The position numbers were made by a program, and so were the translations under genes. From an uncultured Muribaculaceae bacterium (GTDB lineage Bacteria; Bacteroidota; Bacteroidia; Bacteroidales; Muribaculaceae): DNA of 50,945 nt. Position 1 is the stretch's first letter. The number at the start of each line of letters is the position of its first letter. The stretch covers positions 1 to 50,945 of the forward strand of contig CAJOFH010000015.1 in NCBI GenBank assembly GCA_905233845.1, in the 5' to 3' direction. Positions 1 through 50,945 of this stretch are shown piece after piece. The notes beneath the pieces are model-generated. The model saw only the letters and a list, made by a program, of their open reading frames with translations, did not search any database and was not told the DNA's origin.

Positions 1-773
1 GTGGTGGAAGTGGTGGAAAGGATTGAATACCGCACGCAAGGTGGCAATGTATTCGAGACTTGGGGCAATGTGTGCCGACTGGTACCGGTGAACCGTTTCG
101 GGAATCTCATACTTGACGAGGAGAACCGTGACAGCATAGAAGAATTGAGAATTGTGCCGGTGTGCATCGATGCCACAGATAGAGATAAAGGACCGATAAC
201 ATTCCTGGAGTGTGGAGACTTCGGCAATGATGCTGACACTGGTCCAGCACACCACTCGCATAACCCGAACAATCCTTTCCTCTCTGACTATGCAGATATA
301 GACGAGGTGATTCAGTTCGGGGCTTGCCGTACTGTTGGGAACGGTGAGAGGGAGGCGAAGGATGAGATATTCAGTAATCTGAATGTGGCTTTCTGGGATG
401 GAGCGACTGCAATGTTCCCGCCACATCTACCGCATCCGTGGATAGACTCTTTTGACACGGATTATTCTTACGTAACACAGAACACCAACACACCACAAGG
501 TACGCTAACTATAACATGGAGGGCTATATATGCAAACCATCCGTTCTCGCTGCGAATCAACAACCAGGCATACGGACAGGGAGTGGAGCGCTTGACCGAA
601 AGAAGAAGTATCAGTTCTCCTTCCTTGCCAAAGAGATTCCAAATGTACGCTCCACATTCTTTATTGATGGAAAGAAATACTTATGTGTCAAGCTTACGGC
701 CCAGTTCAACGAAGAGGGTATGTCCCAACTCCTCAAAGGTGAGTTCTACAAAATCGTGGACAGAAGTGGCTAA
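1..773 (+). pseudogene. Element (prophage-like) structural gene, 5'-partial and frameshifted
   Basis: The reading frame enters from the left edge and continues in frame 1 up to about base 600. The plausible C-terminus, with the run FFIDGKKYLC and ending KIVDRSG, is in frame 3 and stops at 773. Around 585-605 both frames carry related text (VERLTERR versus ALDRKKKYQF), so a single indel there, real or a sequencing error, explains the break. The protein is not one I can name. Its position beside a tyrosine recombinase, and a C-terminus that resembles Bacteroides phage tail-region proteins, suggest a structural gene of a prophage or integrative element. Function is unknown. Confidence 0.5.
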
Positions 774-784
774 CTTGCCACTTC
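763..784. terminator. Bidirectional hairpin between convergent element genes
   Basis: An 8-bp perfect stem (GAAGTGGC / GCCACTTC) with loop TAACTT sits exactly where the plus-strand gene (stop at 773) and the minus-strand integrase (stop at 770-772) converge. The stop codons of both genes are inside the loop and stem. A T-rich stretch follows on the plus strand. A shared terminator is the simplest reading. Confidence 0.5.
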
Positions 785-1996
785 CTCCACTTCTTTTCGC
801 TCCTCATCGTCATCTAGTGCGCCTTTGAATTGCTTGACCTCGCTATGCACAAGCATACTGTGTTCTTGGATATAGCGGTTTGTAGTACTGACATCGCTAT
901 GACGTGCTTGGTCACGAGCAATAACCACACCCTGCTCATTGGCAAGATCACGAATACCGCTATCTTTCAATGAATAGAACTGGTACTCATCTCCCCATCC
1001 TAATGCCTCACGCATCTTTTTCCATCGACGGTTGTACTGGTCCGCATTGCAACGGTCAGCAGCTGGCTTGAAATGCCTGCCGAATAAGAAGTAATCAGCA
1101 GGAGCAGAGAGAACACCAAGTTCAATCATTAGTTTTAATAATGTGTCATTCAAAGCCACCTTTGCACTTTTCTTGTTCTTGCTGAAATCCTCGCTGACAA
1201 AGATGGTCTTCTCTTTAACTGATATATCGCCAACTTTGAGATATGACAGCTCAGTAGGACGAATAAACGTGAAGTATTCCATGTAGCACGCAAGCAGGAA
1301 ATGCTTGTCCTCTTTTTTGAGATGCCGCCGCATTTGCTGAAGCATTTTGGGAGTTAAGTCCTTGCGATGTTTCTTCTTCTCATCAAGTGCTGGAATGCCA
1401 TCAACAGGATTATTGTCAATGTACTTGCGAGATACCATGAACTCAGCGAAACTAAAGCACCAACCACGATAGTTGTTACGTGTGCGTTCGCTTACACCAC
1501 GGTCAAGGTAGAGCCAGTCCAAGTATTCATTGACGAATATTCCGTCAAACTGATAAGCGTATTTAATTGGTGTAACGCAAGAATCGAGATACTGGTTCAA
1601 TACATTGATTCGAGATTGATAAGAATGCTTTGTTTTCTTTCTTGATTTTCGCCCAATATACTCCATATATCTAGATAAGACATCTGATATTAATGTAAAC
1701 CCACGACTTTCTTGCGCATTTACCCAAGGATTCCAGCCACTTCGCAGTTGACGAGTTATGGCTTCAATAATTTCGGCTGCTCGGCGCCTTTTTTCTGATT
1801 TCTTTTTGATATTGTCGAGCATGAATTTTTTGCGTTTCATTTCGCCAATTACAGGGTCAAACGCAAAGAAATCGACATACCAAGTTTTGCCTTCATGGAG
1901 CCTCGGATAGGTGAATCCGAGCGTTTCTGTGGCTGTGTTTCGTTTTGTTAGATACGACATTTTTTTAACATTTTTTGTCAGCCAATCGGATTTCAA
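770..1996 (-). CDS. Tyrosine recombinase / integrase of an integrated element
   Basis: This 408-aa protein has the layout of Bacteroidota phage integrases: an N-terminal arm-type region, a SAM-like core-binding domain (about 95-200), and a C-terminal catalytic domain. Catalytic signatures are visible: the first Arg in IRPTELSYL, a beta-hairpin Lys in SKNKKSAKV, box II as SLKDSGIRDL with Lys where many families have His, and the final ARHSDVSTTNRYI carrying His and the Tyr nucleophile. It is transcribed away from the neighbouring tRNA-Ser gene into the element. That is the usual arrangement for an integrase that recombines at a tRNA 3' end. An internal Met at residue 13 is an alternative start. 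Confidence 0.9.
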   Translation of the reverse strand: MKSDWLTKNVKKMSYLTKRNTATETLGFTYPRLHEGKTWYVDFFAFDPVIGEMKRKKFMLDNIKKKSEKRRRAAEIIEAITRQLRSGWNPWVNAQESRGFTLISDVLSRYMEYIGRKSRKKTKHSYQSRINVLNQYLDSCVTPIKYAYQFDGIFVNEYLDWLYLDRGVSERTRNNYRGWCFSFAEFMVSRKYIDNNPVDGIPALDEKKKHRKDLTPKMLQQMRRHLKKEDKHFLLACYMEYFTFIRPTELSYLKVGDISVKEKTIFVSEDFSKNKKSAKVALNDTLLKLMIELGVLSAPADYFLFGRHFKPAADRCNADQYNRRWKKMREALGWGDEYQFYSLKDSGIRDLANEQGVVIARDQARHSDVSTTNRYIQEHSMLVHSEVKQFKGALDDDEERKEVEEVAS

Positions 1997-2064
1997 AAAA
2001 TGTTTCCATTAATAATCATTGAAAAATTACTGTCCCTATGGTGTCCGAGTAATTTTAAAAAATT

Positions 2065-2099
2065 AGGGCTAACTATCTGATTGTCAGATTGTTAACCCT
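2065..2099 (-). terminator. Strong hairpin downstream of tRNA-Ser
   Basis: Two 16-nt arms (2065-2080 and 2084-2099) pair with two mismatches around a TTG loop. Read on the minus strand the hairpin lies just 3' of the tRNA and is followed by AATTTTTT, which fits an intrinsic terminator for the tRNA transcript. It also lies between the tRNA and the integrase, so part of it could belong to the recombination site. Confidence 0.65.
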
Positions 2100-2103
2100 G
2101 ATT

Positions 2104-2193
2104 TGGCGGAGAGGACAAGATTCGAACTTGCGGTAGAGTTACCCCTACGGCAGTTTAGCAAACTGCTGGTTTCAGCCACTCACCCACCTCTCC
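2104..2193 (-). tRNA. tRNA-Ser (anticodon GCU), CCA encoded
   Basis: On the minus strand the acceptor arms GGAGAGG and CCTCTCC pair, followed by discriminator G and an encoded CCA (2104-2106). The anticodon stem AGCAGT/ACTGC holds the loop TTGCTAA, giving anticodon GCT. The T-loop TTCGAATC is present. The long variable arm (around GCCGTAGGGGTAACTCTACCGC) is typical of class II serine tRNAs. The 3' end faces the integrase, making it the probable integration site. Confidence 0.95.
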
Positions 2194-2516
2194 AGTGCCA
2201 TTAGTGCTGAAAATTTCTTTAAGCGGGTGCAAAGTTAGTGCAATTTTTCAAATCTGCAAAAAAATCGAGCAAAAAAGTGAAATATTTTTTATGATTGTTG
2301 TTCAATGTGCATTATTACGTAAAAAATGACTAGTAGGTATTAGCCCTATTCATAACAGTAAATCACGTAGAGTCTCATTCCTCCATAGTAAGAGTGTCCC
2401 GTTTCATTGGCATAAATTGGTGCTTTTTCTAAAAAAAAGAATCAATATTTTTGGTAAAGCCAAAAAAAACAGCTAAATTTGCACATCTATAATATTAATC
2501 ATAAAACTATAACAAA
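2194..2516 (+). other. Intergenic region with promoter at its right end
   Basis: No gene is seen between the tRNA and the first secreted-protein gene. The stretch is AT-rich with several A and T runs. The only element I can support is the promoter at 2448-2481. The leftmost part should hold the upstream promoter of the leftward tRNA gene, but I see no clear match. Confidence 0.5.
2448..2481 (+). promoter_or_regulatory. Bacteroidota-type promoter
   Basis: TTTTTG at 2448-2453 is followed after 20 nt by TAAATTTG at 2474-2481, matching the Bacteroidota -33 (TTG) / -7 (TAnnTTTG) consensus. It would start a transcript near 2487 that reads into the three secreted-protein genes. Confidence 0.7.
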
Positions 2517-3044
2517 ATGAAAAAATCTCTATTAATCATTGTTGCTCTGTTGAGCAGCGTAACCTTCAACGCATTAGCGATAACTGAGGATGGTCAGTTA
2601 GAAAGCGGCTTTCGTGGCATAATTGACATCACTTCACAAATTGGTATAGGTAGCCACTCTCGTGACATGTATCAGGAGCAAGCTGGTTTCACTGGCGGTT
2701 TCCAGATTAATCACCTGGTTTTTGTTGGTGGTGGTGTTAGTCCAACGCTCCATCTTTATGAAGATGCCCATAATTCCTTCAATGCAAAATTCGTTCTTCC
2801 TATATATGGCGCTGTACGTTTTGACTTTTTAGATAGGAAGATCACCCCGTTTGTTGAAGGCCGCGCAGGCTATTATATCGATACCGACAACTCCGATGCC
2901 AGTGGTTTATACATCTATGGTGGTGCTGGTGTACGCATAAGTCGCTTCAGCATCTCAGCTGGTTATACAAACTATGGAAATGGCGGTCGCTACTATAAAG
3001 AAGCATCAAGCTTTATTGGCCTAAAAGCTGCAATTGAATTCTAA
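2517..3044 (+). CDS. Small outer-membrane beta-barrel protein
   Basis: This 175-aa protein has an N-terminal signal peptide (MKKSLLIIVALL... cut after about ALA). The body is made of alternating amphipathic strands with Gly and aromatic residues, ending in Phe (IEF), as in outer-membrane barrels. It is clearly paralogous to the C-terminal part of the protein at 6062-6781: both have GFRG.ID, FTGG.Q.N...FVG.G..P, LPIY..VRFDF and P F.. RVGY-like segments in the same order. It lacks the N-terminal KNGS module of that relative. It is the first gene of a three-gene unit of secreted proteins behind a good promoter. Function is unknown; a structural or transport accessory role in the envelope is possible. 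Confidence 0.75.
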   Translation: MKKSLLIIVALLSSVTFNALAITEDGQLESGFRGIIDITSQIGIGSHSRDMYQEQAGFTGGFQINHLVFVGGGVSPTLHLYEDAHNSFNAKFVLPIYGAVRFDFLDRKITPFVEGRAGYYIDTDNSDASGLYIYGGAGVRISRFSISAGYTNYGNGGRYYKEASSFIGLKAAIEF

Positions 3045-3057
3045 AAGAATATAGCTT

Positions 3058-3609
3058 ATGATTAAAAAAACTTTTTTCATACTTTGTTCTGTAATCATTG
3101 CATTCAGCGCACTGGCAGAGAACCCCTTACACTTAAAATCAGGATCTTTACGTGAGCTCAAGAGATGTGGCAAGAGCATAAGTTGCCACTTTGATTTCTC
3201 AGGCACTCGTGCCAACCGCAAATCGTTAAATGAATACTTGGTGAACGATTATCAAAGCAGCCGCAAGGAGTTTGACAATAATGTCCCAACCATGATAAAA
3301 TGGTTTTCGGATCGCTGGGACGATGACATCGACGATGGTCCAAGATATACATCAAACCCCAATGCACCATATCACATGGAGGTTGTCATACGCACTCTTC
3401 AACTTGGCACAAAAAGTCGCTTTGGTGGTTCGTCAATAAGTGGTTATGTGTACTTTTATTACAACGGCGATGAAATCCCATTTGCCGAAGTTGAGATTCT
3501 AAAACTCGAGGGCACCCAGTTTAAAGTTCCCCTTCCAGGTTACGAGGGTCTATATCAAGTGTTTAATGACCTTGCCGAATACCTGTGTGACTTAATTTTC
3601 AAATCGTAA
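3058..3609 (+). CDS. Secreted protein of unknown function (small paralogous family)
   Basis: This 183-aa protein has a clear signal peptide (MIKKTFFILCSVIIAFSALA). The mature part has the pattern FDFSGT.....SL.EYL followed by a charged stretch and IKWF.DRW, then a beta-rich C-terminus. The same order of motifs (F/W-D-x-S, a Pro/Ser-x-x-E segment, an aromatic-rich W region) can be seen in the proteins at 3661-4221 and 11472-12023, so I treat the three as a divergent family. It follows the barrel gene by 13 nt and is probably co-transcribed. No enzymatic motif is evident. Confidence 0.7.
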   Translation: MIKKTFFILCSVIIAFSALAENPLHLKSGSLRELKRCGKSISCHFDFSGTRANRKSLNEYLVNDYQSSRKEFDNNVPTMIKWFSDRWDDDIDDGPRYTSNPNAPYHMEVVIRTLQLGTKSRFGGSSISGYVYFYYNGDEIPFAEVEILKLEGTQFKVPLPGYEGLYQVFNDLAEYLCDLIFKS

Positions 3610-3660
3610 AAAATTTAACCTAATTTATAATCATTAATTTAAACTTAATTTACAGTAATT

Positions 3661-4221
3661 ATGAAGAAATTATTTGCTTTTTCAATCATGCTGTGCACCG
3701 TTTTAGCAGCATTGGCCGATGCCAAAATTCAGAATGGCTCAATGATTAACTTAAAAGATCCAAATGCTAGAGTCCTAATCACTTGGGATTACAGCAGGAT
3801 GCTCATTGAAGACAAGACTCCTGAAGCATTCCTTGCCGAGAAGGGTGCAGATTGGCAGCGCGACTATCCCGCTGAGGTAGCAGCTGGAGAGTCGGCCTTT
3901 GCGACAAAATTTAACAAGAAAAACAAAAAATATGCTTTGATCACCGATGATGACATGGCGGCTCAATATGAGATTGTTTTTCACGTTGATAAATTCAATT
4001 ATGGAAGCACCGCTACCGCAATCCTCTTTGGAGGTTTTTCACGCGGAGCCAGCATTGAAGGAAGGGGTGAGGTTATCAACCTCAGGACCAATGAAGTGAT
4101 TTGCACATTCAACTATGACTGCTCGGGCAGCTCGGGCTACAGCAATGAAGCTCGTCGCATTATGGCCTATGAAGATTTGGCAGAAGATGTAGCAAAGCTT
4201 GTTTCAAAAGCTAAAAAATAA
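3661..4221 (+). CDS. Secreted protein of unknown function (same small family)
   Basis: This 186-aa protein starts with a signal peptide (MKKLFAFSIMLCTVLAALA). It contains ITWDYSRM and a TPEAFLAEKGADWQ segment that match the WDWSK / TPYEWI pair of the lipoprotein at 11472-12023. The middle holds a Gly-rich beta region (AILFGGFSRGASIEGRGEV). The end is helical and Lys-rich. It is the last gene of the unit and is followed by a strong terminator. Function is not recognised; its relatives near and inside the pigment cluster suggest an envelope role connected to it. Confidence 0.7.
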   Translation: MKKLFAFSIMLCTVLAALADAKIQNGSMINLKDPNARVLITWDYSRMLIEDKTPEAFLAEKGADWQRDYPAEVAAGESAFATKFNKKNKKYALITDDDMAAQYEIVFHVDKFNYGSTATAILFGGFSRGASIEGRGEVINLRTNEVICTFNYDCSGSSGYSNEARRIMAYEDLAEDVAKLVSKAKK

Positions 4222-4246
4222 GAATAAGAAATAAAAATTAAATTTT

Positions 4247-4295
4247 GAATATTCAGCGGTTTTGTCTTCATAAAACCGCTGAATATTCGTTTTTT
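4247..4295 (+). terminator. Strong intrinsic terminator
   Basis: A perfect 17-bp stem (4247-4263 with 4272-4288) and an 8-nt loop are followed by GTTTTTT. It separates the upstream secreted-protein unit from the pigment cluster. Confidence 0.95.
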
Positions 4296-4428
4296 ACCCA
4301 TTTTTATATTTCTCATTATCATATTATTATTGAACTATATAAAATATTTAATTTTTCAAAAATAATTAATTTACTATGGCGCAAAAATTTTATTAATAAA
4401 ACATAGATGTGAATTAAAAATATTATTG

Positions 4429-4436
4429 TACTTTTG
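4429..4436 (+). promoter_or_regulatory. Promoter -7 box before the pigment cluster
   Basis: TACTTTTG matches the TAnnTTTG element. No good TTG is seen 20 nt upstream, so the -33 box is weak, which would fit a promoter that needs an activator. It would give a leader of about 80 nt containing the GACGTC repeats. The rest of 4296-4522 is AT-rich and holds no gene that I can see. Confidence 0.6.
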
Positions 4437-4463
4437 CAGTTTAAAACTTTATTTGCATATTAA

Positions 4464-4512
4464 GACGTCAAACAATAAAAACACTTCATTATTGTGACGT
4501 CAAAACAATAAA
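4464..4512 (+). repeat. Paired GACGTC-type repeats, candidate operator
   Basis: GACGTCAAACAATAAA (4464-4479) is repeated as GACGTCAAAACAATAAA (4496-4512), 32 bp apart. The region also contains the inverted arms TTATTGT (4489-4495) and ACAATAA (from 4505) around the second GACGTC. The repeats lie between the -7 box and the first gene of the cluster. A dimeric regulator site or leader structure is plausible. Confidence 0.5.
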
Positions 4513-4522
4513 CTACATTTTT

Positions 4523-6037
4523 ATGAACCAGATTATTACAATCGACAACATAAAAGACATCGTTTGCGGAGGAAAACCCATAGAATCAGACCAACTGCCA
4601 TGGCAAGAGATTGAGAAGTCTTACGTTTTTCTCAAAGACTTTGCCAAGGACAAGATAATCTATGGCATCAACACAGGATTTGGTCCTATGGCTCAGTGGC
4701 GTGTTGATGACCAGTCACTCAAGGGTTTACAATACAACATTATCCGCAGTCATTCCACAGGTGCTGGTGAGGCATTGCCCGACGACTTCGTTAAATCAGC
4801 GATGGTGGTTAGATTGAGTCAACTTGCTCAAGGATATTCTGGCGTTCACCCCGACACGTTACGATTGCTCATTGAGATGATCAACAACGACATTCTTCCC
4901 TTTATTCCACGTCATGGAAGCGTGGGAGCTAGTGGTGACCTTGTTCAACTCGCTCACATGGCGCTTTGTATGCTCGGTGAGGGCAAGGTGCATTATCATG
5001 GTGAATGGCGCGACACCTCAGGGGTGTTTGCCGAATTAGGCATCAAGCCCCTTGAGATACACATCCGTGAAGGCTTGTCTCTTGTCAATGGCACATCAGT
5101 TATGACTGGTATAGGTATCGTCAACCAATTCGCAGCTGAGAAATTGCTCGACTGGGCAGTACTTAGCTCCGTATGGATGAATGAAGTTGCAGCGTCCTAC
5201 GACGACTTCATGGCAGAACCGCTGCAACAGGTACGCCGCCATCCAGGGCAAATAGAGATTGCCCGTCGAATGCGCGAACTTGCCAAAGGTAGCCAATTGC
5301 TGAGCAGTCGCCAGCATGTACTCTATGACGAGAGTCACCGCGACGTGAAAGTGTTCAAGCACAAAGTCCAAGCTTACTACTCGCTGCGCTGCGTTCCACA
5401 GATACTTGGTCCCATCCTTGAAGTTGTGGAGAACTCGCGTCGCGTGCTTGAGGAAGAGCTCAACTGTGCCAGCGACAACCCCATCGTCGACCCCGAGAGC
5501 CAGAACGTGTATCATGGTGGCAACTTCCATGGCGACTACACATCGCTTGAACAAGACAAGCTTAAGATTGCAATGGTTCGACTGACGATGACAGCCGAGC
5601 GCCAGCTCAACTACTTGTTCCACGATCGCATCAATGGAATCCTACCCCCGTTCCTCAACCTAGGCACCTTGGGTTTAAACTACGGGATGCAAGCTTGCCA
5701 GTTCACAGCCACTTCGACCACTGCCGAGAGCCAAACGTTAGCAATGCCCAACTACGTTCACAGCATCCCTAACAACAACGACAACCAAGACATAGTGAGC
5801 ATGGGCACCAACACTGCATTGTTGTGCAAGCAGGTACTTGACAATGCTTTCCAGGTCATGGCGATTCACATGGTAGCTCTGGCTCAGGCCAGTGACTGCC
5901 TAAATATTGTCAACAAGCTCTCGCCAGCAACTCGCAAAGAATATGATGCAATAAGAAGAATTATTGGCACCCGAGTAGAAGATGTTCCATTCTATGACGA
6001 GCTACGAGAAGTTGAAGGTCATCTTAGATATTATTAG
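4523..6037 (+). CDS. Tyrosine ammonia-lyase (flexirubin/aryl-polyene type)
   Basis: This 504-aa member of the aromatic amino acid lyase family would convert tyrosine to p-coumarate. The MIO cofactor triad Ala136-Ser137-Gly138 sits in GSVGASGDLVQL. Other family blocks are present: YGINTGFGPMAQ with the catalytic Tyr near residue 52, the NGTSVMTG block, YSLRCVPQ and HSIPNNNDNQD. The substrate-selectivity pair is Ser76-His77 (IIRSHSTG). That pair looks histidase-like, but the characterised Flavobacterium johnsoniae TAL has the same IRSH context and overall sequence, so tyrosine is the better guess. As first gene of the cluster it supplies the aryl starter. Histidase is the alternative, but there are no hut neighbours. 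Confidence 0.88.
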   Translation: MNQIITIDNIKDIVCGGKPIESDQLPWQEIEKSYVFLKDFAKDKIIYGINTGFGPMAQWRVDDQSLKGLQYNIIRSHSTGAGEALPDDFVKSAMVVRLSQLAQGYSGVHPDTLRLLIEMINNDILPFIPRHGSVGASGDLVQLAHMALCMLGEGKVHYHGEWRDTSGVFAELGIKPLEIHIREGLSLVNGTSVMTGIGIVNQFAAEKLLDWAVLSSVWMNEVAASYDDFMAEPLQQVRRHPGQIEIARRMRELAKGSQLLSSRQHVLYDESHRDVKVFKHKVQAYYSLRCVPQILGPILEVVENSRRVLEEELNCASDNPIVDPESQNVYHGGNFHGDYTSLEQDKLKIAMVRLTMTAERQLNYLFHDRINGILPPFLNLGTLGLNYGMQACQFTATSTTAESQTLAMPNYVHSIPNNNDNQDIVSMGTNTALLCKQVLDNAFQVMAIHMVALAQASDCLNIVNKLSPATRKEYDAIRRIIGTRVEDVPFYDELREVEGHLRYY

Positions 6038-6061
6038 AAATTAATTATAAATCATTATATT

Positions 6062-6781
6062 ATGAGAAAAATATTTTTCCTTTTGATTCTTGTAGCCCTT
6101 GCTACTCGCATGAGTGCTCAAGATGTGGTATACCTGAAAAACGGTAGCATTATCAATGGTGCTATTATTGAGCATGTGCTTAATGACCATGTGAAAGTTG
6201 AGACAGCTGACGGCAGTTTGTGGGTATTCAACATGGACGAAGTAGAGCGCATATCATTCTGCCGTTACAGAGAGAAGCCCCAGCCCCAAGAGGACTTCTA
6301 CAGGCTTCCCAGCGACAACTATCTGAAGAAAGGATTCAGAGGATTTATTGACCTTGGAGCTGATTTAGGCGTTAGAGACGCTGTCGATGATTACTATATG
6401 CTAAGTGCTTCGTTCACTGGCGGCTACCAATTCAACCGTTTCCTGTTTGTGGGCGTTGGCATTGCTCCAACAATAGGTATAACCGACGACAATTACTGGG
6501 ATTGGTACTGGGACTATTATGACAAACATCACAACAGAAACACAGGTTTTATCCTTCCAATTTATGCCAACGTTCGGTTTGACTTTGTCAATGCCAAGGT
6601 TTCTCCCTTTATCGACACTCGCGTTGGTTATAGTGTGACCGACTATTGCCGTGGCGCTTACGTCTACGTGGGCGCTGGTTGCCGCATCAAGCATTGTAAT
6701 TTGGGTGTCGGCTACACCTATCAGGACAACGATGGCTTTGATATGGGATTTGCCTCTTTTAAAGTCGGTTTTGAATTTTAA
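6062..6781 (+). CDS. KNGS-module + outer-membrane beta-barrel protein
   Basis: This 239-aa protein has a signal peptide (MRKIFFLLILVALATRMSA) and two parts. Residues about 20-65 form a small beta module beginning QDVVYLKNGSIINGAII and ending MDEVERIS, a common N-terminal module of Bacteroidota secreted proteins. Residues about 85-239 are a beta-barrel paralogous to the protein at 2517-3044, ending in Phe. The same module recurs at the N-terminus of the three SUMF1-like proteins at 7552-10243. It lies 24 nt after the ammonia-lyase gene in the same direction. Its role is unknown; an outer-membrane function tied to the pigment is an inference from position. Confidence 0.75.
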   Translation: MRKIFFLLILVALATRMSAQDVVYLKNGSIINGAIIEHVLNDHVKVETADGSLWVFNMDEVERISFCRYREKPQPQEDFYRLPSDNYLKKGFRGFIDLGADLGVRDAVDDYYMLSASFTGGYQFNRFLFVGVGIAPTIGITDDNYWDWYWDYYDKHHNRNTGFILPIYANVRFDFVNAKVSPFIDTRVGYSVTDYCRGAYVYVGAGCRIKHCNLGVGYTYQDNDGFDMGFASFKVGFEF

Positions 6782-6793
6782 TTCATTGAAAGT

Positions 6794-7522
6794 ATGGAAT
6801 TTGCATTAGTGACAGGTGGTTCACGCGGAATAGGCAAGGCAATAGCACTTGAACTAGCTCGCCGTGGCAAGTCGGTAATTATTAACTTTCTTAGCAATGC
6901 TGAGGCTGCCGAGCAGACTAAGGCTGAGGTTGAGGCGCTGGGCGTAAGGGCCGAGTTGATGCAGTTCGACACAGCTAGTCCTGAGGCCATAGAAACTGCT
7001 GTGGAGCAGTGGGCCGTGGCCCATCCCGATGACTATATCCAAGTGCTCGTGAACAACGCTGGCGTGCGTCGCGACAACCTAATGATATTCATGCAAGACG
7101 AAGAATGGCACCAGGTACTTGACACCACGCTCAATGGATTCTTCTATCTCACGCGCCGACTCTTGAAGGACATGCTCACCCACCGCAGCGGACGCGTGAT
7201 AAACGTGACCTCATTAAGCGGCCTAAAGGGATTGCCAGGACAAGCCAATTACTCGGCAGCCAAGGCTGCGGTAATAGGTGCCACCAAGGCTCTTGCACAA
7301 GAAGTGGCACAACGCAAAGTCACAGTCAATGCCGTAGCTCCCGGGTTTATCGACACCGACATGACCAAAGACCTTGACGTTAACGAGCTAAAGAAGCTCG
7401 TTCCCATGCGTCGTTTTGGTAAGCCCGAGGAAGTAGCATCGCTTGTTGGTTTCCTCGCTTCGAATGATGCTGCTTATATCACTGGCCAAGTTATTAGCAT
7501 TAATGGAGGACTTTATACTTAA
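6794..7522 (+). CDS. 3-oxoacyl-ACP reductase (FabG-like SDR)
   Basis: This 242-aa short-chain dehydrogenase has an NADPH-binding TGGSRGIG (7-14), NNAG (87-90), and catalytic Ser140, Tyr153 and Lys157 (YSAAK). The C-terminus ending TGQVISINGGLYT is typical of FabG. It would reduce the beta-keto group during each round of polyene chain building, before dehydration by the hot-dog enzymes in the cluster. It is the only ketoreductase seen here, matching the single ketoreductase of known aryl-polyene clusters. Confidence 0.93.
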   Translation: MEFALVTGGSRGIGKAIALELARRGKSVIINFLSNAEAAEQTKAEVEALGVRAELMQFDTASPEAIETAVEQWAVAHPDDYIQVLVNNAGVRRDNLMIFMQDEEWHQVLDTTLNGFFYLTRRLLKDMLTHRSGRVINVTSLSGLKGLPGQANYSAAKAAVIGATKALAQEVAQRKVTVNAVAPGFIDTDMTKDLDVNELKKLVPMRRFGKPEEVASLVGFLASNDAAYITGQVISINGGLYT

Positions 7523-7551
7523 TGTCAATACGTTTTTTTATTTGCTTAAAA

Positions 7552-8409
7552 ATGAAGAAGTTTTTTATAATTCTTTTTATCCTGTTAACCACATGTTTAT
7601 TTGCTCATAGTGGGGGGGTGAAAGTGACATTAAAAAATGGTACTACAATTATTGGCAATCTAGTTACAATAAATCCAACAGGGAATCTTGTTATTCAAGT
7701 TGGTGGACAAGATTTATCAATTGCTATGAGCGATGTGAATTCAATTGACGATTATCAATCAAACACAAACAATACCACAGAGACCAAACATAACTATGGA
7801 CCGCTCCAGTACGGCAATTATGAGATTTTAGACAACACTAATTATCCTGACTCAATAAATGTCATTATAGGAGGTCAGGAATTTACAATGATCCTTGTGC
7901 GTGGTGGATGGTTTATGATGGGGTTTGATGGTCGTAATAGTCGATCAATGAATAGTGAACCTGTTCATAAAGTCAATTTATCTTCTTTTTATATAAGCAA
8001 AGAGTATCTTACTGAAACGGCGGTGAACAATCTTTTGGGAAAAACTAACAAGAAAGAATCATTCAGACCTAAAGACATTGCTAATTGGAAAACAATGCAA
8101 CATATTCTTGACAACATTGGTGATTATTACCGTTTACCAACAGAGGCTGAATGGGAATATACAGCAATAATGCCTATCGCCGATATAATTTTTTTAGACC
8201 AGAAGGATCTATTCGAATGGTGCTCAGACTATTTTGGGGATTATCCATCTCATGAGCAAACAAATCCTATTGGCAGCCCAAAAGGTAGTACCCATGTTGT
8301 GCGAGCATTCTCAAGAGACAACAATAAATGGAGAAGGTATCAGGGAAGCAAAAGCTATTATTTTCCATTTGCTAGGATAGTTATAGATGCTGACAAAATA
8401 AATAAATAA
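7552..8409 (+). CDS. KNGS-module + SUMF1-like secreted protein, copy 1
   Basis: A signal peptide (MKKFFIILFILLTTCLFA) is followed by a KNGS-type module (KVTLKNGTTIIG to SDVNSID) and, from about residue 105, a formylglycine-generating-enzyme/SUMF1-like fold. Visible motifs are RGGWFMMGFDG, EPVHKVNLSSFYIS, RLPTEAEWEY and FEWCSDYFGDY. The C-terminal region of true FGE, with the RGGSW-type loop and paired copper-binding Cys, is not recognisable; the equivalent reads VVRAFSRDNN. The protein is therefore probably not a formylglycine oxidase. The ATG at 7522, which overlaps the FabG stop (TAATG), would add ten residues; 7552 gives a normal signal peptide. The DNA is clearly more AT-rich than its neighbours. 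Confidence 0.75.
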   Translation: MKKFFIILFILLTTCLFAHSGGVKVTLKNGTTIIGNLVTINPTGNLVIQVGGQDLSIAMSDVNSIDDYQSNTNNTTETKHNYGPLQYGNYEILDNTNYPDSINVIIGGQEFTMILVRGGWFMMGFDGRNSRSMNSEPVHKVNLSSFYISKEYLTETAVNNLLGKTNKKESFRPKDIANWKTMQHILDNIGDYYRLPTEAEWEYTAIMPIADIIFLDQKDLFEWCSDYFGDYPSHEQTNPIGSPKGSTHVVRAFSRDNNKWRRYQGSKSYYFPFARIVIDADKINK

Positions 8410-8425
8410 ACTTATAAACTCAGAT

Positions 8426-9298
8426 ATGAAAAGAATATTGTTTTTTCTGTTTAGTTGTTTATTTTCTCTTGTAATAAGCGCAACTATAAAAGTTACCATG
8501 AATAATGGTAGCATTTTAAATGGTGATCTAAAAGAACTTGATCCAAGTAGCCATATTATAATCATAGTGGACGGAATCGAAGTAAAAATCCCTATGGCCA
8601 ATGTTGCGTCAATAGATAAAATGGAGACTTCAGAGGCAACTTCACAAGATTTATTAGGTGATTTTTTTGGCAGATTTATAGTTACAGACAACAATGACAT
8701 CCTTGAATTTGTAGATATTGTTGTTGGTGATCAGAAATTTGTTATGGTATTAGTACGTGGTGGTAGTTTCAATATGGGCTTTGATGGACACCATAGTATG
8801 TCTTATAGAAGTGAACCAGTTCACAAAGTCAACTTATCTTCTTTCTATATAAGCAATGATTATATATCCGAAAGAACTTACAACAACTTCATCGAGAAAG
8901 AATCATTAAAACAATCAAACAAACCAATTAAGATACATTACTTAAAACTACCTGAAGTCAAAAAATTTTTCTATTTGTTAGGAAATAATTACAGATTGCC
9001 AACTGAAGCAGAATGGGAATATGCCACTCTTTCTCAAAACTCAGGAAATATTTTTAGACAAAATTACCATACTAATAATCATAATTACTGCAAAGAATGG
9101 TGCTCTGATTATTTTGACAAATTCCATCCTGGAGAGCAAACAAACCCTTTAGGACCGGTAACTGGAAAATCACCAGTATTTCGTTGTTATTCCAATGATG
9201 ACCAAAAATGGAAAAGGTATGATAACGAATCTGGATATTTGAGAATTGCAATCGATGCAAAATTGTTAATTGAGAGGATAAAAAATAACAATCTATAA
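8426..9298 (+). CDS. KNGS-module + SUMF1-like secreted protein, copy 2
   Basis: This 290-aa paralogue of the preceding gene has the same order: signal peptide (MKRILFFLFSCLFSLVISA), KNGS-type module (IKVTMNNGSILNGDLKELD), a low-complexity linker, then the SUMF1-like domain with RGGSFNMGFDG, EPVHKVNLSSFYIS, RLPTEAEWEYA and KEWCSDYFDKF. Phrases are nearly identical to copy 1 in the motif blocks but diverged elsewhere, which fits a fairly old tandem duplication. The FGE active-site cysteines are not apparent (VFRCYSNDDQKW has one Cys only). AT-rich base composition continues. It probably acts in the periplasm or at the outer membrane; binding rather than catalysis is my guess. Confidence 0.75.
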   Translation: MKRILFFLFSCLFSLVISATIKVTMNNGSILNGDLKELDPSSHIIIIVDGIEVKIPMANVASIDKMETSEATSQDLLGDFFGRFIVTDNNDILEFVDIVVGDQKFVMVLVRGGSFNMGFDGHHSMSYRSEPVHKVNLSSFYISNDYISERTYNNFIEKESLKQSNKPIKIHYLKLPEVKKFFYLLGNNYRLPTEAEWEYATLSQNSGNIFRQNYHTNNHNYCKEWCSDYFDKFHPGEQTNPLGPVTGKSPVFRCYSNDDQKWKRYDNESGYLRIAIDAKLLIERIKNNNL

Positions 9299-9310
9299 TT
9301 CAAGACACAC

Positions 9311-10243
9311 ATGAAACGTTATTGTTTATTATTTCTTATTGTTTGTGCCTGTAACATGATCGCATATTGTAATCTTGTTAAGGTTACCATGAAAAATGGA
9401 TCTTCTATCACTGGCACTTATAAAGAACTAGACCCGACTAGCCACATTACTATAGTTATGGCCAATCATGATGTTGTCATTCTCATGAGTGAAGTTTTGA
9501 ATATAGAAGAATTGAATGAATCCTCTTATTTAGGCAACAATAAACAAATAGATGAGATTATTCCATCTTCGAAAAATGACACTAACGATATATCTGATTA
9601 TGATTCTCATTATCCTGATTATATCAAAGTTGTTTTAGGTGGAGAAGAGATAACTATGCTACTTGTTAGAGGTGGAACATTTAACATGGGGTATGATGGT
9701 TGGCATAGCCGATCATATAATAGTGAACCAGTTCATAAAGTAACTATATCACCTTTTTATGTTAGTAAGAATTATCTTAGTATGGCTGCATTTGTTGGTA
9801 TTTACAATAATTTTTCAAAGAATAACAACAGTATTTCAAAGAAAAACAACAAAGCAAAAGTCTTTAGAAAATGGGACGAAATAAACAATTTGTTAACGCA
9901 TATTGGTCAACCTTTTAGACTTATAACAGAAGCAGAATGGGAGTATGTCTCAACATCACCATTAGCTAACTATATCTTTGATGAACAGAATAAAACAAGA
10001 TATTTAGAATGGTGTTCCGATTTATTTGGTGATTATGAACCTTATGATCAAATTAATCCAAAGGGAGCAAGTCAAGGAAAGTATCATGTGTTAAGAAAAT
10101 TCTCTAAGGACAATGACAAGTTTCATAGATATTCAAGTAATAAATTGGATCAAAAAGATAACACAATCATGATAAATGAGGATAATGAAGCCTACATTAG
10201 ATTGGTTGTAGATGCTAAAGATGCAATTAACATTAATCAATAA
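9311..10243 (+). CDS. KNGS-module + SUMF1-like secreted protein, copy 3
   Basis: This third tandem paralogue, 310 aa, has a signal peptide (MKRYCLLFLIVCACNMIAYC), a KNGS-type module (VKVTMKNGSSITGTYKELD), and a SUMF1-like domain with RGGTFNMGYDG, EPVHKVTISPFYVS, ITEAEWEYVS and LEWCSDLFGDY. It has an extra Lys/Asn-rich insertion in the middle (about 180-200) and an insertion before the C-terminus. It shares the AT-rich composition of copies 1 and 2. It ends 3 nt before a ketosynthase gene, so the trio is embedded within the pigment operon. Confidence 0.75.
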   Translation: MKRYCLLFLIVCACNMIAYCNLVKVTMKNGSSITGTYKELDPTSHITIVMANHDVVILMSEVLNIEELNESSYLGNNKQIDEIIPSSKNDTNDISDYDSHYPDYIKVVLGGEEITMLLVRGGTFNMGYDGWHSRSYNSEPVHKVTISPFYVSKNYLSMAAFVGIYNNFSKNNNSISKKNNKAKVFRKWDEINNLLTHIGQPFRLITEAEWEYVSTSPLANYIFDEQNKTRYLEWCSDLFGDYEPYDQINPKGASQGKYHVLRKFSKDNDKFHRYSSNKLDQKDNTIMINEDNEAYIRLVVDAKDAININQ

Positions 10244-10246
10244 AAT

Positions 10247-11467
10247 ATGAGCAGACGCGTGGTAATCACTGGCATGGGCATTTGGTCCTGCTTAGGAAAT
10301 AATATAGAAGAGGTTAAGCAGTCGCTGATGGAAGGTCGCAGTGGGATTGTCTTTGAATCCCAACGCTTAGAATACGGCTATCAATCGGGACTTACTGGTT
10401 GTGTTGAGAGACCTCAGCTCAAGGGGCTGTTGCATCGACGCTTGCGCGTGGGTCTGTCTGAGGAAGCCGAGTATTCATTCATGGCGACCAAGCAGGCCTT
10501 TGATCAGGCCGGCATAGATGATGCGTTTCTTGATTCTACAGAAGTAGGTATTATATTTGGCAACGACTCTTCGGCCAAGCCCGTTATCGAGGCCGCAAAC
10601 TTGATGGATGAGAAGCACGACTCAGCGTTGTTGGGCTCGGGACTTATTTTCCAATCGATGAACTCCACAGTGACGATGAACTTAAGTGCCATTTTCAAAA
10701 TGCGTGGCATCAACTTCACCGTGAGCGCGGCATGTGCCAGTGGTTCCCACTCTATTGGCTTAGGCTACATGATGATCAAGCAAGGACTGCAAGACGTGGT
10801 TCTTTGCGGTGGAGCCCAGGAGACAAATTACTACTCCATGGCGACTTTTGACGCTCTAGGAGCCTTTTCCAAGCGTAATGACGACCCAAAACATGCCTCA
10901 CGTCCTTTTGACAGAGACAGAGATGGTCTTATTCCCAGCGGTGGTGCAGCAGCATTAGTCTTGGAGGACTACGACCATGCTGTGGCTCGAGGAGCGACAA
11001 TTCTTGGCGAGGTATGCGGCTATGGCTTCTCGTCGAACGGTGGCGGCATCTCACAACCCAGCGATGATGGTTCATTGATAGCCATGAGTCGCGCAATGCA
11101 AGATGCGGGTGTTAAGGCAAGCGACATCGATTATATCAACGCCCACGCCACATCGACACAACAGGGCGACATGTTTGAGGCAATGGCAATAGGTCGTCTC
11201 TTTGGTGGTGAGCATGCCCTAGTGAGCAGCACCAAGTCTATGACCGGTCATGAGTGTTGGATGGCGGGAGCCAGTGAGATTGTGTATTCGCTGATAATGA
11301 TGCACAACAATTTCGTGGCTCCAAACATCAACTTCGAAACCCCCGACGAATACAGCGAGAAACTCAACCTCGCCATCAAGACTACCCCTGCTGAACTAAA
11401 CGTTGTGTTGAGCAATAGTTTTGGCTTTGGCGGGACAAACTCAGCATTAGTAATCAAAAAAATATAG
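10247..11467 (+). CDS. Beta-ketoacyl-ACP synthase (KAS I/II type), KS-1
   Basis: This 406-aa condensing enzyme has a complete Cys163 (SAACASG), His300 (NAHATST) and His335 (SMTGHE) triad. The N-terminus RRVVITGMGIWSCLGNN and C-terminus NSFGFGGTNSALVI are typical of FabF/FabB. It would condense malonyl-ACP with the growing chain. The cluster holds three such active synthases plus an inactive partner; which one starts and which one elongates cannot be told from sequence alone. It is followed after 4 nt by a lipoprotein gene and then the methyltransferase and ACP genes. Confidence 0.93.
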   Translation: MSRRVVITGMGIWSCLGNNIEEVKQSLMEGRSGIVFESQRLEYGYQSGLTGCVERPQLKGLLHRRLRVGLSEEAEYSFMATKQAFDQAGIDDAFLDSTEVGIIFGNDSSAKPVIEAANLMDEKHDSALLGSGLIFQSMNSTVTMNLSAIFKMRGINFTVSAACASGSHSIGLGYMMIKQGLQDVVLCGGAQETNYYSMATFDALGAFSKRNDDPKHASRPFDRDRDGLIPSGGAAALVLEDYDHAVARGATILGEVCGYGFSSNGGGISQPSDDGSLIAMSRAMQDAGVKASDIDYINAHATSTQQGDMFEAMAIGRLFGGEHALVSSTKSMTGHECWMAGASEIVYSLIMMHNNFVAPNINFETPDEYSEKLNLAIKTTPAELNVVLSNSFGFGGTNSALVIKKI

Positions 11468-11471
11468 CAAA

Positions 11472-12023
11472 ATGGAAAAAACAAGAAGAATCATTGTGAT
11501 GATGAGCATAGTCATGCTAAGCATGCTTGCAATGAATTCCTGCAATAAACTGATAATTAAGGGATCGTTTGCAGAAGTTCAGAGAGTTAACAAGTTTAAC
11601 ATTGAGATGGATTGGAGCAAGATTCATATTAATGGTCTCACTCCTTACGAATGGATAAGGTTTCGCAATGCCGAGCAACCAATTTTTGACGCCGAAGAGG
11701 AATACCAAACCGAGCTCAAACCTCGCTGGATTGACATGGTCGACGCCTGCAATGATGAGCTAAACGAGAAGCAGGTTTACTTGTTTCCCAATGATTCAAG
11801 ACAATATTACAAACTCATAGTAACCCCATTACAAATAGACAGAAACGGAAACATAAAGGCTTTATGCACCATAAAAGACTACAATAGTAGGGTTCTTGTG
11901 ATATTTGCCCTCACAGGTGAAGGTGGCAGAGTGGGCTCTATGAGCAATCTTTGGGGCGATGGCTTCAAGAGTGCTGGTAAGAACTTGGCGAAAATACTAG
12001 AAAAGAACTTACACATTTATTAA
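11472..12023 (+). CDS. Putative lipoprotein, member of a small secreted family
   Basis: This 183-aa protein has a hydrophobic N-terminus ending LSMLAMNSC, a reasonable lipobox, so it is probably lipid-anchored. The mature part has IEMDWSKI and LTPYEWI, matching the WDYSRM / TPEAFL pair of the protein at 3661-4221. It is therefore the third member of that family, and it lies inside the pigment operon between a ketosynthase and the methyltransferase. I see no enzymatic motif. A chaperone-like or structural envelope role is a guess. Confidence 0.7.
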   Translation: MEKTRRIIVMMSIVMLSMLAMNSCNKLIIKGSFAEVQRVNKFNIEMDWSKIHINGLTPYEWIRFRNAEQPIFDAEEEYQTELKPRWIDMVDACNDELNEKQVYLFPNDSRQYYKLIVTPLQIDRNGNIKALCTIKDYNSRVLVIFALTGEGGRVGSMSNLWGDGFKSAGKNLAKILEKNLHIY

Positions 12024-12030
12024 AAACTCA

Positions 12031-13134
12031 ATGAATTTATCTCCAGCATTACTGCAGAAATATACCCAAGAGCAATTATCGGCACGCGAGGCGCAGCGTC
12101 TTGCTGAATTCATTGCTTGGGGACCTATCGTTTTTCAGGTTTCACGATTGATGGTGAAGTTTGGCATCCTTGACTTGTTGCGAGACAGCGATGAGGGGAT
12201 GACACTTGTCGAACTGCAAGAAAAGAACAAATTGAGCGAATATGCCCTTAAGATATTGCTCGAAGGGTCGCTCGCGATAGGCACCATACTCGTAAACCCA
12301 GATACCGACCGATACAGTCTGTCGAAGACTGGTTGGTTCCTGCTCAATGACCCCGCCACTCGCGTTAACATCGATTTCAATCATGACGTGAACTACCAGG
12401 GCATGTTCAATCTTGAGGAAGCATTGCTCAACGGTAAGCCCGAGGGATTGAAGCATTTTGGCGATTGGCCTACAGTCTATGAAGCGCTATCGAGTCTTCC
12501 TGAACAGGTGCAGAAGAGCTGGTTCGCCTTCGACCACTTCTACAGTGATTCGTCGTTCCCACAGGCGTTACAGATTATCTTTGATGAGCATAACGTGAAG
12601 TCGCTATATGACGTGGGCGGCAACACTGGCAAGTGGGCATTGCAATGCGTGGAGTATAATGACGATGTTGAGGTCACAATCCTTGACCTTCCCCAGCAGA
12701 TAGAAATGATGCGTTGCAACATTAAGGGTAAGCAAGGTGCCGAACGAATCACAGGCCACGGCATTAACCTGCTTGACGAGAGTAGTGAGTTCCCTCGGCG
12801 TGAAAGAGGTCTTGATGCCATCTGGATGAGCCAGTTCCTTGACTGTTTCTCTATGGATGAGATAGTTGGTATTCTAAGCCGTGCTAAGGCAGTGATGAGC
12901 GACAACACTCGCATCTACATCATGGAGACACTATGGGACCGCCAGCGGTTTGAACCTGCCACGCTGTGCTTGACGATGACAAGCGTTTATTTCACCGCTA
13001 TTGCCAACGGCAACTCCAAGATGTACAACACAGCCGATTTAGAGCGCTGCATCAACACTGCAGGTCTTGAGATAGAAACCATCCACGACCACTTGGGTCA
13101 AGGTCACTCGATAGTAGTTTGTAAAAAGAAATAA
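12031..13134 (+). CDS. SAM-dependent methyltransferase of the pigment cluster
   Basis: This 367-aa protein has the plant-COMT-like architecture: an N-terminal winged-helix dimerisation domain (about 20-105) and a C-terminal Rossmann domain with SAM motif I as LYDVGGNTGKWALQ (about 191-204). The usual catalytic His of O-methyltransferases (in an HxxHDW-type block) is not visible; the aligned region reads MSQFLDCFSMDE. A C-methylation of the aryl ring, known as a modification in aryl polyenes, would not need that base. Position between ketosynthase and ACP genes supports a role on the aryl head group or its precursor. Confidence 0.85.
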   Translation: MNLSPALLQKYTQEQLSAREAQRLAEFIAWGPIVFQVSRLMVKFGILDLLRDSDEGMTLVELQEKNKLSEYALKILLEGSLAIGTILVNPDTDRYSLSKTGWFLLNDPATRVNIDFNHDVNYQGMFNLEEALLNGKPEGLKHFGDWPTVYEALSSLPEQVQKSWFAFDHFYSDSSFPQALQIIFDEHNVKSLYDVGGNTGKWALQCVEYNDDVEVTILDLPQQIEMMRCNIKGKQGAERITGHGINLLDESSEFPRRERGLDAIWMSQFLDCFSMDEIVGILSRAKAVMSDNTRIYIMETLWDRQRFEPATLCLTMTSVYFTAIANGNSKMYNTADLERCINTAGLEIETIHDHLGQGHSIVVCKKK

Positions 13135-13157
13135 TAATCACAATAATCTATAAACAA

Positions 13158-13403
13158 ATGACAAGACAAGAAATTGAAGAAAAAGTAAAAGAGTTCTTGA
13201 TTGAAGAACTAGAGATTGAAGAAGAGAACATTTTCCCCGAGGCAAAGCTCAAAGAAGATATGGGCATCGACAGCCTTGACTATGTAGACATCGTGGTAAT
13301 TGTCGAGAAGTCGTTTGGCTTCAAGATAAAACCTGAAGAAATGGCAAATGTCAAAACATTAAGCCAGTTTAACGACTATATCGAAAGCAAGGTAAACGCT
13401 TGA
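13158..13403 (+). CDS. Acyl carrier protein, ACP-1
   Basis: This 81-aa acidic four-helix carrier has the phosphopantetheine site Ser39 in GIDSLDYVDI. It carries the aryl starter or the growing polyene. A second ACP is encoded at 16999-17256; pairs of ACPs are usual in aryl-polyene clusters. An 82-nt gap with a purine-rich stretch follows before the acyltransferase gene, one of the larger gaps inside the cluster. Confidence 0.95.
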   Translation: MTRQEIEEKVKEFLIEELEIEEENIFPEAKLKEDMGIDSLDYVDIVVIVEKSFGFKIKPEEMANVKTLSQFNDYIESKVNA

Positions 13404-13485
13404 TATTCGGGAGTCGAAGATCGGAGAACGGAGAAAGGTAGCTATCACACTCTCAAATTTTCCCTCTCCCCTCTCAACCAAGACT

Positions 13486-14388
13486 ATGATGCAACAGGAA
13501 CCCGAACATAGACAGTGGAGCGGCAAGACCAAAGGTCTTCCCTTGATGCACCGCATGCTCATTGGAGCTTGCCGGTTCATGCCCTTGTGGTTCATCTACA
13601 CTGGCTTAGCCGTTTTTGTGGTCCCGTCGTGCATGATATTCTCTCACAAAGGCTACATCACCATCTACCACTACTTCAGGCAGCGATGGCACTACAGTCC
13701 GTTGAAATCGCTATGGTGGGTTTACAAGAACCATTTCCGTTTTGGGCAGGTGATTATCGACAAATTTTATGCCTACGCTGGCGGCACTTTCGATATCGAT
13801 ATCGAGAACTACGACCTTTATCTCGATCTCGAGAAGCGCCCCAAGGGATTCATGTTGGTGAGTTCGCACATAGGCAACTATGAACTGGCAGGCTATAAGC
13901 TAAGAGCCGAGAATAAGCGTTTCAATGCTCTCGTCTATGCTGGCGAGGCACAAGTGATAATGGAAAATAGGCAGACCAAGCTCTCGCACAACAATATCAG
14001 GATGATACCTTACAGCAACGACATGTCGCATCTGTTCTTGCTCAGCTCGGCACTGGGCGAGGGAGAGGTGGTGAGCATTCCTGGCGACAGACTTTTTGGC
14101 TCGCCTCGCAGTGTAGAGTGCGACTTTTTAGGAGCCAGAGCAAAGTTTCCACAAGGTCCTTTCACACTGGCATCTCAGCGCGAAGTTCCTATGTTGGCAG
14201 TCAGTGTGCTGAAAGAGGGATACAAAAAATATCATATCCACATCACTCAATTGCCACAGCCACAAGATGGGACTAGTCGTAAAGAGAGCGTGTCGTTTTT
14301 GGCTCACGCTTTTGCCTATGAGTTGGAACGAGTTCTTCACATACACCCCGAACAGTGGTTTAATTATTTTGAATTTTGGGATCAATGA
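13486..14388 (+). CDS. LpxL-type lysophospholipid acyltransferase
   Basis: This 300-aa inner-membrane protein has one N-terminal hydrophobic segment (about 25-50) and the HX4E catalytic signature in VSSHIGNYELAGY, typical of the LpxL/HtrB (lauroyl transferase) family. In aryl-polyene and xanthomonadin clusters related acyltransferases are thought to move the polyene acyl chain from ACP onto a lipid or sugar. It ends with an ATGA overlap into the dehydratase gene. It is one of three acyltransferase domains in the cluster. Confidence 0.87.
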   Translation: MMQQEPEHRQWSGKTKGLPLMHRMLIGACRFMPLWFIYTGLAVFVVPSCMIFSHKGYITIYHYFRQRWHYSPLKSLWWVYKNHFRFGQVIIDKFYAYAGGTFDIDIENYDLYLDLEKRPKGFMLVSSHIGNYELAGYKLRAENKRFNALVYAGEAQVIMENRQTKLSHNNIRMIPYSNDMSHLFLLSSALGEGEVVSIPGDRLFGSPRSVECDFLGARAKFPQGPFTLASQREVPMLAVSVLKEGYKKYHIHITQLPQPQDGTSRKESVSFLAHAFAYELERVLHIHPEQWFNYFEFWDQ

Positions 14389-14828
14389 ACTGGGATTTTG
14401 AGAAAATAGATATTCATGAGTTGCTTCCACAGCAACCGCCATTTGTGATGGTCGACAAACTTCTTCACTTCGACGAGCGTGTAACAACTACAGCTTTTGA
14501 AGTGAGAGCCGACAACATCTTTGTTGACAACGACATCCTAAATGCTTGCGCCCTTGCCGAGAACATTGCACAGACCTGCGCCACCAGGCTTGGATTTGTG
14601 AACAAATACATCCTCAAGCGTGCCATTCAACTGGGATTCATTGGTTCCATTCGTAATATGGAAGTGCTGCGCACGCCCAGCGTGGGAGAGCAGTTGACCA
14701 CCACCATTGTGGTTCGTGAAGAAATTATGGGACTAACCCTTGTTGACGCAACCATCAAGTCGGGCGAAGATACCATAGTTACCAGCGAGATGAAGATAGC
14801 CCTTAGTGACATTGAAATGCAGAATTGA
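14385..14828 (+). CDS. 3-hydroxyacyl-ACP dehydratase-like hot-dog protein
   Basis: This 147-aa single hot-dog domain starts WDFEKIDIHELLPQQPPFVMVD, the opening seen in the dehydratase (ApeP-like) proteins of aryl-polyene clusters. It would remove water from beta-hydroxyacyl-ACP to build the conjugated chain. I chose the ATG at 14385 because it overlaps the preceding stop as ATGA; a TTG at 14376 is possible. It lacks the HFPGxPxxPG motif found in the second dehydratase at 20937-21314, so the two are different subtypes. Confidence 0.85.
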   Translation: MNWDFEKIDIHELLPQQPPFVMVDKLLHFDERVTTTAFEVRADNIFVDNDILNACALAENIAQTCATRLGFVNKYILKRAIQLGFIGSIRNMEVLRTPSVGEQLTTTIVVREEIMGLTLVDATIKSGEDTIVTSEMKIALSDIEMQN

Positions 14829-14830
14829 CA

Positions 14831-15268
14831 ATGAAAAATAACAACCCCACATCAGGCAAATTAAAAGCGTCTCGCACGTTTGAGATACGTTTCAGCGAGG
14901 TTGACTCGATGAAGATTGTGTGGCACGGTTCCTACGCCAAGTATTTTGAGGATGCCCGCGAAGCATTTGGCAAGGAATTTGAACTTGGCTACTCACTCAT
15001 CTACGACAGTGGCTACTACGCTCCTTTGGTTGAGCTTTCGTTCCATTACAAGAAACCCTTGATTTATGGAAGCAAGCCCCGCATCGACATAATATACCGC
15101 AAGACCGATGCTGCCAAGATAATTTTCGACTATGAGATTTATGACACTACAGGTGAGCTTGCAGCTACTGGTCACTCGGTACAAGTATTCATGGATCGTG
15201 ACTACCAACTAGTGTGGGAGAATCCCGAATTCTACCAGAAGTGGAAAAATAAATGGTTCAAAGAATGA
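14831..15268 (+). CDS. Acyl-CoA/ACP thioesterase, 4-hydroxybenzoyl-CoA thioesterase type
   Basis: This roughly 145-aa hot-dog protein has the YbgC/4HBT signature: FSEVDSMKIVWHGSYAKYFEDARE, where the Asp is the catalytic residue and the W-H-x-x-Y segment is conserved. It likely hydrolyses a thioester on the carrier or CoA, either as product release or as editing. A TTG at 14825 that overlaps the previous stop is an alternative start. The next gene begins inside its last codons (ATGA at 15265). Confidence 0.88.
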   Translation: MKNNNPTSGKLKASRTFEIRFSEVDSMKIVWHGSYAKYFEDAREAFGKEFELGYSLIYDSGYYAPLVELSFHYKKPLIYGSKPRIDIIYRKTDAAKIIFDYEIYDTTGELAATGHSVQVFMDRDYQLVWENPEFYQKWKNKWFKE

Positions 15269-16407
15269 TAGAAAAGATAGCCGACAATATAACCTCACCA
15301 CTGGGTATGGACACAGCTGCAAACTATGAGGCTGTGCTCAAGGGCTATTCTTGCCTGAAATTGCATAAGTGCAAATGGGATATACCCGAGCCATTTATGG
15401 CTTCGCTGTTTGAGGACGGAGCCATCAACGACAATTTTGCAGCAATGGGTGGTGATGTTAGCTTGTATAGCCGATTTGAGCAGTTGTGCATCTTGTCGAT
15501 AGCCGAGGCCTTGAACCAAGCGCCTCAAGTCGATATTTCAAGTGACCGAACAGCACTTGTATTATCGACCACAAAGGGCAATGTTGAGGCACTTGACATT
15601 GGCTATTGTGGTTCTGGCAATGAATATTTGGGTGAGTCGGCACAAAAGATTGCAGATTATTTTGGTTTCACCACTACTCCATTGGTTGTATCGAATGCAT
15701 GTATCTCAGGTTTGTGCGCTCAGATTGTGGCAATGCGCAGTCTTGAGAACGGTCGCTACGACACCATGATAGTGGTAGGAGCTGACGTTCAGTCGCGATT
15801 CATTGTGACAGGCTTCCAGTCATTCAAGGCACTATCTCAAGAACAGTGCAAGCCTTTTGACATAAATCGCCAAGGACTTAATTTGGGCGAGGCAGCCGCT
15901 ACAGTCATTTATAGAAGAACTGATAATGAGAACCACGACTGCTGGCAAGCCGTGAGAGGAGCAATAAGAAACGATGCCAACCACATTTCAGGTCCATCAC
16001 GCACTGGAGAAGGCAGTTACCGCGCCATGCGTGCTGTGCTTAAAGGCATTGAACTGAAAGAAATAGGCTTAGTGAACGTACATGGCACTTCCACCCCTTA
16101 TAACGATGAGATGGAAGCCATTGCATTAGGCAGAATAGGGCTGAACCATGCACCCATTAACACTCTGAAAGGATATTACGGCCACACAATGGGAGCGGCT
16201 GGAGTACTTGAGACAGTGTTGTCGATGCGTGCACTTGACGACGGCATTGTGCTTGCCACACGAGGTCATGAACAATGCGGAACTTCGGTACCAGTTAATG
16301 TTTCGGCTCAGCACCGCAACACCAATGCCAAGTCATTCGTGAAATTACTCTCAGGATTTGGTGGTTGTAATGCTGCCATGCTTTTCAAGAAAGGAGGTGA
16401 GACATGA
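15265..16407 (+). CDS. Beta-ketoacyl synthase, KS-2
   Basis: This condensing enzyme of about 380 aa has Cys146 (SNACISG), His273 (VNVHGTST) and His307 (GYYGHTMGAAG) all present. The N-terminus lacks the usual VVITGxG opening and is shorter than in KS-1 and KS-3, so it belongs to a different subfamily, of the kind found in aryl-polyene clusters. The start at 15265 makes an ATGA overlap with the thioesterase; 15253 would add four residues. It overlaps the next gene by 4 nt. Confidence 0.88.
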   Translation: MIEKIADNITSPLGMDTAANYEAVLKGYSCLKLHKCKWDIPEPFMASLFEDGAINDNFAAMGGDVSLYSRFEQLCILSIAEALNQAPQVDISSDRTALVLSTTKGNVEALDIGYCGSGNEYLGESAQKIADYFGFTTTPLVVSNACISGLCAQIVAMRSLENGRYDTMIVVGADVQSRFIVTGFQSFKALSQEQCKPFDINRQGLNLGEAAATVIYRRTDNENHDCWQAVRGAIRNDANHISGPSRTGEGSYRAMRAVLKGIELKEIGLVNVHGTSTPYNDEMEAIALGRIGLNHAPINTLKGYYGHTMGAAGVLETVLSMRALDDGIVLATRGHEQCGTSVPVNVSAQHRNTNAKSFVKLLSGFGGCNAAMLFKKGGET

Positions 16408-16997
16408 ATTGGGTGAGAATTAGAAAAGACTCCATAAAGATTAACGGCACTACCCTACCCACTAATCACTGTGGCATGGAGATGCTCAAAGAGGTCTATA
16501 AGCAGCTCATTGGCGGTTATCCCAAGTTTTTCAAGATGGATGCTCTGTGCCGACTTGGATTTATTGCCTCGGAATTGCTCCTTCAGCAAGAATCGCCACG
16601 CATAACCGACACTGAGCGTCGCGCTGTGATACTTTTCAACCGCTCGTCGTCGCTGTGCGATGACCGCAGCTATCAAACTACTATTCAAGACACCGAGAAA
16701 TTTTTTCCCAGTCCAGCTGTCTTCGTTTACACATTGCCAAACATTGTTACTGGCGAGATTTCGATTCGAAACAAGTACTATGGCGAGACTCTATTTTGTG
16801 TTCTTGATAAGTTTAATGCAAACGAAATTTTTCAAGTGGTAAAAGAGTCTTTTCTCGACTCTATGACCAATGATGTGATAACTGGCTGGGTGGATTGTGA
16901 GAGCGATGATGACTTTGAAGCGAGCATGATACTCGTTGGTCCCAACGACCCTGATTTCAACCCCGATTTTATTAACGAAATATACAAACATAACTAA
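16404..16997 (+). CDS. Small ketosynthase-fold-like protein of the pigment cluster
   Basis: This 197-aa protein has no signal peptide. The central block FFPSPAVFVYTLPNIVTGEI, followed by IRNKYYGET, resembles a region of thiolase/ketosynthase-fold partner proteins, but the Cys-His-His triad is absent and the length is about half that of a ketosynthase. It lies exactly between KS-2 (4-nt overlap) and ACP-2 (1 nt apart), so it is surely part of the biosynthetic set. A non-catalytic partner for a condensing enzyme is my best guess; I do not know its reaction, if any. Confidence 0.6.
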   Translation: MNWVRIRKDSIKINGTTLPTNHCGMEMLKEVYKQLIGGYPKFFKMDALCRLGFIASELLLQQESPRITDTERRAVILFNRSSSLCDDRSYQTTIQDTEKFFPSPAVFVYTLPNIVTGEISIRNKYYGETLFCVLDKFNANEIFQVVKESFLDSMTNDVITGWVDCESDDDFEASMILVGPNDPDFNPDFINEIYKHN

Positions 16998-16998
16998 T

Positions 16999-17256
16999 AT
17001 GGATAATCTTCAAGACATTCTAAAACAGCAGATTATTGATGCTCTGAACCTCGAAGAGATAGAAATTGGTGACATCGACAATGATGCGCCACTCTTTGGC
17101 GAAGGCCTTGGACTCGACTCAATTGATGCTCTCGAGCTTATAGTATTGCTCGAGCGCAACTACGGCATCAAAATTAAAGACCCCGCTTTGGGCAAAGAGA
17201 TTTTCAAGTCGGTGAATGTACTTTACGACTATGTGAGCAAAAACCGCACAAAATAA
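16999..17256 (+). CDS. Acyl carrier protein, ACP-2
   Basis: This 85-aa ACP has the phosphopantetheine attachment Ser41 in GLGLDSIDALEL. An upstream in-frame ATG inside the preceding gene is ignored because the start at 16999 (MDNLQDIL) gives a normal ACP length and follows the previous stop directly. Together with ACP-1 it probably divides the work between starter loading and chain growth. Confidence 0.94.
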   Translation: MDNLQDILKQQIIDALNLEEIEIGDIDNDAPLFGEGLGLDSIDALELIVLLERNYGIKIKDPALGKEIFKSVNVLYDYVSKNRTK

Positions 17257-17257
17257 C

Positions 17258-18463
17258 GTGAGCGAGCGAATAGTCATAACAGGAGCTGGTATTGTTTCGG
17301 CAATAGGGAACAACAAGCAACAATGTCTGGAGAGTCTAAAAATGGGCGCATCAGGCATTGGTGAGGTGCGTTTCCTGGATACCGAGCATCATGAGTTTCC
17401 TGTGGGCGAGGTAAAAATGAGCAACCTCGAAATGTGCAACTTGTTAGGCATTAGCAACAAGCAAGTTCATAGCCGCACAACTCTTATGGGAATCATTGCA
17501 GTAAAAGAAGCTTTGACACAAGCTCGAGCCGACAGCCTTTATTGTCCCTTGACTCTCATCTCAGGGACCACAGTTGGTGGTATGGATGTGACCGAGAGAT
17601 ATTTGTCAAAGTCCCAGGACATGACACAAGAGGAATGTGTCAGCTGCATCACTACTCACACTTGTGGTGCCTCGACCAATGCCATCGCGGCTTATTTTGG
17701 CAATACCTTCAACTCAACATTGACTCCATCAACAGCTTGTTCATCGGCTTTGAATGCCATCACTTTGGGTTGCGACCTCATTAAAGCAGGTCTTGCACAA
17801 GTGGTGGTTGCGGGAGGCAGCGAGTGCCTATCACTGTTCCACCTCAATGGTTTCAAGTCGCTAATGATACTCGACACCGAACCATGCAAGCCATTTGACA
17901 ATAATCGCAAGGGATTAAACCTTGGAGAGGGGGCTGCTTTTGTGGTGCTTGAGAGCGAACAACACGCAGCTGAGCGTGGAGCAAATGTCATGGCAACGAT
18001 TGCCGGTTACGGCAATGCTTGCGATGCCTTCCATCAGACCGCCTCATCGCCCGACGGCGAGGGAGCATTCCTTGCCATGAGCAAAGCACTTGGTGATGCT
18101 CAACTTGCCGCCAATGACATTGATTACATCAATGCCCACGGCACTGGCACGCCAAATAACGACCAAAGCGAGAGCGCAGCAATCCATCGTCTTTTTGGAG
18201 ACGACATGCCGCCTGTCTCGTCTACAAAGTCATTTACGGGTCACACCACAAGCGCATCGGGAGCGATTGAAACGGTTATTTCGCTGCTAGTTTTGCAAGA
18301 GCAATTCCTGCCAGCCAATCTCAATTGGGAATCATCAATTGAAGATGATGGCATTGTGCCAGTAAGAAAAGCGACTTCAGCATCGCTCCACAATGTGATG
18401 TGCAACTCCTTTGGCTTTGGTGGCAACGACTCGTCATTAATTTTATCAAAATATTCTGAATGA
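17258..18463 (+). CDS. Beta-ketoacyl synthase, KS-3 (partner of KS-4)
   Basis: This 401-aa FabF-like enzyme with a GTG start (SERIVITGAGIVSAIGNN) has a complete triad: Cys161 (STACSSA), His294 (NAHGTGT) and His329 (FTGHTTSASGA). Its 4-nt overlap with a ketosynthase-like gene that lacks the nucleophile suggests the pair works as a KS/chain-length-factor heterodimer, as shown for aryl-polyene systems (ApeO-ApeC) and type II polyketide synthases. Confidence 0.92.
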   Translation: MSERIVITGAGIVSAIGNNKQQCLESLKMGASGIGEVRFLDTEHHEFPVGEVKMSNLEMCNLLGISNKQVHSRTTLMGIIAVKEALTQARADSLYCPLTLISGTTVGGMDVTERYLSKSQDMTQEECVSCITTHTCGASTNAIAAYFGNTFNSTLTPSTACSSALNAITLGCDLIKAGLAQVVVAGGSECLSLFHLNGFKSLMILDTEPCKPFDNNRKGLNLGEGAAFVVLESEQHAAERGANVMATIAGYGNACDAFHQTASSPDGEGAFLAMSKALGDAQLAANDIDYINAHGTGTPNNDQSESAAIHRLFGDDMPPVSSTKSFTGHTTSASGAIETVISLLVLQEQFLPANLNWESSIEDDGIVPVRKATSASLHNVMCNSFGFGGNDSSLILSKYSE

Positions 18464-19464
18464 TGGAGTCCAAGAAAGTGTACATAAAAGCCATAGCACA
18501 AATATCGGCGCAACAACCACTAAGCGATGATTGGTTTGCCAAACCCATTGAACTGCAAGGCGATTTTGTGCCAGCCTGCAATCCTCAGTTTAGGAACTTT
18601 CTCAATCCGTTGGCAGCCAGACGAATGACTCCAATTCTCAAACGTGCGCTTGTAACTGCCAAAGTTGTGCTCAATGGAGCAACTGTTGATGCGATAGTTA
18701 CAGGAACAGGCTTGGGATGTGCCACAAGTTCAGAGAAAATAATCAATGCTATGCTCGAGGAGGGCGAAGCATTCTCTCAGCCCACCCATTTCATGCAGTC
18801 GACACACAACACCATTGGATCGCTTGTGGCTATCGACAGCAAGTGCCATGCTTACAATTCTACCTATTCGCAAGATGGAATCTCGGCCGAATGTGCACTT
18901 CTTGACGCTTTCGCGCAGATGCGGTTAGGAAAAATCAGCAACGCTCTTGTGGGTTCTCACGACGAACTACCTGAGAGTTGGCTGAAGATGATGAAACGAG
19001 GCAAAATAGTGGACAATCCAGGGCAGGTTCCTGAAAGTGAGGCTTCAGTATCTATGTTACTTGATAGCGACAAGACTGGTTCCAAATGTGAGATAAAAGA
19101 CATTCTGGTAGCTTATAACACCAGTTTTGATGCTTTGCTTAACTCGTTTATAAGTAGAAATGAAATTTCACATCTCGATGCCCTGATAACAGGAGTAAAC
19201 GGATGGGAAAAGCATGATAATGCCTACAATGCACTTTTCTCAGCCCTACCCGAAGTACCACAACTGCATTACAAGCACATCTTTGGCGAGTCATGCTCGG
19301 CATCAGCTCTTGGCATCTATGCATCGGCACTGTGCTTAAAACACGGAGAAGTGCCTGTCACATTACAACATGAAGGCAAAACCTCTTTACCCGTGAAGAA
19401 CCTGCTAGTAGCCAACAGCTCAGGTAGTAACAAATCATTAATATTCTTGAAATCATGCGACTAA
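18460..19464 (+). CDS. Chain-length-factor-like ketosynthase partner, KS-4
   Basis: This 334-aa ketosynthase-fold protein lacks the active triad. At the expected nucleophile position it reads STYSQDGIS, with Gln138 in the position of Cys, the same type of replacement seen in polyketide chain-length factors. No NAHGT or TGH histidine blocks are visible. It is shorter than an active synthase. It likely pairs with KS-3 and limits the polyene length. It overlaps the following transporter gene by 10 nt. Confidence 0.82.
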   Translation: MMESKKVYIKAIAQISAQQPLSDDWFAKPIELQGDFVPACNPQFRNFLNPLAARRMTPILKRALVTAKVVLNGATVDAIVTGTGLGCATSSEKIINAMLEEGEAFSQPTHFMQSTHNTIGSLVAIDSKCHAYNSTYSQDGISAECALLDAFAQMRLGKISNALVGSHDELPESWLKMMKRGKIVDNPGQVPESEASVSMLLDSDKTGSKCEIKDILVAYNTSFDALLNSFISRNEISHLDALITGVNGWEKHDNAYNALFSALPEVPQLHYKHIFGESCSASALGIYASALCLKHGEVPVTLQHEGKTSLPVKNLLVANSSGSNKSLIFLKSCD

Positions 19465-19805
19465 TAATAATGGCCATCATACAATGCGTACTGCTGGTGA
19501 GCGGGCAAGTGTTCCTCAAACTGGCACTGCAAGCAATGGGAAAATTTGAAGCAACTATCAAGTTTTTCCTAAGCCAAATCACCAATTGGTGGTGGTTAGG
19601 CTGTGGCCTTTGTTACCTTGCCGCTTCGTTACTGTGGATGTATATAGTAAAGAATTACCCATTCAGCCAGTCCTATCCCATGATTTCACTCAGCTACGTA
19701 TTGGGAATGATAGCTGCAATCGTTGTCTTTCATGAAGACGTTACAGCAACGCGCTGGATAGGCGTATTACTAATAATGGGAGGTTGTTTATTAATAGCAA
19801 AATAA
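19455..19805 (+). CDS. Small four-TM transporter (EamA/SMR-like)
   Basis: This 116-aa protein has four predicted membrane segments (about 1-22, 43-64, 72-92, 96-115). The pattern VLLVSGQVFLKLAL in the first helix and YPFSQSYPMISLSYVLG resemble the EamA/ArnE-ArnF half-size drug/metabolite transporter fold. In ArnE/F the pair flips undecaprenyl-linked sugars, so here a lipid-linked pigment or precursor could be moved across the inner membrane. No partner gene of the same kind is seen; it may act as a homodimer. Confidence 0.78.
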   Translation: MRLIIMAIIQCVLLVSGQVFLKLALQAMGKFEATIKFFLSQITNWWWLGCGLCYLAASLLWMYIVKNYPFSQSYPMISLSYVLGMIAAIVVFHEDVTATRWIGVLLIMGGCLLIAK

Positions 19806-19812
19806 AGAAGAC

Positions 19813-20454
19813 ATGAGACGATTTTTGACAATATTTTTATCGTTACTGGTAATTACTCCAACAATAAGATCGCAATCGATGCGCAAGTCCTCTCCCGAAG
19901 AGTCACGAGCCATGATTACCAAAATCAACAGCTCCGCTGCATCAATTCGCTCCATTACCTGCTCTTTCACACAAGAGAAAAGTGTGTCGATGCTCAACGA
20001 CAAGATGGTTTCGCGCGGCAAGATGTGCTACAGCAGCGCTGGAAAACTGCACTGGGAATACATTAGCCCCTACAGTTATGTGCTCGTCATCAACAACAAT
20101 CAAGTGACTATGAAGTCGGGGGCAAAGACCAACACAGTCGACATCAATTCCAACAAACTTTTCCAGGCGATAGCCCGCATCATGGTGAGCAGCGTCACTG
20201 GTAAGAGCATCAACAAGAGCAATGACTTTGACGTGACGATGTACTGTTACAACCAGTACTGGTGCGCCCATCTCGTTCCCAAAGAGGCCAACATGAAGAA
20301 AATGTTCAAATTCATTCGTCTTTATTACAACAGCAACCAGACAATGGTTAACAGAGTGGAGATGGTGGAGAAAAACGGCGACAAAACCGTCATAAGACTT
20401 AACGATATTGTTACCAACAAACCAATAAATGATGCGCAATTTCGTGTTAATTAG
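19813..20454 (+). CDS. LolA-like periplasmic lipid carrier
   Basis: This 213-aa protein has a signal peptide (MRRFLTIFLSLLVITPTIRS). The mature part has the LolA pattern: an early helix with SIRSITCSFTQEKSVSML, then beta strands including VSRGKMCYSSAGKLHWEYISPYSYVLVI. LolA-like proteins are part of aryl-polyene clusters and probably ferry the pigment lipid through the periplasm. The following gene starts inside its last codons (26-nt overlap), so translation is likely coupled. Confidence 0.85.
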   Translation: MRRFLTIFLSLLVITPTIRSQSMRKSSPEESRAMITKINSSAASIRSITCSFTQEKSVSMLNDKMVSRGKMCYSSAGKLHWEYISPYSYVLVINNNQVTMKSGAKTNTVDINSNKLFQAIARIMVSSVTGKSINKSNDFDVTMYCYNQYWCAHLVPKEANMKKMFKFIRLYYNSNQTMVNRVEMVEKNGDKTVIRLNDIVTNKPINDAQFRVN

Positions 20455-20953
20455 TGTGCTGATGTGGTGCGCAATGGTGGTTAATGCCACCGACTGCGAC
20501 TACCTGATGCATGCCCAGCCCGACAGCCTTACCCGCTACCGAGTGCAGTTGCAGGCCCGCAACGCCACGCTCGATGGAGTGCTTGCCGTCAAGATTGTTG
20601 ATGGAAACATTAATGGTGTGGTTATCAACGATTTTGGCATCAAGGCATTTGCATTCATAATCTCTCACGACCGCAAGAAAGTAAAGCTTCAGGACGTGAT
20701 GCCTATGCTCAACCATTGGTACGTTAAGCGCGTACTAAAAAGTGACTTGAAGTTGCTGTTTAACATCACCGATTGCGACAAACAGCCCAAAGGTAAGAAG
20801 ACCCAAATTGAGATTCTCGATGATGGATCTATAAAGATGACAAACACTAAGTATCACATTGAATATCTATTCACCAAGGCTCAGGTTATCGAGACCCAAG
20901 AGTCGGGACGTGAAGGCGAGGAAATAGAGTTAGAATATGAAATTACTGAATAG
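20429..20953 (+). CDS. Exported protein of unknown function next to LolA-like carrier
   Basis: This 174-aa protein has a signal peptide (MMRNFVLISVLMWCAMVVNA). The mature part is beta-rich with Val/Ile strands (GVLAVKIVDGNINGVVINDFGIKAFAF) and an acidic C-terminal tail (EGEEIELEYE). No lipobox is visible. Its place between the LolA-like carrier and the second dehydratase, with overlaps on both sides, suggests it is the receiver or a helper in envelope transport of the pigment, comparable to LolB. That is inferred from position and general shape, not from a motif. Confidence 0.65.
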   Translation: MMRNFVLISVLMWCAMVVNATDCDYLMHAQPDSLTRYRVQLQARNATLDGVLAVKIVDGNINGVVINDFGIKAFAFIISHDRKKVKLQDVMPMLNHWYVKRVLKSDLKLLFNITDCDKQPKGKKTQIEILDDGSIKMTNTKYHIEYLFTKAQVIETQESGREGEEIELEYEITE

Positions 20954-21314
20954 CTTTTTTAACATATTGAGCGAGCATGAAGATGAAGCTGGTAATCATG
21001 TGGTGAGCATCAAGCTCAATCCTGAGCATGTAATATACCAAGCACACTTCCCAGGCAAACCCGTGACCCCAGGCGTATGCATCATCGCTATGGTCACCGA
21101 GGTGCTAGAGCAATGGAAACAATACAAGTTAAATCTTACACTTGTCAAGAACCTGAAGTTTGTGGGTATCGTCTCTCCACTTGAGTGCCACAATATCGAA
21201 ATTGTGTATCAGAGTGTGGAAGAGTCAACCAACATTCTTAAGGCAAAAGGCTTTCTCAAGAATAACGATAATATCCTAACAAAATTCTCAATAATCTACA
21301 AAACAACACAATAA
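20937..21314 (+). CDS. FabZ/FabA-type 3-hydroxyacyl-ACP dehydratase
   Basis: This 125-aa hot-dog domain contains HFPGKPVTPGVCIIAMVTEV, the HFPGxPxxPG active-site motif with its catalytic His. It is shorter than FabZ. It would be the second dehydratase of the polyene cycle. It overlaps the previous gene by 17 nt and the next gene starts directly after its stop codon. Confidence 0.88.
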   Translation: MKLLNSFFNILSEHEDEAGNHVVSIKLNPEHVIYQAHFPGKPVTPGVCIIAMVTEVLEQWKQYKLNLTLVKNLKFVGIVSPLECHNIEIVYQSVEESTNILKAKGFLKNNDNILTKFSIIYKTTQ

Positions 21315-22076
21315 ATGAACAAAGTGGGTGAAATAATGAAGCTAAAGCGTATCGCTGTGGTAGTGCCCAGCTACAACAACGCCAAGACGGTGGTCGAGGT
21401 GTTGCAAGAGCTCATGACCTACACCCACGACATAATATTCGTTGACGACGGATGCACCGACAACACTCTTGAGCTCATTAAAGCTGCCCAGCTACCTATC
21501 GACGTAGTTAGTCTAAAGTCAAATCAGGGAAAAGGGAAAGCTTTATTGGCAGGTTTTGATAGGGCACGCAAAAAGGGCTTTGAGTTTGCTGTAACCATTG
21601 ACAGCGACGGCCAGCACTTCCCCAGCGACCTTCCCAAACTGATTGAAGCCTGCCGTAATAACACCCTGGTAGTAGGTCAGCGCACCTTCGACCACGAGAA
21701 CATGCCCAGTGGCAACACCTTTGCTAACAAGTTCTCAAATTTCTGGTTCACATTGCAAACGGGCATCAAGCTCGATGACACCCAAACAGGATATAGGATT
21801 TATCCTCTCAACAAGTTGCGCTGGAAATCACTCATCACATCACGTTACGAAGCAGAACTCGAGATGATGGTCTTTGCTGCCTGGCATGGCGTTGACATTG
21901 TGAAGGTTCCAATTAGAGTTTATTACCCCCCTGAGGGCGAACGTATATCGCATTTCCGTCCTTATAAAGACTTTGGTCGCATCAGCCTTCTCAACACCGC
22001 ATTATGCTTTGGAGCGGGCTTTTATGGCTGGCCCATGATATTGTGTCGCAAAATCAAAAAAGGTTTTATGAAATGA
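21315..22076 (+). CDS. Family 2 glycosyltransferase
   Basis: This 253-aa GT-A fold protein starts RIAVVVPSYNNAKTVVEVL, has FVDDGCTDNT and the metal-binding DSDGQHFPSDLPKL block, and LDDTQTGYRIYPL further on, as in dolichyl-phosphate-sugar-synthase-like GT2 enzymes. Weakly hydrophobic segments near the C-terminus suggest membrane association. In aryl-polyene and xanthomonadin clusters a GT2 is common and may attach a sugar to the lipid anchor. A second start at codon 8 (21336) is possible. Confidence 0.88.
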   Translation: MNKVGEIMKLKRIAVVVPSYNNAKTVVEVLQELMTYTHDIIFVDDGCTDNTLELIKAAQLPIDVVSLKSNQGKGKALLAGFDRARKKGFEFAVTIDSDGQHFPSDLPKLIEACRNNTLVVGQRTFDHENMPSGNTFANKFSNFWFTLQTGIKLDDTQTGYRIYPLNKLRWKSLITSRYEAELEMMVFAAWHGVDIVKVPIRVYYPPEGERISHFRPYKDFGRISLLNTALCFGAGFYGWPMILCRKIKKGFMK

Positions 22077-25000
22077 CCCGATTCTTCATTGCCATACACG
22101 ACTTTCTTGTCAATCACAAGCTGACAGCCGCTGTGATTGCATTGTTGCTGTGTGGGGGTGCCATTTTTTTAGCACTTCATGTGAACTATCAGGAGGACAT
22201 TTCCAAATTCTTGCCTCAAAATGCCAACAGCAAGATTTACAGCGACCTATATCAAGACATAATGCACCAGAACCGCATCGCCATCTTGTTCCACCCCACC
22301 GATAGCACATGTGCCGACAATCAAGAGTTAATGGTATCGGCTATGGATAAGTTGTGCGACAATCTCAGTCTTCATGCTCAAGATTACGGCATCGAAGTGC
22401 AGGGGCAGTTCGACGATTCGCAAGTTGACAACGTGCTTGATTTTGTTACGCAAAACTACCCCTTATTCCTAAGTGATGCCGACTATAATCGCATCGACTC
22501 ATTACTTGCCAATCCCAATTTCATCAACGAACAACTTGAAGAAGACAAGCGGTTACTGCAACTACCGTCAGCAGGCATTCTCACCCGCACCCTGGGTGAA
22601 GACCCACTTCACCTTTTCTCTCCTGTGATAAAGCGCTTGGAGTCGTTTCAAGTCGCCAGTAAATTCACTATGGTTGACAACCACATCATGGAAGAAGATG
22701 GTCGCTTTGGTATGATATATGTTACCACATGTGAGACAAGTTCGGAATCTAAAAACAATGACCGCTTAGTTGACTACCTTGAACAAGAGATACACAAGGT
22801 GGAGAACGAGAAGGTGATAGTGTCGATGATTGGAGCTCCTGCAATCTCGGTAGGTAACGCCCGCCAAATCAAGCGTGACAGCCTTATAGCAATGGCAATC
22901 GCTGTAACCATCATCCTGCTGCTGTTGCTGCTTCATTACCGTCGATTGTCAGAAATCATGTGGATTATCATCTCCATTTCCTTTGGGTGGCTAATGGCTC
23001 TCGCTGGCTTGTCGCTGTTCCATGACGAAGTATCGATGATAGTTCTGGGTATGGGTTCCGTGATTATAGGCATAGCAGTCAACTATCCGTTGCACTACCT
23101 TGACCATTTGCTCGACGTGAAATCACGACGACAAGCACTTGCCGAAATGACAGTGCCACTGCTTATTGGCAACATCACTACAGTGAGTGCATTCTTGTGC
23201 CTGGTATTCCTTGATGCCGAAGCTTTGAGAAACTTAGGACTCTTTGGCTCTTTAATCCTAATTGGTACCATCCTTTTTGTGCTGGTATTCTTGCCACTAT
23301 ATGCCTCTAAATCTCGCAAACACGCTACAGGCCTGAAATTAAGCCTTAGCATGCCTCAACTCAATAGTCGTGTCAAACGCCACTGTTTCATCGTTGCCAT
23401 GTGCCTTATCACAGCCGTATTGTTGTGGTTCAGTTTCAAGACATCCTTCGACAGCAACATCCAGCATATCAATTATATGACCGAGCAGCAACAAGACGAC
23501 TTGGAACGAATAGCTACTAGCGTCGACCAAGCGCAAGTCTATGCTGTGGCACAAGGCAACACCCTGCAAGAGGCGTTGAAAAACAACGAGAGCCTACAAC
23601 ACAATATCGCTATTGCCACTGCTGACGACAGCGTGAAAGTGCATGGTGTGAGTAACTTCTTACCTAACACCGAGCGCCGTCAAGAGCGCATTGCCAAATG
23701 GCAGCTGTTCTGGTCGAACCGAAGCGAACAACTTATCGCTTCGCTCAAAAGCAAAGCAGTATCACAAGGTTTCTCGAACGAAGCCTTCGAGCCTTTCTAT
23801 TCATTGTTGAGCAGCAACCCCCAAACATGTGTCGACAAAGACTTTGAGCCATTACTGAAAGCTCTAAATGGATCTTTTGTCATTAAAAAAGACGGCAAAG
23901 TAAATATCGTCACCTTCCTCAGCCTAAAAAATCAAGAGAACGAGAACACACTTAAAAATAAATTGCGTTCACAATCTCAAGGCAGCTATATTTTCAGTGG
24001 AAAAGACTTGGGCAATGAGCTGGTTACAATGCTCTCCAATAATTTCAACTACATAGGCTTCGTGTGTGGTTTTGTTGTATTCATTTTCTTATTGTTGTCG
24101 TTTGGTCGCATCGAACTGACCTTTGTATCGTTCCTTCCGTTGGCAGTTGGCTGGATATGGATTTTAGGGCTGATGTACTTATTGGGAGTGCAGTTCAACA
24201 TAGTAAACATCATCCTTGCAACGTTCATATTCGGTCAGGGCGATGACTACAGCATTTTCATCACCGAGGGACTAATTTTTGAGAATGCTTACGGCAAGAA
24301 ACGGTTGCATGAGTTTTCCAACAGTGTGCTGCTGTCGGCAATTATAATGTTTGTGGGCATTGGCAGCCTCATTGTCGCCAAGCATCCAGCTCTGCGATCG
24401 CTGGCGGTTGTGACATTGATAGGAATGTTCACAGTAGTGATTATGACATATTATTTGCCTCCTCTTGTTTTTAGGTGGTTGACCAGCATCCACGGCGAGC
24501 GTCGCAAGATGCCCATCACACTCCAAAGCTTCACCTACTCGATGGGGTCAATGCTATATTTCTTGACTATGTCATCAATGGTTTTGCAACCTTACACTTG
24601 GCTCTATTTCAAGATTAAAGGGTGGAATGACAAAAGCAAAGAAAACTACCACAAACTATTGCAGAGCATTTCGAAGTTTGTGGTCAACCACACTCCTGGA
24701 GTGAAAGTCAATGTGGTAAACAATGTGAATGAAGCATTTGACCGTCCTGCCGTTTTAGTTTGCAACCACCAGTCGCACCTCGACCTGATGTGCTTGATGA
24801 GTTTGACTCCAAAAATCGTGTTCTTTACTAATGAATGGACATGGAATAACCCCTTCTATGGCAACGTGATACACCGTGCTGAGTATATGACGGTCACTAA
24901 GGGCTATGAGAGTAACATTCCTAAGCTCAAAGACCTGGTGCGGCGAGGATATACGATTGCCGTTTTCCCTGAGGGGACTCGCTCTCCCGAAAGCAAAATC

Positions 25001-25618
25001 TTGCGATTCCACAAAGGCGCATTCTTGCTCGCCGAAGAGCTGGGCGTAGACCTACTTCCTGTGTTCCTGCATGGCGCTGGTGATGCGCTGTCGAAGAAAG
25101 AATTCATGCTTGAGCGTGGAACAATCACCATTGAGATTGGCAACAGGTTGGCTTATGGCGATACAAGAATGGGCGAAACGGCACGTGAGAAAACCAAGAG
25201 TTTCCACAAGCTATTCCTCAGCCATTATGAGGTAATGCGCAACAACCTTGAAGACAGCAATTACTGGTCAAACTTTGTAAAGCACCAATATCTTTACAAA
25301 GGCCATGATGTGCTCAGTCGTTGCAAGCGCAATCTGCGTAAGAGCTCCAACTACAACACACTGGTTGACAATGAACAGAACAAACATCTGGAGTCAATAT
25401 GCATTGAGCATTGTGGACAGGGCGAAATGGCTATGCTCTTTGCTAAAGTCAACCGCCACTGCCAAGTATATGCAGTCACAGGCGACAAAGAAGATTATGA
25501 ACTACTGACAAATATGGCATACTTGCCCGAGAATATGCATGTGATCTTTAACGAGCAAGGCGTGGCTCCCGCCTCGCTCAAGTGTGATAAAACCATTTCA
25601 CTCGACAAGAAATTATGA
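22073..25618 (+). CDS. MMPL/RND-type exporter fused to PlsC acyltransferase and a Rossmann-like tail
   Basis: This 1181-aa protein, starting at an ATGA overlap, has three parts. Residues about 1-850 are an MMPL/RND exporter with two sets of membrane segments, two periplasmic loops, and the conserved NYPLHYLDH and GQGDDYSIFITEG motifs. Residues about 875-1070 are a PlsC acyltransferase with H899-x4-D904 (NHQSHLD) and FPEGTR (965-970). Residues about 1105-1181 contain EHCGQGEMAMLFAK followed by VYAVTGDKEDYELL, similar to the first strands of a SAM-type Rossmann fold. It could load and export the polyene lipid in one machine. An upstream ATG at 22004 is inside the glycosyltransferase gene and is less likely. 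Confidence 0.9.
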   Translation: MTRFFIAIHDFLVNHKLTAAVIALLLCGGAIFLALHVNYQEDISKFLPQNANSKIYSDLYQDIMHQNRIAILFHPTDSTCADNQELMVSAMDKLCDNLSLHAQDYGIEVQGQFDDSQVDNVLDFVTQNYPLFLSDADYNRIDSLLANPNFINEQLEEDKRLLQLPSAGILTRTLGEDPLHLFSPVIKRLESFQVASKFTMVDNHIMEEDGRFGMIYVTTCETSSESKNNDRLVDYLEQEIHKVENEKVIVSMIGAPAISVGNARQIKRDSLIAMAIAVTIILLLLLLHYRRLSEIMWIIISISFGWLMALAGLSLFHDEVSMIVLGMGSVIIGIAVNYPLHYLDHLLDVKSRRQALAEMTVPLLIGNITTVSAFLCLVFLDAEALRNLGLFGSLILIGTILFVLVFLPLYASKSRKHATGLKLSLSMPQLNSRVKRHCFIVAMCLITAVLLWFSFKTSFDSNIQHINYMTEQQQDDLERIATSVDQAQVYAVAQGNTLQEALKNNESLQHNIAIATADDSVKVHGVSNFLPNTERRQERIAKWQLFWSNRSEQLIASLKSKAVSQGFSNEAFEPFYSLLSSNPQTCVDKDFEPLLKALNGSFVIKKDGKVNIVTFLSLKNQENENTLKNKLRSQSQGSYIFSGKDLGNELVTMLSNNFNYIGFVCGFVVFIFLLLSFGRIELTFVSFLPLAVGWIWILGLMYLLGVQFNIVNIILATFIFGQGDDYSIFITEGLIFENAYGKKRLHEFSNSVLLSAIIMFVGIGSLIVAKHPALRSLAVVTLIGMFTVVIMTYYLPPLVFRWLTSIHGERRKMPITLQSFTYSMGSMLYFLTMSSMVLQPYTWLYFKIKGWNDKSKENYHKLLQSISKFVVNHTPGVKVNVVNNVNEAFDRPAVLVCNHQSHLDLMCLMSLTPKIVFFTNEWTWNNPFYGNVIHRAEYMTVTKGYESNIPKLKDLVRRGYTIAVFPEGTRSPESKILRFHKGAFLLAEELGVDLLPVFLHGAGDALSKKEFMLERGTITIEIGNRLAYGDTRMGETAREKTKSFHKLFLSHYEVMRNNLEDSNYWSNFVKHQYLYKGHDVLSRCKRNLRKSSNYNTLVDNEQNKHLESICIEHCGQGEMAMLFAKVNRHCQVYAVTGDKEDYELLTNMAYLPENMHVIFNEQGVAPASLKCDKTISLDKKL

Positions 25619-27111
25619 AAAAGCGATGTGTGATAATAGGTGCTGGATTAGGCGGGCTCTCATGCGGAGTGATTCTTGCTAAGAATGGCTATGACGTGAC
25701 GGTGCTAGAGCAAAACCACCAAACGGGTGGCTGCTTACAGTGTTTCTATCGTAAAGGCACTAAGTTTGAGACAGGCATGCACTTCATTGGCAGCACCAAA
25801 CCTGGACAAAACCTTCACAAACTCCTTAATTATCTCGAAGTTATTAATGATATCACTCTGAGTCAGCTTGATCCAGATTGTTATGAGACATTCTCTTTCC
25901 AAGGCAACCGTTTTGAGTTTGCCACAGGCAAAGATGCGTTTATCGAGAGTTTATCCCAGCATTTCCCACGCGAGAAAGACAACATAACACGCTATTACAA
26001 TCTCATTGAGCGCATCTCGAATGCCTCATCACTTCACAGCCTTGACGTAAGTCACAACGATGTGGCAATGAGCACCAAATACCAACTCTGCTCTATCAAC
26101 GAGGTACTCGACAGCCTCACAAATGATGAGATGCTAAAGAACGTGCTGTGTGGAGAGAATCCACTCTTTGCCGCCGAGCGCTTTAAGACACCGTTCTCGT
26201 CGCATGCTTTCATCCTTGACTTCTACAACCAAAGTGCCTTCAGAGTGCAGGGTGGCAGCAATGCCATCTCGTTGTCGCTTGAAAACACTTTAACACGTCA
26301 TGGTGGACGCGTTCTCACTCGCTGCAAAGTGACAAAGATACATTGCGACACCACTCAAGCCACTGCGGTAGAGACCGCAAGCGGTGAAACGATACCTGCC
26401 GACATCGTTATCGCCAATATACACCCATCTCGACTCATAGAGCTTGTAGACAGTCCTCTCCTGCGCCCTGCCTACCGCAAACGTATGTCTCAACTCCCCG
26501 AGACCGTGGGGTGTTTTAGCGTATACTTGAAGTTCAAGGCTGAAAAGCAACCTTATTACAACTACAACTTTTATGGATATGACCAGATGTCGCCGTGGGA
26601 TTGCGAGAAATATGTTGCCAGCAACTGGCCTCGTGGCTACCTATATATGCACATGAACGAGCATCCTCATCAGCAATGGGCCAGCAGTGGCGTGATATTG
26701 TCATATATGAACTTTGCCGATGTAGCACAATGGTTTGGCACCCATGTAGGACATCGTGGCGAAGACTATGAGCTGTTCAAAAAAGAGAAAGCTGAGAAGC
26801 TCATCAATCTTGTCGCTCGTGACATGCCAGAGCTCAAAGACTCAATTGAGCGTTATTACACCTCGTCACCTTTGACCTATCTTGACTACACCGGCACCGA
26901 GAAAGGCGCTATGTATGGTGTGGCAAAAGACATTAACATGGGCATGTCGAGTCGCGTGCATCATCGTACAAAAGTCTCTAACCTACTTCTCACTGGCCAG
27001 AACATCAACTCACATGGCATATTGGGCGTACTTGTGGGAAGTATCGTGACCTGTTCAGAATTCCTAGGGGAGAATGAGATATTAACACAAATCAAGAATG
27101 CTAATGAATAA
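25615..27111 (+). CDS. FAD-dependent oxidoreductase, retinol-saturase/phytoene-desaturase type, copy 1
   Basis: This 498-aa protein begins CVIIGAGLGGLSCGVILAKNGYDVTVLEQN, a dinucleotide-binding GxGxxG fold, followed by TGGCLQCFYRKGTKFETGMH. The C-terminal block LLLTGQNINSHGILGVL is typical of the phytoene dehydrogenase/retinol saturase superfamily. It likely acts on the conjugated polyene or on a carotenoid-like group. It overlaps the MMPL gene by 4 nt and the next homologue by 8 nt. Confidence 0.87.
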   Translation: MKKRCVIIGAGLGGLSCGVILAKNGYDVTVLEQNHQTGGCLQCFYRKGTKFETGMHFIGSTKPGQNLHKLLNYLEVINDITLSQLDPDCYETFSFQGNRFEFATGKDAFIESLSQHFPREKDNITRYYNLIERISNASSLHSLDVSHNDVAMSTKYQLCSINEVLDSLTNDEMLKNVLCGENPLFAAERFKTPFSSHAFILDFYNQSAFRVQGGSNAISLSLENTLTRHGGRVLTRCKVTKIHCDTTQATAVETASGETIPADIVIANIHPSRLIELVDSPLLRPAYRKRMSQLPETVGCFSVYLKFKAEKQPYYNYNFYGYDQMSPWDCEKYVASNWPRGYLYMHMNEHPHQQWASSGVILSYMNFADVAQWFGTHVGHRGEDYELFKKEKAEKLINLVARDMPELKDSIERYYTSSPLTYLDYTGTEKGAMYGVAKDINMGMSSRVHHRTKVSNLLLTGQNINSHGILGVLVGSIVTCSEFLGENEILTQIKNANE

Positions 27112-28627
27112 GAAAGTCATCATATTGGGAGGTGGACTCGGTGGCTTGTTCACAGGAGCTTTGCTGGCTCGCGAAGGCTATCAAGTCACTGTTATTGAGA
27201 AGAACAAAACAATTGGTGGCGGTCTACAGATGTTCTCTCGACATGGTATCGACTTTGAGACTGGGATGCACATGCTTGGTGGTCTGAGGCCTGGTGGCTC
27301 AATAAGAAAGATTTGCGAATATTTGGGCATAGTATCGCAACTCGATATCAAGCCCACCGACCATGATTGCATGGACTCCATCACCTATCTGAGCGACGGT
27401 ATGACCTATCGCATCCCTGAAGGTCGTGAAAACTTCATCGCTTACCTTGCACAGCATTTTCCGCATCAAGCGAGCCAAATCAAAGCTTACGTTGACAAGG
27501 TTTACGAGTTGAGCGAGGAGGTGGACCTGTTTTACCTTAGACACGAAGACGGCAACATCTTCAACCATAGCGAAATGTTTATGTGGCCAGCAAACGAGCT
27601 TATAGCTCACTTCATCGATGACGAGCGGCTGCGCGACTTGCTCGCCTACATGAATCCCATGTATGGCGGTGTGGAGAACCACACTCCGGCCTTTGTTCAC
27701 GCACTCATCAACGTGCTCTACATAAACGGCACCGACCGCTTTGCAGGTGGCAGCCAGCAGCTTGCCTACGCACTTGCCAAGGTTATAACCAATCATGGTG
27801 GAGAGGTTAAAAAAGGCGAAAAAGTGAAACGTGTCGTTGTCGATGCCGATAAGCAGGTAGAGAGAATCATCACAAACAAGGGCAATGAATATGTTGGTGA
27901 CGCCTATGTGGCCTCATTCCATCCTTGCGCATTGCTTGAAGTGATTGACGATGAGGCTTTCTCCAAGGCCTACAAGAACCGAATCATGAATGCGCCAAAT
28001 AGCTACTCCACATTCAGTGTATTCATCTCATTTAAGCCCGAATCATTCCCATATATCAACCACACATGCTATTTTCAGGACGATTATGGTTCGGTGTGGA
28101 AGCATAGCGACTATGATGCAGTTACCTGGCCACGTGGATTTATGTATATGACATCTCCTGAGCACAATCAAGGCAAATGGGCTTCTAAGATGATTATCAA
28201 TAGTATCATGAAGTTTGATCAAGTGGAACAATGGCGCGACACCACCACAGGCAAGCGTGGTGAGGACTATGAGCATTGGAAGCAAGAGCACATCACCAAA
28301 GTGTTGCAAAGACTTGAGCAGCTACAACCAGGCATTGGTGAGTGCATCGACCATGTCACTGCTTCGTCGCCACTAACAATTCGTGATTACTATAACGTGA
28401 AAGATGGTGCCAACTATGGCTTCAGGAAAGACTGCAAAAACATTGCCCTAACACAGCTATCGGTCTTCACCAAGGTAAAGAACCTCTTCCTTACAGGTCA
28501 ATGTATCAACTTGCACGGCATTTGTGGTGTTCCTCTCACTGCCATCAATACCGTTGAGGCCATTGAACGCTCACACGACATAATCGACCGAATCAATAAC
28601 CACTATCAGTCGCTTAACAAGACATGA
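27104..28627 (+). CDS. FAD-dependent oxidoreductase, retinol-saturase/phytoene-desaturase type, copy 2
   Basis: This 507-aa tandem paralogue of the preceding gene begins KKVIILGGGLGGLFTGALLAREGYQVTVIEKN and has IGGGLQMFSRHGIDFETGMH and NLFLTGQCINLHGICGVPL at the same places. An ATG at 27098 is also possible; 27104 gives the usual short N-terminus. Two adjacent copies suggest either a heterodimer or two separate redox steps. It ends 4 nt inside the esterase-like gene. Confidence 0.87.
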   Translation: MNKKVIILGGGLGGLFTGALLAREGYQVTVIEKNKTIGGGLQMFSRHGIDFETGMHMLGGLRPGGSIRKICEYLGIVSQLDIKPTDHDCMDSITYLSDGMTYRIPEGRENFIAYLAQHFPHQASQIKAYVDKVYELSEEVDLFYLRHEDGNIFNHSEMFMWPANELIAHFIDDERLRDLLAYMNPMYGGVENHTPAFVHALINVLYINGTDRFAGGSQQLAYALAKVITNHGGEVKKGEKVKRVVVDADKQVERIITNKGNEYVGDAYVASFHPCALLEVIDDEAFSKAYKNRIMNAPNSYSTFSVFISFKPESFPYINHTCYFQDDYGSVWKHSDYDAVTWPRGFMYMTSPEHNQGKWASKMIINSIMKFDQVEQWRDTTTGKRGEDYEHWKQEHITKVLQRLEQLQPGIGECIDHVTASSPLTIRDYYNVKDGANYGFRKDCKNIALTQLSVFTKVKNLFLTGQCINLHGICGVPLTAINTVEAIERSHDIIDRINNHYQSLNKT

Positions 28628-29514
28628 AACGTATCACGACTATAGTACTACTCTACACTACGCTTGTGGTTAGCATTTTAGCGCAACCGCGAGTTATACA
28701 CATCTGGCACGGTACGTCAATCGACAAAGAGGACGTGACGCTCACCGCCTACATACCCAAGCACCCCAATGGAATAGCAATAATAGTATGCCCCGGTGGC
28801 AGTTATCACTGGCTAGACATCAGCACCGAGGGACAACATGTGGCTCAAAGGCTGAACGAACATGGAATCACGGCCTTTGTGCTCAAGTATCGCGTGGCAG
28901 GTATCGCAGCTTTTGTCACCCATTATCGCGTGGCAGGCGGTGGTAACCGTTTTCCCGATATGCTACAGGACTTGCAACGTTCCATACAACTAGTAAGAGC
29001 AAATTCAAGGAGTTACGACATCGACCCTGAGCGCATAGGTGTGATGGGATTCTCAGCGGGTGGTCACATGGCACTGATGGCAGCAGTATTTGGCTCAGAC
29101 AATTATCTCGAGCGACTGGGCATCAGCTGCAAGGTATCGCTTGCCCCAAACTTTATAGCTCCTATCTATCCTGTGGTGTCGATGGTAGACCCGTGTACTC
29201 ATGGCCGCTCACGCCGTGGCATCATGGGCGAGAACAAGGTTGGGAACCAGCAACTACGCACCATGCTCTCAATGGAGCTACAAGCAAGCAAAATCCAATG
29301 TCCAGTGTTCATGGTCAACTGTGTTGACGATCCCATCGTCGACTATCATAACTCGGTTCTAATGGATGTGGCCATGACGACTTGCGGAGTGCCACACCGC
29401 TATCTTCAGTTCAAGACTGGCGGTCATGGCTTTGGTGCCACGCCCTCCAAGACCAGTCCAGAGGCTGCTACATGGTTCACCACATTCATACAATGGATAA
29501 ATACATTAAAATGA
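28624..29514 (+). CDS. Exported alpha/beta hydrolase (acetyl-esterase-like)
   Basis: This 296-aa protein has a signal peptide (MKRITTIVLLYTTLVVSILA). The hydrolase features are the oxyanion block VCPGGSYHWLD, the nucleophile GFSAGGH, an Asp in NCVDDPIVDYHNS and the His in KTGGHGFG, as in the BD-FAE/acetylxylan-esterase-type family. It sits inside the pigment operon between the FAD enzymes and the ligase. Residues about 85-107 contain an in-frame tandem duplication (AFVLKYRVAG then AFVTHYRVAG). Its substrate could be a pigment ester or a deacylation product; this is inferred. Confidence 0.83.
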   Translation: MKRITTIVLLYTTLVVSILAQPRVIHIWHGTSIDKEDVTLTAYIPKHPNGIAIIVCPGGSYHWLDISTEGQHVAQRLNEHGITAFVLKYRVAGIAAFVTHYRVAGGGNRFPDMLQDLQRSIQLVRANSRSYDIDPERIGVMGFSAGGHMALMAAVFGSDNYLERLGISCKVSLAPNFIAPIYPVVSMVDPCTHGRSRRGIMGENKVGNQQLRTMLSMELQASKIQCPVFMVNCVDDPIVDYHNSVLMDVAMTTCGVPHRYLQFKTGGHGFGATPSKTSPEAATWFTTFIQWINTLK

Positions 29515-29523
29515 CATACTGCT

Positions 29524-30843
29524 ATGACTAAAGATATTGAGTTTCAACCACAAGAAGTCATAAAAACATTTCAAGATCATAAACTGTGTGAGGCGCTCTC
29601 CTACTTGAATGAGAAATCGCCATACTACAAACGTTTTTTTGACAAGTGCCACATCAACATCAGCAAGATAACAAGCATTGAAGACCTCGTCGACATTCCC
29701 TTCACCGAGAAAAAAGACCTGCAACTCTTCAACGAAGACTTCCTGTGCGTACCACGTGAAAAGGTGATAGACTACATCACCACAAGTGGAACGTTGAGCG
29801 ACCCTGTCACCTTTGGGTGCACCGAGAAGGACTTGCAGCGCCTTGCCTACAATGAGAAGAAGAGCTTCATGTGCGCAGGTTTGCGACCTGGAAACATTTT
29901 GCAACTGATGACCACAATCGACAAGCGCTTCATGGCTGGATTAGCCTATTTCTTAGGCATCCGTGAATTGGGAGCATCAATCATACGCGTGGGTAATGGA
30001 ATTCCTGAACTACAATGGGACACCATTCAGCGCATCAAACCCGACAGCATCATGTGTGTGCCATCATTCATACCTAAAATCATCCAATATGCCGAGGAAC
30101 ATGGCATCGACTACCGTAACTCAAGCGTAAAGAAGATAATAGGTATTGGCGAGGGATTGCGCAACCAAGATTTCTCGCTCAACTTACTAGGAAAACAGAT
30201 TAAGTCGAAGTGGAATGTGGAACTCTATGCCACCTATTCCAGCACCGAAATGGGCGCGACGTTCAGCGAATGCGAGTATGGCATGGGTGGTCATGTGCAT
30301 CCTGAGCTGATTATCGTCGAGATTATTGGTGAGGACAACATGCCAGTGCACGACGGCGAGATTGGCGAAGTTGTGGTTACCACACTTGGTGTGGAGGGTA
30401 TGCCACTGCTCAGGTTCCGCACCGGCGACATGTGCGCAAAGATTGTAGACCAGTGCAAGTGTGGCCGCTACAGCTATCGACTCACGCCCCTTGTAGGACG
30501 CAAGAACAACATGATAAAGCTTAAAGGCACTACCCTTTATCCACCTGCCATCAACGATGTTCTCGACAACACCAACTATGTTCAGAACTATGTGGTCTAC
30601 GTACGCAACTCCGAGTCAGGAACCGACGAGGTGGTGGTAAAAGTAGGTCTTAACGAAGATATCATAAACACTCACCCCACCCTCTCGAAGCATCCTGAGC
30701 GAGTGGTGAGCGAACTCAAGAACCGTTTCCGTGCCCACTTACGCGTAGCTCCCATCGTTGAGGTGTGCTCTGTTTCTGAGATACAAAAAATCAACTTCCC
30801 CCCAAAAACACGTAAACCAATAAAATTCATTGACCAACGATAG
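29524..30843 (+). CDS. AMP-dependent aryl-acid ligase (phenylacetate-CoA-ligase-like)
   Basis: This 439-aa adenylate-forming enzyme has ITTSGTLSDPVTFGCTEKD (P-loop-like core), YATYSSTEMGATFSECEY, and LRFRTGDMCAKI (motif with the ATP-binding Asp), matching the PaaK-like subgroup. It is a good candidate to activate p-coumarate made by the ammonia-lyase at 4523-6037 and load it on ACP or CoA. A signal-free cytosolic enzyme fits. Alternative aryl acids are possible. Confidence 0.87.
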   Translation: MTKDIEFQPQEVIKTFQDHKLCEALSYLNEKSPYYKRFFDKCHINISKITSIEDLVDIPFTEKKDLQLFNEDFLCVPREKVIDYITTSGTLSDPVTFGCTEKDLQRLAYNEKKSFMCAGLRPGNILQLMTTIDKRFMAGLAYFLGIRELGASIIRVGNGIPELQWDTIQRIKPDSIMCVPSFIPKIIQYAEEHGIDYRNSSVKKIIGIGEGLRNQDFSLNLLGKQIKSKWNVELYATYSSTEMGATFSECEYGMGGHVHPELIIVEIIGEDNMPVHDGEIGEVVVTTLGVEGMPLLRFRTGDMCAKIVDQCKCGRYSYRLTPLVGRKNNMIKLKGTTLYPPAINDVLDNTNYVQNYVVYVRNSESGTDEVVVKVGLNEDIINTHPTLSKHPERVVSELKNRFRAHLRVAPIVEVCSVSEIQKINFPPKTRKPIKFIDQR

Positions 30844-30856
30844 AACATTATAAGAC

Positions 30857-31990
30857 ATGAAACCTTACGACAAAGAATTTGATGACATCAGACCGTTCTA
30901 TGACAGTGAACTTCCTGCTGCGATGAAACGCATAATCGATGCCGAAGCTTTCCCACTTATCGCCTCATGGGTGTTCCCTGGAAAGGACCTGAAAGAGGTG
31001 AAACAACTGATGCTATCGTTTGACAACATCGAGCAATTTCAAAGAGATGTGATGATTCCTGTCAACAAGCAAGTTATCAAACGCTCCATCGATGAATTCA
31101 CATTTCATGGTCTGGAGAGGATAAACCCTAAAAAGCAGTACCTATTTGTTAGCAACCATCGAGACATTATGCTTGACGCCTGCCTGTTGAACTACATACT
31201 ACTCTCCAACGGCTATCACACCACCCAAATAACCTTTGGAGCCAATTTGATGTATCCTGGAGTGGTCACCGACATCGGCAAATGCAACAAGATGTTCAAG
31301 GTAGAGAGAGGTGGTAAAATGAGAGACTTTTATCTGTCGTCACTCTTGCTGAGCAAGTACATCAGGAGTACTATCATCGAACAAAAAGAGAGTGTGTGGA
31401 TTGCGCAGCGCAACGGTCGAACCAAAGACGGCATAGACCGCACCGAGCCAGCCTTGATCAACATGTTCTCGATGAGCGAGAAATATGACAAAATACTGTC
31501 TCTTAGCGAGCTCCACATCATACCCTTGAGCATCAGCTACGAGTGGGAATGTTGCGACATCCTCAAAGCCATTGAACTTTACGAGAGCCGCCATGAGCGA
31601 TATGTCAAGAAGCCTGGCGAAGACCTCAACAGCATACTCACTGGAGTGCTTCAGCATAAGGGAAAAGTAAACTTCACCTTCTGTCCTGAGATTACCGAAG
31701 CCGAGTTACGCAAATATGAGAACTACACCAAGAAAGACTATTTCAGAGAAGTGGCGGCGCTCATCGACCAGCGCATCAACAGTGCATATATGCTCACTCC
31801 AAACAACTATATCGCCCATGACATTCGCTACGGTCAGCGCAAATACTCTAAGTTCTACACACAAGAGCAATATGACCGCTTTGTAGAGCATGCCAAGGAG
31901 CTTTACGAATATGATGTTGACGAGCCCAGCGTGCTCATGGACATCTTCTTAGGCATATATTCTAACCCGATCAACAGCAAACAGAAATAA
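30857..31990 (+). CDS. Acyltransferase (PlsC-like) of the pigment cluster
   Basis: This 377-aa protein has FVSNHRDIMLDACLLNYIL, the His-Asp block of glycerol-3-phosphate/1-acyl-glycerol-3-phosphate acyltransferases, here with the spacing NHRDIMLD. WIAQRNGRTKDGIDRTEPAL plays the part of the FPEGTR segment. A similar acyltransferase is widespread in Bacteroidota. It is the third acyltransferase domain in the cluster. It probably esterifies the pigment or builds its lipid anchor. It ends 7 nt before the next gene. Confidence 0.82.
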   Translation: MKPYDKEFDDIRPFYDSELPAAMKRIIDAEAFPLIASWVFPGKDLKEVKQLMLSFDNIEQFQRDVMIPVNKQVIKRSIDEFTFHGLERINPKKQYLFVSNHRDIMLDACLLNYILLSNGYHTTQITFGANLMYPGVVTDIGKCNKMFKVERGGKMRDFYLSSLLLSKYIRSTIIEQKESVWIAQRNGRTKDGIDRTEPALINMFSMSEKYDKILSLSELHIIPLSISYEWECCDILKAIELYESRHERYVKKPGEDLNSILTGVLQHKGKVNFTFCPEITEAELRKYENYTKKDYFREVAALIDQRINSAYMLTPNNYIAHDIRYGQRKYSKFYTQEQYDRFVEHAKELYEYDVDEPSVLMDIFLGIYSNPINSKQK

Positions 31991-31997
31991 AAAACTC

Positions 31998-34472
31998 GTG
32001 AGATGCCTTGGATTACATATTGTCAGTATTGTAGTGTTGTGCCTGAGTCCATTGACATCGGGTGCAGCCACTCACTTTATTCAAGGCAGCGTCACCGATG
32101 CTATCGATAGGACCTACATCACCGACGCCATTGTAAGAGTCAACTCCAAACAAGTCACCATCACCGATAAAATAGGTTTTTTTGCTCTCGAAGCATTAAC
32201 TGGCGACACCATTTTAATCGAGGCTTTAGGCTACGATCAACAACAACTCGTGATCAAAGGCAACGAGCCAGCGCTCATCCAATTTGCACTCATGCCACTG
32301 AACGTGAACCTTGATGAAATTATTGTTAGGGCAGGAAAATACTCCAAGAAAAATAATCCTGCAGTAGAGTTGGCAAAAGAGCTCATCAAGCGTCGCGATG
32401 AGGGCAAGTTGGAGAGGCTCGACAGTTATAACCGCACACGTTCCTGTCGAGTGGCTTACGGTCTTAACAATTTTTCGGAAAGCAAAGACAATCGTATCCT
32501 CAACGACTACCCATTTTTGGCGCAGTATGCCGACACTGTAATAATCAACAACAAACCACGGCCTGTGCTTCCCATCTCGGTGACCCATACCATAGTGAGC
32601 GAGCAAGGCGGCAAGGCTGTAACAAAGCGCGATAGCACCCTCAGCAGCACACATGCGGGACTTGACGAGAGCTTCGACATTAATGGCATTCAGGCCTTTC
32701 TTAACAAGATGATAGGCGAGGTCGATATCTTCCAAAATGACGTGCCATTCATGAACAACCGCTTTGTGAGCCCACTCTCAAACATAGGAACTACCTATTA
32801 CAAGTATTATTTAGGAGACACCATAATGGTTGACTCTGACAAGTGCGTTCAGCTCTCTTTCTCTCCCTTCACGCCACAGGCGATGGGTTTTAATGGCACT
32901 CTATATGTAGCTACCGATTCCACATACTTCGTCAAGAGAGTGGAGCTATCATTGCCCAATTCGATAAACCTAAACTTCGTTGGTGATATGACAGTCACTC
33001 AAACTTTCGACAAAGCATTGAAATGTACTCGTTTGCCCAAAGACGAGGAGATGGCAGTTGAGTTTCAAATCTTCAAGAACGCACAGACCCTCTATGCACA
33101 ACAGAACACAAGCTACGGAGACTACCGCCTTAATAACGGAGTCATGCCCATTAACTCTGGCGGCATGAAGATGGAGCATTTCGTCAGCGTCGATAGCATG
33201 AAACTGATGATTAACCAGCTGCGTAGTAACCGTCGTTTCTTCTGGTCGGAATATGCTATAAAGGCGATGGTGAAAGGCTACGTTCCTACAGCTGCTCGTG
33301 AACAAGACAGCTACGTTGACTTGGGGCCCATCTTTTCCATCTTCTCCTCCAACAAGCTCGAAGGGTTCCGCACACGAATTGGTGGCAGAACTACTACCAA
33401 GTTCAATCGCCACCTTTTCCTCAATGGTTATATGGCAATGGGATGGAAAGACCACAAACTCAAGTACCAAGCCAGAGCGGTCTACTCCATCACACCAAAA
33501 CAACAGTTCATTGAGGAATATCCCATCAAGGCACTCACGTTGCTACACCAGTACGACACTCACTTGATGGGTCATGACTTTGTATCATCACAGGCCGATG
33601 ACGTGCTCTTCGCCATCTCACGTGCTCCCGACGACAAACGACTCTATCGTCGCCTCACTATGCTCAGCTACAAACATGAACTGACACGAAACTTCATTGT
33701 TGACCTATCGTTAAGCCACAACAACTACAAAGCCACTGAATTTGTGCCTTTTATTGACGGAAACGACATAGAACTAGACCACTACAAAGCATGGCAGATA
33801 GGCATTAACTTGCGATATTCTCCTGGAGAAAAGTATATTATCAATTACGAAGGACGAACTCAAATAACTGAAGATGCGCCCATCTTTACTCTTTCACACA
33901 CATTCACTCCACGCAACTCGAAATTGGGCACTAGACTATCTAACCTAACAGAATTAGGCTTTCAAAAGCGTTTTTGGTTGTCAGCGGCAGGATATCTTGA
34001 TGTAATTGTCAAAGCCTCCAAGCAATGGAATAAAGTTCACTTCCTTGACCTATTAATTCCCAACGCCAACCTCACCTATAACATCGTGCCCGAAAGTTAC
34101 GCACTCATGAACGTTATGGAGTTTATCAACGACCAGCAGTTAGCTTGGGACATCACCTACCAGCTCAACGGAGCTATCTTCAACCGAATACCCTTGTTCA
34201 AAAAGCTGAAACTTAGGGAGGTCATATCCTTCCGCGGACTTTGGGGAAGTCTCAAAGATGACAACAACCCAGAACTCAACCCCGAGCTGTTGCGCCTACC
34301 ACCTGAAGTTGTTTATCAGCCTATGGGCAAAAGGCCCTACATGGAAATGAGTGTAGGAATAGGAAACATTCTGCGCATCTTGCGACTTGACTACGTGTGG
34401 CGGCTCACCTACCGCGACACCCCAGGCGTCGATCGCCACGGAATACGTTTCATGCTCCAGTTCTCCTTCTGA
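31998..34472 (+). CDS. Outer-membrane protein with carboxypeptidase-regulatory-like domain (DUF5686-like)
   Basis: This 824-aa protein with a GTG start has a signal peptide ending near SGAA. Residues about 27-105 are a carboxypeptidase-regulatory-like beta sandwich (IQGSVTDAIDRTYITDAIV). The remainder resembles the DUF5686 family: a helical stretch (PAVELAKELIKRRDE), a periplasmic part and a C-terminal beta-barrel ending in Phe (GIRFMLQFSF). It is only 7 nt after the acyltransferase, so it is likely the last gene of the cluster and could be its outer-membrane acceptor. No specific substrate can be read from the sequence. Confidence 0.8.
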   Translation: MRCLGLHIVSIVVLCLSPLTSGAATHFIQGSVTDAIDRTYITDAIVRVNSKQVTITDKIGFFALEALTGDTILIEALGYDQQQLVIKGNEPALIQFALMPLNVNLDEIIVRAGKYSKKNNPAVELAKELIKRRDEGKLERLDSYNRTRSCRVAYGLNNFSESKDNRILNDYPFLAQYADTVIINNKPRPVLPISVTHTIVSEQGGKAVTKRDSTLSSTHAGLDESFDINGIQAFLNKMIGEVDIFQNDVPFMNNRFVSPLSNIGTTYYKYYLGDTIMVDSDKCVQLSFSPFTPQAMGFNGTLYVATDSTYFVKRVELSLPNSINLNFVGDMTVTQTFDKALKCTRLPKDEEMAVEFQIFKNAQTLYAQQNTSYGDYRLNNGVMPINSGGMKMEHFVSVDSMKLMINQLRSNRRFFWSEYAIKAMVKGYVPTAAREQDSYVDLGPIFSIFSSNKLEGFRTRIGGRTTTKFNRHLFLNGYMAMGWKDHKLKYQARAVYSITPKQQFIEEYPIKALTLLHQYDTHLMGHDFVSSQADDVLFAISRAPDDKRLYRRLTMLSYKHELTRNFIVDLSLSHNNYKATEFVPFIDGNDIELDHYKAWQIGINLRYSPGEKYIINYEGRTQITEDAPIFTLSHTFTPRNSKLGTRLSNLTELGFQKRFWLSAAGYLDVIVKASKQWNKVHFLDLLIPNANLTYNIVPESYALMNVMEFINDQQLAWDITYQLNGAIFNRIPLFKKLKLREVISFRGLWGSLKDDNNPELNPELLRLPPEVVYQPMGKRPYMEMSVGIGNILRILRLDYVWRLTYRDTPGVDRHGIRFMLQFSF

Positions 34473-34550
34473 ACTCATTGTATTTCCCATTTTCTCAAGT
34501 TCATAAAGAAGACTAAATACTAATCCTGTATTTTTCTCGTTATATTATTA

Positions 34551-36959
34551 ATGGGAAAAATAATAAAGAAGATTGCCTTGCTGATGGTGCTTTGCGCTAC
34601 GGCATTGGCGATGAATGGACAGATAAAAATCTCGGGCATGGTTGTCGACGACCAAGACAACCCGGTCGAGTTTGCCGCCGTGCGCATAAGTGGCACGATG
34701 CTCGGTGTGAACACCGACCTTAATGGCAAGTATGAGATTTCGGTTCCCGAGAAAGACACTATTGAAGTGGTGTTCTCATGCATAGGCTATAGCGATGTCA
34801 AACGCCGTCTTATCAAGCCCGTGAGTCCTGTGATTCTGAGCCCCAAGATGTACAAGAAGACTATAGAGCTCCAGGAGGTTCAGGTTACCGAATACAAGAA
34901 GCAGACCAACACTATGCAGGACATTGACATCGAACTTGCAAAAATCACACCCAGCGCCAGCGGTAATGCCGTGGAAAACGTGATTACCACACAGGCTGGT
35001 GTGAGCAGCAAAAACGAGATGAGTGCCCAGTATATGGTACGCGGTGGCACCTATGACGAGAACAGCGTCTATATCAACGGCATAGAGGTCTATCGCCCCC
35101 AGCTCATCACTAACGGCCAACAGGAGGGACTGAGTATCATCAACGGCGACATGGTGCAAAAGGTAAACTTCTCGACTGGTGGATTCAACGCTGAGTACAG
35201 CGATAAGATGTCGAGTGTGCTCGACATTACTTACAAGGAGCCACAATCGTTTGAGGGAAGCATCAGCGCGAGTCTGCAAGGCGGGACGTTGACATTAGGC
35301 CACAGCAGCAGCAAGTTTTCACAGATGCATGGCGTTCGCTACAAGCGCAACTCGTCGATGCTTGGTTCGCTCGAGTCAAAAGGCGAGTATGACCCTCAGT
35401 TCTTTGACTATCAAACCCACATTGTGCTCAAGCCAAGCGAAAAGTTCAAAGTTTCGCTTCTGGGCAATGTGTCTATCAACGACTACCGTTTCACCCCTGC
35501 CAACCGTGAGACCAGCTTTGGTACTTCGACCAACGCCAAGTCGTTCCTCGTCTATTTCGATGGTCAGGAGAAAGATAAGTTCCATACCTATTTTGGAGCT
35601 TTACAGTTCAACTATAAGTTCAACGACAAAGGCACAGATATCACTCTCACTGGTAGCGCCTACCGCACCGACGAGCTCGTGTCCTACGACATTCACGGCG
35701 AATATTGGCTCGATCAGGCAGGCACCAGCGGTGAGGAAGGTGTGGGTGGCGAGTTAGGTGTAGGCAAGTATCACGAGCACGCCCGCAATCGCCTCAAAGT
35801 GAATGTATACAGCGCCTCACTAAAAGGGAACATAGGTATCAACAAGAACAATATCAGCTACGGACTCCAATTCCGCCATGATGTGTTCTACGAGCGCTCA
35901 CGCGAGTGGCAATGGCGCGACTCGGCAGGCTATTCACTGCCACACATCCCCGACGAGGTGAACGTGATCTACAACATGAGCTCAAGCAATGACCTAAGCA
36001 CCAACCGCTTTTCGGCATTTGTCCAAGACACCTATCGTCTTTACTCCAATTCTGGAGCCTTCACTTTCAATGTGGGCGTGCGCTACAGCTACTGGGACTT
36101 CAACAAAGAGTCGCTCATCTCGCCACGCTTCAGCATTGGCTATGTGCCTGAGCGCAACAACCGCTTTGCCCTGCGTCTGGCAGGAGGTCTTTATTACCAG
36201 TCACCATTCTATAAAGAATACCGCATTCAGACGATAGACGAATACGGCAACTCTGTGATAACCCTTAACAACGACATCAAGTCGCAGCGGAGCATCCATG
36301 TGATACTTGGCGGCGACTATTCGTTCCGCGCTTTGAACCGTCCGTTTAAGCTTACTTCGGAAGTCTACTACAAGAACCTGAGCAACATGATTCCTTACGA
36401 GGTCGACAACCTCAAGATGAACTATAGTGGCGTTAACTCGTCGAAAGGATATATTGCCGGTATCGACTTCAAGATTTTCGGACAGTTTGTCGAAGGTACC
36501 GACTCGTGGATTAGTTTCTCGTTGATGAAGACACAAGAGGAACTCAACGGCGTGAAAGTGCCGTTGCCTACCGACCAACGCTACAGCGTGGCGATATTCT
36601 TCACCGACTATGTCCCCAAGTACCCTCGCATCAAGTTCAGCCTCAAGGGCATCATCAGCGACGGTCTGCCCACAACGGCACCACTCAAGACACGCGACGA
36701 GAGCTACTTCCGTCAGCCCGCCTATAAGCGCGTTGACGTTGGCGCTTCTTATCTGCTCTTGGGCGAAGGACATAAGCCATCGAGTGGATTCTTCAGCCAC
36801 TTCAAGAGCATCTGGCTTGGACTCGACGTGTTCAATCTGCTCGACATCAGCAACGTGAGCAGCTACTATTGGGTTACCGATGTGAACCGCATCCAGTATG
36901 CCGTTCCTAACTACTTGACCCGCCGTCAGTTTAATGTTCGCTTGCAGATGAACTTCTAA
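34551..36959 (+). CDS. TonB-dependent outer-membrane receptor
   Basis: This 802-aa protein has a signal peptide (to about ALAMNG), a carboxypeptidase-regulatory-like domain (IKISGMVVDDQDNPVEFAAV), a plug domain (NVITTQAGVSSKNEMSAQY and VRGGTYDENSVYINGIEV), and a long barrel ending QFNVRLQMNF. No SusD-like partner follows, so it is a stand-alone receptor and not a SusC/SusD pair. A 78-nt gap separates it from the pigment cluster and a terminator follows. The ligand is not evident; DNA composition is GC-richer than the SUMF1 genes. Confidence 0.9.
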   Translation: MGKIIKKIALLMVLCATALAMNGQIKISGMVVDDQDNPVEFAAVRISGTMLGVNTDLNGKYEISVPEKDTIEVVFSCIGYSDVKRRLIKPVSPVILSPKMYKKTIELQEVQVTEYKKQTNTMQDIDIELAKITPSASGNAVENVITTQAGVSSKNEMSAQYMVRGGTYDENSVYINGIEVYRPQLITNGQQEGLSIINGDMVQKVNFSTGGFNAEYSDKMSSVLDITYKEPQSFEGSISASLQGGTLTLGHSSSKFSQMHGVRYKRNSSMLGSLESKGEYDPQFFDYQTHIVLKPSEKFKVSLLGNVSINDYRFTPANRETSFGTSTNAKSFLVYFDGQEKDKFHTYFGALQFNYKFNDKGTDITLTGSAYRTDELVSYDIHGEYWLDQAGTSGEEGVGGELGVGKYHEHARNRLKVNVYSASLKGNIGINKNNISYGLQFRHDVFYERSREWQWRDSAGYSLPHIPDEVNVIYNMSSSNDLSTNRFSAFVQDTYRLYSNSGAFTFNVGVRYSYWDFNKESLISPRFSIGYVPERNNRFALRLAGGLYYQSPFYKEYRIQTIDEYGNSVITLNNDIKSQRSIHVILGGDYSFRALNRPFKLTSEVYYKNLSNMIPYEVDNLKMNYSGVNSSKGYIAGIDFKIFGQFVEGTDSWISFSLMKTQEELNGVKVPLPTDQRYSVAIFFTDYVPKYPRIKFSLKGIISDGLPTTAPLKTRDESYFRQPAYKRVDVGASYLLLGEGHKPSSGFFSHFKSIWLGLDVFNLLDISNVSSYYWVTDVNRIQYAVPNYLTRRQFNVRLQMNF

Positions 36960-36986
36960 AAAACGTGCATTATTTACACGTTTTTT
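36959..36986 (+). terminator. Intrinsic terminator after the TonB receptor
   Basis: A nine-base-pair stem (36959-36967 with 36977-36985) and a 9-nt AT loop run directly into the T tract. The stop codon of the receptor is at its left edge. Confidence 0.9.
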
Positions 36987-36999
36987 CGCATAAAATCAC

Positions 37000-37007
37000 T
37001 AACTTTG
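37000..37007 (+). promoter_or_regulatory. Promoter -7 box for the ROK kinase
   Basis: TAACTTTG fits TAnnTTTG and lies 57 nt before the kinase start, just after the terminator. No clear TTG occurs 20 nt upstream. Confidence 0.55.
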
Positions 37008-37064
37008 TGCAGAATAAAAAATTACAAAATACAAAAACATTAACTAATTAAATCAGGAAACATT

Positions 37065-38027
37065 ATGAAACCCTATGTAATTGGTATCGACATGGGCGGA
37101 ACAAACACCGCTTTTGGAATCGTGGACGCACGTGGTACAGTAATCGCAAGCAGCTCAATCAAGACTGGTAAGCACTCAAAAATCGAGGACTACATCGATG
37201 AGCTCTACACCGAGATTAACCGTATCATCGTGGCTAATGACGCCGAAGGAAAAATCAACGGCATTGGTATTGGCGCTCCTAACGGCAATTACTTCACTGG
37301 CATGATAGAAGACGTTATTAACCTACCTTGGCCCACTCCAATACCTCTGGCTGACCTCATCTCAAAGAAGTTTGGCATTCCTTGCCTTATTACAAATGAC
37401 GCCAACGCTGCTGCAATTGGCGAGATGACCTATGGCGCAGCACGTGGCCTCAAGGATTTCATCATGATTACCTTGGGAACAGGCGTTGGTAGCGGTATCG
37501 TTGTTAACGGACAGATGGTATATGGCCACGACGGCTCTGCTGGTGAGCTTGGACACGTTATCATGAAGCGCAACAATGGCCGCATGTGCGGTTGTGGACG
37601 CGCTGGTTGCCTTGAGGCTTACTGCTCGGCTACTGGCGTAGCTCGCACAGCCCGCGAGTTCCTCGAGATTCGCGACGAAGACTCCTTGCTGCGTGAGTAC
37701 GACATCGATAGCATTACCTCGAAGGACGTTTATGACTGCGCAGTCAAGGGCGACAAGATGGCTATCGACATCTTCAACTATACTGGCACCATTCTTGGTG
37801 AGGCACTTGCCGACTTCGTTACCTTCTCGAGCCCTGAAGCATTCGTAATCTTTGGCGGCTTGACCAAGAGCGGTGACTACATCATGAACCCCATCCGCGA
37901 GGCTTTCGACAAAAACATCCTGAAAGTCTTCAAGGGCAAGGTTAAAATCCTTATCAGCGAGCTCAAAGAGAGCGACGCCGCAGTGCTTGGCGCATCTGCC
38001 CTCGGCTGGGAAATCAAGGAAGACTAA
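37065..38027 (+). CDS. ROK-family sugar kinase (glucokinase-like)
   Basis: This 320-aa protein has GIDMGGTNTAFGIV (ATP-binding loop), TNDANAAAIGE with the catalytic Asp, LGTGVGSGIVVNG, the GELGH block, and the zinc-binding CGCGRAGCLEAYCS motif that defines ROK kinases. Glucokinase is the commonest activity for this subgroup in Bacteroidales, but other hexoses are possible. It has its own promoter and is single in its direction until the glycerophosphodiesterase. Confidence 0.92.
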   Translation: MKPYVIGIDMGGTNTAFGIVDARGTVIASSSIKTGKHSKIEDYIDELYTEINRIIVANDAEGKINGIGIGAPNGNYFTGMIEDVINLPWPTPIPLADLISKKFGIPCLITNDANAAAIGEMTYGAARGLKDFIMITLGTGVGSGIVVNGQMVYGHDGSAGELGHVIMKRNNGRMCGCGRAGCLEAYCSATGVARTAREFLEIRDEDSLLREYDIDSITSKDVYDCAVKGDKMAIDIFNYTGTILGEALADFVTFSSPEAFVIFGGLTKSGDYIMNPIREAFDKNILKVFKGKVKILISELKESDAAVLGASALGWEIKED

Positions 38028-38031
38028 CATA

Positions 38032-38059
38032 AAGTAGGAAGTAGGAAGTAAGAAGTAAG
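38032..38059. repeat. Short AGTAGGA-type tandem repeat
   Basis: Heptamer units AAGTAGG / AAGTAAG are repeated four times after the ROK gene. Related stretches occur at 38947-38976 and, on the other strand, at 44716-44757. Most likely low-complexity intergenic expansion. Confidence 0.6.
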
Positions 38060-38106
38060 TCTTGGCTATTCCTAGCCCTAGTCATTCCTTGTTAATACTA
38101 AAAACT

Positions 38107-38135
38107 AATTGGGGTTGCGTTGTGTGACCCCAATT
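38107..38135 (+). terminator. Hairpin before the glycerophosphodiesterase
   Basis: A 9-bp perfect stem (AATTGGGGT at 38107-38115 and ACCCCAATT at 38127-38135) with an 11-nt loop is followed by TTATATAATTT. It may end the ROK transcript, although the T tract is poor, or form a leader structure just before the TTG start at 38153. Confidence 0.5.
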
Positions 38136-38152
38136 TATATAATTTATTGATT

Positions 38153-38941
38153 TTGAAAAAGGTCATTCTATACACTTTGGGGATTGTGGTGCTGCTTGCG
38201 GTAGCATTGCTGCTCTATGTGCGCGCCAACGAGCCTAATGTGCCCGACAACACCGTCATCGCCCACGCTGGCGGCAATATCGACTCGCTCACCTACACCA
38301 ACAGCCGCGAGGCAGTTGAGCACGCCATTACCCGTGGTGTGAAATTTATCGAACTCGACATCGTCATTTCGCCCGAAGGTGAGCCACTGGCGTTCCACTC
38401 GAGCGACGACATGATCGACACAATCTATTCCTGCGATCCGCCGCACATCGGCGAATTCACCGCTGCCCCACTCCGCGGCAAGAACGGCAAGACCTATACC
38501 CCTCTCACCTGGCGTGAAATCAACGAAATCTTCCTCTCCCACCCCGACCTCACCTTTGTGGTCGACAAAACCGACGACCCTGCCATGCTAGAAAAGTTCT
38601 TCCCAAAGCTCAAAGACCGCATGGTAGTGGAATGTTTCTCTATGGAGCGTTACAAAGAAGTAACTCAAGCCGGCTTCAAGCAAGCAATGCTCAGCGAGGA
38701 GGCAGTGAGCCCTGGCGCTGTGATAGCGCAAGACCTCAAGCATCTTTTCAATAGCGACGAGCCGCGTGTCGACATGATAGCCATAGGCCGCGACACCTAC
38801 AACACAAACCGCCCCCTGCGATGGTTCATCAAGCTGTGCAACATCCCCATGGCAATGTGGAGCGCAACCGACCAAAACCGCGCCAAGGAAATGTTCAACA
38901 ATGTCCCAACTCTAAGAATGCTTTACACCAACGAATTATGA
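38153..38941 (+). CDS. Membrane-anchored glycerophosphodiester phosphodiesterase
   Basis: This protein of about 262 aa has an N-terminal membrane segment (VILYTLGIVVLLAVALLLY) and then the GDPD TIM-barrel: IAHAGG with the first catalytic His, IELDIVIS (metal-binding Glu/Asp), and LAFHSSDD with the second His. It hydrolyses glycerophosphodiesters or related lipids on the outer side of the inner membrane. No ATG is available; TTG at 38153 puts the hydrophobic helix right at the N-terminus. The TTG at 38120 lies inside the hairpin loop and seems less likely. Confidence 0.82.
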   Translation: MKKVILYTLGIVVLLAVALLLYVRANEPNVPDNTVIAHAGGNIDSLTYTNSREAVEHAITRGVKFIELDIVISPEGEPLAFHSSDDMIDTIYSCDPPHIGEFTAAPLRGKNGKTYTPLTWREINEIFLSHPDLTFVVDKTDDPAMLEKFFPKLKDRMVVECFSMERYKEVTQAGFKQAMLSEEAVSPGAVIAQDLKHLFNSDEPRVDMIAIGRDTYNTNRPLRWFIKLCNIPMAMWSATDQNRAKEMFNNVPTLRMLYTNEL

Positions 38942-38946
38942 ATAAT

Positions 38947-38976
38947 AAAGTAGGAAGGATGAAGTAGGAAGGAAAT
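38947..38976. repeat. AGTAGGA-type repeat, second locus
   Basis: The unit AAGTAGGAAGG occurs twice in 30 nt directly after the GDPD gene, similar to the repeat at 38032. Confidence 0.5.
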
Positions 38977-38983
38977 AATTGTT

Positions 38984-39415
38984 TTAGCTACCGGCATCTT
39001 TGATGGTTTTGGTTATTGACGATAAAATTAATATTAACTCTGCACAATCTTTTCTTAAAGATTCATATAAATTTTTCGAAAGATAATCACCAAAGAACAA
39101 AACTTCAAGCCAATATTGAGTCTCATTGGCTTCCTTCAAAGCTATTGATAATTTATGCTTAAAATCTATTTTGCTTTCTGAAAAAACTGACTCAGCAATG
39201 TTTGCGCCTATAGATGTTCCGCTACGTAATACTTGTTTTCTAATCTCATCAATCTCCTTGCCTTTTAAAAATTGATATAATTTGACAATTCTCTTAGCAA
39301 ATTGCCTTGATTTAATGATTTTAATACCCCAGTTCGGGATAAGATTACTCCCAAATAGAAAGTTGCTTTGAGTGTTCGAGGTAAAAGCCTCGGATAGCTG
39401 TGGGCTTGTTGTCAA
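38984..39415 (-). CDS. Four-helix-bundle protein (23S rRNA intervening-sequence type)
   Basis: The recognisable domain runs from IIKSRQFAKRIVKLYQFLK through QVLRSGTSIGANIAES and ends KEANETQYWLEVLFFGDYL, the signature of the S23/IVP four-helix bundle family. These often sit in rRNA intervening sequences but also occur alone. Its natural start codon appears to be missing: the reading frame runs back into the IS982 remnant and the only start candidate is a TTG at 39415 inside it. The domain itself (about 115 residues) looks complete. The insertion probably removed the original start. Confidence 0.7.
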   Translation of the reverse strand: MTTSPQLSEAFTSNTQSNFLFGSNLIPNWGIKIIKSRQFAKRIVKLYQFLKGKEIDEIRKQVLRSGTSIGANIAESVFSESKIDFKHKLSIALKEANETQYWLEVLFFGDYLSKNLYESLRKDCAELILILSSITKTIKDAGS

Positions 39416-39650
39416 AGAAGCAATAAGCCCCCATGGCTGAGATGAGGTTCATCAGGAAGTTGTGGATCGAGCGGTGTCTGGAGTGTACCAGGTCGGCAGT
39501 GTCCTTGAGCAGGTCGTTGATGATCTCAATGACGTATCGCTTGCGCAGCATCACCTTGTCATACAGTGGCATAAGCCTGTTCTTCATGTTGGATCTCAGC
39601 CCCGTGACGATGTGCGTTCCGTTCTCAAACAGGAACTCGAAGAGCCTCAA
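39345..39650 (-). pseudogene. IS982-family transposase, C-terminal remnant
   Basis: About 100 codons match the C-terminal third of IS982 transposases: HIVTGLRSNMKNRLMPL, RKRYVIEIINDLLKDTADL, HSRHRS and MGAYCFFDNKPTA. The N-terminal two thirds, with the first catalytic Asp residues, are missing. The 5' end of this fragment is joined to an unrelated 27-codon start (39625-39708). Confidence 0.85.
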
Positions 39651-39708
39651 GGGCCTGTTGTCCCTCGCTGCGGGACAGCATTTCTTTTATTTCTTGGATG
39701 GTTTTCAT
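39625..39708 (-). pseudogene. N-terminal fragment of an unknown gene
   Basis: The minus-strand ATG at 39708 opens MKTIQEIKEMLSRSEGQQAL, continues EALRVPV, and stops at 39625. The first 22 residues look like a real protein start with an amphipathic helix, and a TAATTTTG box lies just upstream (39720-39727). The frame then collides with the transposase remnant, so the gene was probably cut by the insertion. I do not recognise the family. Confidence 0.4.
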
Positions 39709-39719
39709 AATTCTGGTTG

Positions 39720-39757
39720 CAAAATTAACCATTGTGCGTGAAAAAACGTTACCTTTG
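39720..39757. promoter_or_regulatory. Back-to-back -7 boxes between gene fragment and hydE
   Basis: On the minus strand TAATTTTG (plus 39720-39727) and on the plus strand TACCTTTG (39750-39757) both fit TAnnTTTG. The plus box would serve hydE with a leader of about 20 nt. Neither has a clear TTG at 20 nt distance. Confidence 0.45.
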
Positions 39758-39781
39758 TGGCAATAAAATCATGATTTTGTC

Positions 39782-40813
39782 TTGAAAAGTCAGTCCTTGA
39801 ATAGCGTCGAGCTCACTCGTGCCGGCATCGTTGACATGTTGTCAACAGTGCCTGCCAGCGTGGTCTATGCCAGTGCCGACCAGATGCGGCAGGCCGCGGT
39901 GGGCAGCGATGTGCACCTGCGCGGACTGATAGAGTTCTCCAACATCTGCCGCAATAATTGTTTGTACTGCGGCATTCGTCGTGGCAACCATGCTGTGGAG
40001 CGTTACCGCATGGATGATGACCAGTTGGTCGATATTGCCCGTCGAGCCGTTGACATGGGCTTCCAGACGATTGTGCTACAATCGGGCGAGGACCTGCACT
40101 ATGACGCCGACCGCATGTGTCACATCATTGAGCGCATCAAGGCTATGGATGTGGCTCTGACGCTAAGCATCGGGGAACGGGAGTATGCCGATTACCGGGA
40201 CTTCCGCAATGCGGGAGCCGATCGCTACCTGATGCGCATCGAGACAACCGACGTCGACCTGTACCATCGTCTCAATCCGGGCATGAGTTGGCAACACCGC
40301 CACGAGTGCCTGTTGATGATACGTGAGCTGGGCTATGAGTTGGGCTCGGGTATTATGGTTGGCTTGCCGGGACAGACCATTGAGTCAATCGCCGATGACT
40401 TGCTTTACCTCAAGGACATCGGTGTGGATATGGCTGGCATAGGGCCTTTCATTCCTCATCCAGCCACACCGCTGGCCCACGAGCAAGGCGGCACGCTCGA
40501 GCTGGCCCTGCGCACGATGGCTGTCATGCGCCTGTTGCTGCCCGACATCAACATCCCTGCCACCACTGCTATGGAGAGCCTGCACCCCAAGGGACGCATC
40601 ATGGCGCTGCAAGCTGGTGCCAATGTGGTCATGCCCAATGTCACCGAGGGGGAGTACCGCCGCCTGTATGAGTTGTATCCGGGCAAAATCTGTGTTAACG
40701 ACACGCCTCTGCATTGCCGCACCTGTATCGGCCTCAAGATCCAAAGCATCGGCAGGACCATTGGGCAGGGTTGGGGTGGACATGGCACTCACAAGAACAA
40801 TATTCACCAATAA
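39782..40813 (+). CDS. hydE: [FeFe]-hydrogenase maturation radical SAM protein HydE
   Basis: This 343-aa protein with a TTG start has the radical SAM motif Cys56-x3-Cys60-x2-Cys63 (CRNNCLYC) preceded by LRGLIEFSNI, the typical HydE text. Further signatures are VLQSGEDLHYD, LMRIETTDVDLYHRLNPG, IMVGLPGQT and the C-terminal CRTCIGLKIQSIGR. HydE helps build the H-cluster of [FeFe] hydrogenase from a cysteine-derived complex. No hydF, hydG or hydrogenase gene is present in this window, so the partners must lie elsewhere. BioB/PylB-like relatives are less likely because the wording matches HydE closely. Confidence 0.93.
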   Translation: MKSQSLNSVELTRAGIVDMLSTVPASVVYASADQMRQAAVGSDVHLRGLIEFSNICRNNCLYCGIRRGNHAVERYRMDDDQLVDIARRAVDMGFQTIVLQSGEDLHYDADRMCHIIERIKAMDVALTLSIGEREYADYRDFRNAGADRYLMRIETTDVDLYHRLNPGMSWQHRHECLLMIRELGYELGSGIMVGLPGQTIESIADDLLYLKDIGVDMAGIGPFIPHPATPLAHEQGGTLELALRTMAVMRLLLPDINIPATTAMESLHPKGRIMALQAGANVVMPNVTEGEYRRLYELYPGKICVNDTPLHCRTCIGLKIQSIGRTIGQGWGGHGTHKNNIHQ

Positions 40814-40831
40814 TAAAAATACTACAATAAG

Positions 40832-41014
40832 ATGAACAACAGAGAAAACAATGCCCAGGAACAACAACGCTTGGGACAACTCAAGAATCTCGTCATGCTG
40901 GCCATCGCCGATGAGCACACGACCGCCCACATCGCCGATTTCCTCACCAGCGACACTTCTAAATTCGGGTTGATGCAGGTCATCACTTTCCAGGACCAGA
41001 CCTACCGCAAGTAG
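40832..41014 (+). CDS. Small hypothetical protein after hydE
   Basis: This 60-aa protein starts MNNRENNAQEQQRLGQLKNL and continues VMLAIADEHTTAHIADFLT. It is acidic and mostly helical with no signal peptide or Cys. It follows hydE by 18 nt in the same direction, so co-transcription is likely. I do not recognise it. It could be a small accessory or simply an unrelated short gene. Confidence 0.45.
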   Translation: MNNRENNAQEQQRLGQLKNLVMLAIADEHTTAHIADFLTSDTSKFGLMQVITFQDQTYRK

Positions 41015-41035
41015 TCCCTATCGACAGCGGGCTTG

Positions 41036-41365
41036 TTACATGTTGGGGCACTCCTCTTCCTCGTCGGTAACGACCTGCTCGCAGTCCTTGACCTCGCGGG
41101 CATTGTACTTGATTTTCTCAAAGCCCTTGATGATGTTCTCGACGGTGGTTTTGTCGGCGTCATAGGTGATTGTTACCGTCTGATGCTCAACGTCGGTGAC
41201 AATCTTCTTGATGCCCTTTTCAAAGCGGATGTTCTCCTTGATGCGCTTCTCGCAATTCTCGCAGTGCATCTGCGGCACGGTGGTGAGTACCACGGTCTTG
41301 ATGTCCTTGGCGCTGGCCATGCTCAGCGTGAGGGCAGCGATGAGTAATAATAAATACTTTTTCAT
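41036..41365 (-). CDS. Exported heavy-metal-associated (HMA) domain protein
   Basis: This 109-aa protein has a signal peptide (MKKYLLLLIAALTLSMASA) and one HMA domain with the metal-binding MHCENC (M-x-C-x-x-C). It ends in an acidic tail with a further Cys (EEEECPNM). It would bind soft metal ions, probably copper, in the periplasm. It is the downstream partner of the TonB receptor that starts at 43415; HMA protein plus receptor pairs are common in Bacteroidota. Confidence 0.88.
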   Translation of the reverse strand: MKKYLLLLIAALTLSMASAKDIKTVVLTTVPQMHCENCEKRIKENIRFEKGIKKIVTDVEHQTVTITYDADKTTVENIIKGFEKIKYNAREVKDCEQVVTDEEEECPNM

Positions 41366-41386
41366 GTCTCTCTTATCTTTTATCTC

Positions 41387-43415
41387 TTATCTAAAAAGGT
41401 TGATGCGGATGCCCAGATAGGCCATTGCCCCGCTCACGGCCCCCCATATCATTGTCGGCTCAAACGACTGGCTCCAGGGCCGGTCGGCAGCGATGATGGG
41501 ATTAGGCTGGCGGTAGTTGGTCAGGTTCTCGCCGCCCAGATAAACCGAAAAATGCCTGAACCAGCGGGTGACTTGGGCATTGAGTTGGCAATGGGCAGGG
41601 AAATGGGTGGGCCATGACAACTGGACGGGATTGTCTATATAGTAGGGGTCAGGCATGCGGCCGCTGCCGTTGAGTTGCAGTGTGACGTCAAACTGCCACA
41701 ACCCCAGCGGAGTCTTGTAGGACGCAGCGAACAGGCCCTTGCAACGCGGCGTGAGCGGTTTTTCGCGCAACTTGCCGTCATAGGTCGTCTTGACGTCGTT
41801 GTGACGATAGGCGATGGTCAGTTCCAGCCCCTCCACGACGGGATAGGACAAGTCTACCTGCCACGTGTGGGAGCGGGACTTGCCGTCCAGGTCGTTGATG
41901 AAGATGAGCCCAGGTGCCCGGTCCATATCGATGACCATCTGATGCTCAAAGCAGGTGTAATGGTACTCGGCATTGACTTTCAACAGCTTGCCCCATAGCG
42001 GGATGTTCCATGCCGAGGTGATGCCATAGTTCCAGGCGCTCTCCTGGTGCAGGTCATTGATGACGAGCAGGCGACCGCTGGCCAGCAGGTAATTGTTCTC
42101 GGCCAGGGCATGAGCGGTGCGGTAACCCTTACCTGCCGACAGGCGCAGGGTGAGGAACTGTGCGGGGTGCAGACGCAGGTGCAGGCGCGGGGTGACAAAT
42201 GTGCCGTGCAGGCTGCTATGGTCCACACGCACGCCAGCCATCAGGGTCAACACATCGCTGGCGGGCGTGAATGTGTATTGGCCATAGGCCCCCGTAACGG
42301 TCTCTTTCTCAACGAGATGGGTTAAGGTTCCATCTGCGACGTGCCTCAGGCGGTAATCTTGTGACAGGCGGTCGTGGACGACGCTCAGTCCCAATGACAG
42401 CGAGTGAGGATCGGTAAAACGGGTCTCAAACATCAGTTGCCCATAGGCATTGGTCTCATCGACATCATATCGCTTGTAGCCGTAGGTGCCGTCCAGATTG
42501 TGGAAGGCGGGTGGCCATCAGGGCGATGTTGGTGCCATGCTCGGCATTGAGCACAACGGCGTGTTTCATGTAGCCCTCGTAGCGGCGGGTCTTCAGGTCG
42601 ATGGCAAAGGGTACGGCTCCCTCATGATGAACCTTGGTTTGCCCGCTGTGGCGCTTCTCGTCGATCAGGGCCAGCCCACCATGGAAAATGTAACGGTCGC
42701 CCAGCCAGTCCCAGCGGTTCTGCAGATTGACTTGGCGTACATTGGGCTGGTCCAGGAAGTGGTCATGGTTGTGGTCCATGTCGGCCAGATTGTCCTCGTA
42801 GTGGGTCAGCAAGTTGGCATTGAGGCGAGGTGACAAGTGCAGATTACCGTCGGCATTGACCTCGATGCGGCCATCGCTGTTGCCGTACAGGTTCAGTGTC
42901 AAGCCTTGCTCGTCTTCGGGTTTGAGGTATTCCACGTCGATTTGGCCCGTGATGCCCTCATAGCCGTTGCGCACCGACGACGCCCCCTTCGACACTTGGA
43001 TGCTCTTCATCCACGGTCCAGGCACATATCCCAGAGCATATGGCAACGCGGAGCCGCGCCAGTCAGGCAGATTCTCGGCGAGCATCTGCACATAGGTGCC
43101 GCTCAAGCCCAGCAGTTTGATCTGCTTAGCTCCCGTGGCGGCATCACTGTAGTTAACGTCAACCGACGGGTTGGTGGTGAAACTCTCACCCAGGTTGCAG
43201 CAGGCGGCCTTGAACAGCTCGGCCTTGTTGATACGCATCGTGTTCTCGGCACCAGCCACACGACTCATGCCCGGCCGCCGTGTGGTGACCGTGACCTCAC
43301 CGATTTCCTGCATGGGCAAGCTGGTCGAGGTGGTGTCGGTAACGCTGGTCTGTCCCGCAGCCAGCAGCATGACCAGGGCCATGGTTATTGCTGCGATGAG
43401 CCGTTGATGTATCAT
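41387..43415 (-). pseudogene. TonB-dependent receptor (metal-type), split by a frameshift
   Basis: The N-terminal half (43415-42465) has a signal peptide, then MQEIGEVTVTTRRPG, NPSVDVNYSDAATG and MKSIQVSKGASSVRNGYEGI (plug). The C-terminal half (to 41387) is a beta-barrel ending GIRINLFR. Around 42502-42509 the frame changes: removing one base there restores MATRFHNLDGTYGYKRYD and continues through DETNAYGQLMFETRF. So one extra base breaks an otherwise intact gene; a sequencing error cannot be excluded. The start at 43415 is chosen because the promoter -7 box overlaps the more upstream ATG at 43448. It pairs with the HMA protein downstream. Confidence 0.85.
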
Positions 43416-43445
43416 AGCTGAAATCCAATTTCCTAAAATCAGAGG

Positions 43446-43453
43446 CAAAGTTA
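43446..43453 (-). promoter_or_regulatory. Promoter -7 box of the TonB receptor
   Basis: On the minus strand TAACTTTG fits the consensus. It places the transcript start near 43439, leaving a short leader before the ATG at 43415. Confidence 0.55.
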
Positions 43454-43498
43454 CAATTTATTTGTAAAATTACAGCTATGGAGAAACGAGAGTTGCAT

Positions 43499-43506
43499 TA
43501 TTTTTG
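43499..43506 (+). promoter_or_regulatory. Promoter -7 box of the nuclease-like gene
   Basis: TATTTTTG fits TAnnTTTG and lies 63 nt before the start of the PD-(D/E)XK gene. The -33 region is weak. Confidence 0.45.
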
Positions 43507-43569
43507 CAATTGGTTCTTCTGGGGATAGTTCATTCACATTTATAATAATCACTCATTCATAGAATTATT

Positions 43570-44694
43570 ATGTGCACCACAACAAGTACAAATCCAATTG
43601 TTGGAAATTTGATCGGATCACCAATGTTTAACTTGTCGTTGTCATCCAAGGAGTTGTTTCATAGCAATTTCCTCGCATGGCTCGGTAATAATCAAGGTAC
43701 AAAAGTTTTTTTTGAAGAAGTGATTAAAGACTTGGTAAATGACCCATATTTGTTTCCATCAAAGAATTGGACCGTAATGCGTGAGGATAAGCATTTTGAC
43801 CTTTGCATCAAAGATGGCAAAGGCAAAGCTAAAGATAATTATCTCCTGATCATTGAAAACAAGGTCAAATCGATTCCCATCAAAAAACAACTTGATGAGT
43901 ATGTGCAAAAAAGAGTCAACGGTAAGAATCCAAATACGAAATATCTATTGTTAACGCTGACTGAAAAGTTTGCTCATAGAACAAAGATTGACAAAGCTAT
44001 TAAAACTAATGGTTCGCCAAATAATTGGATAGTAAAGACTTACAAGAATCTTGCGAGTGTTATGTGGGATAAACAGGGTTTTGTATCAGATCCGTATCTA
44101 CAATCTATTTTGATGGATTATATTGGTTTTATTGAGAATTTGGATGCACTGGTTCGTCAATGGCAAGATGAAAAGATATTTGCACAAAAATGGGATAAAA
44201 TACCTAAACTGCAAGACCTTCATGCAAAAATACAATTTAGCAGATACTGTGAGAAACTAAAAAAAGAACTCTTATCAAAACTCCCTAATATTGAAGTATA
44301 TGACAATGATTTCATCCCCGAGATTATCGACTGTAGTAAGGTTTATGTCAAAGTCAATTGGGGTTATGCGAGCAAGGGGCAAGAAGGCATTTTTGACATT
44401 GAAATACCAGTAAATAGTTTGTCTAACCCCAAGATTGTAACTGGTCTTAAAAAGGACAGTGACGGCAAAGTAATAAATCCCTACAGCATTGAAATCCAAG
44501 TGCAAGGGCGTAATTATCGCCATGTGATTGAAACCCATACAACTAATCTAATGGGACCGGCCTTAAGAAATATTGGTTTAAGCAGTCCTTACACAGACCA
44601 TCCTGGCTTTGATTTTTTCTCTGATGATCCTTCTAAGCCGAATCTGCATATTCCGAACTATGGAATTTTAATATCTTCTTCCATAATGCTTTGA
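43570..44694 (+). CDS. PD-(D/E)XK nuclease-superfamily protein
   Basis: This 374-aa protein has the PD-(D/E)XK core in its first half: KHFDLCIKDG (Asp), then LLIIENKVKSIPIKKQLDEY with the E-x-K signature, and a following helix. The N-terminal part contains LSSKELFHSNFLAWLGNN, as in the PDDEXK_4-type family often found near defence genes or alone. The C-terminal 200 residues are unknown. The gene is more AT-rich than the neighbours on both sides, and has its own promoter. That suggests recent transfer. A stand-alone defence or repair nuclease is possible; no partner methylase is seen. Confidence 0.75.
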   Translation: MCTTTSTNPIVGNLIGSPMFNLSLSSKELFHSNFLAWLGNNQGTKVFFEEVIKDLVNDPYLFPSKNWTVMREDKHFDLCIKDGKGKAKDNYLLIIENKVKSIPIKKQLDEYVQKRVNGKNPNTKYLLLTLTEKFAHRTKIDKAIKTNGSPNNWIVKTYKNLASVMWDKQGFVSDPYLQSILMDYIGFIENLDALVRQWQDEKIFAQKWDKIPKLQDLHAKIQFSRYCEKLKKELLSKLPNIEVYDNDFIPEIIDCSKVYVKVNWGYASKGQEGIFDIEIPVNSLSNPKIVTGLKKDSDGKVINPYSIEIQVQGRNYRHVIETHTTNLMGPALRNIGLSSPYTDHPGFDFFSDDPSKPNLHIPNYGILISSSIML

Positions 44695-44715
44695 CAATTA
44701 ACGAGAATATTTTCC

Positions 44716-44757
44716 TATTACTTCCTTCCTACTTTCTACTTTCTACTTCCTACTTTA
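44716..44757. repeat. AGTAGGA-type repeat, third locus (other strand)
   Basis: TACTTTC/TACTTCC units are repeated about six times. On the minus strand this is AAGTAGGAAGTAGAAAG-like, the same theme as at 38032 and 38947. It covers the end of the truA gene, so the last codons of TruA (PYLK) lie inside the repeat. Confidence 0.55.
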
Positions 44758-45508
44758 GATAGGGGTAAGTGACGTTATACAGATACAACGCGTGGGCGGG
44801 CATTGAGGTGCCGGCTGCGCAGCGGTCTTTTTTCTCGATAATGCGGCAGAAGTCTTCTACTGTGATTTTGTGCATACCCACGTCGACGAGCGTGCCCACG
44901 ATGGCTCGCACCATGTTACGCAGGAAACGGTCGGCAGTGATGGTGAATACCCACTGCTCCACGTTGGTGTCGATGCACTCGCATCGCTGCCAATGAGCCT
45001 CGGTGATGTGGCAATTGTTGGTCTTCACGTCGGTGTGGAGTTTACTGAATGACGTGAAGTCCTCATAGTTCAGCAACCGCTTTGCCGCCTCATTCATCAG
45101 CTCAAAATCAAGCTTGGGATTGCATTGCCAGCTAGTAGCGCGCAGCAGTGGCGACTTGCCAGTGTGGGCTAGGTAGTGATAGGTGCGGCTAGTGGCGTCG
45201 AAGCGAGCATGGGCATCATCATGCACTGGTATCACCTTGTAAATGGCGATATCCTGAGGCAAGATGCCATTGAGGCTACGCATGAGCGAGTTCACATCAG
45301 CTATGGGCTGCTCAGTGTCGAAATGTGCATACATAGTGGTGGCATTCACACCAGCATCGGTGCGCCCTGCCCCTGTTATGGGCGTGTCGTGGCGCAGCAC
45401 CATAGCCAGTGCCTTCTCGATGGTCTCTTGCACACTCACATCGCGTGGCTGAATCTGCCACCCATGATAGGCCGCTCCCTGATAAGATAACTTCAAGAAA
45501 TAACGCAT
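44750..45508 (-). CDS. truA: tRNA pseudouridine synthase A
   Basis: This 252-aa enzyme modifies U38-U40 in the anticodon arm. The catalytic Asp51 lies in GAGRTDAGVNAT. The opening YFLKLSYQGAAYHGWQIQP and the later FTSFSKLHTDVKTNNCHI and FLRNMVRAIVGTLVDVG are typical of TruA. It starts 4 nt after the stop of the esterase gene upstream, so the two share a transcript. Confidence 0.96.
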   Translation of the reverse strand: MRYFLKLSYQGAAYHGWQIQPRDVSVQETIEKALAMVLRHDTPITGAGRTDAGVNATTMYAHFDTEQPIADVNSLMRSLNGILPQDIAIYKVIPVHDDAHARFDATSRTYHYLAHTGKSPLLRATSWQCNPKLDFELMNEAAKRLLNYEDFTSFSKLHTDVKTNNCHITEAHWQRCECIDTNVEQWVFTITADRFLRNMVRAIVGTLVDVGMHKITVEDFCRIIEKKDRCAAGTSMPAHALYLYNVTYPYLK

Positions 45509-45512
45509 TGCT

Positions 45513-46424
45513 CTATTTCTTCAAGAGGAACATAAATGGCACATCAAGGCGCTCGGCCCAGAACGTCTCCATGTGTTTGTGGCCCTCAAAAACAAGACTC
45601 ATAAAATGGTCTTTGTCCCATCCCAAGCCAGTAATCATTGAATCCATCAGGTCTTGATAGGGGCCATAAGAGCCGTCAAGCTCCACAGTGCCACGGTCCA
45701 TGTAAAGCAGAGCGGAGTTGGGCGCAGGCAACTTCTCTTTAACAAATTCACGGAAACCCGTTGCCCAAGCCTCATTGTCGAAAGTGGGGTTGTAGAAGTT
45801 CATCGACAAGTGTGTCGACATGCACACTGCACCACCGAACACCTCGGGATAATTGCACAGCGCATAGAGCGAAATCAATCCACCCATGCTCGAGCCCATC
45901 ACGAAAGTGTGCTCACGCGATGTCAACGGCTTATAGCGGCGGTCGATAAACGGCTTCACCTCCTCAACGAGGAAACGCAAGTATTCGTCGCCCTTATAGG
46001 CTGCGGTGTTCACTTCTTGTCGCTTATCGGCTGGCACTTTCCTGTAGCACATTGTAGGGAAATAGTCGTTGAGACGATTCTTGGTGTTGTCAACACCCAC
46101 CACAATGCATCGCCTAATCTTTTCCTCGGCAATGAGTCGTCCCATCACCTCGTCGACCTGCCACTCCTGCTTGTTCCAGGTAACAGCGGCATCAAAGAGC
46201 ATCTGTCCGTCGTGCATATATAGCACATCGCATGGTTCACCAATGGTATATCCATCGGGCAGCCACACCGTGACGTTGCGTGACTCAATGATTTGTGACT
46301 TGAACTCTGGGAAAAATTCCAACGATCCCGAACTCACTTTTTGTTCTGTGGCAACAGGCTCTTGTGCCCAGAGTGCCATAGCGCACATTATCGCCGCCAT
46401 AATAGATAATATCCTTATTTTCAT
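45513..46424 (-). CDS. Exported esterase D-type alpha/beta hydrolase
   Basis: This protein of about 303 aa has a signal peptide (MKIRILSIMAAIMCAMALWA). The hydrolase fold shows VTVWLPDGY, VLYMHDGQMLFD, the nucleophile VMGSSMGGLISLYAL, and a late His in FEGHKHMETFW. The family (putative esterase/S-formylglutathione hydrolase-like, also trehalose or ferulate esterases) is broad in Bacteroidota. A start at 46448 would add eight residues but lies upstream of the likely transcript start. It is upstream of truA in one operon. Confidence 0.87.
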   Translation of the reverse strand: MKIRILSIMAAIMCAMALWAQEPVATEQKVSSGSLEFFPEFKSQIIESRNVTVWLPDGYTIGEPCDVLYMHDGQMLFDAAVTWNKQEWQVDEVMGRLIAEEKIRRCIVVGVDNTKNRLNDYFPTMCYRKVPADKRQEVNTAAYKGDEYLRFLVEEVKPFIDRRYKPLTSREHTFVMGSSMGGLISLYALCNYPEVFGGAVCMSTHLSMNFYNPTFDNEAWATGFREFVKEKLPAPNSALLYMDRGTVELDGSYGPYQDLMDSMITGLGWDKDHFMSLVFEGHKHMETFWAERLDVPFMFLLKK

Positions 46425-46442
46425 AGTTTTTAAATTTATTTC

Positions 46443-46473
46443 TTGCAAAAATAGTAATTTTCTATTATTTTTG
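46443..46473. promoter_or_regulatory. Overlapping divergent promoters (esterase and peptide operon)
   Basis: On the plus strand TTG (46443-46445), a 20-nt spacer and TATTTTTG (46466-46473) form a full Bacteroidota promoter for the peptide operon. On the minus strand TATTTTTG (plus 46446-46453) is a -7 box for the esterase. The two -7 boxes are 12 nt apart inside the inverted repeat GCAAAAATA / TATTTTTGC. Confidence 0.65.
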
Positions 46474-46505
46474 CGCTATCAAGTAATAAAAAGGTTTGAA
46501 TAATC

Positions 46506-47180
46506 ATGAAAGATAACCAATCACGACGAGATTTCATTAAACGCCTTGCTGCCCTAGTGGCAGCAGGATTGGTGTCGCCATCTATTTTCTTCGGAGTAAA
46601 AGAAGGTTTCGAGGCCAATGCTGCACCTTCGGGCAATGGCTCATGCTCATCGTCTTACAGCTGCACTGGTGGCTCGGGAAAATGTGGCTCATCCTACAAT
46701 TGTAGTGGTCAAGGCGCTAATGGCAATGGAAAATGCGGCTCATCCTATGACTGCTCGGGTGGTGGTGGAAAGTGCGGCTCATCCTACAACTGTAGCGGAC
46801 AGGGAGCCAATGGAAAAGGCAGATGCGGCTCGTCGTACGACTGCTCGGGTGGCGGCGGCAAGTGCGGCTCGTCCTACAACTGCGCTGGCCAAGGCACAGG
46901 CCAAGACAACAGCTATGGCAGCAGCAAGTGTGGCTCATCTTATGACTGCTCGGGCGGCGGTGGACGATGTGGTTCATCTTACAACTGCGCTGGTCAAGGA
47001 GCTGCCGGTAAAGGCAAGTGTGGATCGTCGTATGACTGCGCCGGTGGTGGCGGCAAATGTGGCTCGTCCTACAACTGCGCTGGCCAGGGAGCCGAGGGCA
47101 AAGGTAAGTGTGGGTCATCATACGATTGCGCTGGTGGTGGCGGCAAGTGCGGCTCATCCTATAACTGCAGTGGGCAATGA
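46506..47180 (+). CDS. Repeat-type Cys-rich precursor peptide with twin-arginine leader
   Basis: This 224-aa protein opens with SRRDFIKRLAALVAAGLV, a twin-arginine (Tat) signal. From residue 47 it is made of twelve C-x5-C units: one CSSSYSC, then eleven CGSSY(N/D)C units in strict N, D, N, D alternation, with Gly/Ala/Ser/Lys linkers (short GGGGK after D units, longer GQG...GK after N units). It has 24 Cys in total, and every unit has a Tyr before the last variable residue. Its stop overlaps the start of a radical SAM enzyme by 4 nt, so it is very likely the substrate. I know no exact family for it. Thioether or Tyr-based crosslinks are possible products. Confidence 0.85.
   Translation: MKDNQSRRDFIKRLAALVAAGLVSPSIFFGVKEGFEANAAPSGNGSCSSSYSCTGGSGKCGSSYNCSGQGANGNGKCGSSYDCSGGGGKCGSSYNCSGQGANGKGRCGSSYDCSGGGGKCGSSYNCAGQGTGQDNSYGSSKCGSSYDCSGGGGRCGSSYNCAGQGAAGKGKCGSSYDCAGGGGKCGSSYNCAGQGAEGKGKCGSSYDCAGGGGKCGSSYNCSGQ
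46644..47177 (+). repeat. Coding repeat array of the precursor peptide
   Basis: Twelve units of TGY-GGC-TCN-TCN-TAY-RAY-TGY type, arranged as N/D dimers of roughly 25 to 30 codons per pair. Codon choice differs between copies (TCA/TCG, TAC/TAT), so the array has been under protein-level selection and is not a fresh duplication. Confidence 0.85.
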
Positions 47181-48460
47181 CACAGCAATGCCATCAATTG
47201 CCATCATGTGTCGAAGTTTTTGAGCGAAACAGCAAATTCGTATACATCAATCCCCAAGTCCCAGCATGGATTGTCACTAATGACTTGGGTAATATGATTA
47301 TGTCGCTGTTTGACGGCGACAATAGCATTGACGACATTGTCGACACTGTCACACTGGCCATAGGTGATGACAAACGTCAACAAATCACTGATTTTTGCAA
47401 TCATGTGCTCACTTCTGGAGTACTTGGCAACATCAAACATGAGGAGCATGTGCGCGACACAAGTCTGCACAGCGTGCATCTGTCGCTCTCGAGCCAGTGC
47501 AACCTGCACTGCAAGTACTGCTATGCCGCTCAGCGTGTCGAGAGCAAATTTCCTCGTCTTTCACTCGAGGAATATAAGCAAGTGATTGATGACTTATGTA
47601 ACATTTCAAGCAACATCACTTTCACCATCACTGGCGGTGAGCCATTGCTCAACCCACTGTGGCAGCCCATCGCTCAGCATATCAAAACCAAAGGCTGCAC
47701 TCTCCTACTCCTCTCTAACGGCCTACTTATCAACGACAAAAACATTGACTTCATAAAGCGGCACTTCGACCTTGTGACGCTGAGCCTCGACGGTCCCACT
47801 CGCGAGAGCCATCAACTGACACGCGGTGACAACTACGAAGCCGTAATGCGGGCAGTGAAGCTACTTGAGGAACATAATGTTGAGCACACCATTTCGATGA
47901 CCGTCACTCGCCTCAACATTGACCAAGTGGAGGCGATGGCAAGCAAGTTTGGAGCGAAGTTAAACTTTGCTCCACTGTTCCCTGTGAGCGACCTTGCAAA
48001 TGATGAACTGTCAATAACAGGCGAGCAATACTATCAAGCTTTGTCACAGGCCTTTGGCGTGGAACCGCTGGGATATTGTGAAGCGTCACTCGACCTCTCA
48101 AAGCAAGTAAAGAGCCGCAAGTGCGCCATTGGCGACAATGAAATCAGCATATCGCCCACTGGCGACGTATACCCATGCCAACTGCTGCACATGGAGCAGT
48201 TCCTGGCTGGCAACGTGCACGAGCATAACATCATCGACATTTACCACAACAGCGACGCATTGAAACGCTGCGCCAACCTTGACGTTGACCACATTGAGAA
48301 ATGCCACGATTGCGCCATCCGCTACATCTGCGGAGGTTCTTGCCGTGCACGAGGGTTCTACGAGACAGGTAACATCGCCAGCACTGGCGACTTCTGCCAA
48401 TACGAATTCTCGGCCTTCCTCGACGGCATCACCAAGATTTACTCGAGTAATGCGATTTAA
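47177..48460 (+). CDS. PqqD-domain radical SAM/SPASM peptide maturase
   Basis: This 427-aa enzyme has three parts. Residues about 8-90 resemble PqqD, the precursor-recognition fold (VFERNSKFVYINPQVPAWI, LFDGDNSIDDIVDTV). Residues about 98-300 are radical SAM with Cys108-x3-Cys112-x2-Cys115 (CNLHCKYCY) and FTITGGEPLLNP. Residues 316-407 form a SPASM domain with Cys at 316, 334, 376, 379, 385, 389 and 407 (including CHDCAIRYICGGSC), enough for two auxiliary [4Fe-4S] clusters. Such enzymes install carbon-sulfur, carbon-carbon or carbon-oxygen links in peptides. The 4-nt overlap with the repeat-peptide gene identifies its substrate. No peptidase or transporter gene follows; the Tat leader could provide export. 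Confidence 0.92.
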   Translation: MTQQCHQLPSCVEVFERNSKFVYINPQVPAWIVTNDLGNMIMSLFDGDNSIDDIVDTVTLAIGDDKRQQITDFCNHVLTSGVLGNIKHEEHVRDTSLHSVHLSLSSQCNLHCKYCYAAQRVESKFPRLSLEEYKQVIDDLCNISSNITFTITGGEPLLNPLWQPIAQHIKTKGCTLLLLSNGLLINDKNIDFIKRHFDLVTLSLDGPTRESHQLTRGDNYEAVMRAVKLLEEHNVEHTISMTVTRLNIDQVEAMASKFGAKLNFAPLFPVSDLANDELSITGEQYYQALSQAFGVEPLGYCEASLDLSKQVKSRKCAIGDNEISISPTGDVYPCQLLHMEQFLAGNVHEHNIIDIYHNSDALKRCANLDVDHIEKCHDCAIRYICGGSCRARGFYETGNIASTGDFCQYEFSAFLDGITKIYSSNAI

Positions 48461-48540
48461 AGCATAATCGAGCCAAGTTTTATAAGATTAACGTGAGCTT
48501 GACGGAAATAAAGCGTTGAATTTCAGTCGCTCCACCTGTT

Positions 48541-48656
48541 TGGGACACTTTTTGAAAAAAAACTTTTTACACCGCGCCGGGTTGAGTCTCACGCAAATAT
48601 CGCAAAAAGCGCGAATTGTTTATCTCGCAAAATAAATCAAACAACTGGAACAACTT
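48541..48656. repeat. Long repeat unit A, copy 1
   Basis: A 116-nt unit starting TGGGACACTTTTTG and ending GGAACAACTT is nearly identical to 48953-49068 (same length, a few substitutions). The region 48461-48845 otherwise holds no gene that I can support. Confidence 0.85.
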
Positions 48657-48754
48657 AAACCCAAATCGGTCATTAGGCGACGGAAAGTTATAATTTTTAT
48701 GTCTATTTATGCTATAATAGTTTTGTTTTGGCATCTTGACTTTGATAGTCTTTT

Positions 48755-48772
48755 GACGTAGCCCGCTACGTC
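48755..48772. terminator. Small hairpin in the repeat region
   Basis: GACGTAG and CTACGTC pair around CCCG (7 bp). T runs are weak on both sides. It could end the peptide-operon transcript but the distance from the stop codon is about 290 nt. Confidence 0.25.
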
Positions 48773-48845
48773 TTCAATTCTCTCAAAATCAATCTACTCA
48801 AAACAAATTCTATTCTAACATAAATCCTAATGACCGAATTGGGTT

Positions 48846-49195
48846 GAACACAACTTGCACAACAAAATGTGGATTGTGTGGGACAGTTTTTGGAAAAAAC
48901 TTTTTTTACACCGCGCCGGCGGTATAATACATTAACAGCTCCCAGGAGCGTGTGGGACACTTTTTGAAAAAAAACTTTTTGTACCGCGCCAGGTTGAGTC
49001 TCACGCAAATATCGCAAAAAGCGCGAATTGTTTATCTCGCTAAATAAATCAAACAACCGGAACAACTTGAACACAACTTGCACAACAAAATGTGGGTTGT
49101 GTGGGACAGTTTTGGAAAAAAACTTTTTTTTACACCGCGCCGGCGGTGTAATACATTAACAGCTCCCAGGAGCGTGTGGGACACTTTTTGAAAAA
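48846..49195. repeat. Repeat block B1-A2-B2 (223-nt period)
   Basis: Unit B (126-127 nt, starting GAACACAACTTGC and ending TTTTTGAAAAA) occurs at 48846-48971 and 49069-49195, with unit A copy 2 (48953-49068) between them. The ends of B and the starts of A share TGGGACACTTTTTGAAAAA. Each unit carries a core of GTGTGGGACA, a T/A tract and ACCGCGCC. Confidence 0.85.
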
Positions 49196-49505
49196 TTTTT
49201 TCTTTGGGTGTTGCGAGCATTCTGTGAACTGTGGTTTTGGGCATCGCCGTGTGTGCTGCGATGGTGCGGATGGACCATCCCTTGGCGAAGGTGTCGTGGA
49301 TGAAAGCGTGCCGTTGCTCGGGAGTGGCGTCGATGGGGAGGAAGAGCAGCTGGATTTCGTTGGCTTCGCGCTGCATGATGTCGAAGTGGAAGAAGTCGTA
49401 GTCGCAAACCACGTCGAGCATGTCGTATATTTCCTTGTCGGTATATCCTTTTCGCTTGTGGTCCTTGATGAGCTGTTCACACGACTCGATGTCGTAGTGC
49501 TTCAT
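49032..49505 (-). CDS. Small helix-turn-helix protein, C-terminus made by repeats
   Basis: From the ATG at 49505 the protein reads MKHYDIESCEQLIKDHKRKG and later GWSIRTIAAHTAMPKTTVHRML, a clear helix-turn-helix of the resolvase/transposase type. After about residue 100 (PKEKIFQKVSHTLLG) the frame runs through the repeat units, and this tail is probably not native. The upstream short gene at 49477-49605 overlaps it in another frame. The two might be one gene broken by a frameshift near 49520, or a coupled pair. Function is unknown. Confidence 0.55.
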   Translation of the reverse strand: MKHYDIESCEQLIKDHKRKGYTDKEIYDMLDVVCDYDFFHFDIMQREANEIQLLFLPIDATPEQRHAFIHDTFAKGWSIRTIAAHTAMPKTTVHRMLATPKEKIFQKVSHTLLGAVNVLHRRRGVKKSFFPKLSHTTHILLCKLCSSCSGCLIYLAR

Positions 49506-49605
49506 GGCTCTCGAATGGCTTTCCGTTTCGGTCAAGTGCTTTGAACTCGATGAGGCGCTGCTTGCATGCGACATCGAATTGTAGTTGTATGGGTGTTTTT
49601 TTCAT
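49477..49605 (-). CDS. Short upstream gene or N-terminal part of the HTH gene
   Basis: The ATG at 49605 opens MKKTPIQLQFDVACKQRLIE, then FKALDRNGKPFESH, and the frame stops at 49477 after 42 codons. It follows a very good minus-strand promoter (49635-49665). Its last codons overlap the first codons of the HTH frame. The sensible N-terminus and lack of a good promoter for the HTH frame favour a single original gene of about 140 codons or more. Confidence 0.5.
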   Translation of the reverse strand: MKKTPIQLQFDVACKQRLIEFKALDRNGKPFESHEALRHRVV

Positions 49606-49634
49606 GGTTGTCAAGATTAAAATTAATACTGGGG

Positions 49635-49665
49635 CAAAGGTAGATTGTGGCATGGTGTGAAACAA
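49635..49665 (-). promoter_or_regulatory. Full Bacteroidota promoter for the HTH gene
   Basis: On the minus strand TTG (plus 49663-49665), a 20-nt spacer and TACCTTTG (plus 49635-49642) match the consensus exactly. Confidence 0.75.
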
Positions 49666-49693
49666 GGTTATTTTAACACTTGAAAGGAGGGGG

Positions 49694-49712
49694 TGCGAGT
49701 TGACAACTCGCA
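49694..49712. repeat. Short palindrome upstream of the HTH gene
   Basis: TGCGAGTT and AACTCGCA pair around GAC (8 bp). It lies about 30 nt upstream of the -33 box of the HTH gene; an operator or a decayed mobile-element end is possible. The rest of 49713-49840 shows no gene. Confidence 0.4.
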
Positions 49713-49840
49713 ATACAGAACTTCCACTACGTTGCTATTGAGGGGGGGATTGATGGTTGGGACTCGGTCGACCTGGTTGACTTGGTCATACTCCCGTTCA
49801 TGAACTTTATAACATACTCTTCATTCTTGTTCATATGAGA

Positions 49841-49873
49841 TTTTGGTGGTTTGAGTTTTTGTGTGTAATTTTG
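49841..49873 (+). promoter_or_regulatory. Promoter for DUF4286-ruvC, nearly leaderless
   Basis: TTTTG (49841-49845), a 20-nt spacer and TAATTTTG (49866-49873) match the consensus. The -7 box ends 5 nt before the ATG at 49879, so transcription should begin at or very close to the start codon. Confidence 0.7.
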
Positions 49874-49878
49874 CAGTG

Positions 49879-50184
49879 ATGATAGTTTGTAATACTACAT
49901 ATCATGTGGACTGCGAGGTCAGTGGCGACTTTCTCGACTGGATGCGCGACTTTTACTTGCCTCAGGCTCTTGAGGGAAGCATGGTGCGTAATCCTCGCTT
50001 GATGCGCCTGATGGGTCACAACGAGGGCGGTGCATGCTTCGCTTTGCAGCTTGAGGCAGCAACTCTTGGCGAACTGCAGCGATGGAACCAAGCCGTTGGC
50101 AAGGTGCTCCATGAGAAACTCACAAAACGTTTTGGCGACAAGGTGGCTGGTTTCACCACATTTATGGAAAACCTCGAGATATAG
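49879..50184 (+). CDS. DUF4286-family protein
   Basis: This 101-aa protein starts [20 protein letters not shown] and contains [17 protein letters not shown] and a ferredoxin-like alternation of strands and helices, which fits DUF4286. In Bacteroidota this small protein is commonly encoded directly before ruvC, as here (2-nt gap). Its function is unknown; the conserved neighbourhood suggests a link to recombination or repair. A GTG at 49861 would lie upstream of the predicted transcript start, so I prefer 49879. Confidence 0.82.
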
Positions 50185-50186
50185 TC

Positions 50187-50759
50187 ATGAGCAACAAAGA
50201 TTTCGACAAAATAATCATTGGCATTGACCCTGGAACAAACGTCATGGGTTATGGCCTGCTGGGGGTTAAAGGCGACAAAACGTCGCTCATTGCCATGGGT
50301 GTGCTGCAACTGAGCAAACTCGAAGACCATTATCTGCGATTGCGCCGCATCTACGACCGCGTGACAAGTATCGTCGACGAATTCTTGCCCGACGAGATGG
50401 CGATTGAGGCGCCGTTCTATGGCAAGAACGTGCAGTCAATGCTCAAGTTAGGACGCGCGCAGGGTGTGGCGATGGCTGCCGCACTGGGACGCCAAGTACC
50501 CATTGCCGAATATGAGCCAAGAAAAATCAAGATGGCCATCACCGGAAACGGAGCCGCCAGCAAAGAGCAAGTGGCGATGATGCTACAACGACAGCTAAAT
50601 ATCGACAAGACCGATATGCCACAACTGCTTGACGCCACCGATGCGCTGGCAGCAGCACTATGCCACTACTACGAGAGCAAAAAGCCATTTGTCGGCAGTG
50701 GCAGCACATCGTGGAAAGACTTTATAAAGAAGCACCCCGACCGCGTTCACAAGGGATAA
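50187..50759 (+). CDS. ruvC: Holliday-junction endonuclease RuvC
   Basis: This 190-aa nuclease resolves four-way DNA junctions as a dimer. Catalytic residues are visible: Asp14 in [14 protein letters not shown], Glu74 in [11 protein letters not shown], and the late Asp pair in [32 protein letters not shown] is another RuvC block. Length and order are normal. It is coupled to the DUF4286 gene upstream. A mobile element lies about 90 nt downstream. Confidence 0.95.
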
Positions 50760-50848
50760 GTGGCTTTTTTGACGAACTTTGCTCACACCTTTTTGAATGA
50801 ATCGTGGACATTGGTCATTATATAATAGCACAAAAAAAGCACCCGTGT

Positions 50849-50945
50849 GAAGTGACCCCAAAAAGTTGGACGGGTTAAACATTATTGGTTTAGAGAAAGA
50901 GTTCGGTATTGAACCGGGCTCTTTCCTTTTAACCTTAGTTTTATT
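50849..50945 (+). mobile_element. Left end of an IS3-family-like insertion sequence (cut by window)
   Basis: TGAAGTGACCCCAAAAAGTT from 50849 resembles the terminal inverted repeat of IS3-family (IS150-group) elements. It is followed by a 13-bp stem with two G-U pairs (50895-50907 with 50913-50925, loop ATTGA) and a T run, the type of terminator found at the start of such elements to stop outside transcripts. The transposase genes would lie beyond the window. Confidence 0.6.

Follow-up and report, generated by a model that had tools for sequence, protein, structure and literature searches.

The systems that most resemble the locus analysed here pair a modifying enzyme with a ribosomally made substrate, and the export pathway that concerns us, Tat, carries folded proteins. 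The GrrM/OscB cyclophane system (TIGR04261) combines, as the name of its model states, a radical SAM/SPASM enzyme with a glycine-rich repeat protein. In the SCIFF/CteB ranthipeptide system (TIGR03974; solved structure 5wgg), the enzyme has an N-terminal RRE region, a radical SAM domain and a SPASM domain without a fourth cluster-I Cys, and its substrate is Cys-rich; these features, the RRE region as a predicted one, recur in our locus. According to the accessible parts of two reviews (PMC8172795, PMC8326336), one auxiliary cluster of CteB has an open site and binds a peptidyl Cys, and the auxiliary clusters of SuiB, PqqE and anSME are fully ligated. The first of these reviews, again in its accessible part, describes two unnested rings in streptosactin, the product of the StsB system. 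PapB, a single enzyme, installs multiple thioether bonds across copies of one motif (PMC9413430, accessible part), and its spacing from the first Cys to position 5 is the one found here. TvgB, which makes poly-cyclopropylglycine, is likewise one radical SAM enzyme that acts on several copies of a short repeat (PMC9062424, accessible part). Bufferins and other MNIO RiPPs are modified and then leave the cell by way of a general secretion signal; they are often Cys-rich, and some have long precursors (PMC12452194, PMC12636315, accessible parts). The words Tat and twin-arginine occur nowhere in the accessible texts of these two MNIO papers. Bacteroidales RiPPs have been surveyed (PMC10352776), and the Muribaculaceae row in the table of that survey could not, in its accessible part, be linked to the present system.

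The window, by which we mean the whole stretch of DNA analysed (50,945 nucleotides), contains two genes that a preliminary description had reported as overlapping by 4 nt. We confirmed both open reading frames and the overlap, which has the sequence ATGA and joins the start of the enzyme gene to the stop of the precursor gene (Table 1). The promoter-like pattern upstream, built on what we take to be the Bacteroidota promoter consensus, matches four times in the whole window, against 0.26 matches expected from shuffled sequence.

Table 1. Positions of the gene pair and its sequence features in the window.
Feature	Position	Strand	Description
Promoter-like site TTG-N20-TAnnTTTGC	46443..46474	+	Ends 31 nt upstream of precursor start codon
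Repeat protein gene (putative precursor)	46506..47180	+	ORF, 224 aa, twelve C-x5-C units, 24 Cys
Twin-arginine leader MKDNQSRRDFIKRLAALVAAGLVSPSIFFGVKEGFEANA	46506..46622	+	TIGR01409 over cut-off; ANA|AP, with residue 39 last before the cut, as candidate signal peptidase site
C-x5-C unit array	46644..47168	+	C-[GS]-[STAGI]-[SAG]-[YFWA]-x-C then x-G (pattern over 14 proteins)
Radical SAM/SPASM enzyme gene (putative maturase)	47177..48460	+	ORF, 427 aa; PF04055, PF13186 over cut-off
N-terminal precursor-binding (RRE/PqqD-like) domain, predicted	47195..47419	+	About residues 7-81; PqqD E 0.034
Radical SAM cluster motif C108-x3-C112-x2-C115	47498..47521	+	In 17/17 covering sequences of 18 aligned, window included
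SPASM region	48122..48397	+	C316, C334, C376, C379, C385, C389, C407

The enzyme is present as a single copy in its own genome, where four further matches are partial and only 21-28% identical. At the family level, five of 198 genomes have the enzyme (E ≤ 1e-40), and a repeat profile, run on 198 genomes drawn in the same way, finds the same five. At the genus level, the enzyme was found in 12 of 101 genomes and the repeat protein in 11, with both in ten; among the most complete genomes of the genus, the enzyme was found in 6 of 48. The three genus exceptions read as one contig edge and two decayed remnants. G977 has the enzyme without a full repeat gene, and its contig begins with codons for CGSSYSCAGS and a stop codon immediately ahead of the enzyme gene, which we read as the tail of a precursor. 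G1055, with the enzyme only, retains a 133-aa C-terminal enzyme remnant beside the esterase gene. In G1044, with the repeat only, the leader lacks the usual start codon and diverges after CSSS, with no unit array and no enzyme match. The preliminary description had pointed to homologues of the repeat protein without the enzyme, if found in most genomes, as one observation that would speak against its proposal; no intact one was present in the genomes searched, where the leader remnant of G1044 was the only such trace.

Beyond the family, the enzyme was found in one of 393 genomes of the order sample (its own) and in five of 395 genomes of the phylum sample (E ≤ 1e-30): its own, G749 and G793 (both 41% identical), and G623 and G841 (both 28%). 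Since at most four candidates were scored per genome in these two samples, a weak member could be missed; the samples also overlap, and the completeness of their genomes is uneven. The repeat profile detected two of the 395 phylum genomes (its own and G749) and missed G793, whose divergent repeat protein is visible as an open reading frame and is recovered once it has itself been added to a wider profile. The 1.5-kb flanks of the enzyme genes in G623 and G841 hold no frame with at least three C-x5-C units, and thus the link between enzyme and repeat protein is limited to the close family. The loci L017 and L018, at 28% identity and with no frame containing three C-x5-C units, were accordingly rejected as members. 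We take G749 and G793 to be green sulfur bacteria because both have the gene for the FMO protein, for which neither G000, G623 nor any of 14 control genomes gave a match. In the green sulfur order, two of 98 genomes have the enzyme, and the same two have the repeat protein. Five named records all have the pair, two from Muribaculaceae (goat duodenum and buffalo omasum) and three from Prevotellaceae (isolates labelled RUG, presumably for rumen), and five genomes in our samples carry identical precursors. The carriers thus comprise certain gut relatives of Prevotella together with a small number of green sulfur bacteria, and the distribution is patchy, also within the genus. A plasmid search gave no match at E 1e-20, and phage records gave two partial matches of 28-30% identity. 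IMG/VR gave 27 loci, only one of which (L054) is close (49% identity in 197 residues); we took the remaining 26, with identities of 21-35%, to be general radical SAM enzymes.

We compared the surroundings of the pair using open reading frames of at least 90 aa in 11 stretches of 5 to 19 kb, a length limit that would let a small immunity gene escape notice, and found that the pair alone is common across lineages. The window and L014 have in common, on one side, the esterase (PF00756) and the gene next to it, which we read as truA. In L010-L013 a CorA gene lies upstream of the pair and other genes lie downstream; the upstream gene is a ROK kinase in L028 and a Mur ligase in L030, and a neighbour in L031 appears to us to be Sel1-like. 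Within the same limits, we saw no conserved gene for a protease or an ABC transporter next to the pair. It could be argued that the adjacency is accidental, with the enzyme acting elsewhere and the repeat protein being an unmodified envelope protein, inasmuch as the two are linked by sequence only. We find this very unlikely, however, given the joint presence, the joint absence and the conserved adjacency in two bacterial classes.

The preliminary description was right about the twelve C-x5-C units and their 24 Cys, but the strict alternation of CGSSYNC and CGSSYDC that it reported does not extend to unit 1, which is CSSSYSC; the remaining eleven units alternate between CGSSYNC (six) and CGSSYDC (five). 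The spacers in the window alternate between 6 residues (SGGGGK-like) and 10 residues (SGQGANGKGK-like), with one of 15. This spacer alternation is kept in most relatives, though not in L016 or at the C-terminal end of L042, and runs 6/12 in L015. The alternation of N and D is absent from relatives, so a unit defined by it was ruled out. Tandem repeat analysis of the window showed two arrays with a 90-nt period and 83 and 80% matches. Chance and a young tandem DNA repeat were both ruled out by the 12 different DNA spellings of the 12 units, which encode only three peptides (mean pS between units 0.79, mean pN 0.06); it is thus selection at the protein level, and not recent copying, that keeps the units alike. 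Between the window and L014, dN and dS are 0.10 and 1.54 for the core and 0.20 and 2.02 for the enzyme, with dS near saturation, and by this comparison core and enzyme are under purifying selection.

The unit was then tabulated position by position in 14 readable full-length precursors (154 units). L034, L036, L037, L038 and L039 have exactly the same precursors as L014, L011, L010, L013 and L012, respectively, and each such precursor was counted once; contig ends truncate L035, with six visible units, and L041, with only the tail, and both stand outside the counts. L009, in which 11 units can be read and a further one has an unreadable Cys, was part of an earlier unit table and is excluded here for its unreadable bases. 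Only C1, C7 and Gly9 are invariant (154 of 154 each). Position 2 is G in 144 units and S in 10; position 3 is S (143), I (4), A (3), T (2) or G (2); position 4 is S (117), A (32) or G (5); position 6 is variable and includes G in nine units; and position 8 is A (78), S (55), T (14), G (4) or P (3). Position 5 is Y in 137 units, F in seven, W in six and A in four. The unit therefore does not always take the form C-G-S-S-Y-N/D-C, as positions 2-6 vary. No Cys lies outside the units in any of the 14 precursors.

The number of units is 12 in all 12 readable full-length precursors of the family, including that of L042 despite its different spacer order. The green sulfur precursors have six units of CGSAF[GE]C (L015) and four of CGIGAGC (L016), so that the cores of these two species are completely different under enzymes that are 88% identical; if the units are stapled, the enzyme must be tolerant. 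The preliminary description had treated the substrate as multi-core. Read as an array that is cut into small crosslinked peptides and released as bacteriocins, this would suit the near-identical units and the Lys or Arg directly before 138 of the 154, where a trypsin-like protease could cut. Yet the fixed number of 12 in the family and the lack of any other open reading frame of at least 90 aa common to the lineages, a protease or transporter gene included, make it highly unlikely, as does the preference of Tat for folded proteins.

The variation at position 5 bears on the chemistry. A general Cys-Tyr link, one of the possibilities first put forward, is not supported, because Tyr is replaced in 17 of the 154 units by Phe, Trp or Ala. 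The position is nonetheless aromatic in 150 units and the array is glycine-rich, which would fit a cyclophane maturation of the GrrM type, in which a C-C bond would connect the aromatic position 5 with some other residue, such as that at position 7; the GrrM/OscB model is also among the matches of the L014 enzyme. Its score there is 69.5 bits against a cut-off of 310, however, and all four units of L016, whose enzyme is so similar to that of L015, lack an aromatic residue. An aromatic residue in every core motif, as in triceptides and GrrM substrates, is thus not what we found, the four Ala at position 5 being all from L016. We consider a cyclophane distinctly unlikely.

The enzymes of 11 relatives are 45-79% identical to the window enzyme, and PF04055 and PF13186 match all 10 members of an enzyme alignment (A2) at E ≤ 0.1. 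The PqqD match to the window enzyme has 14.9 bits, short of the 23.4 cut-off; PqqD matches seven of the 10 members of A2 at E ≤ 0.1 (best 0.0073), with bits known for the window only. A precursor-binding domain is also suggested by the profile alignment to CteB (5wgg), which begins at profile position 7, and by a strand-strand-helices order in a weak predicted model. Predicted structures were poor (mean pLDDT 50 for the enzyme and 48.5 for the repeat protein), so that no fold backs the array or the cluster ligation. Six of the SPASM Cys are kept in all 18 sequences of an alignment that includes near relatives, and C385 is kept in 17 and unreadable in one. The two auxiliary-cluster sites of the preliminary description fit these seven conserved Cys, whose individual assignment to the clusters is our assumption. 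None of the 18 sequences has an extra Cys between C316 and C334, where a fourth cluster-I Cys would lie; in this stretch the sulfatase maturase has extra Cys and CteB has none. Cluster I may thus have an open site, as in the thioether-forming CteB.

Among solved structures, CteB is also the closest relative when the whole length is considered, N-terminal domain included (E 3.6e-28). The second best is an anaerobic sulfatase maturase (E 4.9e-24), which, together with the 24 Cys in fixed pairs, leaves some room for a secreted thiol-rich protein that binds metal or forms disulfides, on which the enzyme would make a small non-crosslinking change (Cys or Ser to formylglycine, or epimerisation, for example) or would help to load metal. 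Bufferins, which are RiPPs with signal peptides, chelate copper (PMC12452194, accessible part). Sulfatase maturases, on the other hand, have fully Cys-ligated auxiliary clusters (PMC8326336, accessible part), a pattern absent here, and no metal-transport gene next to the pair is conserved across the lineages, although CorA precedes it in L010 and the related L011-L013. We therefore judge this explanation unlikely.

The leader bore out its description as a twin-arginine signal. S/T-R-R-x-F is present in 14 of 14 full-length precursors, twin arginine in all, and an AxA site in 13, L008 being the exception. TIGR01409 scores 24.4 bits on the window leader against a cut-off of 16.7, and the leader of L008 is over the cut-off as well; the Pfam TAT_signal model, at 15.6 bits, falls short of its 22.7 cut-off on the window leader, and the green sulfur precursors of L015 and L016 match no NCBIfam model at E 0.001. 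TatC was found in 13 of 15 genomes tested, including G000; the two misses are genomes that are 85% (G001) and 59% (G179) complete. Because these 13 include genomes with and without the pair, TatC is permissive and not specific. From leader and TatC together we infer that the leader is a Tat signal and that export would be followed by cleavage near ANA|AP. No Tat-exported radical-SAM RiPP came up in the titles and abstract openings of the papers listed, which is weak evidence since most subscription papers were out of reach, and a literature search on CX5C gave no match. Among the thioether-forming radical SAM families, we know of no earlier member that is exported by Tat.

Established here are the gene pair as a real unit, its co-inheritance and decay, the selection on it, and the leader and cluster motifs; as the criterion for a RiPP has it, a putative precursor gene and a putative modifying enzyme gene are adjacent and conserved as a pair. 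We put the probability at about 60% that the pair is a two-gene RiPP-like maturation system, in which Cys of the repeat protein would be stapled by thioethers in the cytosol and the protein would then be exported by Tat as one whole. First, the N-terminal precursor-binding domain of the enzyme, as homology suggests, would hold the leader of the new repeat protein in the cytosol. The radical SAM centre would then abstract hydrogen from a carbon that belongs to, or lies next to, each C-x5-C unit, and a Cys thiolate on the open site of auxiliary cluster I would attack this carbon to give a thioether staple; this would be repeated along the array, involving up to 24 Cys. Finally, the compact modified protein would be passed to Tat and lose its leader, leaving a mature, glycine-rich protein that has exactly 12 units in about 185 residues and may stay in the envelope or be shed. 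The product would be the whole array. Several observations weigh against this reading: the PqqD score short of its cut-off and the PqqD matches in only seven of 10 members, the poor predicted structures, the complete change of core between the two green sulfur species, the presence of TatC also in genomes lacking the pair, the TAT_signal score short of its cut-off, the green sulfur precursors that match no NCBIfam model, the missing AxA site of L008, the patchy distribution, and the two distant enzymes without a repeat protein.

The acceptor carbon is constrained by the unit table. As Gly occurs at positions 2, 3, 4, 6 and 8 in some units and at position 9 in all, a fixed acceptor at any of these could only be the alpha-carbon (a sactionine). 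If one rule is assumed for all units, beta-carbon chemistry is excluded at these six positions, and the acceptor would be an alpha-carbon or lie at position 5, whose residue always has a beta-carbon and follows Cys-x3, as in PapB substrates. An envelope role, structural or metal-binding, seems to us somewhat likelier for the product than that of a small antibiotic, because the length is fixed and a conserved protease or ABC-transporter gene is lacking beside the pair. A narrower form of the thioether reading, which we hold tentatively at a little under an even chance, is a RiPP whose leader is itself a Tat signal: stapling would make the glycine-rich chain compact enough for Tat, so that the modification would act as a folding step, and the whole fixed-length 12-unit stapled protein would be exported.

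If the thioether reading is true, the pair joins the radical-SAM crosslinking of ribosomal peptides with the Tat export of folded proteins, which are usually separate, and offers a minimal two-gene system for asking whether a staple introduced by an enzyme can stand in for folding in gaining access to Tat. Nature would also provide in it a fixed-length scaffold of 12 stapled units, a stapled material at protein scale, and the enzyme family, which encounters units as different as CGSSYEC, CGSAFGC and CGIGAGC, would be useful for peptide stapling.

Comparison with curated models places the enzyme near several known families and inside none of those seen. No NCBIfam model was over its cut-off among the best 25 of 96 families matching the window enzyme, or among the best 25 of 82 and of 85 for the enzymes of L014 and L015. 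Nor was there, among the matches listed, a model over cut-off that would stand for an existing curated family of the pair, a possibility raised at the outset. The best curated model was NF045574, the sactipeptide maturase StsB, which we assume to be related to the GggB of streptosactin; it covers residues 7 to 400 of the window enzyme with 152.6 bits and gives 157.2 bits for L014 and 170.9 for L015, all under the cut-off of 625. TIGR03974 (SCIFF) and NF047865 (PapB) gave the window enzyme 95.8 bits against 425 and 93.1 against 340, TIGR03942 (anaerobic sulfatase maturase) reached 108.1 against 349.45, and NF012164 (AlbA) reached 81 against 850 for L015. TIGR04261 was not among the best 25 matches of the window enzyme. 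Because each curated cut-off seen was missed (that of GrrM for L014 only), we did not file the pair under SCIFF, PapB, StsB or GrrM; it looks like a system outside these families, though one resembling the thioether-forming radical SAM RiPPs.

The substrates differ more plainly. That of CteB is a short six-Cys peptide, whereas here it is a 224-aa protein with a Tat leader and C-x5-C units. Streptosactin is a 14-residue product that comes with a protease and regulators (PMC8172795, accessible part). Unlike in PapB substrates, position 5 is never Asp or Glu in the 154 units, and unlike in the GrrM/OscB system, whose model scores far under its cut-off, the unit has no fixed aromatic residue. The TVGG repeat of the TvgB system is without Cys and belongs to a five-gene cluster that includes transporter and peptidase genes (PMC9062424, accessible part), and the bufferins and other MNIO RiPPs depend on another enzyme family, MNIO, and on Sec or lipoprotein signals. 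The pair is set apart from the known radical-SAM RiPPs by its Tat leader, its fixed array at protein scale and its C-x5-C-x-G unit.

The repeat protein and its radical SAM/SPASM enzyme were compared in two genomes taken as green sulfur bacteria (L015 in G749 and L016 in G793). The enzymes of these two loci are 88% identical and the leaders are closely alike, whereas the sequences of the C-x5-C units are entirely unlike, CGSAF[GE]C in L015 and CGIGAGC in L016. This contrast is a natural experiment on the substrate tolerance of the enzyme.

In the window itself, the DNA downstream of the enzyme gene carries direct repeats.

Intergenic repeats in the window
Feature	Position	Location	Repeats (length and identity)
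Intergenic direct repeats	48538-49195	Downstream of enzyme	127 nt (94%), 78 nt (96%) and 64 nt (95%)

In two genomes of the genus, the pair has decayed in two distinct ways beside the same esterase gene: the C-terminal third of the enzyme is left in G1055 (L043), and a leader fragment in G1044 (L053).

A relative of the window enzyme (49% identity across 197 residues), its gene interrupted by the contig end, was also found in a viral record (L054:1-605, IMGVR_UViG_3300007909_000023). Phage genes adjoin it, including one for a major head protein (phrog_212), and it is either phage-borne or part of host DNA flanking a prophage.

More distant are two radical SAM/SPASM-like enzymes of >500 aa, 28% identical to that of the window (L017 in G841 and L018 in G623), which possibly represent another peptide-modifying system. 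A gene near each appears from its sequence to encode an ABC transporter, and an unknown protein of 285 aa is also encoded near the L017 enzyme.
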